Source of the DNA: Sneathiellales bacterium
GTDB taxonomy: Bacteria > Pseudomonadota > Alphaproteobacteria > JANQFL01
NCBI GenBank assembly: GCA_028277845.1
Contig: JANQFL010000064.1
Span: 1 to 47,121 of the forward strand
Reading direction: 5' to 3'
DNA: 47,121 nucleotides
Numbering within the stretch: the first letter of the stretch is position 1; every line of letters starts with the position of its first letter. Made by a program: the position numbers and the translations under genes. Positions 1 to 47,121 of the stretch are shown piece after piece. The notes under the pieces were generated by a model. It was not told the DNA's origin, ran no database searches, and saw nothing but the letters and a program-made list of their open reading frames with translations.

Positions 1-73
1 TCGCCGCCAGCCTTGGCCTTGGCGCCAATACGCTCCGTCAGAATGTTTCCATCTAAAGAGGAACTGCTCTAGG
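1..73. repeat. Left copy of the boundary inverted repeat
   Basis: Bases 4-73 are the exact reverse complement of 47021-47090, and 1-73 match 47021-47093 with one mismatch at position 3. The match stops abruptly at 74 and runs off the left edge, so this copy is truncated by the window. The element contains a perfect 10-bp palindrome (TTGGCGCCAA, 19-28). No ORF lies inside it. In size and position it looks like one of the dispersed intergenic repeats common in alphaproteobacteria, or the end of a small mobile element. That class assignment is inference; the inverted match itself is direct observation. Confidence 0.9.
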
Positions 74-107
74 TTGCCCGTGAAACCAACAAGCGAGGAC
101 ACAAACC

Positions 108-1571
108 GTGCGTTTGGCCATCGGCGGATTCGCCCATGAAACCGTTACGTTTTTGCCGGAAACAACGGAGATTGACGCCTTCGAACACGCCGCCCTGCGC
201 GGCGACGATATCTTCACCGTGCTGTCCGGCACGAACACCGATGCCGGCGGTATGATCAACGCCTGCGTGCAACTGCGGGCGGATATCGAGGGCCTGGTGC
301 ATACCGCGCCACCGCCGTCGGGTCCGTTCAGTGACGCGGCCTTTGATGCATACCTGGCCGAAACCATCGATCGCATCCGCACCCTGGACGAACCGGTCGA
401 CGGTCTGCTGCTGCATCTGCATGGCGCCATGGCGACGGACAGCCGCCAGGATCCGGAAACGGATTACGTCCGCGAACTGCGCACCGCGCTCGGCCCCGAT
501 CTGCCCATCGGCCTGAGCATGGACCTGCATGGCAACCTGTCGCCGAACCTGCTGGACAATGTCACTTTGCTGTGCGGCTATCATGAGAGTCCGCACATCG
601 ACATGGACCGGACCGGCGAACGCACCGCCGAGCTGATGGTCCGCACTTTGCGCGGCGAGATTGCGCCGGTATGCGCCATGGCCAAGCCGGGCATCGTCCT
701 GCCCAGCATCTTCACCGCCACCCGCCTGGCGCCGCTTAGCGACCTGATGGCCAAGGCACGGGCGTGGGAACGGGAACCGGGCGTATTGGATGTGACGATT
801 TTCACCGGCTTCGCCTACGCCGACGTGGCGCCTATCGGTATGAGCATTGTGGCGGTCGCCGACAACGACCCTGCCCTGGCCCAACGGGTGGCCGATGATC
901 TGGCCAAGACGGCACTGCACATGCGCGATCAACTGTATAAACGAGAGCTGTTACTGAGCGTCGATGACGCCATCGCCAAGGCCGCCGATATCGCCCGCAA
1001 TGCATCCAAACCCGTGGTCCTGCTGGAACACGCCGACCGCAACAACGACAGCACTCACACATTGCATGGCCTGGTGGCGAACGGGTCCCTGAAGGCGGCG
1101 GTACCCTATCTGTATGATCCCGAGGCCGCACGAACTGCCATCGCCGCCGGTGTCGGCAATCGGGTGACCTTGAAGGTTGGCGGCAACTCGTCGGACCGCG
1201 CCGGCGGGCCTGTCGAGATGACCGGCACCGTACGCTTCGCCGGCCCGAAGACTTACACCAATTCCGGCCCCTTCCGACACGGCGCCCCGGTCGATCTGGG
1301 CGACTGTGCATTGGTCGAGGCGGGCAACGTGACCATCAGCCTGATCAGCACCCTGGAAATGGCCATGAACGAAGACCCGTTCCTGCAATTCGGCCAGCGC
1401 GCCGACGACTTCGACGTCATCGTCCTACGCTCCAAAACCCACTTCCGCGCCGCCTACGAGGACCTGGCCGAAGAGATCCTCATTGTCGAAACACCGGACT
1501 GGGGGCCGGCCGATTTGTCCAGACTACCCTACCGGAATGTGCCGCCGGGAGTGTTTCCGGTAACCGAATAA
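108..1571 (+). CDS. M81 family (MlrC-type) metallopeptidase
   Basis: This 487-residue protein belongs to the MlrC/M81 family, named for microcystinase C, which cleaves linear peptides with a zinc centre. Family signatures include the N-terminal 'IGGFAHETVTF' segment, the 'MDLHGN' motif and the 'HESPHIDMDRTG' motif, which carry the predicted zinc ligands (Asp, His, His). A C-terminal MlrC domain follows, with a 'GGNSSDRAGGP' glycine-rich stretch. The start is GTG at 108, preceded by a GCGAGG ribosome-binding site about 9 nt upstream. No signal peptide is seen, so it is probably cytoplasmic. Most M81 proteins in non-cyanotoxin degraders have unknown peptide or amide substrates, so microcystin degradation should not be assumed. 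It stands alone, directly beside the left boundary repeat. Confidence 0.9.
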   Translation: MRLAIGGFAHETVTFLPETTEIDAFEHAALRGDDIFTVLSGTNTDAGGMINACVQLRADIEGLVHTAPPPSGPFSDAAFDAYLAETIDRIRTLDEPVDGLLLHLHGAMATDSRQDPETDYVRELRTALGPDLPIGLSMDLHGNLSPNLLDNVTLLCGYHESPHIDMDRTGERTAELMVRTLRGEIAPVCAMAKPGIVLPSIFTATRLAPLSDLMAKARAWEREPGVLDVTIFTGFAYADVAPIGMSIVAVADNDPALAQRVADDLAKTALHMRDQLYKRELLLSVDDAIAKAADIARNASKPVVLLEHADRNNDSTHTLHGLVANGSLKAAVPYLYDPEAARTAIAAGVGNRVTLKVGGNSSDRAGGPVEMTGTVRFAGPKTYTNSGPFRHGAPVDLGDCALVEAGNVTISLISTLEMAMNEDPFLQFGQRADDFDVIVLRSKTHFRAAYEDLAEEILIVETPDWGPADLSRLPYRNVPPGVFPVTE

Positions 1572-1656
1572 GAAGGACGCGGAAACAAGGATGTCGATGC
1601 ATCATTGCTTCACGCGCCCAGATGAGGATTGTCTCACCAACGAATATCCAGGTGAG

Positions 1657-1680
1657 CAACCTGCATCGGTTTGCAGGTTG
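1657..1680. terminator. Hairpin between convergent genes
   Basis: A 9-bp perfect stem (1657-1665 with 1672-1680) and a 6-nt loop lie between the convergent ends of the MlrC gene and the small secreted-protein gene. Neither side has a run of T, so it may end transcription weakly, work with Rho, or only protect mRNA 3' ends. Confidence 0.35.
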
Positions 1681-1691
1681 GCTGTTGCCGA

Positions 1692-2147
1692 TCAGTTCTT
1701 CGAACAGGTAACGCCGTCGAAGTCATTGCCGGAACCGGCAACCTGCAGCTGACGGGTCCAGCCGGCCGGGCAGCTGGAAGCGTTGAAAAGAATCACGGCG
1801 CCGGACGGAAGGCCGTCAAAGTCGATTGCCTGACCGTCCGTGTAGAGTTGGGTGATTGATTTGTTGCAGTTGGATGCGGACAGCCCACCGTTGTAGCTGT
1901 TGAACGTGCCGTCCTGATTGAACTGCAAATCGTAAAAGGTATTCGGGTTGGACCGGCGGTACCCGTTGAAGGTACTGACCGGGTGGTTGATGTAGTTGAG
2001 ATAGAAAACCGCCTCACCGTCGTTCGGTGTGGTCACGTTGCATTTGATGGCATCCGGCCATCCACTCAACAATTGGCCGGCGTTTGCTTGGCTCCCGAAT
2101 GCGATCAGCGAAACCGCCGCAAGCACAGCGAGTATAGCGTTTTTCAA
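1692..2147 (-). CDS. Small secreted protein of unknown function
   Basis: The product has 151 residues and a clear Sec signal peptide: Lys at position 2, a hydrophobic core 'ILAVLAAVSLIAF', and probable cleavage after 'SQANA'. The mature part is rich in Asn, Gly, Tyr and Ser and contains four Cys, suggesting two disulphides in the periplasm or outside the cell. A 'CPAGW' motif near the C-terminus resembles one seen in tail-collar-like and other secreted domains, but the similarity is too short to assign a family. The start must be TTG at 2147: an in-frame TGA lies 12 nt upstream, and AGG sits about 7 nt before the TTG. The GC content looks lower than in its neighbours, and the upstream DNA is AT-rich, which may indicate recent acquisition. 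Confidence 0.75.
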   Translation of the reverse strand: MKNAILAVLAAVSLIAFGSQANAGQLLSGWPDAIKCNVTTPNDGEAVFYLNYINHPVSTFNGYRRSNPNTFYDLQFNQDGTFNSYNGGLSASNCNKSITQLYTDGQAIDFDGLPSGAVILFNASSCPAGWTRQLQVAGSGNDFDGVTCSKN

Positions 2148-2232
2148 CGTTGGACCTCATACGTTTGTTGTTGGAAACACACCAATAATCAGTGTGACCA
2201 CAATGTAGTATGCAATTATGGTTGCAGTATGA

Positions 2233-2273
2233 TTTCTTTTTGGTGTTTTTGTGTTTTTTGATGCTCTTTTTTT
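2233..2273. promoter_or_regulatory. Clustered T-tracts (A-tracts on minus strand)
   Basis: Runs of 3, 5, 5, 6 and 7 T lie at 2233-2235, 2237-2241, 2246-2250, 2254-2259 and 2267-2273. Several are spaced about 9 bp apart, close to one helical turn, so intrinsic DNA curvature is expected. They sit in the divergent intergenic region (2148-2407) between the secreted-protein gene and threonine synthase and could influence either promoter. A convincing -35/-10 pair was not found. Confidence 0.45.
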
Positions 2274-2407
2274 GGATACGAGATAGTCGCGTCCAATAGG
2301 GAACATTCTGGGCAAGTTGCCTCTCTCGGTTGACGCGTCTTGACCATTCGCCGGATTTCGGCGAGACCAAGGCAACAAAAAATGCATCAGCCTGGAGAGT
2401 AAGCGTC

Positions 2408-3664
2408 ATGCCCGCCGCCATCGCAGACAACGCCAACCTGACCGCCGACCGGCCGACCTTCGTCACCCATCTGGAATGCGGCATGACCGGGCAGCACCTA
2501 CCCGCCGATACGCTGCACAACCTGTCGCCGGAGGGCTGGCCGATCCTGGTCCGGTACGACCTGGAAGCCTTGGGCAGGGCGGTGGACCGGGACGAGCTGG
2601 CGGCGCGGCCGGCGGATCTCTGGCGCTATCGCGAACTGCTGCCGGTGCGCAAGACCGAGAACATCGTCTCGCTGGGTGAGATCGCCACGCCGCTGGTTCC
2701 ACTCGGCCGCATCGCCGCCGAGGACGGGCTGGCCAGCCTGATCGTCAAGGATGAAGGGCGGCTGCCGACGGGGTCGTTCAAGGCGCGTGGGCTGTGTTTG
2801 GCGGTGTGCATGGGCAAGGAGCTGGGCGTCACGCGCATGGCCATGCCGACCAACGGCAATGCCGGCGCGGCGCTGGCCGCCTATTGCAGCCGGGCGGGTA
2901 TCGAGAGTTACGTCTTTTGCCCCGACGACACGCCCGAGGTGAACATGCGTGAGATCGCCCTACAGGGCGCCAAGCTGTTCAAGGTCAACGGGCTGATCAA
3001 CGACTGCGGCAAGATCGTCGGCGACGGCAAGGAGACCATGGGCTGGTTCGATACCTCGACCCTGAAGGAGCCCTATCGCATCGAAGGCAAGAAGACCATG
3101 GGCCTGGAACTGGCCGACCAGATGGGCTGGACCCTGCCCGACGTCATCTTCTATCCCACCGGCGGCGGCACTGGCCTGATCGGGATGTGGAAAGCCTTCG
3201 CCGAACTGGAGACGCTGGGCTGGATCGGGGCCAAGAAACCGCGCATGGTGGCGGTGCAGGCATCGGGCTGCGCGCCCATCGTCAAGGCCTACGAGGACGG
3301 CGTCGAGCACGCGCCGGTGTGGGAGAACGCCCACACCTACGCCGCCGGAATCCGTGTCCCGGCGGCGGTGGGTGATTTCCTGATCCTGCGGGCGGTCCGC
3401 GAGTCCGGTGGGTTCGCCATTGCCGTCGACGACGACACCATCGAGGCGGCCCGGCTTGAGGTCTCGGCCAAGGAAGGGCTCCTGTTATGCCCCGAGGGTG
3501 CCGCGACGTATGCCGCCTACAAGCAGGCCCTGGCCGACGGCCGGGTGCACAAGGATGAAACGGCCGTGCTCTACAACTGCGCCACCGGCCTCAAATATCC
3601 CCTGCCCGCCGCCGGCGAAACCCTCGACCGGACCAAGCCAATCGACTACGCGGCACTGGGCTGA
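2408..3664 (+). CDS. thrC: Threonine synthase (PLP-dependent)
   Basis: The 418-residue protein is a fold-type II PLP enzyme of the threonine synthase family, which converts O-phosphohomoserine to threonine. The Schiff-base lysine is K125 in 'PTGSFKARG', and the phosphate-binding glycine loop is 'YPTGGGTGLIG'. The N-terminus keeps the sequence pattern ('LECGMTGQ...VRYDLE') that in related proteins forms a small zinc ribbon, but only one Cys remains, so zinc binding is doubtful. The start ATG at 2408 is chosen over the in-frame codon at 2330 because GGAGAG (about 2395-2400) is well placed and the family begins near here. No other threonine-pathway gene is nearby, so a related specialised lyase cannot be excluded. 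Confidence 0.85.
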   Translation: MPAAIADNANLTADRPTFVTHLECGMTGQHLPADTLHNLSPEGWPILVRYDLEALGRAVDRDELAARPADLWRYRELLPVRKTENIVSLGEIATPLVPLGRIAAEDGLASLIVKDEGRLPTGSFKARGLCLAVCMGKELGVTRMAMPTNGNAGAALAAYCSRAGIESYVFCPDDTPEVNMREIALQGAKLFKVNGLINDCGKIVGDGKETMGWFDTSTLKEPYRIEGKKTMGLELADQMGWTLPDVIFYPTGGGTGLIGMWKAFAELETLGWIGAKKPRMVAVQASGCAPIVKAYEDGVEHAPVWENAHTYAAGIRVPAAVGDFLILRAVRESGGFAIAVDDDTIEAARLEVSAKEGLLLCPEGAATYAAYKQALADGRVHKDETAVLYNCATGLKYPLPAAGETLDRTKPIDYAALG

Positions 3665-3885
3665 TCGCAGCCGCCGCAAGGCTCCTTGCCCTTGGCACGG
3701 TGCATCAGGCGGACCGCCGCGTTTTGACGGGCGAAGATGCGGTTGACCGCGGACGCGATGAAACGGCCGGCGTCGTAGAACGCCTCGCTGCGGGCCTTGC
3801 GGCCCCGGCGCAAACCTTCTTCGATGGTGATGTCCAGGGATTGGTCCCAATGGGCGGGCATTTGGATGGGCGTGTGGGCGGTCAT
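3646..3885 (-). CDS. Small basic protein, unknown function
   Basis: This is a predicted 79-residue soluble protein with an Arg/Lys-rich helix-forming centre ('LRRGRKARSEAFYDAGRF') and a C-terminal 'CGGC' that could bind metal or form a disulphide. The ATG at 3885 follows a purine-rich stretch (AGAGAAGAGATAGA). Its 3' end overlaps the tail of threonine synthase by 19 bp in convergent orientation, and its promoter region is shared with the divergent LysR gene at 4015. I do not recognise the family. It is favoured as real because the start site is good and the reading frame fills the gap between two solid genes. Confidence 0.55.
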   Translation of the reverse strand: MTAHTPIQMPAHWDQSLDITIEEGLRRGRKARSEAFYDAGRFIASAVNRIFARQNAAVRLMHRAKGKEPCGGCDQPSAA

Positions 3886-3947
3886 GTCTATCTCTTCTCT
3901 CTATGCCAATACGGTGGCGTGTGCTGTTGAGAGAGAAGTTAGTTATT

Positions 3948-3995
3948 TTCCTGTGATTTGATAATATGGCCTACAGGAACTTGATTTGAGAATAT
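3948..3995. promoter_or_regulatory. Candidate LysR operator with direct repeat
   Basis: A 14-bp direct repeat occurs at 3954-3967 and 3982-3995 with a single mismatch, spaced 28 bp start to start. An inverted repeat TTCCTGT (3948-3954) / ACAGGAA (3973-3979) interleaves with it. The block lies in the 129-bp AT-rich gap between the divergent lysR and small basic-protein genes, just upstream of lysR. A TTGATT element (3981-3986) could be the lysR -35. LysR proteins usually autoregulate from such divergent regions, so this is the natural operator candidate. Confidence 0.45.
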
Positions 3996-4014
3996 TTTTC
4001 ACAAATATAGAACC

Positions 4015-4932
4015 ATGGACAAACACGCGGAAATGGCGACCTTCGTGCAGGTCGTGGACGACGGCGGCTTCTCGCAAGCCGCTCGCAGCCTGAAACGCAC
4101 GCCGTCGGCCGTCAGCAAGCAAATCGGCCGGCTGGAGGACCGGTTGGGTGTGTCACTGCTGCGGCGCACGACCCGGCGCCTGCATCTGACCGAGGCCGGA
4201 GAGATCTATTACCAGCGGGCTCAGCAGATCCTGGCGGATGTGGATGACGCCGAATTCGCCGCCAGCCGGTTGCAGGAAGCGGTGCGCGGCACTTTGCGGG
4301 TAACGGCCTCGGCGGCCTTCGGCGAATCCCAGATGGTGCCGATGATGGTGGACCTGCATGACCGCTATCCGGACCTGAAGGTCGAGCTGATGATGACCGA
4401 CCGCATGGTCGATCTGGTCGCCGAAGGGTTCGATATCGGCATCCGGGCGGTGCGGGAGCTTAAGGATTCGTCGGTCGTATCCCGGCGGATCGCCACCAAT
4501 TACCGGGTGATCTGCGCCGCGCCGTCCTATCTGGAACGCCACGGCACGCCGAAATCGCCCGAAGACCTGCGCGAGCACAACTGTCTCACCTTCGCCCTGC
4601 AGCCCTATCTCAACCAGTGGCGCTTCAATATGCCGGACGGCCCCCTGACCATTCCCGTCGACGGCAGTTTCGAAACCAACAACGGCCTGGTGTTGTACCA
4701 GGCGGCGCGGCAAGGCTTGGGCATCGTCATGGTGTCTATTTTCCTGGTCGGCGACGATATCCGGGCCGGTCGCATGGTCCCCTTGCTGACCGAGTTCGAC
4801 GAGCGGGCGGAGAGCAATCTGTACGCCGTCTACCCGCCCGGCCGGCATCTGTCACCGAACATCCGCGCCTTCATCGATTACATGGTGGAGCGCTATACGC
4901 CCGTGCCGCCCTGGCAGGATGCCCTGCCCTGA
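4015..4932 (+). CDS. LysR-family transcriptional regulator
   Basis: The 305-residue protein has an N-terminal winged helix-turn-helix (about residues 1-60, 'SFSQAARSLKRTPSAVSKQIGRLEDRLG'-like pattern, with the typical 'LLRRTTRRLHLTEAG' wing). A periplasmic-binding-like effector domain fills about residues 90-295. It resembles the large CrgA/DsdC-type branch, but the effector cannot be told from sequence. The ATG at 4015 lacks an obvious Shine-Dalgarno and lies close to a possible promoter, so a very short leader is likely. Downstream on the same strand, 74 nt away, are the zinc deacylase and AbrB-type genes. Those genes and the divergent gene at 3885 are its likely targets. Confidence 0.9.
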   Translation: MDKHAEMATFVQVVDDGGFSQAARSLKRTPSAVSKQIGRLEDRLGVSLLRRTTRRLHLTEAGEIYYQRAQQILADVDDAEFAASRLQEAVRGTLRVTASAAFGESQMVPMMVDLHDRYPDLKVELMMTDRMVDLVAEGFDIGIRAVRELKDSSVVSRRIATNYRVICAAPSYLERHGTPKSPEDLREHNCLTFALQPYLNQWRFNMPDGPLTIPVDGSFETNNGLVLYQAARQGLGIVMVSIFLVGDDIRAGRMVPLLTEFDERAESNLYAVYPPGRHLSPNIRAFIDYMVERYTPVPPWQDALP

Positions 4933-5006
4933 CCGCTGGATTTGGCCATTTCGGTCAACCGGTGCTAAAAGGAAGCCGGCAGACAAAGCAAGGCACCCAA
5001 CCCGGT

Positions 5007-5972
5007 ATGAGCAATCCAGCCCCCGACGTTCTCGAATACCCGGTCGATGTTTCTCCCGTCGACATTTCGGCCTATGCCGCCGGCAATACGGGCATTCCTT
5101 ATGTCACCACCCTCGACAGCGGTATCTCCGGTCCTCATGTGGTGGTCAATGCGGTGACCCACGGCAACGAATTGTGCGGCGCCTATGCCCTGGATTTCCT
5201 GTTCCGGAACAACGTCCGCCCGACCCGTGGCAAGCTGAGCCTGAGCTTCGCCAACGTGGCGGCTTACCACGCATTCGATGCCGCCAATCCCACGGAATCG
5301 CGCTATATCGACGAGGATTTCAACCGGCTGTGGTCGGAGGATGTTCTGGACGGAGCGCGAATCTCGCGTGAGCGTGCCCGGGCGCGGGAGCTGCGCCCGC
5401 TGATAGACGAAGCCGATTTCTTGCTCGATATCCATTCCATGCAGTCGGAATGTCCGCCGCTCATGCTGTCCGGCACGTTGGCCAAGGGTGTCACGCTGGC
5501 CCGCGGCGTAGGCTACCCCCAGCATGTGGTTGCGGATGTCGGTCATAAGGCGGGCACGCGCATGCGCGACTACGGGGACTTCAACAATCCCGACAGTCCC
5601 AAGGCATCGCTGCTGGTCGAATGTGGCCAGCACTGGAACCCAACGAGCATCGTCGTGGCCAAGGAGACCGCCTTGCGCTTTCTTGACTATCTGCAGGTCG
5701 TCGACAGCGATTTCGTCTCCGAGCACCTGCATGATGCGCCGGGAGATCAAAAGGTCATCGAAGTCACGCAACCCGTGACCGTCAAGGATCCGAATTTCCG
5801 CTTCGTCGAGCGCTTTACCGGCCTGGAGGTCATTCCCGAAGCCGGCACCGTGATCGGCATGGATGGCGACGACCCTGTGCGCACGCCCTACGACTCGTGC
5901 GTGTTGATCATGCCGTCGCGGCGGCTGCAACGGGGACAGACTGCCGTGCGCCTCGGGCGGTTCGTCGCCTGA
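5007..5972 (+). CDS. Succinylglutamate desuccinylase/aspartoacylase-family zinc hydrolase
   Basis: This 321-residue protein belongs to the M14-like AstE/AspA family of zinc-dependent amide hydrolases, which release carboxylic acids from N-acyl amino acids. Expected zinc ligands are visible: H52 and E55 in 'THGNE', and H143 in 'LDIHSM'. E205 in 'LLVECGQHW' matches the catalytic Glu, and 'DEDFNR' (102-107) matches the substrate-binding Asn-Arg. The start ATG at 5007 gives the usual family length; the frame stays open further upstream inside lysR, but that part has no family resemblance. It is followed after one base by the AbrB-type membrane protein, so the two are co-transcribed. Substrate unknown; ectoine-derived N-acyl compounds are one possibility, but no ectoine genes are present. 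Confidence 0.85.
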   Translation: MSNPAPDVLEYPVDVSPVDISAYAAGNTGIPYVTTLDSGISGPHVVVNAVTHGNELCGAYALDFLFRNNVRPTRGKLSLSFANVAAYHAFDAANPTESRYIDEDFNRLWSEDVLDGARISRERARARELRPLIDEADFLLDIHSMQSECPPLMLSGTLAKGVTLARGVGYPQHVVADVGHKAGTRMRDYGDFNNPDSPKASLLVECGQHWNPTSIVVAKETALRFLDYLQVVDSDFVSEHLHDAPGDQKVIEVTQPVTVKDPNFRFVERFTGLEVIPEAGTVIGMDGDDPVRTPYDSCVLIMPSRRLQRGQTAVRLGRFVA

Positions 5973-5973
5973 C

Positions 5974-7065
5974 GTGAGTTCGCCTGACACGCCCGCCACC
6001 CAAGGATTGCCCGTTACCACCAAGCGTCTTCTTATCGCCATCGTGATCGGCGGTATTGGTGGTGCCGTGTTCGCCCAGTTCAACATGCCTCTGGCCTGGA
6101 TGCTGGGTGCCATGATGGCGACCACCGTGGCTGCTCTTTCCGGTATCCCCGTGGCCATGTCCAACCGCATACGCGGACCCATGGTGTCCGTCGTCGGCGT
6201 TCTGCTGGGCAGCGCCTTCACACCCGACATCATCGGCCGGGCCGGCGAATGGGCGTCGGGATTGGGTATACTGATGGCCTATATCGTCATCGCCACCGGC
6301 ATCAGCTTCCTGTTCTTCCGTCTCGTCGCGCGGACCGACACGGTGACCTCCTATTTCGCCGCCGCGCCAGGCGGGCTGAACGAGATGTTCCTGTTCGGCG
6401 AATCCATGGGCGGCGACGGTCGCGTGATTTCCCTGGTGCATGCCAGCCGCATTCTGTTCGTTGTCATGACGGTGCCGTTTTTCTTCCGATGGACCGCGGG
6501 CCTGGATGGATCCTACGGCGCGGGGGGCGGTGCGTCGGCGGACGCCGTGGCGTTGATCGACTTCCCGTTGACGGACGCGGCCATTCTGACCGTCTGCGCC
6601 GTTGCCGGGTATTTTGGCGGCAAAATGCTGAAGATCCGCGCGGCCCAATTGGTCGGACCGCTTCTGTTGTCCGCCATCGCGCACATGACGGGCCTTACGG
6701 ACTCACGTCCGCCCTTCGAAATCGTCGCCATCGCGCAGGTCATCATGGGCGCCGGGATCGGCTGCCGCTTCACCGGCATGAAGGTCGCGCATATAGGCCG
6801 GATCATGGCGATGGCCTTGATCTCGACCGCCCTGATGCTGGCGGTGACGGCGGCGATGAGTCTCGGCTTCGGTTCGCCCGACGGGATCAGCGCCGCGGCG
6901 TTGGCCCTCGCATTGGCGCCCGGCGGCGTCGCGGAAATGAGCCTGATCGGACTGGCGCTCGGCGTCGACATCGCCTTCGTCTCGACCATGCACATCGTGC
7001 GCATCACCATCGTGATTCTGGTGGCGGGACCGCTGTTCAAACTATTGGGCAAACCGAACCGTTAG
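5974..7065 (+). CDS. AbrB-family (PF05145-type) integral membrane protein
   Basis: The 363-residue hydrophobic protein has about ten predicted membrane segments arranged as two similar halves. This is the pattern of the AbrB duplication family, historically misnamed 'ammonia monooxygenase' or 'AbrB regulator'. Glycine-rich helices such as 'GGIGGAVFAQFNMPLAWMLG' and the repeated 'APGGLNEM' / 'APGGVAEM' motifs at the two half-repeats are typical. It is probably a transporter in the inner membrane. The start is GTG at 5974, one base after the stop of the zinc hydrolase, which implies coupled translation and a shared substrate route. It overlaps the end of the convergent MATE gene by 4 bp. Confidence 0.8.
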   Translation: MSSPDTPATQGLPVTTKRLLIAIVIGGIGGAVFAQFNMPLAWMLGAMMATTVAALSGIPVAMSNRIRGPMVSVVGVLLGSAFTPDIIGRAGEWASGLGILMAYIVIATGISFLFFRLVARTDTVTSYFAAAPGGLNEMFLFGESMGGDGRVISLVHASRILFVVMTVPFFFRWTAGLDGSYGAGGGASADAVALIDFPLTDAAILTVCAVAGYFGGKMLKIRAAQLVGPLLLSAIAHMTGLTDSRPPFEIVAIAQVIMGAGIGCRFTGMKVAHIGRIMAMALISTALMLAVTAAMSLGFGSPDGISAAALALALAPGGVAEMSLIGLALGVDIAFVSTMHIVRITIVILVAGPLFKLLGKPNR

Positions 7066-8402
7066 CCGGCGTTGCTCTCCGCCTGCCGCACGACCCTGGG
7101 ATACAGCCGGAACAGCAGAACGCCGCGCGCGGCCATGAACACCATCAACGAGGCCCATAATCCGTGGTTACCCCAGAGCGGAATGAGAACCACGGTCGCC
7201 ACCAGGTACATCAATGCCGCCAGCACGGTAGCGTTACGCATGTCGCGCCCGCGTGTCGCGCCGATGAACACGCCGTCCAACTGAAAGCACCATACGGCGA
7301 CGACGGGCAGCAACACGACCCAGGGCAGATATATCGCCGCGTCCGCGCGCACGCTGTCGATCCCCGTCAGTAGCGCGATGATGGTTGTGCCGCCCAGGGC
7401 GTAAACGGCGACATAGACCAGCGACACCAGCGCCGCCAGTTGGGTGGAGGCCCTGACGGCGCGGCGCAGGTCGCCCGGTTTGCGCGATCCGATGGCCGAG
7501 CCGACCATGGGTTCGACGGCGTGGGCGAAACCGTCCAGGCCATGCGCCAGAAACGTGGAGAAATTCATCAGCACCGCATTGGCTGCCAGGACGGTATCGC
7601 CCATGGCGCTGCCCCGCGCCGTGAACCAAGCAAAGCAGAAGGTCAAAGCCAGGGTGCGGATGAAGATATCCCGGTTGACGGCCATCATGGCGCGCAGCCG
7701 CGTGGCCTCGAGAATGCGCGCCCGCGCCCAGTGTCCGCCCGACCTGGCCAGCATGGGCCGGGCCACGAACACCGCCACGCCGACGGCGCTGACCTCGGCA
7801 ATGACGGTGGCCAGGGCGACCCCTTCGATCCCCCAGCCCAATTGCAGCACGAACACCAAATCCAGAGCGATGTTGACACCGTTCATCCACAACTGCAGCA
7901 CCAGCGCCGCCCGTGTGTTGTGCATGCCGATAAACCAGCCCAGGAACGCATAATGGGCCAAGGTGGCGGGCGCCGCCCAGATGCGGATGGCGAAATAATC
8001 CGCCGCCAGGGACTCGACACCGGCACTGGCCGGGAACAGCGCGAAGGCGACGATGCCCAGGGGCCATTGCAGGACAATCAAAGCCAGTCCGATGGCCACG
8101 GCCAGTAAGATGGCCCGGGCCAGCACGGCGCGGACTTCGTCCGGGTCCCGCGCGCCGCTGGCCTGCGCGGCGAAGCCGGTGGTGCTCATGCGCAGAAAAC
8201 CGAATGCCCAGAACAGGATCGAGAAGACCTGCGCGCCGATGGCCACGCCACCGAGATAGCGTTCCTCGGGCAGATGTCCCATGACCGCGGTATCGACGGC
8301 ACCCAGCAAGGGTACCGACAGATTGGAGAGGATGATCGGCCAGGCGAGCATCCACACCCGCCGGTGCCAATGGCCCGCGCTATCTTTTGCCGATTCCGTC
8401 AT
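7062..8402 (-). CDS. MATE-family multidrug/metabolite exporter
   Basis: This 446-residue protein has about twelve predicted membrane helices and the MATE opening motif 'AWPIILSNLSVPLLGAVDTAVMGHL'. MATE transporters are inner-membrane antiporters that export cationic drugs or metabolites using Na+ or H+. The DinF-like subgroup is suggested by the spacing and the 'MSTTGFAAQASGARD' segment. ATG at 8402 is preferred over an upstream GTG at 8441 because AGGA precedes it by about 11 nt and the longer N-terminus has no family resemblance. It is the last gene of a leftward cluster (permease, RidA, ThDP enzyme), 79 nt after the previous gene, and may export a product of that pathway. Confidence 0.9.
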   Translation of the reverse strand: MTESAKDSAGHWHRRVWMLAWPIILSNLSVPLLGAVDTAVMGHLPEERYLGGVAIGAQVFSILFWAFGFLRMSTTGFAAQASGARDPDEVRAVLARAILLAVAIGLALIVLQWPLGIVAFALFPASAGVESLAADYFAIRIWAAPATLAHYAFLGWFIGMHNTRAALVLQLWMNGVNIALDLVFVLQLGWGIEGVALATVIAEVSAVGVAVFVARPMLARSGGHWARARILEATRLRAMMAVNRDIFIRTLALTFCFAWFTARGSAMGDTVLAANAVLMNFSTFLAHGLDGFAHAVEPMVGSAIGSRKPGDLRRAVRASTQLAALVSLVYVAVYALGGTTIIALLTGIDSVRADAAIYLPWVVLLPVVAVWCFQLDGVFIGATRGRDMRNATVLAALMYLVATVVLIPLWGNHGLWASLMVFMAARGVLLFRLYPRVVRQAESNAG

Positions 8403-8481
8403 CTTCTTAGTAATCCTGGTCGCGAAGCGGCGAGAAACCACAAAGTGGCGACAAAGGCAATATGCAGGACGGTGCCCGTTC

Positions 8482-10167
8482 CTAGCCAGGGCGGCCCGGA
8501 ATGATGAATTCCCAGGGACTGGTTTCGGACCCCTGCGGCACGGCGACCTCGATCAGGACGGGGTGATTCGCCTGGAGGGCACCGGCCAGCACCGATTTCA
8601 GGGTTTCCGGGGAATCGACCTTGTGGGTTTCGATGCCGAACGACTTCGCCAGCAACTGAAAGTCGGGATTTTCCAGCACCGAACCGATGATCCGGTTGCC
8701 GAAACGGGTCTGCTGGTCACGCAGAACGTTGCCGAAGGCATTGTTGTTGAACAGCACGATGACGAGGGCCAGGCCTTCCTGCGCCGCCGTCGCCAATTCC
8801 TGGACGCCGAACATGAAACCGCCGTCGCCGCACATGCTGATGACCGGTTTGTCGGGATGGGCCGCCTTGACGCCCAGCGCCGTCGGGAAACCAAACCCCA
8901 AGGTCCCCTGAAAACCCTCCGAGACATAGGTTCGCGGCGCATGGACCGGATAGCCGTAATAGGAGGCAAAACCCATCTGCGAAACTTCGACGGTCAACAG
9001 GCCGTGCCGCGGCAGAACATCGCGGATCACATCGAGGTACGCCAACTGCGGCTGGACTTTCTCGATGTCCTTCCTGGCTGCGGACTTCGCCTCGGCGATA
9101 CGCGCACGGGCGCGGTCCGAATCGGCCGCCGGTCCGGTGCCCCGCTGTGACTGGACCGCCTCCAGCAATGCCCGGGTACCGGCCTCGGAATCGGCAAGGA
9201 TCGGCGCATGGGGCACGAGGCGCCGCATTTCCTCGGGGTCGATGTCGATACGAATGAGGTGCGGCGGTGCCTCCGGCCGGTCGATCATGGTCATCATGCC
9301 GGTCCAGCGCATGTAGGGCATTTCGAGCCGCGACCCGATGCCGACAAGGACATCCGTGTCCGGCCACAGCTTGTAGGCCGCGTGGGACGAGATGCCGAGC
9401 GGGTCGTCCTCCGGCATGACGCCGCGCCCGCCGCGAAACGCCGCCACCGGCGCATCCAGCGCCTCGGCCAGCGCCCGCACGGCATCGCTTGCATGCTGCG
9501 CGCCGCTGCCGGTCATGATCATGGGCCTTTCGGCGTCCGCGAGCAGCTTGGCGGCCGCCTTAATCTCCTGCTCCGACGGCTGTTGCGGCGTAGGAAGGAC
9601 TGCGGCGCGCTGCGGCGGAATATCCGCGGAGAACCCCATCACATCCCAGGCCATTTCGACGACCACTGGTCCGGGGCGGCCCGACAGCATCTGGCGGAAG
9701 GCCTCTTCGATGATGTCGGGCGTATCCTCGACCCGTTCGATCCGCGCCGTCCACTTGACGATGCTCTCCAGCGCGCCGAGCTGATCTGACAATTCGTGCA
9801 GGTGTCCTCGTCCCCGTCCGATAAACGGCGTGGGAATCTGTCCGGTCAGGCAAAGCACGGGCGCGTTGCACCCCATGGCCGTGCACAGCGCGGCCGTCGT
9901 GTTCAACACGCCCGGGCCGGGCACAACGGCATAGACACCCGGCCGGCCCGTCGAGCGGGCATGACCGAACGCCATGTAGGCGCAGGCCTGTTCGTGGCGG
10001 GCGCCATATGTGCGGACGGTGTCGCTGCGTTGCTGCAAAGCATCGAACAGCGGATACATCTGCGCACCGGGCAGTCCGAAAACCTTGTCGACACCGTTTG
10101 CGATCAGCCCCTCTACGATCGCCATCCCACCGGTCATACTGGTGCCGGCACTCTCTGATCCACTCAT
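8482..10167 (-). CDS. Thiamine diphosphate-dependent enzyme, acetolactate synthase-like
   Basis: The 561-residue protein has the three-domain layout of acetolactate synthase, benzoylformate decarboxylase and relatives. The Pyr domain carries the catalytic glutamate E59 in 'GARHEQACAYMAFGHAR', the central domain spans roughly 195-345, and the PP domain has the ThDP/Mg motif starting at G447 ('GDGGFMFG') and ending at 'NNNAFGN'. It acts on a 2-oxo acid in the cytosol, but no regulatory small subunit (ilvN/ilvH) is adjacent, so a catabolic or specialised decarboxylase/ligase is more likely than branched-chain synthesis. The start is ATG at 10167 with GGGGAGGG about 10 nt upstream. It lies between RidA and MATE genes on the same strand. 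Confidence 0.85.
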   Translation of the reverse strand: MSGSESAGTSMTGGMAIVEGLIANGVDKVFGLPGAQMYPLFDALQQRSDTVRTYGARHEQACAYMAFGHARSTGRPGVYAVVPGPGVLNTTAALCTAMGCNAPVLCLTGQIPTPFIGRGRGHLHELSDQLGALESIVKWTARIERVEDTPDIIEEAFRQMLSGRPGPVVVEMAWDVMGFSADIPPQRAAVLPTPQQPSEQEIKAAAKLLADAERPMIMTGSGAQHASDAVRALAEALDAPVAAFRGGRGVMPEDDPLGISSHAAYKLWPDTDVLVGIGSRLEMPYMRWTGMMTMIDRPEAPPHLIRIDIDPEEMRRLVPHAPILADSEAGTRALLEAVQSQRGTGPAADSDRARARIAEAKSAARKDIEKVQPQLAYLDVIRDVLPRHGLLTVEVSQMGFASYYGYPVHAPRTYVSEGFQGTLGFGFPTALGVKAAHPDKPVISMCGDGGFMFGVQELATAAQEGLALVIVLFNNNAFGNVLRDQQTRFGNRIIGSVLENPDFQLLAKSFGIETHKVDSPETLKSVLAGALQANHPVLIEVAVPQGSETSPWEFIIPGRPG

Positions 10168-10265
10168 CTGACGCCGCCCTCCCCATTGTTACTGTTTTGA
10201 CCTGTCGGTTGGGGAACCATATAGACGGACGGGTCGGCAATTGGAAGTGAACCGCCGCCGGCCGG

Positions 10266-10700
10266 TCAGTCAAACACCGCGACGGCATCCACTTCGAACA
10301 ACATGCCGTCCAGGGCCAGCCGGGGCACGGGCACCAAGGTCTGTGCGGGAAGATGGTCGCCGAACAGTTCCGTGAGGGAACCGGTCATCGCGGACAGCTT
10401 GCCCTGGTCGTAATCCGCCACGTATGTGGTGAGCTTGGCAACGTGAGCGGGCTTGGCACCGACGGCATCCAGTGCGGTTTTCAGGTTCCGATAGGCCTGC
10501 CGCACCTGATCGGCGAAGTCAGGCGACAGATTGCCCGCCGCATCTTCCCCGCCCTGCCCGGCGATGTAGGCCATCCGCGACCCGCCGGTGGCGACGATGG
10601 CGTGGCTGTAGCCGTTCGGTGCTGGGTCATAGAGGCCGTCCGGATTGACGATGGCCAGGGCGGCGCCGGATGTTTTTGGTTGAGACTGTGCATTCGTCAT
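10266..10700 (-). CDS. RidA/YjgF-family protein
   Basis: This 144-residue protein belongs to the RidA (Rid) superfamily, trimers that hydrolyse reactive enamine/imine intermediates such as 2-aminoacrylate. The fold markers are present: 'GYSHAIVA', 'YIAGQGGEDAAG', and a C-terminal 'PAQTLVPVPRLALDGMLFEVDAVAVF' block. In many members an arginine of the form 'R.aLp' near here contacts the carboxylate; here it reads 'VPRLALDG'. ATG at 10700 follows a strong AAAGGAG site at about 10-nt spacing; the longer frame to 10772 lacks family resemblance. Its place between a permease and a ThDP-dependent enzyme suggests that the pathway forms an unstable imine. Confidence 0.9.
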   Translation of the reverse strand: MTNAQSQPKTSGAALAIVNPDGLYDPAPNGYSHAIVATGGSRMAYIAGQGGEDAAGNLSPDFADQVRQAYRNLKTALDAVGAKPAHVAKLTTYVADYDQGKLSAMTGSLTELFGDHLPAQTLVPVPRLALDGMLFEVDAVAVFD

Positions 10701-10814
10701 GATGAGTACGCTCCTTTGAAAAGTCATCTCGAGGGCGCGGTGAGATACGCCCCTTGTTGAGAAGACGAACAAGAGCGGGACATTGTGACGCGCAAACTCG
10801 TCCGGCGGTCTGTG

Positions 10815-11840
10815 TTATGCAACCGCCAACCCGTAGGCCCAGCCCGATAGCATGGCGCCGAACACGGCCATGATGATGTAGGTCAGGAATACCGGCAGCC
10901 GGAACAGGGCGAAGACCGGAATGGCCGTCCAGGCGCTGGTGATGCTGCCTGCCAAAATGAACGCCATGGCGGCGCCGGGAGCCATGCCCAGGTCCATCAG
11001 ACCGCGCACCAACGGCAACGCGGCGAAGCCATCCAGGTACAGCGGCGTTCCGACAATGGCCGCCACCGGCACGGCGAACGCGTTGCCGCCGCCGACGTAC
11101 GTGGCCAGCGAATCGGCCGGAACATGAAGGCGCAGGAAGTATTCGGCGACGAACGCGGCACTCAGCCACAGGACGAGCAAGCGGCTCAGAGTCCGGCAAC
11201 TCCGCCTGAATTGCGTCACCCGGTCCGGGTCCTGCCAGAACCGCCAGCGAACCGTCTGGGATTCGCCACATGCCGAATCCGGCATCAACGACCGGAAGGC
11301 CGGCGTGGCGCGGGCGGGTTCGGCGAACCATCCCAAGCGCATGAGCATCAACGTCGTGCCCCCGCCGGCCAAGCCGATGCCGAGGGCGGCGACGGTCTTG
11401 CCGGCCGCGAACGGCACACCAAGGACAGCGACCGTCACGGCGATCAGTTCCGGATCGGTTACGGCGGACGACAGGAGAAACGCCATGACGGGCGCCAGGG
11501 ATACGCCGGCGCTCAAAAGCCCCGCGACCAGCGGCAACAAGGTAATGCCGCATACCGGCAGGATTGCACCGATCAGGGAAATCACCACGATGGCTGTCAG
11601 CACCCGGTTGTCGAACATGTCCACCAGCAGACGCAGGCTTCCGGTGGCAGTCAGCGCGGCCGTCATCACCAACCCCACCAAGGCGATGGGTGCCAACTGC
11701 CACAGGTTGGAGAGCGCAAAGAGTGCCGCGTCCACCAGGTGATCGCGCGCCGGCACCGCGATGGTCAACAGCACCACGGCCAGACCAATCCGATTCCACG
11801 GCATTCTCCTGGCTTTGGCTTGCACGGATAGGCTCGACAT
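10815..11840 (-). CDS. Permease of the ArsP/DUF318 type
   Basis: The 341-residue inner-membrane protein has about eight to ten hydrophobic segments. The 'ILPVCGITLLPLVAGLLSAGV' region followed by 'AFLLSSAVTDPELIAVTVAVLG' matches the pattern of PF03773 permeases (ArsP_1), where a 'C.CG..P' motif and a 'P-x-P/D' helix break are typical; only one Cys is kept here. ArsP exports organoarsenicals, but many family members have no known substrate and no ars gene is nearby. ATG at 11840 follows GAGGA; the open frame further upstream runs through the promoter region and is not coding. It begins a leftward cluster with RidA, a ThDP enzyme and MATE, divergent from lysR at 11940. Confidence 0.75.
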   Translation of the reverse strand: MSSLSVQAKARRMPWNRIGLAVVLLTIAVPARDHLVDAALFALSNLWQLAPIALVGLVMTAALTATGSLRLLVDMFDNRVLTAIVVISLIGAILPVCGITLLPLVAGLLSAGVSLAPVMAFLLSSAVTDPELIAVTVAVLGVPFAAGKTVAALGIGLAGGGTTLMLMRLGWFAEPARATPAFRSLMPDSACGESQTVRWRFWQDPDRVTQFRRSCRTLSRLLVLWLSAAFVAEYFLRLHVPADSLATYVGGGNAFAVPVAAIVGTPLYLDGFAALPLVRGLMDLGMAPGAAMAFILAGSITSAWTAIPVFALFRLPVFLTYIIMAVFGAMLSGWAYGLAVA

Positions 11841-11926
11841 GGACCGGTCCTCGTCATTTGCCGTCAGTTGGATGGCCGATTCAATGTAAGGATGGCACCT
11901 CTCTATCCATACGAAAAATGAATTGT

Positions 11927-11932
11927 TATAAT
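11927..11932 (+). promoter_or_regulatory. Consensus -10 element placing lysR on a leaderless mRNA
   Basis: A perfect TATAAT hexamer lies seven bases before the ATG at 11940, so the predicted transcription start coincides with the first base of the start codon. No Shine-Dalgarno precedes this gene, which fits a leaderless message. No good -35 hexamer is seen, so the promoter may need an activator or an extended element. The 99-bp intergenic region (11841-11939) also holds the promoter of the divergent permease gene. Confidence 0.55.
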
Positions 11933-11939
11933 ACTTATC

Positions 11940-12827
11940 ATGAAAAAATACGATATCTTGTCCGAACCGCTCGATAGTGATCTGTTGCGGACGTTCCTCG
12001 CCGTCGCGCGGCATAGCAACGTCACCCGCGCGGCAGAGGCCATTCACCGTACGCAGTCGGCGGTCAGCGTTCAAATCAAACGTCTGGAAAATCAACTACA
12101 AACACCCTTGTTCGAACGCCGGGCGCGGGGTGTCGCGTTGACCGGGGCCGGCGAACGCCTGTTGCAATCCGCAAGCCGCATCGTCCGCGACTTGGATCAG
12201 ACAGCGGCCGAATTCGCCAAGGACCCCATCGGAGGCGTTGTCCGCGTGGGCATCCCCGATGATTACGGATCGGGCGTGCTGCAAGGCATCTTGCGGGATT
12301 TCGCCGCGCGCCATCCATCCGTGGACGTTTCGGTGCGCTGCGAGTTCGGCACGGAATTTCCCGAAGCCGTGTCACGCGGCGAGCTGGACCTGGCCGTCTG
12401 TGCCGAACAGGGCGCACCGCGCGATGCCGATATCTTTTTCTCGGAGGATACGGTTTGGGCCTGTGCCCGCGACTATCCGGTGCCCGAAGACCGGCCTGTT
12501 CCCCTCGCCCTGTTCGACCGTACATGCTGGTGGCGCGACGTGGCCATTGACGCCATGCAATCCTCCGGCAGGTCATACCGTATCGCTTTCACCAGCGAGA
12601 GCGTTTCAGGCGTCAAGGCTGCGATCTCGGCAGGGCTTGCGATCGGCGTTTTGTCACGCAGCACCATCGACCCGGACATGCGAGTTCTCGGCAAACAGGA
12701 TAGCTTCCCCCGTTTGCCAGACACCGGGCTATCGCTGATGAGCCATGCCGACACGACGAACCCCGCCGTTACGGCCATGGCCGATGCCATCAAACGGGCC
12801 TACACGCGTATTGGCCGGGCGACGTAG
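11940..12827 (+). CDS. LysR-family transcriptional regulator
   Basis: The 295-residue protein has a standard LysR helix-turn-helix (about residues 14-60, 'NVTRAAEAIHRTQSAVSVQIKRLE') and an effector-binding domain (about 90-290). The C-terminal pattern 'FTSESVSGVKAAISAGLAIGVLSRS' is typical of the recognition loop and second lobe. It is transcribed divergently from the permease-RidA-ThDP-MATE cluster, which is the usual arrangement for a LysR protein and its target operon. The ATG at 11940 has no ribosome-binding site and lies at the predicted +1 of a TATAAT promoter. Its stop is 10 bp from the end of the convergent dctM-like gene. Confidence 0.9.
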   Translation: MKKYDILSEPLDSDLLRTFLAVARHSNVTRAAEAIHRTQSAVSVQIKRLENQLQTPLFERRARGVALTGAGERLLQSASRIVRDLDQTAAEFAKDPIGGVVRVGIPDDYGSGVLQGILRDFAARHPSVDVSVRCEFGTEFPEAVSRGELDLAVCAEQGAPRDADIFFSEDTVWACARDYPVPEDRPVPLALFDRTCWWRDVAIDAMQSSGRSYRIAFTSESVSGVKAAISAGLAIGVLSRSTIDPDMRVLGKQDSFPRLPDTGLSLMSHADTTNPAVTAMADAIKRAYTRIGRAT

Positions 12828-12837
12828 GCAGCCTCGA

Positions 12838-14202
12838 CTACCGGGCGATGATCTCAGGCCCCATCAGGGATGTCGGCAGCCACGTGGAAACCGCTGGCAC
12901 ATAGGTCACCAGGATCAGGAACAGGAACATGATACCGACCCACGGCGCGGCGGCCTTGACCACGTTGAGCACCGACATCTGCGCCACGCCCGCCGTTACG
13001 AACAGGTTGAGCCCCACGGGCGGCGTGATCATGCCGATCTCCATGTTCACCACCATGATAATGCCCAGGTGAATGGGATCGATGCCCAACTCCATGGCGA
13101 TAGGAAAGACCAGCGGCGCCACGATGACCAGCAGGCCGGACGGCTCCATGAACTGGCCGCCGATCAGCAGGATCACGTTGACCGCCACCAGGAACATGAT
13201 GGGTCCGAACCCGGCGCCCAGCATGGCCTCGGTGATCATCTGGGGAATGCGTTCCTCGGTCAGCACGTGCTTGAGTATCAGGGCGTTTGCGATGATGAAC
13301 ATGAGCATGATCGACAGGCGCCCGGCCTCGAACAGAGTCTTGCGCGTGTCCGGGTGCCAGAGGGTGGAGACGACCTTCACGGGGAACGCCGCGGCCATGC
13401 CGCCTTCCGCACTGAACGGTCCCATGTCGCGGTAGACGAAGTTGGCGATGATGAAGGCATAGACGGCGGCCACGGCGGCGGCTTCCGTCGGCGTGAAGAT
13501 CCCGCCGTATATGCCGCCGAGAATGATGACGATCAGCAGCAACCCCCACATGGCGTCGCGGGCGGCGTCGTAGATTTCACGCCAACCGGCCCATGGCTGT
13601 GCCGGCAGTCCCTTGATCCGGGCGGCGACATAGATGCCGACCATCAGCATCAGGCCGGCCACCAGGCCGGGGATCACGCCGGCCAGGAACATGCGGCCGA
13701 CCGACACTTCGGTGGCGGCGGCGTAGACGACCATGACAATCGACGGCGGAATGAGAATACCCAGCGTACCGGCGTTGCAGATCACGCCGGCGGCGAATTC
13801 CTTGGTGTAGCCAACCTCGCGCATGCCAGCGATGACGATGACGCCGATGGCCACCACGGTGGCGGGCGATGACCCCGACAAGGCGGCGAACATCATGCAG
13901 GCGAAAACGGACGCGATGGCCAACCCGCCTTTGAAATGGCCGACCACGGCAATGGCGAAGCGGATGATGCGCCGGGCGACACCGCCCGTCGACATGAAGC
14001 TGGACGCCAGAATGAAGAACGGAATGGCCAACAGCGTGTAATGGCCTTCGAAGGCGGAAAACAGCGTTTGAGCGATGGAGGCCAGCGAGCCGTCGGAATA
14101 GAGCAGCAGGAAGACGATGCTCGACAGGCCCAGCGCCACGGCGATCGGTACGCCGATGAACAGCAACCCGATGACCAGCGCAAAGAGAACGACGATTTCC
14201 AT
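12838..14202 (-). CDS. dctM: TRAP transporter large permease (DctM-like)
   Basis: The 454-residue protein is the large membrane subunit of a tripartite ATP-independent periplasmic transporter, which imports organic acids using a sodium or proton gradient. It has about twelve to thirteen predicted helices and DctM signatures: 'FALVIGLLFIGVPIAVALGLSS' at the N-terminus, 'ALSGSSPATVVAIG', 'GTLGILIPPSIVMVVYA' and 'MITPPVGLNLFV'. ATG at 14202 follows GGGAGA inside the end of dctQ and is separated from the dctQ stop by 2 nt, indicating translational coupling. It is the last gene of dctP-dctQ-dctM, controlled by the upstream sigma-54 promoter and DctBD. Confidence 0.95.
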   Translation of the reverse strand: MEIVVLFALVIGLLFIGVPIAVALGLSSIVFLLLYSDGSLASIAQTLFSAFEGHYTLLAIPFFILASSFMSTGGVARRIIRFAIAVVGHFKGGLAIASVFACMMFAALSGSSPATVVAIGVIVIAGMREVGYTKEFAAGVICNAGTLGILIPPSIVMVVYAAATEVSVGRMFLAGVIPGLVAGLMLMVGIYVAARIKGLPAQPWAGWREIYDAARDAMWGLLLIVIILGGIYGGIFTPTEAAAVAAVYAFIIANFVYRDMGPFSAEGGMAAAFPVKVVSTLWHPDTRKTLFEAGRLSIMLMFIIANALILKHVLTEERIPQMITEAMLGAGFGPIMFLVAVNVILLIGGQFMEPSGLLVIVAPLVFPIAMELGIDPIHLGIIMVVNMEIGMITPPVGLNLFVTAGVAQMSVLNVVKAAAPWVGIMFLFLILVTYVPAVSTWLPTSLMGPEIIAR

Positions 14203-14204
14203 GA

Positions 14205-14825
14205 TCAGCGTCTCCCTGCCAGCGTTTCTTCGGCCTCGTCCATGGCCTCTTCCGCTTCGTGGCTGGCGATCAGCATGTCGGCCTCGCCCTTGACCACACG
14301 CCAACCCACCTGCAGGAACCGCAGCGTAAGCAACGCCATGCCGAACGGCAGAACGAAGTAGGGAATGAAGCGTGGCAGCTTTTCGTAGCGTTCGCCTTCG
14401 TTCAGCCAGTCCGCCAGGAACTGGAGAAATTCCGGCATGGGCACGTCGTCGGTTTCGAGAAATGCACGTTTGGTGGCAAAGGGGTACCAGTAGTCCCAGC
14501 TTCCTTTGAGCATCAGTATGGCGAAGGCGATACAGGCAGCGACGGCCAGCAAAGCAAGGATACGGCGCGCCCCCGGCGAGACCATATTAATGACCACGTC
14601 GACGCCGAGATGCACCGACTTCTTGACGCAGTAGGACACGCCCAGCAGCACGAGCCAGGCAAACAGGAACACCGTAACCTCGAGGGCCCACAGAATGTTG
14701 TCGTTGAAGACATACCGGGCGATGACGTTGGCAAACGTGATCAGTGTCATCAGGCCCAATAGCAGGGCGATCAGATTCTCTTCCAGGGAATCGATCCGGC
14801 GCCCCCAGCGGCTGCGCGGTTCCAT
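14205..14825 (-). CDS. dctQ: TRAP transporter small permease (DctQ-like)
   Basis: This 206-residue protein has four predicted membrane helices, including the DctQ marker 'ANVIARYVFNDNILWALEVTVFLFAWLVLLG', and partners with DctM in the inner membrane. It is slightly longer than typical DctQ proteins because of a loop of about 40 residues between helices 3 and 4 ('YPFATKRAFLETDDVPMPEF...') and a charged Glu-rich C-terminal tail. ATG at 14825 follows GGGGAGGG at 5-nt spacing. An 87-nt gap containing a strong hairpin separates it from dctP. Confidence 0.9.
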   Translation of the reverse strand: MEPRSRWGRRIDSLEENLIALLLGLMTLITFANVIARYVFNDNILWALEVTVFLFAWLVLLGVSYCVKKSVHLGVDVVINMVSPGARRILALLAVAACIAFAILMLKGSWDYWYPFATKRAFLETDDVPMPEFLQFLADWLNEGERYEKLPRFIPYFVLPFGMALLTLRFLQVGWRVVKGEADMLIASHEAEEAMDEAEETLAGRR

Positions 14826-14866
14826 GTTGTCCCTCCCCTTCGATGATTATTCTTGTGAACGCGCAT

Positions 14867-14895
14867 GCACGGCCGGATCGAAAACCCGGCCGTGC
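14867..14895. promoter_or_regulatory. Strong intercistronic hairpin between dctP and dctQ
   Basis: A perfect 10-bp GC-rich stem (14867-14876 with 14886-14895) and 9-nt loop fall in the 87-nt gap after the dctP stop. No U-run follows on the transcribed strand. By analogy with other binding-protein operons, such a hairpin can stabilise the upstream mRNA or attenuate read-through, so that the periplasmic protein is made in excess over the membrane subunits. The structure is visible; the function is inference. Confidence 0.6.
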
Positions 14896-14912
14896 GCGCG
14901 CTAGGCTGTGGA

Positions 14913-15917
14913 TCAGCTGCCCTTGTTGGAGGCCTGGGCGGCGTTGATGACGTCCGCGCCGATATCCTTTTCGAACTTGGCCCACACCGGCTTCAGCACC
15001 TTGACCCAGGCGGCGCGTTGCTCCGCCGTCAAGGTGCGCACGGTGGAACCGGCTTCGATGACCTTCTGCTTGTTGGCCTGGTTGACCTTGAAGGACTCGG
15101 CGTTTCGGGCCGCCGTCACTTCCTTGAGGATGGTCGCCAGCTGACTGCGAACATCGCCGTCAAGGCCGTCCCACCACTCGGTGGATGTCACGACCAGATA
15201 ATCGATGATGCCGTGGTTGGTTTCGGTGATGCCGTCCTGCACCTCGAAGAACTTTTTGCCGTAGATGTTCGACCAGGTGTTTTCCTGACCGTCGATGACC
15301 TTGGTCTGCAGGCCGCCATAGACTTCCTTGAACGACATTTTCTGCGGATTGGCGCCGAGCTGCTCGAACTGGGCCACCAGCACGTCCGAAGCCTGGACAC
15401 GGAACTTCAGGCCCTTGGCGTCATCGGGGCTGATCAACGGCTTGTTGGCCGACATCTGCTTCATGCCGTTGTGCCAGAACGCCAGGCCCTTGAGGCCCTT
15501 GCGCCGCATGGCGTTTTTCAGTTTCTCTCCGGCCTCGGAATTTTGGAACCGGTCTACGGCGTTGATGTCTTCGAAAATGAATGGCAGATCGAAGACGCGG
15601 AACTTCTTGGTGAACTTTTCGAACTTCGACAGTGACGGCGCGGCCAGCTGCACGTCGCCGTTCAGCATGGCTTCCAGAACCTTTTTGTCGTCATAGAGGC
15701 TCGAATTGGGGAACACCTGCATGCAGGCCTTGCCGTTCATTTCCTCGTTGACCCGTTTTTCCAGCAGGGACGCGGCGATGCCTTTCGGATGGCGGTCGGT
15801 GTTGGTGACGTGGCTGAACTTGATGACGATCTCACCCGGGTCGCAGTTGGCGAGAGCGGGCGACGTGGTGGCCAGCAGGGCCACGCCGATGGTGGCGGTA
15901 ATCAAAGCGTTGCGCAT
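14913..15917 (-). CDS. dctP: TRAP transporter substrate-binding protein (DctP-like)
   Basis: The 334-residue periplasmic protein begins with a Sec signal peptide ('ALITATIGVALLATTSPALA', cleavage near residue 24) and continues with a DctP fold. Family markers are 'IKFSHVTNTDRHPKGIAA', the conserved Arg-containing strand 'GLKFRVQASDV' that holds the substrate carboxylate, and 'QTKVIDGQENTWSNIY'. The 'DGQENTWSNI' form is the one common in C4-dicarboxylate DctP proteins. ATG at 15917 follows GGGAGGAA; the upstream in-frame start at 15974 would read through the sigma-54 promoter. It leads the dctPQM operon beside dctBD, which supports succinate/fumarate/malate as substrates. Confidence 0.93.
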   Translation of the reverse strand: MRNALITATIGVALLATTSPALANCDPGEIVIKFSHVTNTDRHPKGIAASLLEKRVNEEMNGKACMQVFPNSSLYDDKKVLEAMLNGDVQLAAPSLSKFEKFTKKFRVFDLPFIFEDINAVDRFQNSEAGEKLKNAMRRKGLKGLAFWHNGMKQMSANKPLISPDDAKGLKFRVQASDVLVAQFEQLGANPQKMSFKEVYGGLQTKVIDGQENTWSNIYGKKFFEVQDGITETNHGIIDYLVVTSTEWWDGLDGDVRSQLATILKEVTAARNAESFKVNQANKQKVIEAGSTVRTLTAEQRAAWVKVLKPVWAKFEKDIGADVINAAQASNKGS

Positions 15918-15958
15918 GAGGGGTTCCTCCCAGTTGACGTTGAACTGCCACACCTTTC

Positions 15959-15973
15959 GCAAGCTGCGTGCCA
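15959..15973 (-). promoter_or_regulatory. Sigma-54 (-24/-12) promoter of dctPQM
   Basis: On the minus strand the sequence reads TGGCAC-N5-TTGC, an exact match to the core of the RpoN consensus, with the -24 GG at 15971-15972 and the -12 GC at 15959-15960. Transcription would start near 15947, about 30 nt before the dctP ATG. The adjacent DctD protein is a sigma-54 activator with an intact GAFTGA loop, so promoter and activator fit together. Confidence 0.88.
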
Positions 15974-16027
15974 ACTGGAAATATCCTAATGCCGTGCTTG
16001 AGAGATTCTGTTTATCGTATTGTTATT

Positions 16028-16085
16028 GTTAATTTTTATTAACGAATTATCGGCTCGATGTATTCTGAATAGATCGGCGATTCGG
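16028..16085. promoter_or_regulatory. Possible DctD upstream activating region
   Basis: This AT-rich stretch lies about 55-110 bp upstream of the sigma-54 promoter, where enhancer sites normally sit. It contains GTTAAT-N4-ATTAAC (16028-16043) and an imperfect dyad with CGAAT at 16043-16047 and ATTCG at 16080-16084. No established DctD consensus could be matched with confidence. The whole gap 15918-16125 holds no gene. Confidence 0.3.
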
Positions 16086-16125
16086 GTAAAATCCTACACA
16101 CAGGCTTTGATAAACGTGTAGAGCC

Positions 16126-17478
16126 CTACCCGTCGTCCCGTACGGCAATACCGTGTTTCTGCATCTTGTCGTACAGGGTTTTGCGGGAGATACCGAGGGC
16201 CTCGTAGGTCGGTTTCATGCTGTTGCCGTTCTCGGCCAGTGTCCGTTGGATGATATGTTTTTCCACTGCCGCCACCTGATCCGGCAACGGCACATAGGGT
16301 TCGCCGCCGCCATCGTCTCCGCCAACGGCGCCGGCGCCGGGAATGTCCATGCGCAATCCCATGGCATACCGTAACGCCGCGTTCTGCAGTTCGCGGACGT
16401 TGCCCGGCCAATCGTGTGCAGCCAGCGCGGCCAATGCCGCCGGTCCGATGGCCGGTTTCCCGCGTTTGAGCCGGTCGGCGGCGTGTCTCACGAAATTCTC
16501 GAACAACAGCGGGATGTCATCGCGGCGTTCCCGCAAAGGCGGGATGCTCAACCGAAGGACATTAAGCCGGTAGTACAAATCCTCGCGGAACCGTCCTTCA
16601 TCCACCGCGCCCCGCAAGTCTTCCTTCGTCGCCGCCACGACACGGACATCGACCGGCACTTCGGTATTGGATCCCAGCCGAACGACAGTACGGTCCTGAA
16701 GTACGCGCAGCAGTTTAATCTGCGCGTCCACGGGCATGCTTTCGACTTCGTCCAGGAACAATGTTCCGCCGTCGGCGTGCTCGAACTTGCCGATTCTCTT
16801 TTTTGCTGCGCCGGTAAAAGCGCCGGCTTCGTGGCCGAACAACTCGCTTTCGATCATGGTTTCTGGCAAAGCCCCGCAATTGAGGGCAACAAAGGGACAT
16901 TCGACGCGAGGCCCCTGTTCGTGCAGGCTGCGGGCTACCAGTTCCTTGCCGGTACCGGTTTCGCCCAGGATGAGTACATCCGCGTCGGCCGAGGCAAACC
17001 CGGCTATTTCGTCCCGCAAATGCTCCATGGCCGGGGTTCGGCCAATCAAAATGTTTTCCAGGCCAGTGGCGTGTTCGAGCGCCGCCCGCAAAGCGCGGTT
17101 TTCAAGCGTGAGCCGGCGTTTCTCCAAGGCCCGCCGAACGGCATCCACCAGCAGATCGGAGGCGAAGGGTTTTTCGATGAAGTCGTAGGCCCCGTCGCGC
17201 ATGGCCTGCACCGCCATGGGCACGTCGCCATGTCCGGTAATCAGGATCACCGGCAGATCGGGATCGCGTTCCAGTGCCAGCGCCATCAATTCCAAGCCGT
17301 CGGTGCCCGCCATCTTGATGTCGGTGACGATAACACCCGGCCAATTATGATTGACCAAGTCGAGCGCGCCGTCCGCCGATGCGAAACAAGCGGCCGGAAT
17401 GTCCGCCAATTCAAACGCCTGTTCGCAGGCCCGACGCAGATGTTCCTCGTCGTCTATGAAAACGACGTCCACCGTCAT
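16126..17478 (-). CDS. dctD: C4-dicarboxylate response regulator DctD, sigma-54 activator
   Basis: The 450-residue protein has three parts: a receiver domain (about 1-120, phosphoacceptor D53, conserved Lys in 'IEKPF'), an AAA+ domain (about 142-375) and a C-terminal Fis-type helix-turn-helix (about 405-445). The AAA+ part has Walker A 'GETGTGKE' at 172-179, the sigma-54-contacting 'GAFTGA' at 219-224 and Walker B 'GTLFLDEV' near 239-246. Phosphorylated DctD drives open-complex formation at RpoN promoters. The gene overlaps dctB by 4 bp (ATGA) and lies directly upstream of the dctPQM promoter. An insertion rich in Gly and Asp precedes the DNA-binding domain, probably a flexible linker. Confidence 0.95.
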   Translation of the reverse strand: MTVDVVFIDDEEHLRRACEQAFELADIPAACFASADGALDLVNHNWPGVIVTDIKMAGTDGLELMALALERDPDLPVILITGHGDVPMAVQAMRDGAYDFIEKPFASDLLVDAVRRALEKRRLTLENRALRAALEHATGLENILIGRTPAMEHLRDEIAGFASADADVLILGETGTGKELVARSLHEQGPRVECPFVALNCGALPETMIESELFGHEAGAFTGAAKKRIGKFEHADGGTLFLDEVESMPVDAQIKLLRVLQDRTVVRLGSNTEVPVDVRVVAATKEDLRGAVDEGRFREDLYYRLNVLRLSIPPLRERRDDIPLLFENFVRHAADRLKRGKPAIGPAALAALAAHDWPGNVRELQNAALRYAMGLRMDIPGAGAVGGDDGGGEPYVPLPDQVAAVEKHIIQRTLAENGNSMKPTYEALGISRKTLYDKMQKHGIAVRDDG

Positions 17479-19424
17479 GCCACTTCGTCCCGCGTCGATT
17501 CAGTGGCGACCAAAGTCACCGTAAAGACGGCACCACCGTCCGGATGATTCTCGACTTCAATGGATCCGCCGAACTGATTGACCAGGCCATACGTGATGGA
17601 CAGTCCAAGGCCCAACCCCTGGCCGACGTCCTTGGTGGAATAGAATGGGTCGAACACGCTGTTCAATTTGTCGGCGGCGATTCCGGGACCAATGTCGCGC
17701 ACCGTGGCGACAACGGTATCGGCATCTCGGCGTACGGCTACGTACACGGCTTTCTCGGCGCGTCCATCCATGGCGTCGATGGCGTTTGTCAGCAGGTTGA
17801 CGAACACCTGCTGCAGCCGGACATCGCCGGCAATAACCCGGATGTCTCCGGGCGGCAAATCCGTGTGCACGGTCACACCGTCCCGACGGATGCGCGCATC
17901 CAACAAGGTCAGACTCTCCACCACGGCGGCGTTGACCGACGTCGGCCTCGTGTCGATGTTTTCGTCCCGGGCATAGGTCCGCAGGTTCTTGATGATTCGG
18001 GCCATCCTGTCGGTCAATTCGGCGATGCCGCCGAGATTCGTCTTGACGGTATCGGCCCGGTTCCGTTCGAGAAACGCTCGGGCGTTGTCGGCGTAGGAGC
18101 GGATCGCCGCCAAGGGCTGGTTCAGTTCGTGGCTCAGGCCGGCCGACATTTCACCCAGCGCCGCGAGCTTGGTTGCCTGCACGAGATTGGCCTGGGCGCG
18201 GCGCAACTCCTCTTCCGCCCGCTTCCGTTCCGCGACTTCCTTGCGCAAGGTGATGTTGGCCTGGGTCAATTCGTTGGTGCGTTCATCGACCCGCATCTCC
18301 AGGTCCGCCTTGGCCTGTTCCTGCATGGCCAGATGATCAGCCAAACGTCGGCGGCGCTGGTAAAGATTGGCTGTCGCCAGCAGTAAACTGACAAGCATGA
18401 AACCCGCCACGGCGACGGCGACATTGACACGGTCGCCGACCTCGGACGTACGCGCCAGCAGCATGACGCGCCAGCCCGCGTCCGCCATGTCGGCCGTATG
18501 CATGAGGAATGCTTCCGGCTGTTTCAACGCATTCTGGACGCGACCTCCCGGGCCATTGTCCGTCAGTATTTTCACCAGTTCCGCACCGTCCGACGCCACG
18601 GCACGCTCTGCAATCGCCAACGGTCGCAACGGCTGGTCACCGTATTTCCGGCTGTCTCTCAAATCGGCACGTTGGGCGTCGGTCAGCGGCGCCAGGGTAC
18701 GGAATTGCCAATCCGGCTTGCTGCTGAGAAAGACCACGCCGGACTGATCGACCACGATGATCTCGTGGCTCGGCGCCCGCCAAGCGCCTTCGTGGTGGCC
18801 AACGCTCATTTTTACGACGACGGCACCGAGGATTGCCTGCCCCTCGCGCACCGGGTATGCAAAGTAATACCCGCGCTCACCCGACGTGGTACCGAGGGCG
18901 AAATAGCGGCCCAGCCGCCCTTGCATGGCGGACTGAAAATACGGCCGGTAATGAAAGTTCTTGCCGACGAAGGTGCGCGGCGATGCCCAGTTGCTGGCCG
19001 CGATGGTCAGGCCGTCGCGGTTCATCAAATAGGTATCAAGGGAACCGATGACAGAATTGATCTGCTCCAGTTCCTTGCTGATGACCAGGACGTCCCGCGC
19101 CGACGCCTGCCCCTTGAGCGCCGCCGGAAACGCCGGATGGGACGCCAGAAGCTGCGGCTGGTAATTGTACTTACCCAACTCACCACGCAAGTTCTCCACC
19201 ACCAGGTTCAAGGTGGGACGGCTGCGGTCCATGATTTGCTGCATGGCGATTTCGCGGGTCCAATGAGCGGTCTGCCAAAGGACCAGCGCGCATACGGCCA
19301 CGCCCAGGCCTATGAAGGCCAAGCGGTACGGCCAACGACCCTTGAGACGGGTCACGCTTGTGCGTTCCACTTCACTGTTCACTTTTCGGCCCGACCGGTC
19401 CCTTTCGCCAAGTTCGGCCATCAT
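17475..19424 (-). CDS. dctB: C4-dicarboxylate sensor histidine kinase DctB
   Basis: The 649-residue membrane kinase has one helix at about 33-52, a periplasmic double-Cache/PAS-like sensor (about 53-330), a second helix (about 334-356), a coiled coil (about 365-415) and a kinase core. H432 in 'GLSHELNQPLAAIRSYADNA' is the phosphorylated histidine, and N, G1 and G2 boxes are visible ('NLLTNAIDAM', 'DIGPGI', 'GLGLGLS'). The 'RPYFQSAMQGRLGRYFALGTTSGERGYYFAYPV' region matches the ligand-binding loop of DctB sensors for succinate-type acids. Two ATGs lie at 19424 and 19421, without a strong ribosome-binding site. It forms a two-gene unit with dctD. Confidence 0.93.
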   Translation of the reverse strand: MMAELGERDRSGRKVNSEVERTSVTRLKGRWPYRLAFIGLGVAVCALVLWQTAHWTREIAMQQIMDRSRPTLNLVVENLRGELGKYNYQPQLLASHPAFPAALKGQASARDVLVISKELEQINSVIGSLDTYLMNRDGLTIAASNWASPRTFVGKNFHYRPYFQSAMQGRLGRYFALGTTSGERGYYFAYPVREGQAILGAVVVKMSVGHHEGAWRAPSHEIIVVDQSGVVFLSSKPDWQFRTLAPLTDAQRADLRDSRKYGDQPLRPLAIAERAVASDGAELVKILTDNGPGGRVQNALKQPEAFLMHTADMADAGWRVMLLARTSEVGDRVNVAVAVAGFMLVSLLLATANLYQRRRRLADHLAMQEQAKADLEMRVDERTNELTQANITLRKEVAERKRAEEELRRAQANLVQATKLAALGEMSAGLSHELNQPLAAIRSYADNARAFLERNRADTVKTNLGGIAELTDRMARIIKNLRTYARDENIDTRPTSVNAAVVESLTLLDARIRRDGVTVHTDLPPGDIRVIAGDVRLQQVFVNLLTNAIDAMDGRAEKAVYVAVRRDADTVVATVRDIGPGIAADKLNSVFDPFYSTKDVGQGLGLGLSITYGLVNQFGGSIEVENHPDGGAVFTVTLVATESTRDEVA

Positions 19425-19476
19425 AATGGATCGTTGCCGATCATGCGAACTGCCGGAAATCGGGTCTTTTTGGCAA

Positions 19477-19785
19477 CTAACTGTCGATAATCCATTTCGG
19501 ATTATGGATACGAAGGCGGTTTAGATTGACCGATTTGACCCGATTCAGGACTTCTGCGTCGCGCCAGGACCGCGATCCATGACGGATTTCGGATGCAAGC
19601 TCCGCATCGCCGGAAAGACTTTCGGTGGACGCAAGCTCACGGCGCAGCATGGCGACGAGGTTTGACGCCACACGGGCGCGAAATCTCGAATACCCTTCCA
19701 GGTTGGGCGCGGCGTCCTCACGCAGAAATTCCTCGATGGCGTCCAGAAGATCTTGCGCGGTTGGCGGTATGGGCTTGCCGGTCAT
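19477..19785 (-). CDS. DUF6285-like small protein (LvaB-type partner)
   Basis: This 102-residue acidic-to-basic helical protein ('PPTAQDLLDAIEEFL', then 'RFRARVASNLVAMLRREL') resembles the small proteins that accompany APH-fold kinases beside acyl-CoA dehydrogenases. In Pseudomonas putida the equivalent, LvaB, is reported to associate with the kinase LvaA. ATG at 19785 overlaps the stop of the kinase gene by 4 bp (ATGA) and follows GGAGG, so it is translationally coupled. It is the last gene of the five-gene operon. The family name is from memory of the sequence pattern. Confidence 0.75.
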   Translation of the reverse strand: MTGKPIPPTAQDLLDAIEEFLREDAAPNLEGYSRFRARVASNLVAMLRRELASTESLSGDAELASEIRHGSRSWRDAEVLNRVKSVNLNRLRIHNPKWIIDS

Positions 19786-20804
19786 GCGTCGCCTCCATCA
19801 CGGCCTTCCAACAACCGGATCATGTCATAGATCGGTTCTTCGACGCGCCGGCCGATCGCCGCCAACTCTATACTCCGGTCGCGGCCGGACTGAAAGCGCC
19901 GGCATTGCAGCAGGCAAATCACCGCCCATTTGACGTTGCCCAACACCTCCCAAAACCGAAGATGGTTCGGATCGACCGTATCACCGGTAGCTTCGGCATA
20001 CAGATCCAGCAAATGCGCGCGGGAAGCGAGACCACCAGCCGGACGTCCAGGACGGGTAAAGCGCCATGATCGCACGCACAGCCAGGCCAGATCCTCAACC
20101 GGATCGCCCAAATGCGCCAATTCCCAATCAATGACTGCGTTCAATCCCTCTTCGGTCACGAGAAAGTTGGACATGCGAAAATCGCCATGCACCAATCTGA
20201 CCGGTCCTGCCGGTGGCAGGTGGTCCTTGAGCCAGGAAATACCGTATTCGATTCCGCTGTGGGCGATGCCCATGTCGTCGACGACGTCCCGGAACAGAGC
20301 AATCTGATCTTCGGCCGATTCGACCGGTAAAAAACCGACGTGCTCGCGAGACACCTCATTCAGGCCGTGGCGTGCAGCGACCAGTTGCCCGGGTAACACG
20401 TTTCGAGCCTGCGCAAACGCCGGATCCTTGAAGATCTTCTGCGGCATGGTCTCCCCGGCGCGGAACTCCATGGCATAGCCGGATCCCAATCCGTCGTCTT
20501 TATCCAACACGAACCGCACTGATGGCGCAGGAACGTCTTGGCCTGGCATCAACGCAAGTATGTCGGCTTCATAGGGCCGTCCGGGGGCGAGACGCCGGTC
20601 GATGTCGTCTCCATCGCTCCCGGGTGGCGGCAGACGCAGAATCAGATGTTCGCCATCGGATTGCTCTTCCGATTTCACTCGGAACGACCAGGACTCGCAG
20701 CTCGCACCGGAAGACAGACGACGGAGTTTGCAGATCGACGCGCCATCACCGAAGCGCCGCCGCACGGCAGCCGTCAGCAGCGTTTCGAGATCCTTGTCGG
20801 CCAT
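19782..20804 (-). CDS. APH-fold acyl-CoA-associated kinase (LvaA/ACAD10-11 N-domain type)
   Basis: The 340-residue protein has an aminoglycoside-phosphotransferase fold. The catalytic loop is 'VHGDFRMSNFLV' (H206, D208) and the metal-binding Asp is D226 in 'VIDWELAHLGDP'. The setting is catabolic rather than resistance-related: homologues next to acyl-CoA dehydrogenases phosphorylate the 4-hydroxyl of 4-hydroxyacyl-CoA, and the same domain is fused to the dehydrogenase in human ACAD10/ACAD11. The start ATG at 20804 shares one base with the SDR stop (TGATG), and the stop overlaps the next gene. The longer frame into the SDR gene is a shadow. Confidence 0.85.
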   Translation of the reverse strand: MADKDLETLLTAAVRRRFGDGASICKLRRLSSGASCESWSFRVKSEEQSDGEHLILRLPPPGSDGDDIDRRLAPGRPYEADILALMPGQDVPAPSVRFVLDKDDGLGSGYAMEFRAGETMPQKIFKDPAFAQARNVLPGQLVAARHGLNEVSREHVGFLPVESAEDQIALFRDVVDDMGIAHSGIEYGISWLKDHLPPAGPVRLVHGDFRMSNFLVTEEGLNAVIDWELAHLGDPVEDLAWLCVRSWRFTRPGRPAGGLASRAHLLDLYAEATGDTVDPNHLRFWEVLGNVKWAVICLLQCRRFQSGRDRSIELAAIGRRVEEPIYDMIRLLEGRDGGDA

Positions 20805-21604
20805 CACACCATGGACAACGCGTTCGACGGGGCGAACGGCATGGATGATGTCAGGCCGCCGTCGACCGCCAGCGCCTGCCCATTGACATAGGACGCGGCA
20901 TCGGACGCCAGGAACAGCACGACGCCGGCGATGTCGTCGGGCACGCCGGCCCGGCGGGACGGATTGAGGTAACCGAGCTTGCCCTCGGTCCCGCGCTGAC
21001 GGGCCATGTCGAACACCGTTTGCGTCATGCCGGTCTCGATCAATCCCGGGCACACGGCGTTGACCCGTACCCCGCTGCCCGCCAGTTCCTGCGCCGCCGA
21101 CTTGGCCAGATTGATGACCCCGGCTTTGGTCGCCGAATAGGGCACCGGCCCGGCATTGGCATTGATGCCGGCGACGGATGCCGTCATGACGATGGCGCCG
21201 CCGCCCCGTTCGGCCATAACCGGCGCGGCATACTTCACGGCAAACAACGGTCCGAGCAGGTTCACTTCCAACACACGCAGAATGTCGGCATCGTCGGTCT
21301 TGTTGAGCGGCGCTATGGGCCCGGCAATACCGGCATTGGCGAAGAACACATCCAGTCCGCCGAACGTGGAAAGGCACGACGCGACAAGGCCTTCGGTCTC
21401 CACGCCTTTCGAGGCATCGGCAGGCCGGACCTCACACACGCCGCCCGTGCCGCCGATCTGCGTGGCGGTTTCCTGCAATCCCTCTTCGTTGACATCGGCG
21501 ATCACCACCTTGGCGCCCTGTTCGGCAAAGCGCACCGCCGTCCGCCGGCCGATGCCGCTGCCCGCGCCCGTGACGCACACCACCTTGTCTGCAAATGCCG
21601 TCAT
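20804..21604 (-). CDS. Short-chain dehydrogenase/reductase (LvaD-type position)
   Basis: The 266-residue Rossmann-fold oxidoreductase has the NAD(P)-binding 'TGAGSGIG' at 12-19, 'NAG' at 90-92 and the catalytic S143, Y156 and K160 ('YSATK'). An Asp at the end of the second beta strand ('VVIADVN') favours NAD+. In the Lva-type pathway the SDR handles the hydroxyacyl-CoA/ketoacyl-CoA step; here that role is inferred from the neighbouring genes. ATG at 21604 follows GGGAGGG. The gene lies 17 nt after the acyl-CoA dehydrogenase and one-base overlaps the kinase. Confidence 0.9.
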   Translation of the reverse strand: MTAFADKVVCVTGAGSGIGRRTAVRFAEQGAKVVIADVNEEGLQETATQIGGTGGVCEVRPADASKGVETEGLVASCLSTFGGLDVFFANAGIAGPIAPLNKTDDADILRVLEVNLLGPLFAVKYAAPVMAERGGGAIVMTASVAGINANAGPVPYSATKAGVINLAKSAAQELAGSGVRVNAVCPGLIETGMTQTVFDMARQRGTEGKLGYLNPSRRAGVPDDIAGVVLFLASDAASYVNGQALAVDGGLTSSMPFAPSNALSMV

Positions 21605-21621
21605 AAACCCTCCCTGTACTT

Positions 21622-22851
21622 TTACTGAGCCGTTTCACCAGTCAGATACGGCTTCATCTCCTGCCTGCCGATCGCATCCAGATGCACTTCATCGGGACCG
21701 TCGCCCATACGGAGCGCCCGGTAGAAGGCATAAGCATGGGCGAGAAACCAGTCCTGTGAAACCCCACCGCCGCCATGGATCTGTATCGCACGGTCCAACA
21801 CCTGACAGGCCACCCGCATGGCCACAACCTTTATCATGGCGATTTCCTTGCGCGCCTGCTTGTTGCCGACGGTGTCCATGAGATGCGCCGCGTGCAATGT
21901 CAGCAATCTGGCCTGATCGATTTCGGCGCGCGACAATGCGATGTCGTGCAGAACGGTGCCGTGTCGGTAGAGCGGCTTGCCGAACGCCGTCCGGCTTGCC
22001 GCCCGCGCGCACATGGCTTCCAGGGCACGCTCGGCCACGCCGATGGCCCGCATGCTGTGATGGATGCGTCCCGGACCAAGACGGCCTTGAGCGATCTCGA
22101 ACCCCCGCCCTTCGCCCAGCAACATATTCTCCCTGGGTACGCGCACATTGTCGAACACCACTTCGGAATGGCCGTGCGGTGCGTGGTCGTAGCCGAAAAC
22201 GGTCAGATTGCGCACGACCCGAACACCCGGCGTGTCGGTCGGGATCAGAATCATGGAATGGCGCTGATGGCGCGGCATCTGCGGGTCGTCGTGGCTGCGG
22301 CCGAGCAGGATGATGATCTTGCAGCGCGGATCGGCGACGCCCGACGTCCACCACTTGCGGCCGTTGACGACGTATTGGTCTCCGTCCGGTTTGATCGACG
22401 TGGCAATGTTTGTGGCGTCTGACGAGGCGACATCCGGCTCGGTCATGGCGAAGGCGGAGTGAATCTCGCCGTTCAGCAAGGGTGTCAGCCATTCGGTTTT
22501 TTGCGCCTCGGTGCCGTAGAGCGCCAGAACCTCCATATTGCCGGTGTCGGGCGCCGAACAATTGAACACTTCCGGCGCGATGAACGAGCGGCCCATCTGC
22601 TCGCAGATGTGCGCGTAGTCGACATTGCTCAATCCCGCACCGTGGTTCGAATCGGGCAGGAACAGGTTCCACAAACCCTGCGCCTTGGCTTCCGATTTGA
22701 GCGCCTCCACCCGGGCATCCGGTTGCCAGCGGTCGGCGATGTCGTGCGACCGGTTTTCCAGTTCGGGTTCCAGAGGCAGGATGTGTTCGGCCATGAAATC
22801 CTGGACCAGGCGTTTCAGCTCGGCCGCGCGCGGTGACATGTCGTAGGGCAT
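21622..22851 (-). CDS. Acyl-CoA dehydrogenase, ACAD10/11-like (LvaC-type)
   Basis: The 409-residue flavoprotein has the acyl-CoA dehydrogenase fold. '[17 protein letters not shown]' is the FAD/substrate signature, '[19 protein letters not shown]' is the middle beta domain, and '[35 protein letters not shown]' is the C-terminal FAD-binding and dimer segment. The 'KWWTSGA/VxDPRC' and 'GDGPDEVH' forms are typical of the ACAD10/11 branch, which in the lva pathway removes the 4-phosphate group and moves the hydroxyl. ATG at 22851 follows GAGG. It sits 22 nt after the enoyl-CoA hydratase and 17 nt before the SDR. Confidence 0.92.
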
Positions 22852-22873
22852 GGGTTACCTCAATCCGCCGGTT

Positions 22874-23680
22874 CTAAAGACCGTGGTTGGGCCATTCCGG
22901 CTTGCGCCGTTCCTTGAACGCGCTGGCGCCGATGGCGTGACTGTCCTTGCGCAGCCACATGGACATGGTCATTTCCGCCTCGATGCGCAGGCGTTCCTCC
23001 AGCGTGCGGCCGACATTGCGCATGACCGTTTCCTTGTCCGTGCGGATGGCGCCTTGGGGCAACGCGGCGATCTGGCGGGCCAGTTCCATGGCCCGGTCCA
23101 GCGCCTGTCCTTTCGGCACCACTTCGTTGGCCAGGCCGATGCGCAAGGCTTCCTCGGCATCCACCTCGCGGCCGGTAATGATCAACTCCATGGCCCGCCC
23201 GAACCCGACGATCAGCGGTAGCCGGACCGTCAGACCGTCGCCACCGACGATATTCCAGCGCCGTTCCAGCGCCCCGAACACGGCATTCTCGGCGGCAATG
23301 CGGATATCGGCAAGCAAAGCCGTTTCCAGCCCGGCCGCAACGGCCCAGCCGTTCACGGCGGCGATCACCGGTTTGAAGATGTCGACCTTGCGCGTGTAAC
23401 CGCAAACGCCGGGCAGATTGTACTGCTCCTGGCGAAACTCGTCCCATTCCGGCCGCGGCCATTCGGCGGCGTCCTGCAAGTCCCAACCGGCACAGAACGT
23501 ATCCTCGCCCGCCCCGGTGATGACCAGGACGAACGCATCTTTATCGTCGCGGAAGGCCTGCCAGGCGTGATGCAGTTCCGTGTTCATCTGGCGGCTGATG
23601 GCGTTCTTGTGGTCCGGCCGGTCGTAGACCAGCAAGGCAATGTGGTCTTCGACCGAATAGCGGATGGTCTGGTAATCCAT
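22874..23680 (-). CDS. Enoyl-CoA hydratase/isomerase family protein
   Basis: This 268-residue crotonase-fold protein has the CoA-binding 'DRPDHKNAISRQMNTEL' and the oxyanion-hole segments 'FCAGWDL' and 'AVNGWAVAAGLETALLADIRIA'. One catalytic Glu candidate lies in 'GLETALL' and another in 'ALERRWNIVGGDG', although the surroundings of the second depart from classical hydratases, so the exact reaction is uncertain. ATG at 23680 (after GTG at 23683) follows GGGAGG at 8-nt spacing. It is the first gene of the five-gene beta-oxidation-like operon, downstream of tetR. Confidence 0.88.
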   Translation of the reverse strand: MDYQTIRYSVEDHIALLVYDRPDHKNAISRQMNTELHHAWQAFRDDKDAFVLVITGAGEDTFCAGWDLQDAAEWPRPEWDEFRQEQYNLPGVCGYTRKVDIFKPVIAAVNGWAVAAGLETALLADIRIAAENAVFGALERRWNIVGGDGLTVRLPLIVGFGRAMELIITGREVDAEEALRIGLANEVVPKGQALDRAMELARQIAALPQGAIRTDKETVMRNVGRTLEERLRIEAEMTMSMWLRKDSHAIGASAFKERRKPEWPNHGL

Positions 23681-23744
23681 CACCGATCCTCCCTTATAAA
23701 ACGTGATTCCCGGTATGCACGAACCACAGTTAATTTATTTCGAA

Positions 23745-23754
23745 TGATCGATCA
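23745..23754. promoter_or_regulatory. Palindrome upstream of the enoyl-CoA hydratase operon
   Basis: TGATCGATCA is a perfect 10-bp palindrome in an AT-rich patch within the 121-bp gap between tetR and the operon. It lies about 65 bp before the operon ATG, within the likely promoter region, and is the best visible candidate for the adjacent TetR protein's operator. A palindrome this short could occur by chance. Confidence 0.35.
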
Positions 23755-23801
23755 ATATTAATTGAGACGAGACCGGGCCCGCGGGACGACCCGCACCCGG
23801 T

Positions 23802-24467
23802 TTAAGGCACGATGAGCTGCTCGAGCAGCGCGGTCGCCTTGGCGCGGAATTCGTCGCGGCCGGCAACCTTGTGTTTCCCATCCAGGAAATTGGGCCCCAA
23901 CGGTTCGGCCATCAGATGGTAGGTCGCCGTGCCCAGCAGCATCTCCAGAACGACCGTCGGCGGGCAGTCGCGGATGACCTTCTCCCGGCGCGCGCGCTCC
24001 AACAGGTCCAAAGTCTGCTCGACCGTCGGCGCGAGGCTCCAATGCCTCGGCGTGCGGTTGCGGTTGGGCAGTTCCAGCATCTCGAACGCCACCAGTCGGG
24101 CCTGTTGCGGATTGTCCATCCCCCAGCCGACGACACCGCGCACAAGCAGCGTCACCGCCTGCCGGGCCGGCAGACCGGGATCGAATGCCGGTTCGAAAGC
24201 GGACTGCATGGACGCCGCAACCGTATCCAGGACCGATCTGTAGAGTTTTTCCTTGGATTTGAAATGATGGGCGATGGTGGCCTTGGCCAGCCCGGTCACC
24301 TCGGATAAATCGGCGAAACTGACGCCGTAAAAACCGCGCTGGCCGAACAGTTGCATCGCGGAGTCGACGATACGTTCACGCGCGGCGACCCCGGCGGCGT
24401 TGTCGGCCTTGGCGCCCTTGGGCCGGCCACGCCGGTTACGGCGTACGGATGGTGATGAAACCGTCAT
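23802..24467 (-). CDS. TetR-family transcriptional regulator
   Basis: The 221-residue protein starts with a basic tail ('RRNRRGRPKGAKAD') and a TetR helix-turn-helix (about residues 30-75; 'DSAMQLFGQRGFYGVSFADLSEVTGLAKATIAHHFKSKEKLYRSVLD'-type pattern). A helical ligand-binding domain follows. It is encoded immediately upstream of, and on the same strand as, the Lva-like operon. That position suggests a repressor relieved by an acyl-CoA or hydroxyacid. ATG at 24467 lacks a strong ribosome-binding site. The 226-bp gap 24468-24692 before the MCP gene shows no clear promoter and one doubtful 37-codon frame. Confidence 0.9.
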   Translation of the reverse strand: MTVSSPSVRRNRRGRPKGAKADNAAGVAARERIVDSAMQLFGQRGFYGVSFADLSEVTGLAKATIAHHFKSKEKLYRSVLDTVAASMQSAFEPAFDPGLPARQAVTLLVRGVVGWGMDNPQQARLVAFEMLELPNRNRTPRHWSLAPTVEQTLDLLERARREKVIRDCPPTVVLEMLLGTATYHLMAEPLGPNFLDGKHKVAGRDEFRAKATALLEQLIVP

Positions 24468-24693
24468 AGATTACGGGCGTCCACGAACCGTTACTGAGTT
24501 GGCGCCCTACCCGTTTATCATGACCGGGTCCAAAGCGCGACGAGATTGTCGACGGCAAAATCGACACCGGTCCGAGACATGGCCGTACCGGAGAAGCCCG
24601 TGGCGAAGACGGAATACGGTCGTCCCATGTCCGTCACGGATGCTCCCCGCCCTTCTCGCGCCTTCTCAACCGCCCTTCGTGCCGTGGAATAGG

Positions 24694-26421
24694 CTAAGCC
24701 GTAGCGACGGTATCGTCGTCTTGCGCCGTATCCAGATCACGCATATCCGCCAGAAATCCGTCGATCTGTTGTCGCAACCGGGACAATTCCGTGGTCATGG
24801 CATTGGTTGCGGACTGTGTTTCCTTGGCAGCCGATCCGGTGCGGTCGGACCCATCCGCGACTTGAGCGATGTTGCGGTCGACGTCCCGGGTTCCCTTTGC
24901 GGCCTCGGACACGTTGCGGCCGATTTCCTCGGTCGCCGTGGTCTGCCGGCGCACGGCGGATGACACGTTCGACGCGATGTCGTTCATTTCGTCGATCGTC
25001 TCGGATATGCCCTCGATCGCGCGAACCGCCTCGGTCATTTCCGCTTGAATACCGGCGACCTGCTCGCTGATGTCTTCGGTGGCGCTGGCGGTTTGATTGG
25101 CCAGGTTCTTGACTTCCGACGCCACGACGGCAAAGCCTTTACCGGCCTCACCGCTACGCGCGGCTTCGATCGTGGCATTCAACGCCAACAGGTTTGTTTG
25201 GCTGGCGATGTCGTTGATCAGGCCCACCACTTCGCCGATGCGTTGGGATGCCTCGGCCAGCCCGCGTATCCGGCTTGTGGCCACGTTCGCCTCCTGCACA
25301 GCGGCCTGGGCGATTTCCGTTGTCTTGATGACTCCGCTGCTGACACCCTGGATCGACTTGGACAGTTCCTGGGCTGAACCGGCCACCTGTTGAACATTGG
25401 CGCTCGCTTGCGTCGACGCCGCCGCAACCGCGGTCGAACGGTCGGTCATGTCCACCGTGGTCTCGACCAGGCTATTGGACGTGGACGTCAGTTGATCCGC
25501 GGCGGATGTCAGTGACATGATCACCGTCCCCACCGACTGCTCGAATTCCCGGGTCTTGCCTTCCTTGGCTTCGGCAACCTCCAACCGGTGGCCCTGTGCC
25601 CGCGCGGCCTGCCGTTCCAGTTGGTGCTTCTCGACCATGCCGTCGCGCAGAATTTCCAGCGACCTGGCAACAATGCCCAGTTCGTCCTTGTCGGCCGTGG
25701 ACGGAATATCGATATCGGTCTTGTCCTCCGCCAGCGATTCCATGGCGCTGGAAAGACGCCCCACCCTTCGGGATATGTTGCGGGCAACGGCAACACCGAC
25801 GCCGCCTGCCAAGAGCAATGCCAAAACGCTGATGACGACGCTGGCCGTCAACATGGCCTGACGCGCTTCTTCGAGAGCGCCGATTTCCTTTTCGGCGTTG
25901 GCACGCTCGGTGTTCAGAACGGCGGCGACATTTTGCGATAGAGCGGCCTCGAGTTCAGCAAAGCGACCGGACAATACATCGTTGGCCTGATCCTGTGCAA
26001 AATCGGCCGAAAACGCGAACACCTCGCCGCCGGTGCGCTCGATGGCATCGACATTCGACGTCAATTCAGCGACCACCGTGCTTGCTTCCGCGTTCGAGGC
26101 GCCCGACTCCTGCCCGGCCAGTGCCGCACGGATTTCGGCCAATGTACTTTCGGCCAATTGCTTGAATTGTGCTTGGCGTTCCAGATCCATTTCACCAGGC
26201 ACGCGCGACACCAAACCGCGATACCGTTCGAACAAGGCCTGAATGGTGACCGCGCGCTCTATGCCGACCAGACCGACGGCGTGAACATTGCGGGCGGCAC
26301 CGGCCATGCGTTCGCTGCCGATCAGCGCCGCGCCAAGCAAAACAGCCAATGCGACGGCCGCAATGGCGACGATCAGGTAGAGCTTGGCCGCCAATCCCTG
26401 GAAGCGCTCCATCAATTTCAT
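24694..26421 (-). CDS. Methyl-accepting chemotaxis protein
   Basis: The 575-residue chemoreceptor has membrane helix 1 (about 14-36), a helical periplasmic sensor (about 37-190), membrane helix 2 (about 191-213), a HAMP domain (about 214-265) and a cytoplasmic signalling domain. The hairpin tip '[38 protein letters not shown]' binds CheA/CheW. No CheR/CheB-tethering C-terminal pentapeptide is seen. ATG at 26421 is preferred over ATG at 26454 because GGGAT precedes it. The gene follows, on the same strand, a periplasmic binding protein gene 106 nt upstream, so the binding protein could deliver the ligand to this receptor. Confidence 0.93.
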
Positions 26422-26460
26422 GACGAGTATCCCGAATGTCGCCCGCAAGGACATGGCGAA

Positions 26461-26514
26461 CCGAGCCGCGGCCAGTGCATCCGGCGGCGGCTCGGAACGG
26501 CACGTGTTACGTGC
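26461..26514. terminator. Two tandem hairpins between binding-protein and MCP genes
   Basis: One hairpin has a 6-bp stem and 3-nt loop (26500-26505 with 26509-26514). The second has a 9-bp GC-rich stem (26461-26469 with 26487-26495). They start about 13 nt after the stop of the binding-protein gene and end 40 nt before the MCP start. Without U-tracts they are more likely an mRNA-stabilising or attenuating element than a full terminator. Confidence 0.45.
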
Positions 26515-26526
26515 GAGCTTGGCGTC

Positions 26527-27279
26527 CTAGTTGGTGGAAACGTTCCGCGCAGCGTCGATGACCGCCGCCAGTTCCGGCGCCGGATTGCCTTTACTGACGA
26601 GGATAAGCGGCTGCGTGATGTCCTTGTCGGTCTTCACGGTCTTGGCGCCGCCGGTGACCGAGGCGGGCGTCGAGACACCGAACGATTGCGGAATCTGATT
26701 GACCACCTTGGCAACCTGGCTTCCGTTCGGCACCTGCTTGAACTTGGACGGCGTCATTTCCTTCTTGGACAGCAGCTTTTTCTCGACGAGCGTGCGGATA
26801 CCGCCATTCGCATCCTCGGCCACCACGACGATCGGCGCGTCCTTGCCGCCTACGTCCTTCCAGTTGGTCACGGCGCCGGTGAGAATGCCGGCCACCTGTT
26901 CCAGCGAGAGCGAGGACACGCCATTCGAAGCATGAACGATGAATGCCACTTTCGTTTCGCCGATTTTGTGCGCTTGCAGGGTATTGCCGTCGACGGAACC
27001 GGGCTTTTTCTTGTTGATCTTGGCGACAACCGAATCCAACGGAGACGACACCATGCCGAGGTCGGCCTTGCCGTTGGCAACGGCCTTGACGCCGCGGCTC
27101 GAGCCGTTGGCGACAACCTTCAGCATATGACCCGAGGACTTTTCGATATCCCCCTTGTGGGGCAACAAGACATTGTTGGCGACCGTGGTGGAGCCGTGAA
27201 TAACGACGTTCTTGGCCGCAACCGGGCCGGCAAAAGTAACAGCCACGCCGATCAGCGCAGACATAACAAAGCGTTTCAT
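26527..27279 (-). CDS. PstS-like periplasmic substrate-binding protein
   Basis: The 250-residue protein has a signal peptide ('FVMSALIGVAVTFAGPVAAK') and the type II binding fold of the phosphate/PstS-like group. Typical features are 'VIHGSTTVANN' at the first ligand loop, 'VANGSSRGVKAVANGKADLGMVSSPL' and 'LSLEQVAGILTGAVTNWKDVGG'. The Ser/Thr/Gly loops suggest an oxyanion ligand. No pstCAB permease or phoU is nearby, so it is an orphan; it may serve chemotaxis through the adjacent MCP or scavenge phosphate. ATG at 27279 follows a GGGGGAT site. Its upstream region is very AT-rich. Confidence 0.85.
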   Translation of the reverse strand: MKRFVMSALIGVAVTFAGPVAAKNVVIHGSTTVANNVLLPHKGDIEKSSGHMLKVVANGSSRGVKAVANGKADLGMVSSPLDSVVAKINKKKPGSVDGNTLQAHKIGETKVAFIVHASNGVSSLSLEQVAGILTGAVTNWKDVGGKDAPIVVVAEDANGGIRTLVEKKLLSKKEMTPSKFKQVPNGSQVAKVVNQIPQSFGVSTPASVTGGAKTVKTDKDITQPLILVSKGNPAPELAAVIDAARNVSTN

Positions 27280-27299
27280 GATGATCCCCCATCCCTTTG

Positions 27300-27560
27300 T
27301 GGAATTGGCGAGGGATACTTGTCTCAATGTATAAAATATAACTTAACGATATTTCGCAATAAAATACATGCATAAATTCATTTAACAACTATACGTAGAT
27401 GAATTAATTAACAAAAACTAAATCAAATTATTGAATTGAATTGATTTCTTTAGCATAATTCCAGCTTATTACTACTTTTTCACTATATCTATACTTTTTA
27501 CACGTATTTGAAATCCTAATATTGATTATTTATTACAATTACATGACATTTCGCACTGTC
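27300..27560. other. AT-rich, gene-free regulatory stretch
   Basis: The 387-bp gap between the divergent binding-protein gene (27279) and PaaK-like gene (27667) contains no plausible ORF. Bases 27300-27560 are strikingly AT-rich against a GC-rich background, with many short A/T runs and TpA steps. It holds the two divergent promoters and could bind a nucleoid protein of the MucR/Ros or H-NS-like type. I looked for a Pho box in front of the PstS-like gene; only an isolated CTGTCAC half-like sequence near 27559 is present, so PhoB control is not supported. Confidence 0.6.
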
Positions 27561-27666
27561 TGTCACTTTTTTGTGGAGATACCGCTCCATCGAACCGCAA
27601 AGCCATGACAATTAACCGAATGTTTTTATGCGCCCGGCTTGATAGGGTCTCATCGAACCAAGACTT

Positions 27667-29103
27667 GTGAATCTGGCGGACGCCGGTCATTCACATCATC
27701 TCCGAGGGTTTCCACCGTTGTTAGTCAACTCCAGCATCGAAGGCGTTGCGTGGCCGGGAATACCGGAACAATTCGGCGCCTCGCTTGGCGCCGTTCTCTT
27801 CCAGATGGAGCGCTCGCAGTACTATTCGCCGGAAAAACTGTTCGACCACCAGCGGCATCAACTACGGGCGTTGTTTCTGCACGCGCAAAAACAAACGACG
27901 TTTTACCGGCAACGCTTCGAGGAATGCGGTTTCGACCCGCTGGGTGACATCACGCCGGAAACAATAGGCAGACTGCCGCCATTGACGCGCGACCAGTTTC
28001 AGGCCGGTGGCGAGACGACCGCCGCGGCGAGCTACCCCAAGGCGCACGGCAAGCGTAATCAGATTCGCACGTCGGGCACGACCGGCCGACCGGTCACCCT
28101 GTACAAGACACCGCTCATGCAGTTGTTCTGGAATGCCTGCGCCCTGCGCGGATACTACTGGCATGGGCGCGACGTCAGGGGCAAACTTGCGGTGATCCGC
28201 TATGTGGAGAAGCCGAAAGCCATGGCGCCGCACGGCGTGCGGTCCGAAGCATGGGGCGCCGAAGTCCGTTCATGGTTTCCGGAGTCCGGTCCGGCAGTCG
28301 CACTCAACATCGCCAGTAAACTCGCCGATCAAGCGGATTGGCTCATCCGGGAAAACCCGGACTACATATTGTCCTACCCGTCCAATTTCATGGCACTCTC
28401 GGAGTATTTCCAAACGCATGGCCTGTCATTGCCAAACCTGCGCGGCGTCAGCACCATGAGCGAAGTGGTGTCTCCGCAAATGCGTGCCGCCGTCAAGAAA
28501 GCGTGGGGTGTCGGTACGACCGATGTCTATACGTGCGAGGAAACGGGCTATCTGGCCACCCAGTGCCCCGACCACGAGCATTATCACGTGCAGTCGGAAA
28601 ACGCCTATGTCGAGATCGTCGACGACGAGGGCAATCCATGCCCGCCGGGACAGGTGGGCCGGGTGCTGTTCACCAGCCTGCATAACTTCGCCACGCCCTT
28701 GATACGGTACGAGGTGGGTGATTTTGCCGAATGGGGTGAGCCCTGTTCGTGTGGCCGCGGCCTACCGGTGATCAAGCGGATTCACGGCCGTTTCCGCAAC
28801 CGCATGATCCTTCCCGATGGCCGATCCGAATTTCCTTATCTGGGGGAATACGAGGATTTCGAGGAAATCGGCGCGGACATCAAGCAGTTCCAGTACGTCC
28901 AACACAGTGTGAACGATGTCGAGGTCAAACTGGTGGTTCCCGAGCCGTTGACCGCCGAACAGGAGAACACTGCCAAGAAGGTCATTGTTCGCGCACTCGG
29001 ACACCCGTTCAATGTGACGCTGAGTTATCACGATGAAATCCCGCGGAGCGCCAGCGGAAAATTCGAGGAATTTGTCTGTATGGTAAACAAACCTTCGGGA
29101 TAG
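27667..29103 (+). CDS. PaaK/CapK-type adenylate-forming enzyme
   Basis: The 478-residue protein belongs to the phenylacetate-CoA ligase/CapK branch of the ANL superfamily, enzymes that activate a carboxylate as acyl-AMP. The ATP loop is 'IRTSGTTGRPVTLYKT' (about 140), and 'YTCEETGYLATQCPDHEHYHVQSENAYVEIVDD' corresponds to the A5 region. 'TPLIRYEVGDFAEWGEPCSCGRGLPVI' is the A7 region, with Cys residues found in many CapK proteins, and the C-terminal 'IPRSASGKFEEFV' supplies the A10 lysine. Whether CoA or another nucleophile accepts the acyl group is unknown. The start is GTG at 27667 without a clear ribosome-binding site; the N-terminal 'GVAWPGIPEQFGASLGAVLFQMERSQYYSPE' matches the usual family start. 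It is followed 74 nt later by an acyltransferase-like gene. Confidence 0.85.
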   Translation: MNLADAGHSHHLRGFPPLLVNSSIEGVAWPGIPEQFGASLGAVLFQMERSQYYSPEKLFDHQRHQLRALFLHAQKQTTFYRQRFEECGFDPLGDITPETIGRLPPLTRDQFQAGGETTAAASYPKAHGKRNQIRTSGTTGRPVTLYKTPLMQLFWNACALRGYYWHGRDVRGKLAVIRYVEKPKAMAPHGVRSEAWGAEVRSWFPESGPAVALNIASKLADQADWLIRENPDYILSYPSNFMALSEYFQTHGLSLPNLRGVSTMSEVVSPQMRAAVKKAWGVGTTDVYTCEETGYLATQCPDHEHYHVQSENAYVEIVDDEGNPCPPGQVGRVLFTSLHNFATPLIRYEVGDFAEWGEPCSCGRGLPVIKRIHGRFRNRMILPDGRSEFPYLGEYEDFEEIGADIKQFQYVQHSVNDVEVKLVVPEPLTAEQENTAKKVIVRALGHPFNVTLSYHDEIPRSASGKFEEFVCMVNKPSG

Positions 29104-29177
29104 GCCGTTTTGTAAACGCTTCCTTCGTGTCTTCCGGTTAGGAATTTGGATGATTTCCGCACTTGGGACCCGACAAA

Positions 29178-29906
29178 ATGTCTGAACTGGATTACTCAAT
29201 CGAAAACGTCGACGGACTGGCTGACACGCTCGTCAGCGAAATGTTCGCGCTGTATGCCCGCTACTTCGACGGCACGAGCGAACAACTCTTCCGCAGCGAC
29301 CTTTCCGAAAAACAGTTTGTCATCATCCTCCGTGACGAAAACGGAACCGTGCAGGGCTTCTCGACCGCGATGGTCAACGACCATGACATGAACGGCGCCC
29401 GCCTGCGGTCGTTCTATTCCGGCGATACCATCGTCGATCAACAGTACTGGGGTCAGCACTCGCTGGTGACCGCGTGGTTCCAACTGGCGGGGCACGTAAA
29501 AGCACAGGAACCGGACACGCCGCTTTACTGGTTCCTCCTGGTCAAGGGTCACCGCACCTACCGGTATCTGTATGCCTTCTTCAACGAGTTCTATCCGGCC
29601 CATGACAGGGAGACGACCGCGGACGCCAAGGCCATCATGGATATGCTCGCCGGCGGTCGCTACGGCGACGACTATGATCCCGATCGCGGCATCATTCACT
29701 TCCCCACCTCCCATGGACATCTCAAGTCCAGTTTCGCCGACATTCCAGAAAAGGACCGCGAACGGCCGGATGTACGGTATTTCCTCGAACGCAATCCCGG
29801 CTATGTGAACGGCGACGAACTCGTATGCCTGGCTGAGTTGCGGACGGACAATATCCGACCCATCGGTGAGCGCCTGTTTCAGAAGGGCATGGAAAACGGC
29901 ACGTAA
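29178..29906 (+). CDS. Putative GNAT-like N-acyltransferase, uncharacterised
   Basis: This 242-residue soluble protein is not a recognised family member. Its N-terminal half has an alternating pattern like a GNAT fold (helix 'LVSEMFALYARYF', strand 'FVIILRDENGTVQGFSTAMV', strand 'ARLRSFYSGDTIVDQQYWGQHSLVTAWFQ', strand 'PLYWFLLVKGHRTYRYLYAFF'). This order fits beta2-beta4 and the acyl-CoA groove, but the canonical Q/RxxGxG/A loop is not clear. A C-terminal region of about 100 residues rich in Asp, Arg and Tyr is unusual. ATG at 29178 follows GGGACC; an upstream TTG at 29163 is possible. Location behind the PaaK-like gene suggests it takes an activated acyl group from that enzyme's product. Confidence 0.6.
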   Translation: MSELDYSIENVDGLADTLVSEMFALYARYFDGTSEQLFRSDLSEKQFVIILRDENGTVQGFSTAMVNDHDMNGARLRSFYSGDTIVDQQYWGQHSLVTAWFQLAGHVKAQEPDTPLYWFLLVKGHRTYRYLYAFFNEFYPAHDRETTADAKAIMDMLAGGRYGDDYDPDRGIIHFPTSHGHLKSSFADIPEKDRERPDVRYFLERNPGYVNGDELVCLAELRTDNIRPIGERLFQKGMENGT

Positions 29907-30022
29907 ATTGTCCGCCGCAGTTGAACGCTCATGGGCATTGATATCGTGTCCTGCAAACGATTTCGGGAACACAGCGCGTGAACACCGCCCATTAACATAC
30001 CCGGTGTCCCGAAGGCGTCACC

Positions 30023-30085
30023 GTCAGCCGGGTGCGCATCGCCAAGCCGACCGATCACCAGGACGCGGTCCTGGATTTCTATTAA
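30023..30085 (+). pseudogene. N-terminal remnant of a VOC (glyoxalase-like) gene
   Basis: In one frame this segment reads 'VSRVRIAKPTDHQDAVLDFY' then TAA. The pattern 'RIA.PT....AV..FY' is the usual first beta strand and helix of VOC-superfamily proteins (glyoxalase, bleomycin resistance, dioxygenase), which normally continue for about 100 more residues. Only this beginning is present, in the 223-bp gap 29907-30129 between the acyltransferase and the GFA gene. The segment after the stop reads in another frame as 'GWCLVLHLAER', loosely like a VOC C-terminus. It is best explained as an internal deletion, but the match is short. Confidence 0.35.
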
Positions 30086-30129
30086 AGGCGGTTGGTGCTT
30101 GGTGTTGCACCTGGCGGAACGAACGGCGA

Positions 30130-30540
30130 TCAGTCGAGCAACTCTGGATCCACATGGTCCCAAGGCTGGGCCGTTTCGCGGAAAATTGCGGCCTGCGGTT
30201 TGTAGAGCGACGGATCGTCCAGGGACCCGGCGTAGACGGAGCACGCCTCCGGAAAACGTTCGGTGGCGCTGATGACAGGCGATCCGCATTCCGGGCAGAA
30301 CTTGTGGCTGGCCATGGCACCACTGTCGGACGGAACGTCATAGGATTTGAGTTGGCCGGTAATCGTGATGTCCTTGTTGTCCACCTTGAAACCCGGCGCG
30401 TGACCGGTACCGGTCACCTGCTGGCATCGGCGGCAATGACATAAAAACGAAAACCCCGGATCTCCGGTAATGGTGTAACGCACGGCGCCGCACGCGCATC
30501 CTCCGGTCATTTCTTTCACCCCCTTGTTTTCCGACGTCAT
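30130..30540 (-). CDS. GFA-family (CENP-V/GFA domain) zinc protein
   Basis: The 136-residue protein has the GFA fold, a zinc-binding module first linked to glutathione-dependent formaldehyde activation. Zinc-ligand clusters are 'GGCACGAVRY', 'CHCRRCQQVTG' and 'KFCPECGSPV', all complete. The specific substrate is unknown; most members do not act on formaldehyde. ATG at 30540 has a strong GAGGAG site at 6-nt spacing, so it is preferred over the in-frame ATG at 30564, which would overlap the upstream ynfA-like gene by 4 bp. It is likely co-transcribed with that gene. Confidence 0.9.
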   Translation of the reverse strand: MTSENKGVKEMTGGCACGAVRYTITGDPGFSFLCHCRRCQQVTGTGHAPGFKVDNKDITITGQLKSYDVPSDSGAMASHKFCPECGSPVISATERFPEACSVYAGSLDDPSLYKPQAAIFRETAQPWDHVDPELLD

Positions 30541-30560
30541 AAATTCTCCTCGTACGGTCT

Positions 30561-30899
30561 TCATCTCGGTCCGGCGATGATTACGCCGGCTCCGACCAGA
30601 CATATGACGGCCCCGGCCATGTCCCAGCGGTCGGGACGCATGCCTTCGGCACTCCACAACCAAGCCAAAGACGCCACAATATAGACCCCGCCATAGGCCG
30701 CGTAGGCGCGTCCAGCGAACAAGCTATCAACCCTGGTCAGTAAGTAGGCGAAAATCGTCAACGCAATCACACCGGGTATGAGCCACAACGGTGACTTATC
30801 GAGGCGTAGCCAGGCCCAGAAGGCGAAACATCCGGCGATCTCCGCAATCGCCGCCATCACGTAAACGAACGGCGTCCAACCCAGGTTGATGGTCATCAT
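30561..30899 (-). CDS. YnfA/UPF0060 family small membrane protein
   Basis: The 112-residue protein has four predicted membrane helices and matches the YnfA family, SMR-like inner-membrane proteins linked to small-molecule efflux. Family motifs are '[16 protein letters not shown]', '[15 protein letters not shown]' and '[19 protein letters not shown]'. Two ATGs lie in tandem at 30899 and 30896, with AGG a few bases upstream. It is transcribed divergently from rhlE and upstream of the GFA gene with a 20-bp gap. Confidence 0.92.
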
Positions 30900-30980
30900 G
30901 GAACCTAGATTGGCCAGTTCGAAGAAATGGCAAGTTTTACGCGTATGGCTCCAACGCATTGGTAAAAAACAACAAATGTC

Positions 30981-31232
30981 TTGACTTTTGCACCGCAACA
31001 TCCCTTATAGGGCGCAGCGATACACCATTGTAGTTCGACGTTTGATCGCCTGCCGGCTCTCTGAGTACATGACCCGGCACCGCTTCTTTCCGGTACATTT
31101 TGGCGTTTCGTGAGACAGCCCGGCATCGCGCGCGGCCGTCGATTCGCCAGGCATTGTGCCTGCACATCCGCTGCCCGGCACATGACCGGCCCGCGGATGC
31201 ATCGCTTACATATTCAGAAAGACACACAGTAC
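30981..31232 (+). promoter_or_regulatory. Candidate rhlE promoter and long 5' leader
   Basis: The gap 30900-31232 (333 bp) holds no convincing gene. A TTGACT element (30981-30986) is followed after 18 bp by TTATAG (31005-31010), a moderate promoter match on the plus strand. If used, rhlE mRNA would carry a leader of roughly 215 nt and a weak ribosome-binding site (GAAAGA, far from the ATG). Long leaders are common for DEAD-box helicase mRNAs that respond to cold or autoregulation. No riboswitch family was recognised. Confidence 0.35.
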
Positions 31233-32555
31233 ATGACCGAATTCAAGGACCTGGGATTGGCCCAGGCCATTCTTCGCGCCGTCGAGGCCGAAGGCTACAC
31301 CACCCCTACGCCGATTCAAGGCAAGGCCATTCCGCCCATGCTGGAAGGCCGTGACCTGCTGGGCATCGCCCAGACCGGCACGGGCAAGACCGCCGCGTTT
31401 TCGTTGCCGCTGCTGCACGCGTTGGGCACCGACCGGCGCAAATCCGTGCCCAATACGCCGCGCGCCTTGATTCTGGCGCCGACCCGCGAGTTGGCCGGCC
31501 AGATCGGCGACAGCATTCGCACGTATGGCCATCACTTTCACATGCGTACGGCCGTCGTCTTCGGCGGCACCTCCATCCGCCAGCAAATCCACAAACTCAA
31601 CCGTGGCGTTCACATCCTGGTGGCGACGCCCGGTCGGTTGGTCGACCTGATGAACCAGGGCCATGTGCACCTGGACCAGATCGAGGTTTTCGTCCTCGAT
31701 GAAGCGGACCGCATGCTGGACATGGGTTTCATTCACGATGTGCGAAAAATCGCCGCCGAATTGCCCAACCAGCGCCAAACCGCGCTGTTTTCGGCCACCA
31801 TGCCGAAAACCGTCAAAGGCCTGGCGGGCAGTTTGCTGACCGACCCCATCCGGGTCGAAGTCGCGCCGGCGGCGACGACCGCCGAGAAAGTCGAGCAGCG
31901 GGTGCTGTTCGTACCCAAGGCCAAGAAACGCGCCTTGCTGAGCGAAATCATGGCCGACGACGACATCGAACGGGTATTGATCTTCACCCGGACCAAGCAC
32001 GGCGCCGACCGGGTAGCGCGTCATCTGCATCAGGCCGGAGTGCGTTCCGACGCCATCCACGGCAACAAGGCGCAGAACGCACGGCAACGCGCGCTGGACG
32101 GTTTTCGCTCCGGCAGGATTCGTGCTCTCGTCGCGACGGACATCGCCGCCCGCGGCATCGATGTGGACGGCGTGACTCACGTGATCAATTTCGAACTGCC
32201 GAACGAGCCGGACAGTTACGTGCACCGCATCGGCCGCACCGCCCGCGCCGGCGCCGCCGGCATGGCGCTTTCCTTTTGCGATATGGACGAACGGGCCTAC
32301 CTGCGCGACATCGAGAAAACCATCCGGCAAAGCGTTCCGGTGATCGACGACCATCCGTTCCACGCGGAGGATATCGCCAACGCCCATGACGCCCGCCCGC
32401 CCAAGCGCAACGGCAACCGCCGCCCGCAGAAAGGCAATCGGCCGAACGGGCAATCCCGCGGCACACGTCCGGGCAACGCCAACAAACCCAACCGGCAACG
32501 CCGCGGCAACAACGGCGGCGGCCGGCCCCGTCGGCGCGGCAACAAGGCGGCTTAA
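31233..32555 (+). CDS. rhlE: DEAD-box RNA helicase, RhlE-like
   Basis: This 440-residue ATP-dependent RNA helicase carries the full motif set: Q motif 'PTPIQ' (25-29), Walker A 'AQTGTGKT' (46-53), 'PTRELA', 'ATPGRL', 'DEAD' followed by 'RMLDMGF', 'SAT', 'IFTRTK', '[10 protein letters not shown]' and '[10 protein letters not shown]'. A basic, Arg/Gly/Asn-rich tail from about residue 390 to the end probably binds RNA. It helps remodel structured RNA in ribosome assembly and decay. ATG at 31233 is chosen because the family begins with 'F.DLGL' at this point; in-frame upstream ATGs at 31182 and 31197 add no conserved residues. Confidence 0.93.
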
Positions 32556-32637
32556 AGACGCTTTGCTCCCGCTGGCCACACCCCTATCCGCATGGTAGTT
32601 GTTTCGCCGTACAGTCAGGGAGTGGCCGGTGGGATCG

Positions 32638-33285
32638 ATGTTGACCGTTTGGGGGCGGCGGAGTTCGTTTAACGTACAGAAGGTGATGTGGTTCGTCGGC
32701 GAGTTGGGCCTGCAACACGAGCACATCGAAATCGGCGGCCGGTTTGGCGGGTTGGACGATCCCGCGATCCGCCGCATGACGCCGCACGGCAAAGTTCCGA
32801 TCATCGACGACGGCGGAACGGTGGTATGGGAATCCCATGCCATTCTGCGCTACCTCTGCGCCGTTCACGGTGCCGGCCGGTTTTGGGTCGAAGACCCGGC
32901 AGAACGCGCCCGTATCGACAAATGGATGGATTGGGCCCACACGACCCTGCAACCCGATTTCATCAACGGTGTCTTCTGGGGCCTGTACCGCACGCCGGCG
33001 GCGCAGCGCGATCAACGGGCCATCCAGCGTGCCGTCGCCCGTTGCACCGGACACTTTCGGCTGCTCGACCGTTTGCTGGACGGACGGGACTATCTGCTGG
33101 GTGATGTGTTTACCCTGGCCGATATTCCCGCCGGCGCCCATCTTTTTCGCTATTTCAATTTGGATATCGAGCGGCCCGATCTACCTCATGTTGAGGCGTG
33201 GTACAGGCGGCTACAGGAGCGGCCGGCATACCGCGACCACGCCATGGTCCCGTTCGAGGACCTGTTCGGCAGATTGGAGTATTGA
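32638..33285 (+). CDS. Glutathione S-transferase family protein
   Basis: The 215-residue protein has an N-terminal thioredoxin-like domain ('LTVWGRRSSFNVQKVMWFVGELGL', cis-Pro 'GKVPIIDDG', and 'ESHAILRYL' for gamma-glutamyl binding) and an all-helical C-terminal domain ending in 'RPAYRDHAMVPFEDLFGRLEY'. The active-site Ser/Asn is likely in 'RRSSFNV'. ATG at 32638 follows GGTGGG at 4- to 5-nt spacing; an upstream GTG/TTG-like start at 32599 is not supported. It lies 11 nt before the OsmC gene, so the two form a stress-detoxification unit downstream of rhlE. Confidence 0.92.
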   Translation: MLTVWGRRSSFNVQKVMWFVGELGLQHEHIEIGGRFGGLDDPAIRRMTPHGKVPIIDDGGTVVWESHAILRYLCAVHGAGRFWVEDPAERARIDKWMDWAHTTLQPDFINGVFWGLYRTPAAQRDQRAIQRAVARCTGHFRLLDRLLDGRDYLLGDVFTLADIPAGAHLFRYFNLDIERPDLPHVEAWYRRLQERPAYRDHAMVPFEDLFGRLEY

Positions 33286-33296
33286 GAGGACGGATC

Positions 33297-33758
33297 ATGG
33301 GCAGTTACACCGCGACGGTACATTGGCAGCGCGGCGACCAAACCTATAGCGACGGCAAATACAGCCGCGGACACAACTGGCATTTCGATGGCGGCGCCAC
33401 CGTGCCGGCGTCGGCGTCACCGCATATCGTGCCCCTGCCCTATTCGGTGGAACAAAATGTCGACCCGGAAGAAGCGTTCGTCGCGGCGGCGTCGAGCTGC
33501 CATATGCTGTTCTTCCTGCATTTCGCCCAACAGGACGGATACGTCGTCGATGATTACCGCGACGAGGCCTTCGGGACCATGGCGAAAAACGACGAAGGGC
33601 GCGTCGCCGTCACGCACATCGCGCTCAACCCCGTTATTGCCTATGAAGGCGTGAAACCCGACGAAGCCGCGGAAGCCGATTTGCACCACCGGGCCCACGA
33701 AGCATGTTTTATCGCCAACTCGGTCAAAACCGAGATTGAGATCGTATCGGATCGGTAG
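33297..33758 (+). CDS. OsmC-family hydroperoxide-detoxifying protein
   Basis: The 153-residue protein has the OsmC/Ohr fold with both reactive cysteines in place: 'AAASSCHMLFFLHFA' (peroxidatic) and 'HEACFIANSVKTEI' (resolving). It reduces organic hydroperoxides in the cytosol using thiols. The catalytic Glu/Arg environment is less clear, as in OsmC rather than Ohr. ATG at 33297 follows AGAGGA at about 7-nt spacing and lies 11 nt after the GST stop, consistent with co-transcription. A terminator-like hairpin follows. Confidence 0.92.
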   Translation: MGSYTATVHWQRGDQTYSDGKYSRGHNWHFDGGATVPASASPHIVPLPYSVEQNVDPEEAFVAAASSCHMLFFLHFAQQDGYVVDDYRDEAFGTMAKNDEGRVAVTHIALNPVIAYEGVKPDEAAEADLHHRAHEACFIANSVKTEIEIVSDR

Positions 33759-33775
33759 GGCGGAGCGGTATCGGG

Positions 33776-33812
33776 GCGCCGCTTCACGCGGCGCCGGCGA
33801 CGCATGTTTTTC
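33776..33812 (+). terminator. Terminator-like hairpin after the osmC gene
   Basis: An 8-bp GC-only stem (33776-33783 with 33789-33796) with a 5-nt loop begins 17 nt after the OsmC stop. A TTTTT run sits at 33808-33812, 11 nt beyond the stem. The spacing is longer than in a textbook intrinsic terminator, but it is the best terminator in the window. The rest of the gap to 33977 shows no gene. Confidence 0.5.
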
Positions 33813-33977
33813 GTTCAGGCACATAAAGAGTCGGGCGGCGTAGAGCAGCGGATGTTACCGACAGTATTTCACTTTCGGAGCGGTCAACGCGATTACCGCC
33901 GTCGTTGCGCCGTGAGCGGTTTTGCCGCACTGTCTTGCTGCCGACAAGTACCGGTGCCGAAGAACCGCCAGTAACCT

Positions 33978-34343
33978 ATGCCTTCAACGTTCTCAATTGA
34001 CACGGAACAGAGAGTCATCCTGGCCGAGGCGTCGGGGCTACTGACAATCGATGATCTCATCTCCGCGCAACGCCGTATGCAGGAAGATCCGGACTACGAC
34101 AACGCGTTCCGCTTTCTTTTGGACTTGCGGGACGTAACCGAGGTGCAAATCAGCAGTGAGGAGTTGCGTCTGCTGGCGGACAAATCATCGTTCGACAGCA
34201 CGGCGAAACGGGCCTACGTCGTTCCGTCGGAACTCGTATTCGGTATGGCGCGGGTCTATTCGGCGTTCACCACGGCCGATCCCGGTGCGCTGCAAATTTT
34301 TCGCGACATGGATGAGGCGCGGTCCTGGCTGGGAATTCGCTAG
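33978..34343 (+). CDS. STAS/SpoIIAA-like small protein
   Basis: This 121-residue soluble protein shows a strand-helix pattern ('VILAEASGLLTIDDLISAQRRMQEDPDYDNAFRFLLDLRDVTEVQIS...' then 'RAYVVPSELVFGMARVYSAFT') like the STAS/CRAL-TRIO-like SpoIIAA family found singly in alphaproteobacteria. These are often found with unknown partner proteins. No phosphorylatable Ser of the anti-sigma-antagonist type is evident ('DLRDVTE' lacks the usual D-x-S). It ends 13 bp from the convergent tetR gene. Family assignment is by fold pattern only. Confidence 0.7.
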   Translation: MPSTFSIDTEQRVILAEASGLLTIDDLISAQRRMQEDPDYDNAFRFLLDLRDVTEVQISSEELRLLADKSSFDSTAKRAYVVPSELVFGMARVYSAFTTADPGALQIFRDMDEARSWLGIR

Positions 34344-34356
34344 CAACCCGGGCCGC

Positions 34357-35052
34357 CTATGGCCGGGTGGCGGCCAAATGGCCGGCCAGCAAGGCTTGCA
34401 CGGCGGATCGCAGGTTCTCTTCGAAATGTCCGTGAAACCGTTCGAACCCCGCAAACTCGGGCCGGGCCATGACGGCGGCGACTTGCGACGCCGGATTCGC
34501 CATGGGCCACAGACCTGCGACCAGCGCAAATATCCCATGCCCCGCGGCCAGGCTGCCGTCCGGACCCAGGGCCGGCGCGGCGGTGTGCAGCGCATTCATC
34601 AAACGCATGCCGGCGGCCAGGATGTCCCGTTTGAGTTCGACCAGGGTATCCTCCGAGATGTTGCGTTCCAGCGTCGACGCCAACACGCTGGTCAATTGGC
34701 AAAGCCGCGGACGGGATGCGAACTCGGCGGCCAGATTGCCGGCGATCATTGCCGGATCGTTACGCCCCTCGCCTGTGGCGGCTGCCGGATTGCGCTCAAG
34801 CGCCGCGCACATGTCCTCCATGTCGGCGACCAGCAAACGTACGAGGATCTCCTCACGGCTTTCGAAATACCGGTACAGATTGGATTTGACCACGCCGGCC
34901 CGCTTGGCGATGGCCGCCAGATTGACCGCTTCCAGCCCGCCTTCCTCGAGCAACGCGGCGGCGGCGTCGAGCACGGCCTGGCGGCGCTGCGCTTTCTGGG
35001 CCGGTTGGCGGGCACGCTTAAATGCCGGTTTGATCAATGTTGGACTGGACAT
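34357..35052 (-). CDS. TetR-family transcriptional regulator (iorAB-linked)
   Basis: The 231-residue protein has a TetR DNA-binding domain (about residues 22-70; 'AVLDAAAALLEEGGLEAVNLAAIAKRAGVVKSNLYRYFESREEIL' pattern) and a helical ligand-binding domain of the TetR_C type common in oxidoreductase regulators. It is divergent from the iorA-like gene with a 220-bp intergenic region. TTAGTGAC lies directly upstream of its ATG (35053-35060) and again in the candidate operator over the iorA promoter (35191-35198), suggesting autoregulation plus control of iorAB. A TAAAAT -10-like element lies at 35069-35074 on the minus strand. Confidence 0.92.
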   Translation of the reverse strand: MSSPTLIKPAFKRARQPAQKAQRRQAVLDAAAALLEEGGLEAVNLAAIAKRAGVVKSNLYRYFESREEILVRLLVADMEDMCAALERNPAAATGEGRNDPAMIAGNLAAEFASRPRLCQLTSVLASTLERNISEDTLVELKRDILAAGMRLMNALHTAAPALGPDGSLAAGHGIFALVAGLWPMANPASQVAAVMARPEFAGFERFHGHFEENLRSAVQALLAGHLAATRP

Positions 35053-35096
35053 TTAGTGACTGCCGTTCATTTTACTCAAGCAACTGGACCGGGTTT

Positions 35097-35119
35097 TGGT
35101 ATATCGGGTAGATATACCA
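35097..35119. promoter_or_regulatory. Inverted repeat in the tetR-iorA intergenic region
   Basis: TGGTATAT and ATATACCA (35097-35104 and 35112-35119) form a perfect 8-bp dyad with a 7-nt spacer. It lies between the tetR promoter and the iorA promoter and differs in sequence from the TTAGTGAC operator. It may bind a second regulator or form a hairpin in a leader transcript. Confidence 0.45.
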
Positions 35120-35165
35120 TTCAAGATGCTCCTTCAAGTTAATAGCGCCCAGAGGCATTCTTCCA

Positions 35166-35209
35166 TTGACAAGGATAGGCATCATACCATTTAGTGACCT
35201 ATAGTCACT
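35166..35209 (+). promoter_or_regulatory. iorA promoter overlapped by a TetR operator
   Basis: A perfect TTGACA -35 (35166-35171) and a TTTAGT -10 (35190-35195) are spaced 18 bp. AGTGAC-N5-GTCACT (35193-35209) is a perfect dyad overlapping the -10 and the transcription start. A repressor bound here would block RNA polymerase. The half-site TTAGTGAC recurs at the tetR start codon. Together this is a consistent TetR-type switch for iorAB. Confidence 0.6.
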
Positions 35210-35272
35210 TAATCCAGTTGCGGTTGACTCCGCAACACGCATCAGGTGGGTCATTTCCGGGAGACGAAATTC

Positions 35273-35788
35273 ATGGCGAGCCAGTGGAACCTGACGATCA
35301 ACGGCAAGTCCGTCTCGGTCGACGCCGAGCCGGACATGCCGCTTCTATGGGTCCTGCGCGACCTGGTCGGATTGACCGGCACCAAATTCGGCTGCGGCAT
35401 CGCCGCCTGCGGCGCCTGCACGGTGGACATGGACGGCGAGGCCATTCGCTCCTGCTCGACGCCGGTCAGCGATGTCTCGGGACCGATTACGACGATCGAA
35501 GGCCTGTCCGGCGGCGAAACCCTGCATGCGGCCCAACAGGCATGGATCACGGAGCAGGTGCCGCAATGCGGATATTGCCAGTCCGGCCAGATCATGAACG
35601 CCGCCGCCCTCCTGGCCGGCAATCCCGATCCCTCCGACGCCGAAATCGACGACGCCATGGCCGGCAATCTGTGCCGCTGCGGCACGTATCCGCAGATTCG
35701 CCAGGCCATCAAACGAGCCGGCAAAACGCTGACGGCGCGGGCCGGACTTGACCCCGCCACCGCGACCCCCACCGGACGGGAGGGCTAG
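35273..35788 (+). CDS. [2Fe-2S] subunit of a molybdenum hydroxylase (IorA-like)
   Basis: The 171-residue electron-transfer subunit binds two [2Fe-2S] clusters. The plant-type cluster has C41, C46, C49 and C61, and the helical-domain cluster has C99, C102, C134 and C136 ('[11 protein letters not shown]' and '[11 protein letters not shown]'). In isoquinoline 1-oxidoreductase and relatives it passes electrons from the Mo subunit to an acceptor other than NAD+, since no FAD subunit is present. ATG at 35273 follows GGGAG. The next gene starts 4 nt after its stop. A Pro/Thr-rich tail of about 15 residues ends the protein. Confidence 0.92.
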
Positions 35789-35791
35789 GCC

Positions 35792-38071
35792 ATGAACATC
35801 GGCAAGATCACCCGCCGTACGTTCCTGGGCGCCACCGTCGCCGTCGCCGGCGGCATGGCGGTGGGCTATTACTTCTACCGCAAACCCTACGCGAACCCGC
35901 TGCTCGACGACTTGGCCGCGGGCGAAGCGGCGTTCAATCCCTACGTCAAGATCGCCGCCGACAACACCGTCACCATCATCGTACCCCGCGCCGAAATGGG
36001 TCAGGGCGTGACCACGACCCTGGCCGCCATGGTGGCCGAGGAACTGGACGTGGACCTGGATGCCGTGCAGATCGAACACGGACCGGCGTCGAAGGCTTAT
36101 TACAACCACGCCATGCTGGCCGAATCGGCGCCCTTCCCTGTGTTCGACGAGAGCATGATGGCCAACGCCACCCGCGCCATCCAGGGCGGCATGTCCAAGG
36201 TGTTCGGCATCCAGGGGACCGGCGGATCGTCGTCGACCCGCGACGCCTACGAGAAAATGCGCCATGCCGGCTGCGCCGCCCGGGTCATGCTGGTATCGGC
36301 CGCCGCCAAGCGCTGGAACGTGCCTGAATCATCGCTCAAGACGGCCCACGGCGCGGTGACCGATCCGGCATCGGGCAAGTCGGCGACCTACGGTGAATTG
36401 GCCGCCGCCGCGGCGACCCAGGATCCGCCCTCCGAAATCGAACTGCGCAGCAAGTCCGAGTGGCGCTATCTGGGCAAATCGCCGGGCCGGACGGACGTAG
36501 CGGCCAAGGTCACCGGCACGGCGGAGTTCGGTATCGACGTCGTGCTGCCGGACATGTTGCACGCCACGGTGAAGATGAGCCCGCGCTTCGGCGCCAAGGC
36601 AAAGACGTACGATAAAACCGCGGCTCTCGCCGTACCCGGCGTCCGCCAGGTGGTGCCCATCGAGGCCACCACCGGTTCCGGCTTCGGCATTATCGCCGAC
36701 AACACCTGGGCCGCTTTCAAGGGCGCCGAAGCATTGGAGGTGACATGGGAAGACGCTCCCTATCCCGGCGACACCGAAGGCCTGATGGCGCAGGTTGCCT
36801 CGTCCCTGGACAATGTGGACGACGGGTTCAGCCTGCGCGATGACGGCGATGCCGACGCCGCGTTGGCGTCCGCGCCGGCGGACGAACTGGTCGAGGCCGA
36901 ATACCGGGCGCCTTATCTCGCCCACACCACCATGGAACCGATGAACGCCACGGCCCGGTGGACCAGCGGCACGACCGTGGAAATCTGGTCGCCCAATCAG
37001 GCGCCGACCATGATTCAAATGACCGCGGCCTCGATGTTCGACATCGAAAGCGACGACGTCACCGTCAACACCACGTTCCTGGGCGGCGGTTTCGGCCGCC
37101 GGGCGGAGGTGGACTTCTCGCTCTACGCCGCCGCCGTGGCCCGCCACACCGACGGCCGGCCGGTCAAGGTGACCTGGAGCCGCGAGGAAGATACCCGCCA
37201 CGACGCCTACCGGCCCGCGGCGGTCGGCCGCTTCCGTGCCCGCGTCGGGAAAGGCGAAACACCCCAAGCCCTGCTGGCGGAGATCGCCTGCCCGTCACCG
37301 ATGCAAAGCATCATGGCCCGCACCTTCCCCGATTTGCCGACGGCCGGACCGGACCGCACGGTGGTCGAGGGCGTGTTCGACCAGCCCTACGCGATCCCCG
37401 ACTGCAAGGTCACCGGCGTCATCGCGCCGGCGCCCATTCCTGTCGGTTTCTGGCGTTCGGTCGGCAATTCGTTCAACGGTTACTTCAACGAAACCTTCGT
37501 CGACGAGATGGCGCACAAGGCCGGGCTCGACCCGCTGGCCATGCGTCTCAAGCTGATGGCGCCCTACCCCACCGCCGTCAAGGTGATGGAACAGGTTGCC
37601 GCCATGTCGGATTGGGGCAAGCCGGCCGCCGACGGTCGCGCCAAGGGCGTGGCGTTCTCCCTCAACTTCGGGTCCTGGGTCGGCCAGGTCGTCGAAGTCA
37701 GTCAATCGGAGGACGGCATCCGTATCGAGAACGTCTGGTGCGCCGCCGACTGCGGCGAGGTCATGGATCCGGCCATCTTCAAGGCACAGGTTCAATCCGG
37801 TATCGTCTACGGCCTTTCCTCGGCCATGGGCCAGGAAATCACCTTCGCCAACGGCGAAGTACAGGAAGGCAATTTCGACAGCTACGACGCCATGCGGATC
37901 AACCAGTGCCCGCGTATCGAAGTGGCGGTGCTGGAAAACGCCTCCAACATGGGCGGTGCCGGCGAAATCGGCACGCCACCGTCCCTGCCGGCGCTGGGCA
38001 ATGCGATCTTCGCGCTGACCGGCAAGCGGATCCGGACACTACCATTGTCGAACGACGTCACGTTCGCCTAG
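35792..38071 (+). CDS. Molybdopterin-binding subunit of a xanthine-dehydrogenase-family hydroxylase (IorB-like)
   Basis: The 759-residue subunit binds the Mo-cytosine-dinucleotide cofactor and hydroxylates a heterocycle or aldehyde with water. It starts with a twin-arginine signal ('TRRTFLGATVAVAGGMAVGYYF', R8-R9), so the enzyme is exported folded with its small subunit and works at the membrane or in the periplasm. Family motifs are 'GGGFGRRAEVDF', 'GFWRSVGNSFNGYFNETFVDE' and the catalytic glutamate E725 in 'GAGEIGTP'. The split, permuted arrangement matches IorB rather than XdhB. ATG at 35792 follows GGGAGGG. No XdhC-type maturation factor or cytochrome c is nearby, so the electron acceptor is unknown. 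Confidence 0.92.
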   Translation: MNIGKITRRTFLGATVAVAGGMAVGYYFYRKPYANPLLDDLAAGEAAFNPYVKIAADNTVTIIVPRAEMGQGVTTTLAAMVAEELDVDLDAVQIEHGPASKAYYNHAMLAESAPFPVFDESMMANATRAIQGGMSKVFGIQGTGGSSSTRDAYEKMRHAGCAARVMLVSAAAKRWNVPESSLKTAHGAVTDPASGKSATYGELAAAAATQDPPSEIELRSKSEWRYLGKSPGRTDVAAKVTGTAEFGIDVVLPDMLHATVKMSPRFGAKAKTYDKTAALAVPGVRQVVPIEATTGSGFGIIADNTWAAFKGAEALEVTWEDAPYPGDTEGLMAQVASSLDNVDDGFSLRDDGDADAALASAPADELVEAEYRAPYLAHTTMEPMNATARWTSGTTVEIWSPNQAPTMIQMTAASMFDIESDDVTVNTTFLGGGFGRRAEVDFSLYAAAVARHTDGRPVKVTWSREEDTRHDAYRPAAVGRFRARVGKGETPQALLAEIACPSPMQSIMARTFPDLPTAGPDRTVVEGVFDQPYAIPDCKVTGVIAPAPIPVGFWRSVGNSFNGYFNETFVDEMAHKAGLDPLAMRLKLMAPYPTAVKVMEQVAAMSDWGKPAADGRAKGVAFSLNFGSWVGQVVEVSQSEDGIRIENVWCAADCGEVMDPAIFKAQVQSGIVYGLSSAMGQEITFANGEVQEGNFDSYDAMRINQCPRIEVAVLENASNMGGAGEIGTPPSLPALGNAIFALTGKRIRTLPLSNDVTFA

Positions 38072-38210
38072 GAAACCGACGGCCGGATCGGTCTGCGCCG
38101 AAATTTGCCGCGCAAACCGGTTCCGGTGTTATCATTCCTCCAACGGCGCTGGGGCTGCCCGGTATTCCGGTCAGCGCTGTCACAAGATTGCCGAGACAAG
38201 GGAGGAAGAT

Positions 38211-39200
38211 ATGAAACGTCCGTTTCAGGCGCTTCTCGCCATAGGTATGTTGACCGCCACGGCGTTGCCCGCTGCCGCCAAGGACCTCAGCCTGTCCTAC
38301 TTCATGGGTCCCAAGCACCCCATGAACAAGGCGGTGTTCACGCCCTTCGCCAAGAAACTCGAGGAACTGTCCGGCGGCAAATTGACCGTGACCCAGTTCC
38401 CGGGCGGCGCCCTCAACTCCATACCGCCGAAGCAGTATTCGATCCTGCGTGACGGAGTCGCGGATATTGCGTTTCACCTGCCGGGCTACACGGCGCAGCT
38501 CTTTCCCATGACCAACGTGGTCACCGTGCCGGGCCTGTGCGACAACGCCTCAGCCTGCACGGACGCCCTGCTCAGGGCGCGGGCGGAACTGGAGAAGGAA
38601 TACGACGCGAAGGTCCTGGCCATCTGGGCGAACTCGCCGCCCGTCCTCATCACCCGCAACAAGCCGGTCCGCCGGATGGAAGACCTGAAGGGCATGAAGG
38701 TGCGCGTCACGTCGGCGCAGGACGTGCCGTTCGTCGAAGCGTTGGGCGCGTCGGCCGTGTCTCAGCCGGTCACGGTGATCAATCAGAACCTGCAAAACGG
38801 CGTCATCGACGCCATCGCCATCGCCCCTTCGGCCATCGGATCGTTCAAGCTCTACGAGCCGGGCAAATACGTCACCGACTGGTTTCCCGGCTCGGGCTCG
38901 GCCTTCGTGCTGCTGATGAACAAGGGTGTCTACGGCGCGCTGTCGGCGCAGGAAAAGGGATGGGTCGACGAGGCGTCGGGAGACTGGCTGTCTCAAAGCG
39001 GCGGCAAGGTCTATACCGCCGTCGGCAAGAAGGGCCTGGACGTGGCCAAGGCCAAAGGTGTCGAAATCGTCATCATCTCCGACGCCGAAAAGGCCCGTTT
39101 CAACAAGGCCATTGCCGACGCACTCGACAAATTCAAGGCGTCCAAGGTTTCGGGCGGACGGACTGGGAACGACGTCATCAAGATGATGAAAGGCATGTAA
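38211..39200 (+). CDS. TRAP transporter substrate-binding protein (second system)
   Basis: This 329-residue periplasmic protein has a signal peptide ('ALLAIGMLTATALPAAA') and a DctP fold, but differs from the first system: 'GPKHPMNKAVFTPFAKKLEELSGGKLTV' and 'GMKVRVTSAQDVPFVEALGASAVS' carry the family Lys/Arg positions. The 'NLQNGVIDAIAIAPSAIGSFKLYEPGKYV' form is seen in DctP proteins for substrates other than C4-dicarboxylates. ATG at 38211 follows GGGAGGA at 4- to 5-nt spacing. It is 139 bp after iorB-like and starts a three-gene TRAP unit. Its location suggests uptake of the Mo-hydroxylase substrate or product, an inference from position only. Confidence 0.9.
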   Translation: MKRPFQALLAIGMLTATALPAAAKDLSLSYFMGPKHPMNKAVFTPFAKKLEELSGGKLTVTQFPGGALNSIPPKQYSILRDGVADIAFHLPGYTAQLFPMTNVVTVPGLCDNASACTDALLRARAELEKEYDAKVLAIWANSPPVLITRNKPVRRMEDLKGMKVRVTSAQDVPFVEALGASAVSQPVTVINQNLQNGVIDAIAIAPSAIGSFKLYEPGKYVTDWFPGSGSAFVLLMNKGVYGALSAQEKGWVDEASGDWLSQSGGKVYTAVGKKGLDVAKAKGVEIVIISDAEKARFNKAIADALDKFKASKVSGGRTGNDVIKMMKGM

Positions 39201-39202
39201 GC

Positions 39203-39730
39203 GTGCCGTCTCCCGTCGCTCACGCGCGGCTGGACAAGTGGCTCGGCCTCTGCGCCGGGCTGCTTGCCGTGCTCGGGTCGCTCGGCCTGATCGCCCTGGT
39301 CGGCGTCACCGGAACAGCGGTGTTCGCCCGCTACGTTCTCAACGATCCGATCTTCGGGATCGACGACGTTTCCTCCATGCTTCTGACCGTCGTCGCCGCC
39401 GCGGCATTGATATACGGTGCACGCCATCAGGCGCATGTCTCGGTCAATGTCCTGACGATGTTCGCGGGACGCCGGGTGACGCGCGTGACCGACGCCGTCA
39501 TGCGTCTGCTGGGCGTCGCGGTCGTCGGCCTGGCCGCCTTCGCCTTGTTCTGGAAGGGCCGGTGCGGTTTCGAGTGCGGCGCGTTCACGCCCAACATCGA
39601 AATCCCGCATCCGCCGTTCTATTACCTGATGGGTGTCGTGATGGCCCTCTATACATTGCAACTGCTGCTGCACCTGATTGTCGGGCTGGCCCATTTCGGC
39701 ACCGCCGATCCCAACGAAATAAGCGATTGA
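39203..39730 (+). CDS. TRAP transporter small permease (second system)
   Basis: The 175-residue DctQ-like protein has four predicted helices and the typical 'GTAVFARYVLNDPIFGIDDVSSMLLTVVAAAALIYGARHQAHVSVNVLTMF' region. The start is GTG at 39203, only 2 nt after the dctP stop, with AAAGG upstream inside dctP. The frame is open far upstream, but that part is antisense-like shadow of dctP. A loop with two Cys ('GRCGFECGAFTPNIEIP') between helices 3 and 4 is unusual for DctQ and could form a disulphide on the periplasmic side. Confidence 0.9.
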   Translation: MPSPVAHARLDKWLGLCAGLLAVLGSLGLIALVGVTGTAVFARYVLNDPIFGIDDVSSMLLTVVAAAALIYGARHQAHVSVNVLTMFAGRRVTRVTDAVMRLLGVAVVGLAAFALFWKGRCGFECGAFTPNIEIPHPPFYYLMGVVMALYTLQLLLHLIVGLAHFGTADPNEISD

Positions 39731-39742
39731 GCCGCGTCGCAG

Positions 39743-41047
39743 ATGGACAATTTCGACATCGGTGTTCTCGGCTTCGTCATTCTCTTTGCACTGTTGCTGA
39801 TCCGCATGCCGATCGGCATGGCCATGATGCTGGTCGGCGCCGGCGGCATCTGGCTGATTCGCCCGCCGGCCGTGTTGCCGGTCATCGCCGGCGAAATTTT
39901 CGGCGAGGCGTCCAACTATTCCCTTACCATTCTGCCGCTGTTCATCCTGATGGGGAACCTGGCGGGCGTTTCGAACATGAGCCGCGACCTGTACGACGCG
40001 GCGCACAGCTGGTTCGGCCACTTCCGCGGCGGACTGGCGTCCTCCACCATCATCGGCTGCGCGGGTTTCTCCGCCCTGTCGGGTTCATCGCTGGCGGCCG
40101 CGCTGACCATGGGCCGGGTCAGCCTGCCGGAGATGCAGCGCTACCGGTACGACGACAGCCTGGCGACCGGCGCCATCGCCGCCGGCGGCACTTTGGGTAT
40201 CCTCATACCGCCGTCCGCCGGGTTCGTCGTCTACGCCATCCTGACCGAGGAAAGCATCGGACGCCTGTTCATCGCCGGAATCCTGCCGGGCGTGCTGCTG
40301 ACGGGCCTGTTCATTCTGACCATCGGGCTGGTGGTCAGGGCCAGGCCGGAAAAGGCGCCGGGGGCGCTGCAGCGGGCACCGCTCGCCGAGCGTCTGAAGG
40401 CACTGCGCCGCGCGTCCGCGATCACCGGCATCATCGTGCTGACCATCGGCGGCATCTATGTCGGCGTGTTCTCGGCCGTCGAAGCGGCGGGCATCGGGGC
40501 CCTGCTGGCCATGATCGTCGCCGCCTTCAGGCGGTCCCTGTCCCGGCCCAACATCGTCACCGTTCTGACCGGCACGTTGCGGTCCTGCGGTACCGTGTTT
40601 TTCATCCTGTTCGGCGCGTTCGTGTTCAAGACGTTCGTCGCCTTCACCGGCATTCCGTTCAAGCTGACCGGTTACGTCGAAGGCACCGGCCTTTCCGCGA
40701 CGGCCATCGTCCTGCTCATCCTGGCGATGTTCATCGTGCTCGGAACGTTCCTGGAAGGTTTCGCCATCCTGGTCCTGACCGTCCCTCTCGTGCAACCCAT
40801 CCTCGAGGCGCACGGCGTCGACATGGTCTGGTTCGGCGTCCTGATGGTCCTGGTTCTGGAAATGGCGCTGATCTCGCCGCCGGTCGGCCTCAACGTCTTC
40901 GTGGTCAAGGGCATCGCACCCGATGTGCCCATGAACACCATCTTCCGCGGGATCTGGCCGTTCTGGCTGGCCATGCTGTTCTGCGTGACCGTGATCTTTC
41001 TTGTGCCGGCTTTGGCCCTGGTGTTGCCCGACACCATGTTCGGATGA
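39743..41047 (+). CDS. TRAP transporter large permease (second system)
   Basis: The 434-residue DctM-like protein has about twelve predicted helices and family motifs 'LLIRMPIGMAMMLVGAGGIWLI', 'SALSGSSLAAALTMG', 'GTLGILIPPSAGFVVYAILTEESIGRLFIAGI' and 'LISPPVGLNVFVVKG'. It is the sodium- or proton-coupled translocation subunit. ATG at 39743 lies 12 nt after the small permease stop without a strong ribosome-binding site, consistent with coupled translation. It ends 20 bp from the convergent sensor-kinase gene. Confidence 0.95.
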   Translation: MDNFDIGVLGFVILFALLLIRMPIGMAMMLVGAGGIWLIRPPAVLPVIAGEIFGEASNYSLTILPLFILMGNLAGVSNMSRDLYDAAHSWFGHFRGGLASSTIIGCAGFSALSGSSLAAALTMGRVSLPEMQRYRYDDSLATGAIAAGGTLGILIPPSAGFVVYAILTEESIGRLFIAGILPGVLLTGLFILTIGLVVRARPEKAPGALQRAPLAERLKALRRASAITGIIVLTIGGIYVGVFSAVEAAGIGALLAMIVAAFRRSLSRPNIVTVLTGTLRSCGTVFFILFGAFVFKTFVAFTGIPFKLTGYVEGTGLSATAIVLLILAMFIVLGTFLEGFAILVLTVPLVQPILEAHGVDMVWFGVLMVLVLEMALISPPVGLNVFVVKGIAPDVPMNTIFRGIWPFWLAMLFCVTVIFLVPALALVLPDTMFG

Positions 41048-41067
41048 AGCGACGCCGCGTCTGCGTA

Positions 41068-44000
41068 TCAGGAATCGAGCGCATCCCGAACGGCTTTGGC
41101 CAGGCTTTGTTTCTGGAACGGTTTGCTCAACACGACGGCATCGGGCCAGGCGGCAAAGTGCGGCTCGACGGCATCGGCGGTATATCCGGACATGAAGATC
41201 ACTTCCGAAGCAGGATCGCGGGCGCGAACCTCCTCGGCGAACTCCGGTCCACTCGTACCGCCCGGCAGAATGACATCGGACAGGATCAGATCGATCTTGG
41301 GATTTTGTTTCAAAAAGTCCCGTGCTTCGGCGGCGTCGGCGACATCGACAACGTTGTAGCCCAAACCCGTCAGCATATTGATGGCCAGTATCCGCACATC
41401 ATTGTTGTCCTCGATGACCAGGATGGTTTCGCCCTTGCCACAGGGTATGTTGCCGGTCTCCTTGTCCGCTTCGGACATATTCCGGTCCTGCGCCCTGGGC
41501 ATATACAGCGTCACCGTCGTTCCCGCGCCCTCCGCGCTTTCGATGACGGCGTACCCGTTGGACTGTTTGACGAAGCCATAAACCATGGACAGTCCGAGCC
41601 CGCTCCCATGACCGACCTCCTTCGTCGTGAAAAACGGAGAGAACGCCTGGTCGCGGACATCGGCCGGCATGCCGATCCCGGTATCGTGGACGGCCAGAGC
41701 CACGAAACTCCCCGAAACGGCAGTGGACTCGCCCGGCAGCGCCGTCTTGTCGAAGCGGACGTTTTCGCAGGAGATCCGGAGCGTTCCGCCCGCGGGCATG
41801 GCATCGCGGGCATTGATGGACAGATTGAGAAGGGCGTTTTCGAGCTGTCCGGCGTCCGCCCAAATGTTCCAGAGATCTCCGTCGATCGAAATATCGAGAT
41901 CGATGGTCTCGCCGAGAGACCGTTCCAGCAGATCGGACATGCCTTGCACGAGTTCGCCGGTATGGACGGTCCGCGGGTGCAGTTCCTGCTGCCGGGAAAA
42001 GGCCAGAAGGCGTTGCGTGAGTTCGGCGCCACGATGACTGGAGCGGATAATCGGTTGAATGAGATGCTCCGTCTCCGCGGTCTGAAAGTCCGCGAGCAAC
42101 TCGGCATTGCCCCTGATAATGGCGAGCAGGTTGTTGAAATCGTGCGCGATCCCGCCGGTCAACTGGCCCACGGCTTCCATTTTCTGTGCCTGTGTCAGTT
42201 GCGCTTCCAACTCCTTGCGCGCCGTAACGTCCCGGACGGCGGCCGCGATCATCACACCGTCATCCGTTTCAACGGGTGCCAAATCAATTTCCACCGGGAA
42301 CGTGCTGCCGTCCTTGCGCTGTCCGTACAGGTCCCGCCGATCGGTTGCGAGGCGGCGGCGGTTCGGGGAACGCGAGAACACCGCCCGCATGTGAATATGG
42401 TCCTTGCGCTTATCGAACGGCACCAGCATTTCGATCGGCTCGCCGACCATTTCGGCGCGCGACCAGCCGAAAATGGTTTCCGCCTGCCGGTTGGCCAACG
42501 TCATGCGTCCGGAACCGTCGACCAGCAAAATGGCTTCGGGGGCGAATTCGAACAAATCGCTGTATTGGCGCCTGTTGTGCTCACGCGACATGGCCGCGGC
42601 CACTGCAACGGCGAACATCTTCAACACCGTTTCCTCGGGTGAACGCGTATACAGAGGCGAGCGATTCATGACACCGAGATATCCAAGCGTCTGTCCGGCA
42701 TGGTCGATCAGCGGCACGGCGGCGAACGAATCGACGCCGTTGTCCCGCACGTAGGAATCATCCGGATAGCGCTCGCCCATGCCCCGTTCGATGCAAACGA
42801 GCTTACCGTCGTCGGCATGACAGATCTCGGCCCAGGGCGTGCCCGCGATATCAAAACTCCGATTGGTATGGAGCGATCCGTCCTCGAACAGCGCCAGCAT
42901 CTGGATTCGCCCGGTATTCTGAAGTTCCGGCCGGCAGACAAAGGCGATATCGGTCTTCAGCAGGCGGCTCAGCGACAACACCGCGGCGCGCCAGTAATTC
43001 GGTCCTTCCAGCGCGATCAAGTCGGAGGACAAGGTCTGCATGGCAGACTCGATCAGTTTCCGGTCTGTGATGTCGATGCCGAACCCGCCGATACCCGACA
43101 CCGTTCCCGCGGAATCAAAAACCGGAAATTTGACGAAATGCAGCAACCGGTCACCGAATGCCGGCAGGCGCATCGGTAAATCCTGTTCGATCGGCTGACC
43201 GGTGCGCCGGACCTGTTCGTCCAACGCATCGAGTTGTCTTGCCGTTTCCGCGTCATAGAGCTCGGAAGACGTCTTGCCGATAACCGTGTCGGCCGTCGTC
43301 TGGAACATCTGCTCATACATCTTGTTGACAAGCTGCGTCCGGCCTTCGGCATCCTTCAGTACCAGCCCGGCGGGAGAATACCGGAATACGGAACGGAAAC
43401 GCTCCTCGCTCCCGATCAGATCCCGCTCCACCTGCTTTCGTTTTGTAATGTCGCGGGCAAAACAGCACACGATCCCCCGCTCGCCGTGATCCAGTTGCGC
43501 CATCGTGACTTCGACCGGCACTTCGTGGCCCGTTCGGGTCCTGTAGATCGTTTCGAACGTTCTGGCATGAAAACTGCTGGCGGCGGATTTCAGTAGCCGC
43601 AGCCATTCATCCTGACCCGCGCCTTTGTCGACATCCCAAATCCGTTTCTCCAGAACCTCGGATTCGCCGTACTCCAGTAACCGAGCGCAGGATTCGTTGG
43701 CGTACTTGATTCGTCCGCTTTGACACACGAGCAGCACGGCATCGCCGGCGTGGTCGAGCGTCCGCTGCATCAGATGCAGGCGGTCTTCGGTGCCCTTCCG
43801 GTCCGAGATATCCTCGATGACGGAAACGAAATAGTGCGGCTCCCCCGTTTCATGCCTGACGAGCGCAACCGTCAAATGCGCCCAGACAGTCGTTCCATCC
43901 TTGCGAACGTAGCGCTTTTCACGGAGATACGTGTCCACCTCTCCGGCCAACAAGCGTCTCAGATATGTCGTATCCTGGCCGAGATCATCAGGGTGGGTGA

Positions 44001-45315
44001 TGTCCTGGAACGTCATCCTCAGGAGTTCGTCACGGGAATAGCCGAGAATATCGAGAAGACGTTGATTGACCCTCAGCCAACCGCCGTCCGTTCCGACATG
44101 GGCAATTCCGACAGCGGCCTGTTCGAAGGCATGGCGGAAACGCTCTTCACTGTCTGCCAACTCCTTTGTCCTGGTCGCGACCTGGCGACGCAACGTCCAG
44201 CTCCACGCCAGAATACCGGCAATGAACAATACAAGTAGCGAACTCGCCCCAATGAGCGCCTTGACCCAGTGTTCTCGCTGTTTCCGCCGGGCTTGCACCG
44301 GGTCGAAAACCGCGTCGGCTTGGACAAAATCACCATGTACCAAGCCGGCGTGCTTCAGGTCACGGTGCATGCGGGCCAAGCGCCGTGGATTGATCTGCCC
44401 GACCGGAACGACCGGATACATCATCAGCCGTTCGACTTCCGTCGCCTGGAACCGGTTGAAGGCAACGGCATCCTCGACAGTGAACGTGCGCGGCAGTTCG
44501 GTCGCAATACGCAGGGCAATTTCGTCAGCGTGCTGAAGAGCGTATTCCCACCCCCGTATACTGGCCGTCACAAATCGCTCCACCAGATCGGGGTCCGTAT
44601 CCACGAGCCCGGCATGCGTGAAGAGCGAATCACCATAAAAATCGATACCGTACGTTGCCGGCCGCAATATGCTGAGAGTCATTCCCAATTGCCTGGCGCG
44701 CCACAAAGCCGTCAACGTGTATCCGGTATAGGCATCCAACTCGCCATTTTGCAGCAAGTCGATGCTTCGGCCCTGCCAGTTCGGAGACAGCGCGGGCGCC
44801 ACCTGTTGCGAATCGATGCCTTCGGCATCCAGCATGGCGACCAGTTCCGCATCCGTCAGGTCGCCAAGGACACGGCCGACACGAAGCCGGGTCAGGTCCG
44901 CGGGAGACCGCACGTTCAATTCGCTGCGGGCAAAAACCGCGACCGGACTTTGCTGCATGACGGCGGCGACGAATACCAGCGGGGACCCCGCGTCACGTGC
45001 GACCAGCACATCCGCTGCACCAATTCCGAATTCCGCCCGGCCCTCGGCGACCTCCTTGGTTGCATTCAGGATATGCCGGTCGGGTGTCACCGCCGTCCGG
45101 ATTTCAACGTCCAGACCTGCCTCGGCATAGAAACCATGCCATAAGGCGGCATAATAACCGGCGAACTGGAATTGGGGTTCCCATCGCAACTGCAACACGA
45201 CCTTGTCGGCTCCGTAGGACGGAAACGCCAAGCTCAAACCGGTCATGAGAACAATGGAAGGCAGGCCGCAAAAAGATCTGAGGAACCGCAGAAAACCCGT
45301 GATGCGTGTCCACAT
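41068..45315 (-). CDS. Hybrid sensor histidine kinase with NMT1/THI5-like periplasmic sensor
   Basis: This predicted 1415-residue protein (1430 if an upstream TTG at 45360 is used) is one of the largest here. Domain order: signal/membrane anchor (about 1-35), NMT1/THI5-like periplasmic binding domain ('LQLRWEPQFQFAGYYAALWHGFYAEAGLDVEI', about 40-340), membrane helix (about 355-375), three PAS domains (about 385-760), a GAF-like domain (about 770-915), a fourth PAS (about 920-1035), HisKA with H1058 in 'GGIAHDFNNLLA', HATPase ('NALLNLSINARDAM', 'DTGIGM', 'GSGLGLSMV') and a C-terminal receiver with D1347. ATG at 45315 follows GGGG and gives a standard signal peptide. The NMT1 fold suggests a thiamine-precursor, pyrimidine or sulfonate-like ligand. 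Output would pass to an unlinked phosphotransfer protein, since no DNA-binding partner is adjacent. Confidence 0.9.
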   Translation of the reverse strand: MWTRITGFLRFLRSFCGLPSIVLMTGLSLAFPSYGADKVVLQLRWEPQFQFAGYYAALWHGFYAEAGLDVEIRTAVTPDRHILNATKEVAEGRAEFGIGAADVLVARDAGSPLVFVAAVMQQSPVAVFARSELNVRSPADLTRLRVGRVLGDLTDAELVAMLDAEGIDSQQVAPALSPNWQGRSIDLLQNGELDAYTGYTLTALWRARQLGMTLSILRPATYGIDFYGDSLFTHAGLVDTDPDLVERFVTASIRGWEYALQHADEIALRIATELPRTFTVEDAVAFNRFQATEVERLMMYPVVPVGQINPRRLARMHRDLKHAGLVHGDFVQADAVFDPVQARRKQREHWVKALIGASSLLVLFIAGILAWSWTLRRQVATRTKELADSEERFRHAFEQAAVGIAHVGTDGGWLRVNQRLLDILGYSRDELLRMTFQDITHPDDLGQDTTYLRRLLAGEVDTYLREKRYVRKDGTTVWAHLTVALVRHETGEPHYFVSVIEDISDRKGTEDRLHLMQRTLDHAGDAVLLVCQSGRIKYANESCARLLEYGESEVLEKRIWDVDKGAGQDEWLRLLKSAASSFHARTFETIYRTRTGHEVPVEVTMAQLDHGERGIVCCFARDITKRKQVERDLIGSEERFRSVFRYSPAGLVLKDAEGRTQLVNKMYEQMFQTTADTVIGKTSSELYDAETARQLDALDEQVRRTGQPIEQDLPMRLPAFGDRLLHFVKFPVFDSAGTVSGIGGFGIDITDRKLIESAMQTLSSDLIALEGPNYWRAAVLSLSRLLKTDIAFVCRPELQNTGRIQMLALFEDGSLHTNRSFDIAGTPWAEICHADDGKLVCIERGMGERYPDDSYVRDNGVDSFAAVPLIDHAGQTLGYLGVMNRSPLYTRSPEETVLKMFAVAVAAAMSREHNRRQYSDLFEFAPEAILLVDGSGRMTLANRQAETIFGWSRAEMVGEPIEMLVPFDKRKDHIHMRAVFSRSPNRRRLATDRRDLYGQRKDGSTFPVEIDLAPVETDDGVMIAAAVRDVTARKELEAQLTQAQKMEAVGQLTGGIAHDFNNLLAIIRGNAELLADFQTAETEHLIQPIIRSSHRGAELTQRLLAFSRQQELHPRTVHTGELVQGMSDLLERSLGETIDLDISIDGDLWNIWADAGQLENALLNLSINARDAMPAGGTLRISCENVRFDKTALPGESTAVSGSFVALAVHDTGIGMPADVRDQAFSPFFTTKEVGHGSGLGLSMVYGFVKQSNGYAVIESAEGAGTTVTLYMPRAQDRNMSEADKETGNIPCGKGETILVIEDNNDVRILAINMLTGLGYNVVDVADAAEARDFLKQNPKIDLILSDVILPGGTSGPEFAEEVRARDPASEVIFMSGYTADAVEPHFAAWPDAVVLSKPFQKQSLAKAVRDALDS

Positions 45316-45380
45316 CAAACCCCGACTATCGCTCGATGATTCTATCGCCACCGTGCCCAATCCCTTGTTACATACAGTAT

Positions 45381-45398
45381 CGTTAACAGACGTTAACG
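45381..45398. promoter_or_regulatory. Tandem GTTAAC sites in the kinase-sulfatase intergenic region
   Basis: CGTTAAC occurs at 45381-45387 and again at 45391-45397, exactly 10 bp apart, so both sit on the same helix face; the second is part of the palindrome CGTTAACG (45391-45398). They lie in the 220-bp AT-rich gap between the divergent kinase and sulfatase genes and form a good candidate operator. Near-identical GTTAAT/ATTAAC elements occur upstream of dctP, but the sharing may be chance in AT-rich DNA. Confidence 0.35.
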
Positions 45399-45535
45399 AA
45401 TAGTTTAAAATATACTATCGTGAAAGTTGTGCAACAAATACCCCTACTTATCGCATGGATTGAAGTCCCGGTTCGGCTGTGGCAACCATGCCGCCGACGA
45501 AACCCTCCCGCGGAATCTCTAGCGAAGCCTGAATC

Positions 45536-47014
45536 ATGAGTCGCCGCCCCAATATTCTGATGTTCATGACCGATAATCAGCCGGCGGAACTGCTGGGGTG
45601 TTACGGCAACGACGAAATCTTCACGCCGCACATCGATGCACTGGCAACTCAAGGCTTGCGTTTCGATAACGCGTTTTGCGTCAACGGCATGTGTTCGCCG
45701 TGCCGGGCTTCCGTCATGACCGGGCTGATGCCGTCCCAGCACGGCATTCACACCTGGATCGACGACCGCTTGCGAGATCGCTGGCCGGAGGGCTGGAACG
45801 CCATCGCGGAATTCAAAACCCTGCCGGAAATTCTACTCGACCACGGCTACAACACCGCACTGATCGGCAAGTACCACATGGGGGCGCCTGAGCAGGCCCA
45901 GAACGGGTTCCAGCACTGGGTGACCAATCCGCACGGCCATGTCACCGATTTCTGGGACGGCGTCTACATCGAGAACGGCGTGACCCGGCGCTACGCCGGT
46001 CATAGCGTCGACTATTTCACCGACAAAACCGTTCAGTATCTCGAAGCGGCGGCGAGTTCGGATGCACCGTTTTTCGCCTTCGTGCCCTACAACGCGCCGT
46101 ACGGCCACTGGCCGGCGCTCAAGGGACGCGCGAAAAACCGTTTCCGCGCCCGTTACGACGATGTGCCCATGCACTCCGTGCCGCGCGAGGGCCTGCACGA
46201 AAACGCCATTCGAAGATTCCTGAAAAAGGTGTCCGACAGCTATGGCGGTGTCGATCACTCCTCTGAACTGCGCATCCCCAACGACCTGGAAACATTGCGC
46301 AACTACTATTCCGAGATGACCATGGTGGACGACGGCGTCGGCCGTGTGCTCGCCGCCCTCGAACGCCTCGGTCTGACGGACGATACACTCGTGGTCTACA
46401 CCGCCGACCATGGCTTCTCGCTGGGCCATCACGGCATTTGGGGCCACAGCCAGGCCACCCTCCCCTCCAATGCGTACCGGGCGACTTTTTCGATCCCTCT
46501 CATTTTTCGCCATGGCGGCAATCTGGTGACGGGGGTCAATACCGAACTGGTCAGCCAGATCGACCTGCTCCCCACCCTGCTGGAACTGGCCGGTATCGAG
46601 CCCGACGGCCACAACGGCAATGCCCCTGCCCGAAGCATGGCGCCGGCCTTGCGCGGCCAAGAACACGACTGGTCCGGCGCCGTCTATCTGGAACAGGAAG
46701 AGACCCGGGCCGTACGTACCGGCCGCTGGCTCTACAAGCGCCGCTTCCAGGGTGCACCGGCGGCGCCCTACCCGGACGAGATGTACGACCTGGAGTCCGA
46801 TCCGCTGGAGAGGACCGACCTGGCCGGTGACCCGGCTTACGCCGATACAGCCCATGAGCTGATCGCGCAGATCGACGGCTTCTTCACCCGCTACGCCGAC
46901 CCGCGCTACGACCTGTGGCACGGCGGCAGGCCGCAATCGAATTCCGACAAGCCGTGGCTGTGGAAGGAAGCCTGGGGTGAAGAGTGGGAAGCGGGTTTTC
47001 AGGGCAACCGATAA
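45536..47014 (+). CDS. Sulfatase-family (type I, formylglycine) hydrolase
   Basis: The 492-residue protein has the type I sulfatase fold. Metal ligands D13 and N14 are in 'FMTDNQPAELLGCYG', and the formylglycine site is C53 in 'CSPCRASVMTG', matching C-x-P-x-R. Further conserved residues are in 'LIGKYHMG' and 'YTADHGFSLGHHGIWGHSQ'. No signal peptide is seen, so it acts in the cytosol, as choline-sulfatase-like and some phosphonate/sulfate ester enzymes do. The Cys form is matured by a formylglycine-generating enzyme, none of which is in the window. ATG at 45536 has only a weak GCGAAG upstream. It stands alone beside the right boundary repeat. Confidence 0.92.
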   Translation: MSRRPNILMFMTDNQPAELLGCYGNDEIFTPHIDALATQGLRFDNAFCVNGMCSPCRASVMTGLMPSQHGIHTWIDDRLRDRWPEGWNAIAEFKTLPEILLDHGYNTALIGKYHMGAPEQAQNGFQHWVTNPHGHVTDFWDGVYIENGVTRRYAGHSVDYFTDKTVQYLEAAASSDAPFFAFVPYNAPYGHWPALKGRAKNRFRARYDDVPMHSVPREGLHENAIRRFLKKVSDSYGGVDHSSELRIPNDLETLRNYYSEMTMVDDGVGRVLAALERLGLTDDTLVVYTADHGFSLGHHGIWGHSQATLPSNAYRATFSIPLIFRHGGNLVTGVNTELVSQIDLLPTLLELAGIEPDGHNGNAPARSMAPALRGQEHDWSGAVYLEQEETRAVRTGRWLYKRRFQGAPAAPYPDEMYDLESDPLERTDLAGDPAYADTAHELIAQIDGFFTRYADPRYDLWHGGRPQSNSDKPWLWKEAWGEEWEAGFQGNR

Positions 47015-47020
47015 CGACGG

Positions 47021-47121
47021 CCTAGAGCAGTTCCTCTTTAGATGGAAACATTCTGACGGAGCGTATTGGCGCCAAGGCCAAGGCTGGCGGTGACGGCCAT
47101 ACCCGGGGTATGGCCGAGACG
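47021..47121. repeat. Right copy of the boundary inverted repeat, with terminal palindrome
   Basis: 47021-47093 is the inverted copy of 1-73, beginning 6 bp after the sulfatase stop. Beyond it, 47094-47116 forms a near-perfect palindrome (11-bp arms around one base, GGCCATACCC-type arms) that would fold as a hairpin. This longer copy shows what probably continues to the left of position 1. No ORF is contained. The element reaches the end of the window. Confidence 0.9.

Follow-up and report, generated by a model that had tools for sequence, protein, structure and literature searches.

A PaaK-like adenylate-forming ligase and a GNAT-fold protein of an unnamed family encoded as a pair: a candidate two-gene acylation module in a Sneathiellales bacterium

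Two adjacent genes of a Sneathiellales bacterium encode a PaaK/CapK-like adenylate-forming ligase and a protein with the fold of the GNAT acyltransferases, and we consider it fairly probable that they constitute a two-gene acylation module in which the ligase activates an acid and the GNAT-fold protein moves the acyl group. As relatives of the GNAT-fold protein adjoin acid-activating enzymes across many bacteria, the product of the pair is probably a small molecule or lipid carrying an acyl group. The genes lie in a stretch of 47,121 nucleotides (contig JANQFL010000064.1 of assembly GCA_028277845.1), here called the window. A preliminary description of this DNA had proposed an undescribed system. 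At the family level this holds, as no Pfam or NCBIfam model matches the GNAT-fold protein and a literature search found no description of the ligase-GNAT pair, but the combination of an adenylate-forming enzyme and an acyltransferase is a known one.

Both open frames are present on the forward strand, as had been described. The ligase gene (27667-29103, +), assigned from Pfam, NCBIfam and structure matches and from its motifs, encodes 478 amino acids when read from a GTG codon, while a TTG at 27718 would give 461. The homologues at loci L014 and L108 begin at the residue corresponding to residue 18 of the window ligase, that is at this TTG, and a GAGGG sequence is found at 27704-27708, nine bases upstream of it. 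For these reasons the TTG is the likelier start, and 461 amino acids the likelier length. The two genes are separated by 74 bp (29104-29177), compared to 17-26 bp at L012, L013, and L014. The GNAT-fold gene (29178-29906, +), assigned from an AlphaFold2 model, structure matches and conservation, encodes 242 amino acids from an ATG; begun at a TTG at 29163 it would encode 247. The absence of phenylacetate and polysaccharide genes noted earlier agrees with our results, since nothing belonging to a phenylacetate or capsule context was noticed among the neighbouring genes examined. Further along the window, 41068-45360 (-) encodes a large hybrid histidine kinase in which an NMT1/THI5-like sensor domain is combined with several PAS domains, and its gene is adjoined by a sulfatase gene at 45536-47014 (+).

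The AT-rich stretch upstream of the ligase gene is real. It comprises 339 bases (27328-27666) with a G+C content of 30%, falling to 24% at 27388-27560. It is, however, non-coding and intergenic, and is probably a promoter region; it contains one sigma-70-like site (27431-27459), but shuffled sequence gives as many. The G+C contents of the ligase and GNAT-fold genes are 0.587 and 0.573, and their third-position values, 0.71 and 0.74, are near those of the neighbouring genes (0.73-0.85). The locus was searched for marks of a genomic island, and this explanation was rejected as no tRNA, no Rfam match and no notable or convincing repeat was found there. The suggestion that the pair is an acquired specialised module has no support beyond the AT-rich stretch.

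Judged by its sequence, the ligase belongs to the ANL superfamily of adenylate-forming enzymes. It matches the Pfam AMP-binding model PF00501 (1.3e-7, 31.2 bits) just above the cut-off of 29.9. The adenylation motifs, which had been described as intact, are both present (TSGTTGRP, DVYTCEETG, LIRYEVGD, GR at 374-375, and Lys465) and conserved. Among 45 homologues the P-loop, A5, A7, A8, and the A10 lysine are all conserved; G137, G140, R347, Y348, D352, G374, and R375 are invariant, and Lys465 is kept in all 41 that reach that position. In NCBIfam the ligase comes closest to the DVU_1553 family AMP-dependent CoA ligases (NF045666), FlxY, and PaaK (TIGR02155), each scoring under its cut-off. With 136 bits against a cut-off of 300 for NF045666 and 56.7 bits against a curated cut-off of 646 for TIGR02155, the protein was assigned neither to the DVU_1553 family nor to the true phenylacetate-CoA ligases, and is best called PaaK-like. 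Solved PaaK-type ligases are its best matches in the structure database (1e-16 to 1e-20). An AlphaFold2 model of the ligase, built from four sequences, reached a pLDDT of 48.8 and was left unused.

The same genome contains 14 further places matching the ligase, nine of which are long enough for a tree, and some are found in tandem. Related PaaK-like ligases with about 40% identity are encoded on contigs C2, C17, C51, C94, and C119 of this genome (loci L094, L100, and L102-L104), three of them in tandem on C119 and two on C2. None of the other PaaK-like ligases of the genome is adjoined by a GNAT of the window family. Two ligase fragments, one N-terminal and one C-terminal, are found at contig ends (C108, 39899-40618, and C124, 36331-37041 of this same genome, G000), and these may be one gene cut by the assembly.

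The second protein had been described as GNAT-like in its N-terminal half, with a C-terminal part that could not be placed. An AlphaFold2 model based on 42 aligned sequences has a pLDDT of 96.5 and a pTM of 0.92, and matches solved GNATs with Z scores of 11-13 over 138-168 residues, the matches together spanning residues 1-234. Among these are NatD (Z 13.0), GCN5 (12.6), and LasI (11.8). The order of the structural elements is that of GNATs, with the addition of a helical insertion at about residues 140-213 (codons 29595-29816, +), delimited from the secondary structure of the model and from the GNAT alignments, which follows GNAT helix 4 and precedes the final strand (214-220). The protein is thus predicted to be a GNAT throughout its length; the first part of the earlier description stands, while the seemingly unplaceable part is a helical insertion inside a complete GNAT fold.

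The residues that are invariant in the family include D41, K45, G60, F61, S81-G82-D83-T84 (SGDT), W91-G92, W118, P140, L182, N206, and G212. The canonical acetyl-CoA loop following strand 4 in GNATs, Q/RxxGxG/A, is here replaced by W-G-x-Q, where G92 is invariant, position 89 is variable, and Gln occupies position 94 in 35 of the 42 sequences, Gly or Ala in none. The family was accordingly not placed among the canonical GNAT N-acetyltransferases, and this alteration of the loop makes its use of CoA uncertain. When it comes to the acyl-homoserine lactone (AHL) synthases, the fold would agree with them but does not single them out, and neither the protein nor any of its 41 relatives has a Pfam match to Autoind_synth (PF00765).

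One scan of genome contigs using two peptide patterns found 248 relatives of the GNAT-fold protein, while a scan of viral sequences found none. Eighty loci from the scan were kept for a survey of gene neighbourhoods, and the clustering of open reading frames covered 88 sources, one of them the window. The kept loci belong to Proteobacteria, Cyanobacteria, and several other phyla. The commonest neighbour is a member of the GH3 family, found within 6.5 kb in 67 of the 88 sources and within 10.5 kb in 48 of the 54 loci with long flanks. It is encoded directly downstream of the GNAT relative in 34 of 87 cases, and in many clusters other genes separate the two. The usual, default partner of the family is thus GH3, itself an adenylate-forming enzyme. 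A protein of 371 amino acids is found in 57 of the 88 loci; the member tested has no Pfam or NCBIfam match, and it looks like a tandem GNAT, judging from a reading of its sequence and an 'N-acetyltransferase' label. Rieske oxygenases, fatty acid desaturases, B12-binding radical SAM proteins, and AurF-like proteins recur in the GH3-linked clusters, as would be expected of a biosynthetic pathway.

Some of these loci deserve separate mention. A GNAT relative, a GH3 protein, two to four B12-binding radical SAM proteins, and the 371-amino-acid protein are found together in unrelated phyla (L054, L061, L062, L068, L078, L080, L091, and similar loci), and no account of them turned up in a literature search on GH3 together with radical SAM or Rieske clusters. 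At L004 (5102-12781), from an Acinetobacter baumannii record, the GNAT relative and GH3 are found amid apparent HlyD/EmrA-, MFS-, and TolC-type export genes, as if the product were exported. Sulfotransferase homologues adjoin the GNAT relative at L012 and L013 (10767-11639, -, in both) and at L045 (4110-4991, +); the two settings differ, yet each has P450 genes close by. In Oscillatoriales and related Cyanobacteria (L019, L020, and L026-L028) the GNAT relatives have neither a GH3 nor a PaaK-like gene on the stretch retrieved.

A PaaK-like ligase gene directly upstream of the GNAT gene is found in the window, at L012, L013, and L014, and in genome G371 (locus L108), where the contig ends inside the GNAT gene. 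The pair thus stays adjacent in the relatives that carry the window's clade of ligases. Neither of the two findings named beforehand as refuting the preliminary description, a failure of the genes to co-occur in other genomes and an unrelated fold of the second protein, was obtained. These five cases represent four lineages, since L012 and L013 are closely related. In a quick ligase tree made without bootstraps, a single clade unites the five GNAT-linked ligases (SH-aLRT 100) and sets them apart from the nine relatives of the same genome and from 31 others. In a GNAT tree of the same kind, the four full-length PaaK-linked members likewise form one clade (SH-aLRT 96), situated inside a mostly GH3-linked family. 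Since the clades match in both trees, a single exchange of partner is the simplest account, and GH3 has probably been replaced once by the PaaK-like clade. The ligase family is nevertheless wider than the pair, as it occurs in 23 of 385 genomes sampled class-wide, while the GNAT family occurs in five. A P450 gene is found upstream of the pair at L012-L014, and G371 has an apparent nitrilase-family gene near it. P450 was considered as a core part of the system and rejected, as there is none near the window's pair and the only match in the genome is 34% identical and located on another contig. The window's pair has no tailoring gene beside it.

These observations suggest a reaction in two steps. 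In the first, the PaaK-like enzyme would adenylate a carboxylic acid using ATP, as expected from its family and intact motifs, and the activated acid would probably be loaded onto CoA. In the second, the fold, the operon, and the exchange of partners suggest that the GNAT-fold protein would pass the acyl group to an amine or hydroxyl group of a small molecule or lipid. The altered loop leaves the acyl donor between acyl-CoA and acyl-AMP. By analogy with the GH3 partners of the wider family, a product of the N-acyl amino acid or amino-lipid type may be expected (PMC12493201), and the acylated amine or signal proposed in the preliminary description is plausible. The altered acetyl-CoA loop, the cyanobacterial members without a nearby ligase, the lack of a tailoring gene next to the window's pair, and the ability of GH3 enzymes to form the amide on their own speak against such a module.

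The two proteins might instead take part in one pathway but at separate steps, the ligase or GH3 making one acyl bond and the GNAT-fold protein adding a second acyl group from another donor. GH3 enzymes finish amide bonds without any transferase (PMC12493201), so the GNAT in GH3 clusters may perform another step, and many of these clusters contain the 371-amino-acid apparent tandem GNAT as a second one. That protein is, however, missing from the PaaK-linked cassettes and was not found in the genome of the window either, and a CoA ligase alone does not complete a product. For the pair this arrangement seems to us not very likely.

It is doubtful that the GNAT-fold protein regulates the ligase, shutting off its activity by acetylation or binding. 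In the AcuA-AcsA pair, too, a GNAT has an adenylate-forming enzyme as its target (PMC11255334), the ligase retains a lysine of the target type (Lys465), and regulation would explain why the GNAT follows either a GH3 or a PaaK-like partner. It fits poorly with the non-canonical loop, with the genes lying between GNAT and GH3 in many clusters, with the cyanobacterial members, and with the related ligases of the same genome that have no such GNAT beside them. A variant of the acylation module, in which the family would take the acyl group directly from the adenylate-forming enzyme, either in the form of acyl-AMP or passed on inside a complex, and without CoA, would account for the altered loop, for the insertion as a docking element, and for the exchange of GH3 for a PaaK-like enzyme; we regard it as unlikely. 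That the ligase serves as a CoA ligase in the catabolism of an aromatic or fatty acid, with an incidental GNAT neighbour, as the many related ligases away from family GNATs, some in tandem, and the acyl-CoA dehydrogenase and enoyl-CoA hydratase genes 4-6 kb off on the opposite strand might suggest, is very improbable given the adjacency kept in four lineages and the matching clades in the two trees, on which an incidental neighbourhood was rejected.

The acylation module is thus the reading we prefer. A widespread protein family lacking a database model has been delimited, and its conserved partner gives it a likely role. GH3-containing clusters, the products of which were not found in the literature searched, have been flagged in Pseudomonas, Burkholderia, Acinetobacter, Cyanobacteria, and others. 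Since the window contains the smallest version, with two genes, this is also the one most easily tested.

Among known systems, the bacterial GH3 enzyme OlsH of Singulisphaera acidiphila uses ATP to join a fatty acid to ornithine, forming N-acyl ornithine, and OlsH and OlsI perform separate acylation steps in ornithine lipid synthesis (PMC12493201). The resemblance is that an adenylate-forming enzyme is encoded near an acyltransferase and that GH3 is the usual partner of the GNAT family; one GNAT-linked GH3 matches the OlsH model weakly (1.6e-14, 53 bits against a curated cut-off of 620). OlsI, however, is an alpha/beta-hydrolase while the window protein is a GNAT, and there is no GH3 in the window or its genome, which is 98% complete and has no match to PF03321; the pair was therefore not classified as an OlsH-type amino-lipid system. 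AcuA of Bacillus subtilis is a GNAT enzyme that acts on an adenylate-forming enzyme, modifying the acetyl-CoA synthetase AcsA with acetyl-CoA (PMC11255334), whereas the window family lacks the canonical loop and is found in biosynthetic-looking clusters. The ligase shares superfamily and motifs with PaaK and PaaK-like ligases, and solved PaaK-type enzymes match it best, but its score of about 57 bits is far from the cut-off for PaaK itself and no phenylacetate pathway genes were noticed nearby. With AHL synthases such as LasI and with GNAT acyltransferases, the second protein has the overall fold in common, and it differs in having about 10-15% identity, no sequence-family match, and an extra helical insertion. 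AHL synthases have an altered pyrophosphate loop, and the window protein likewise departs from the canonical one.
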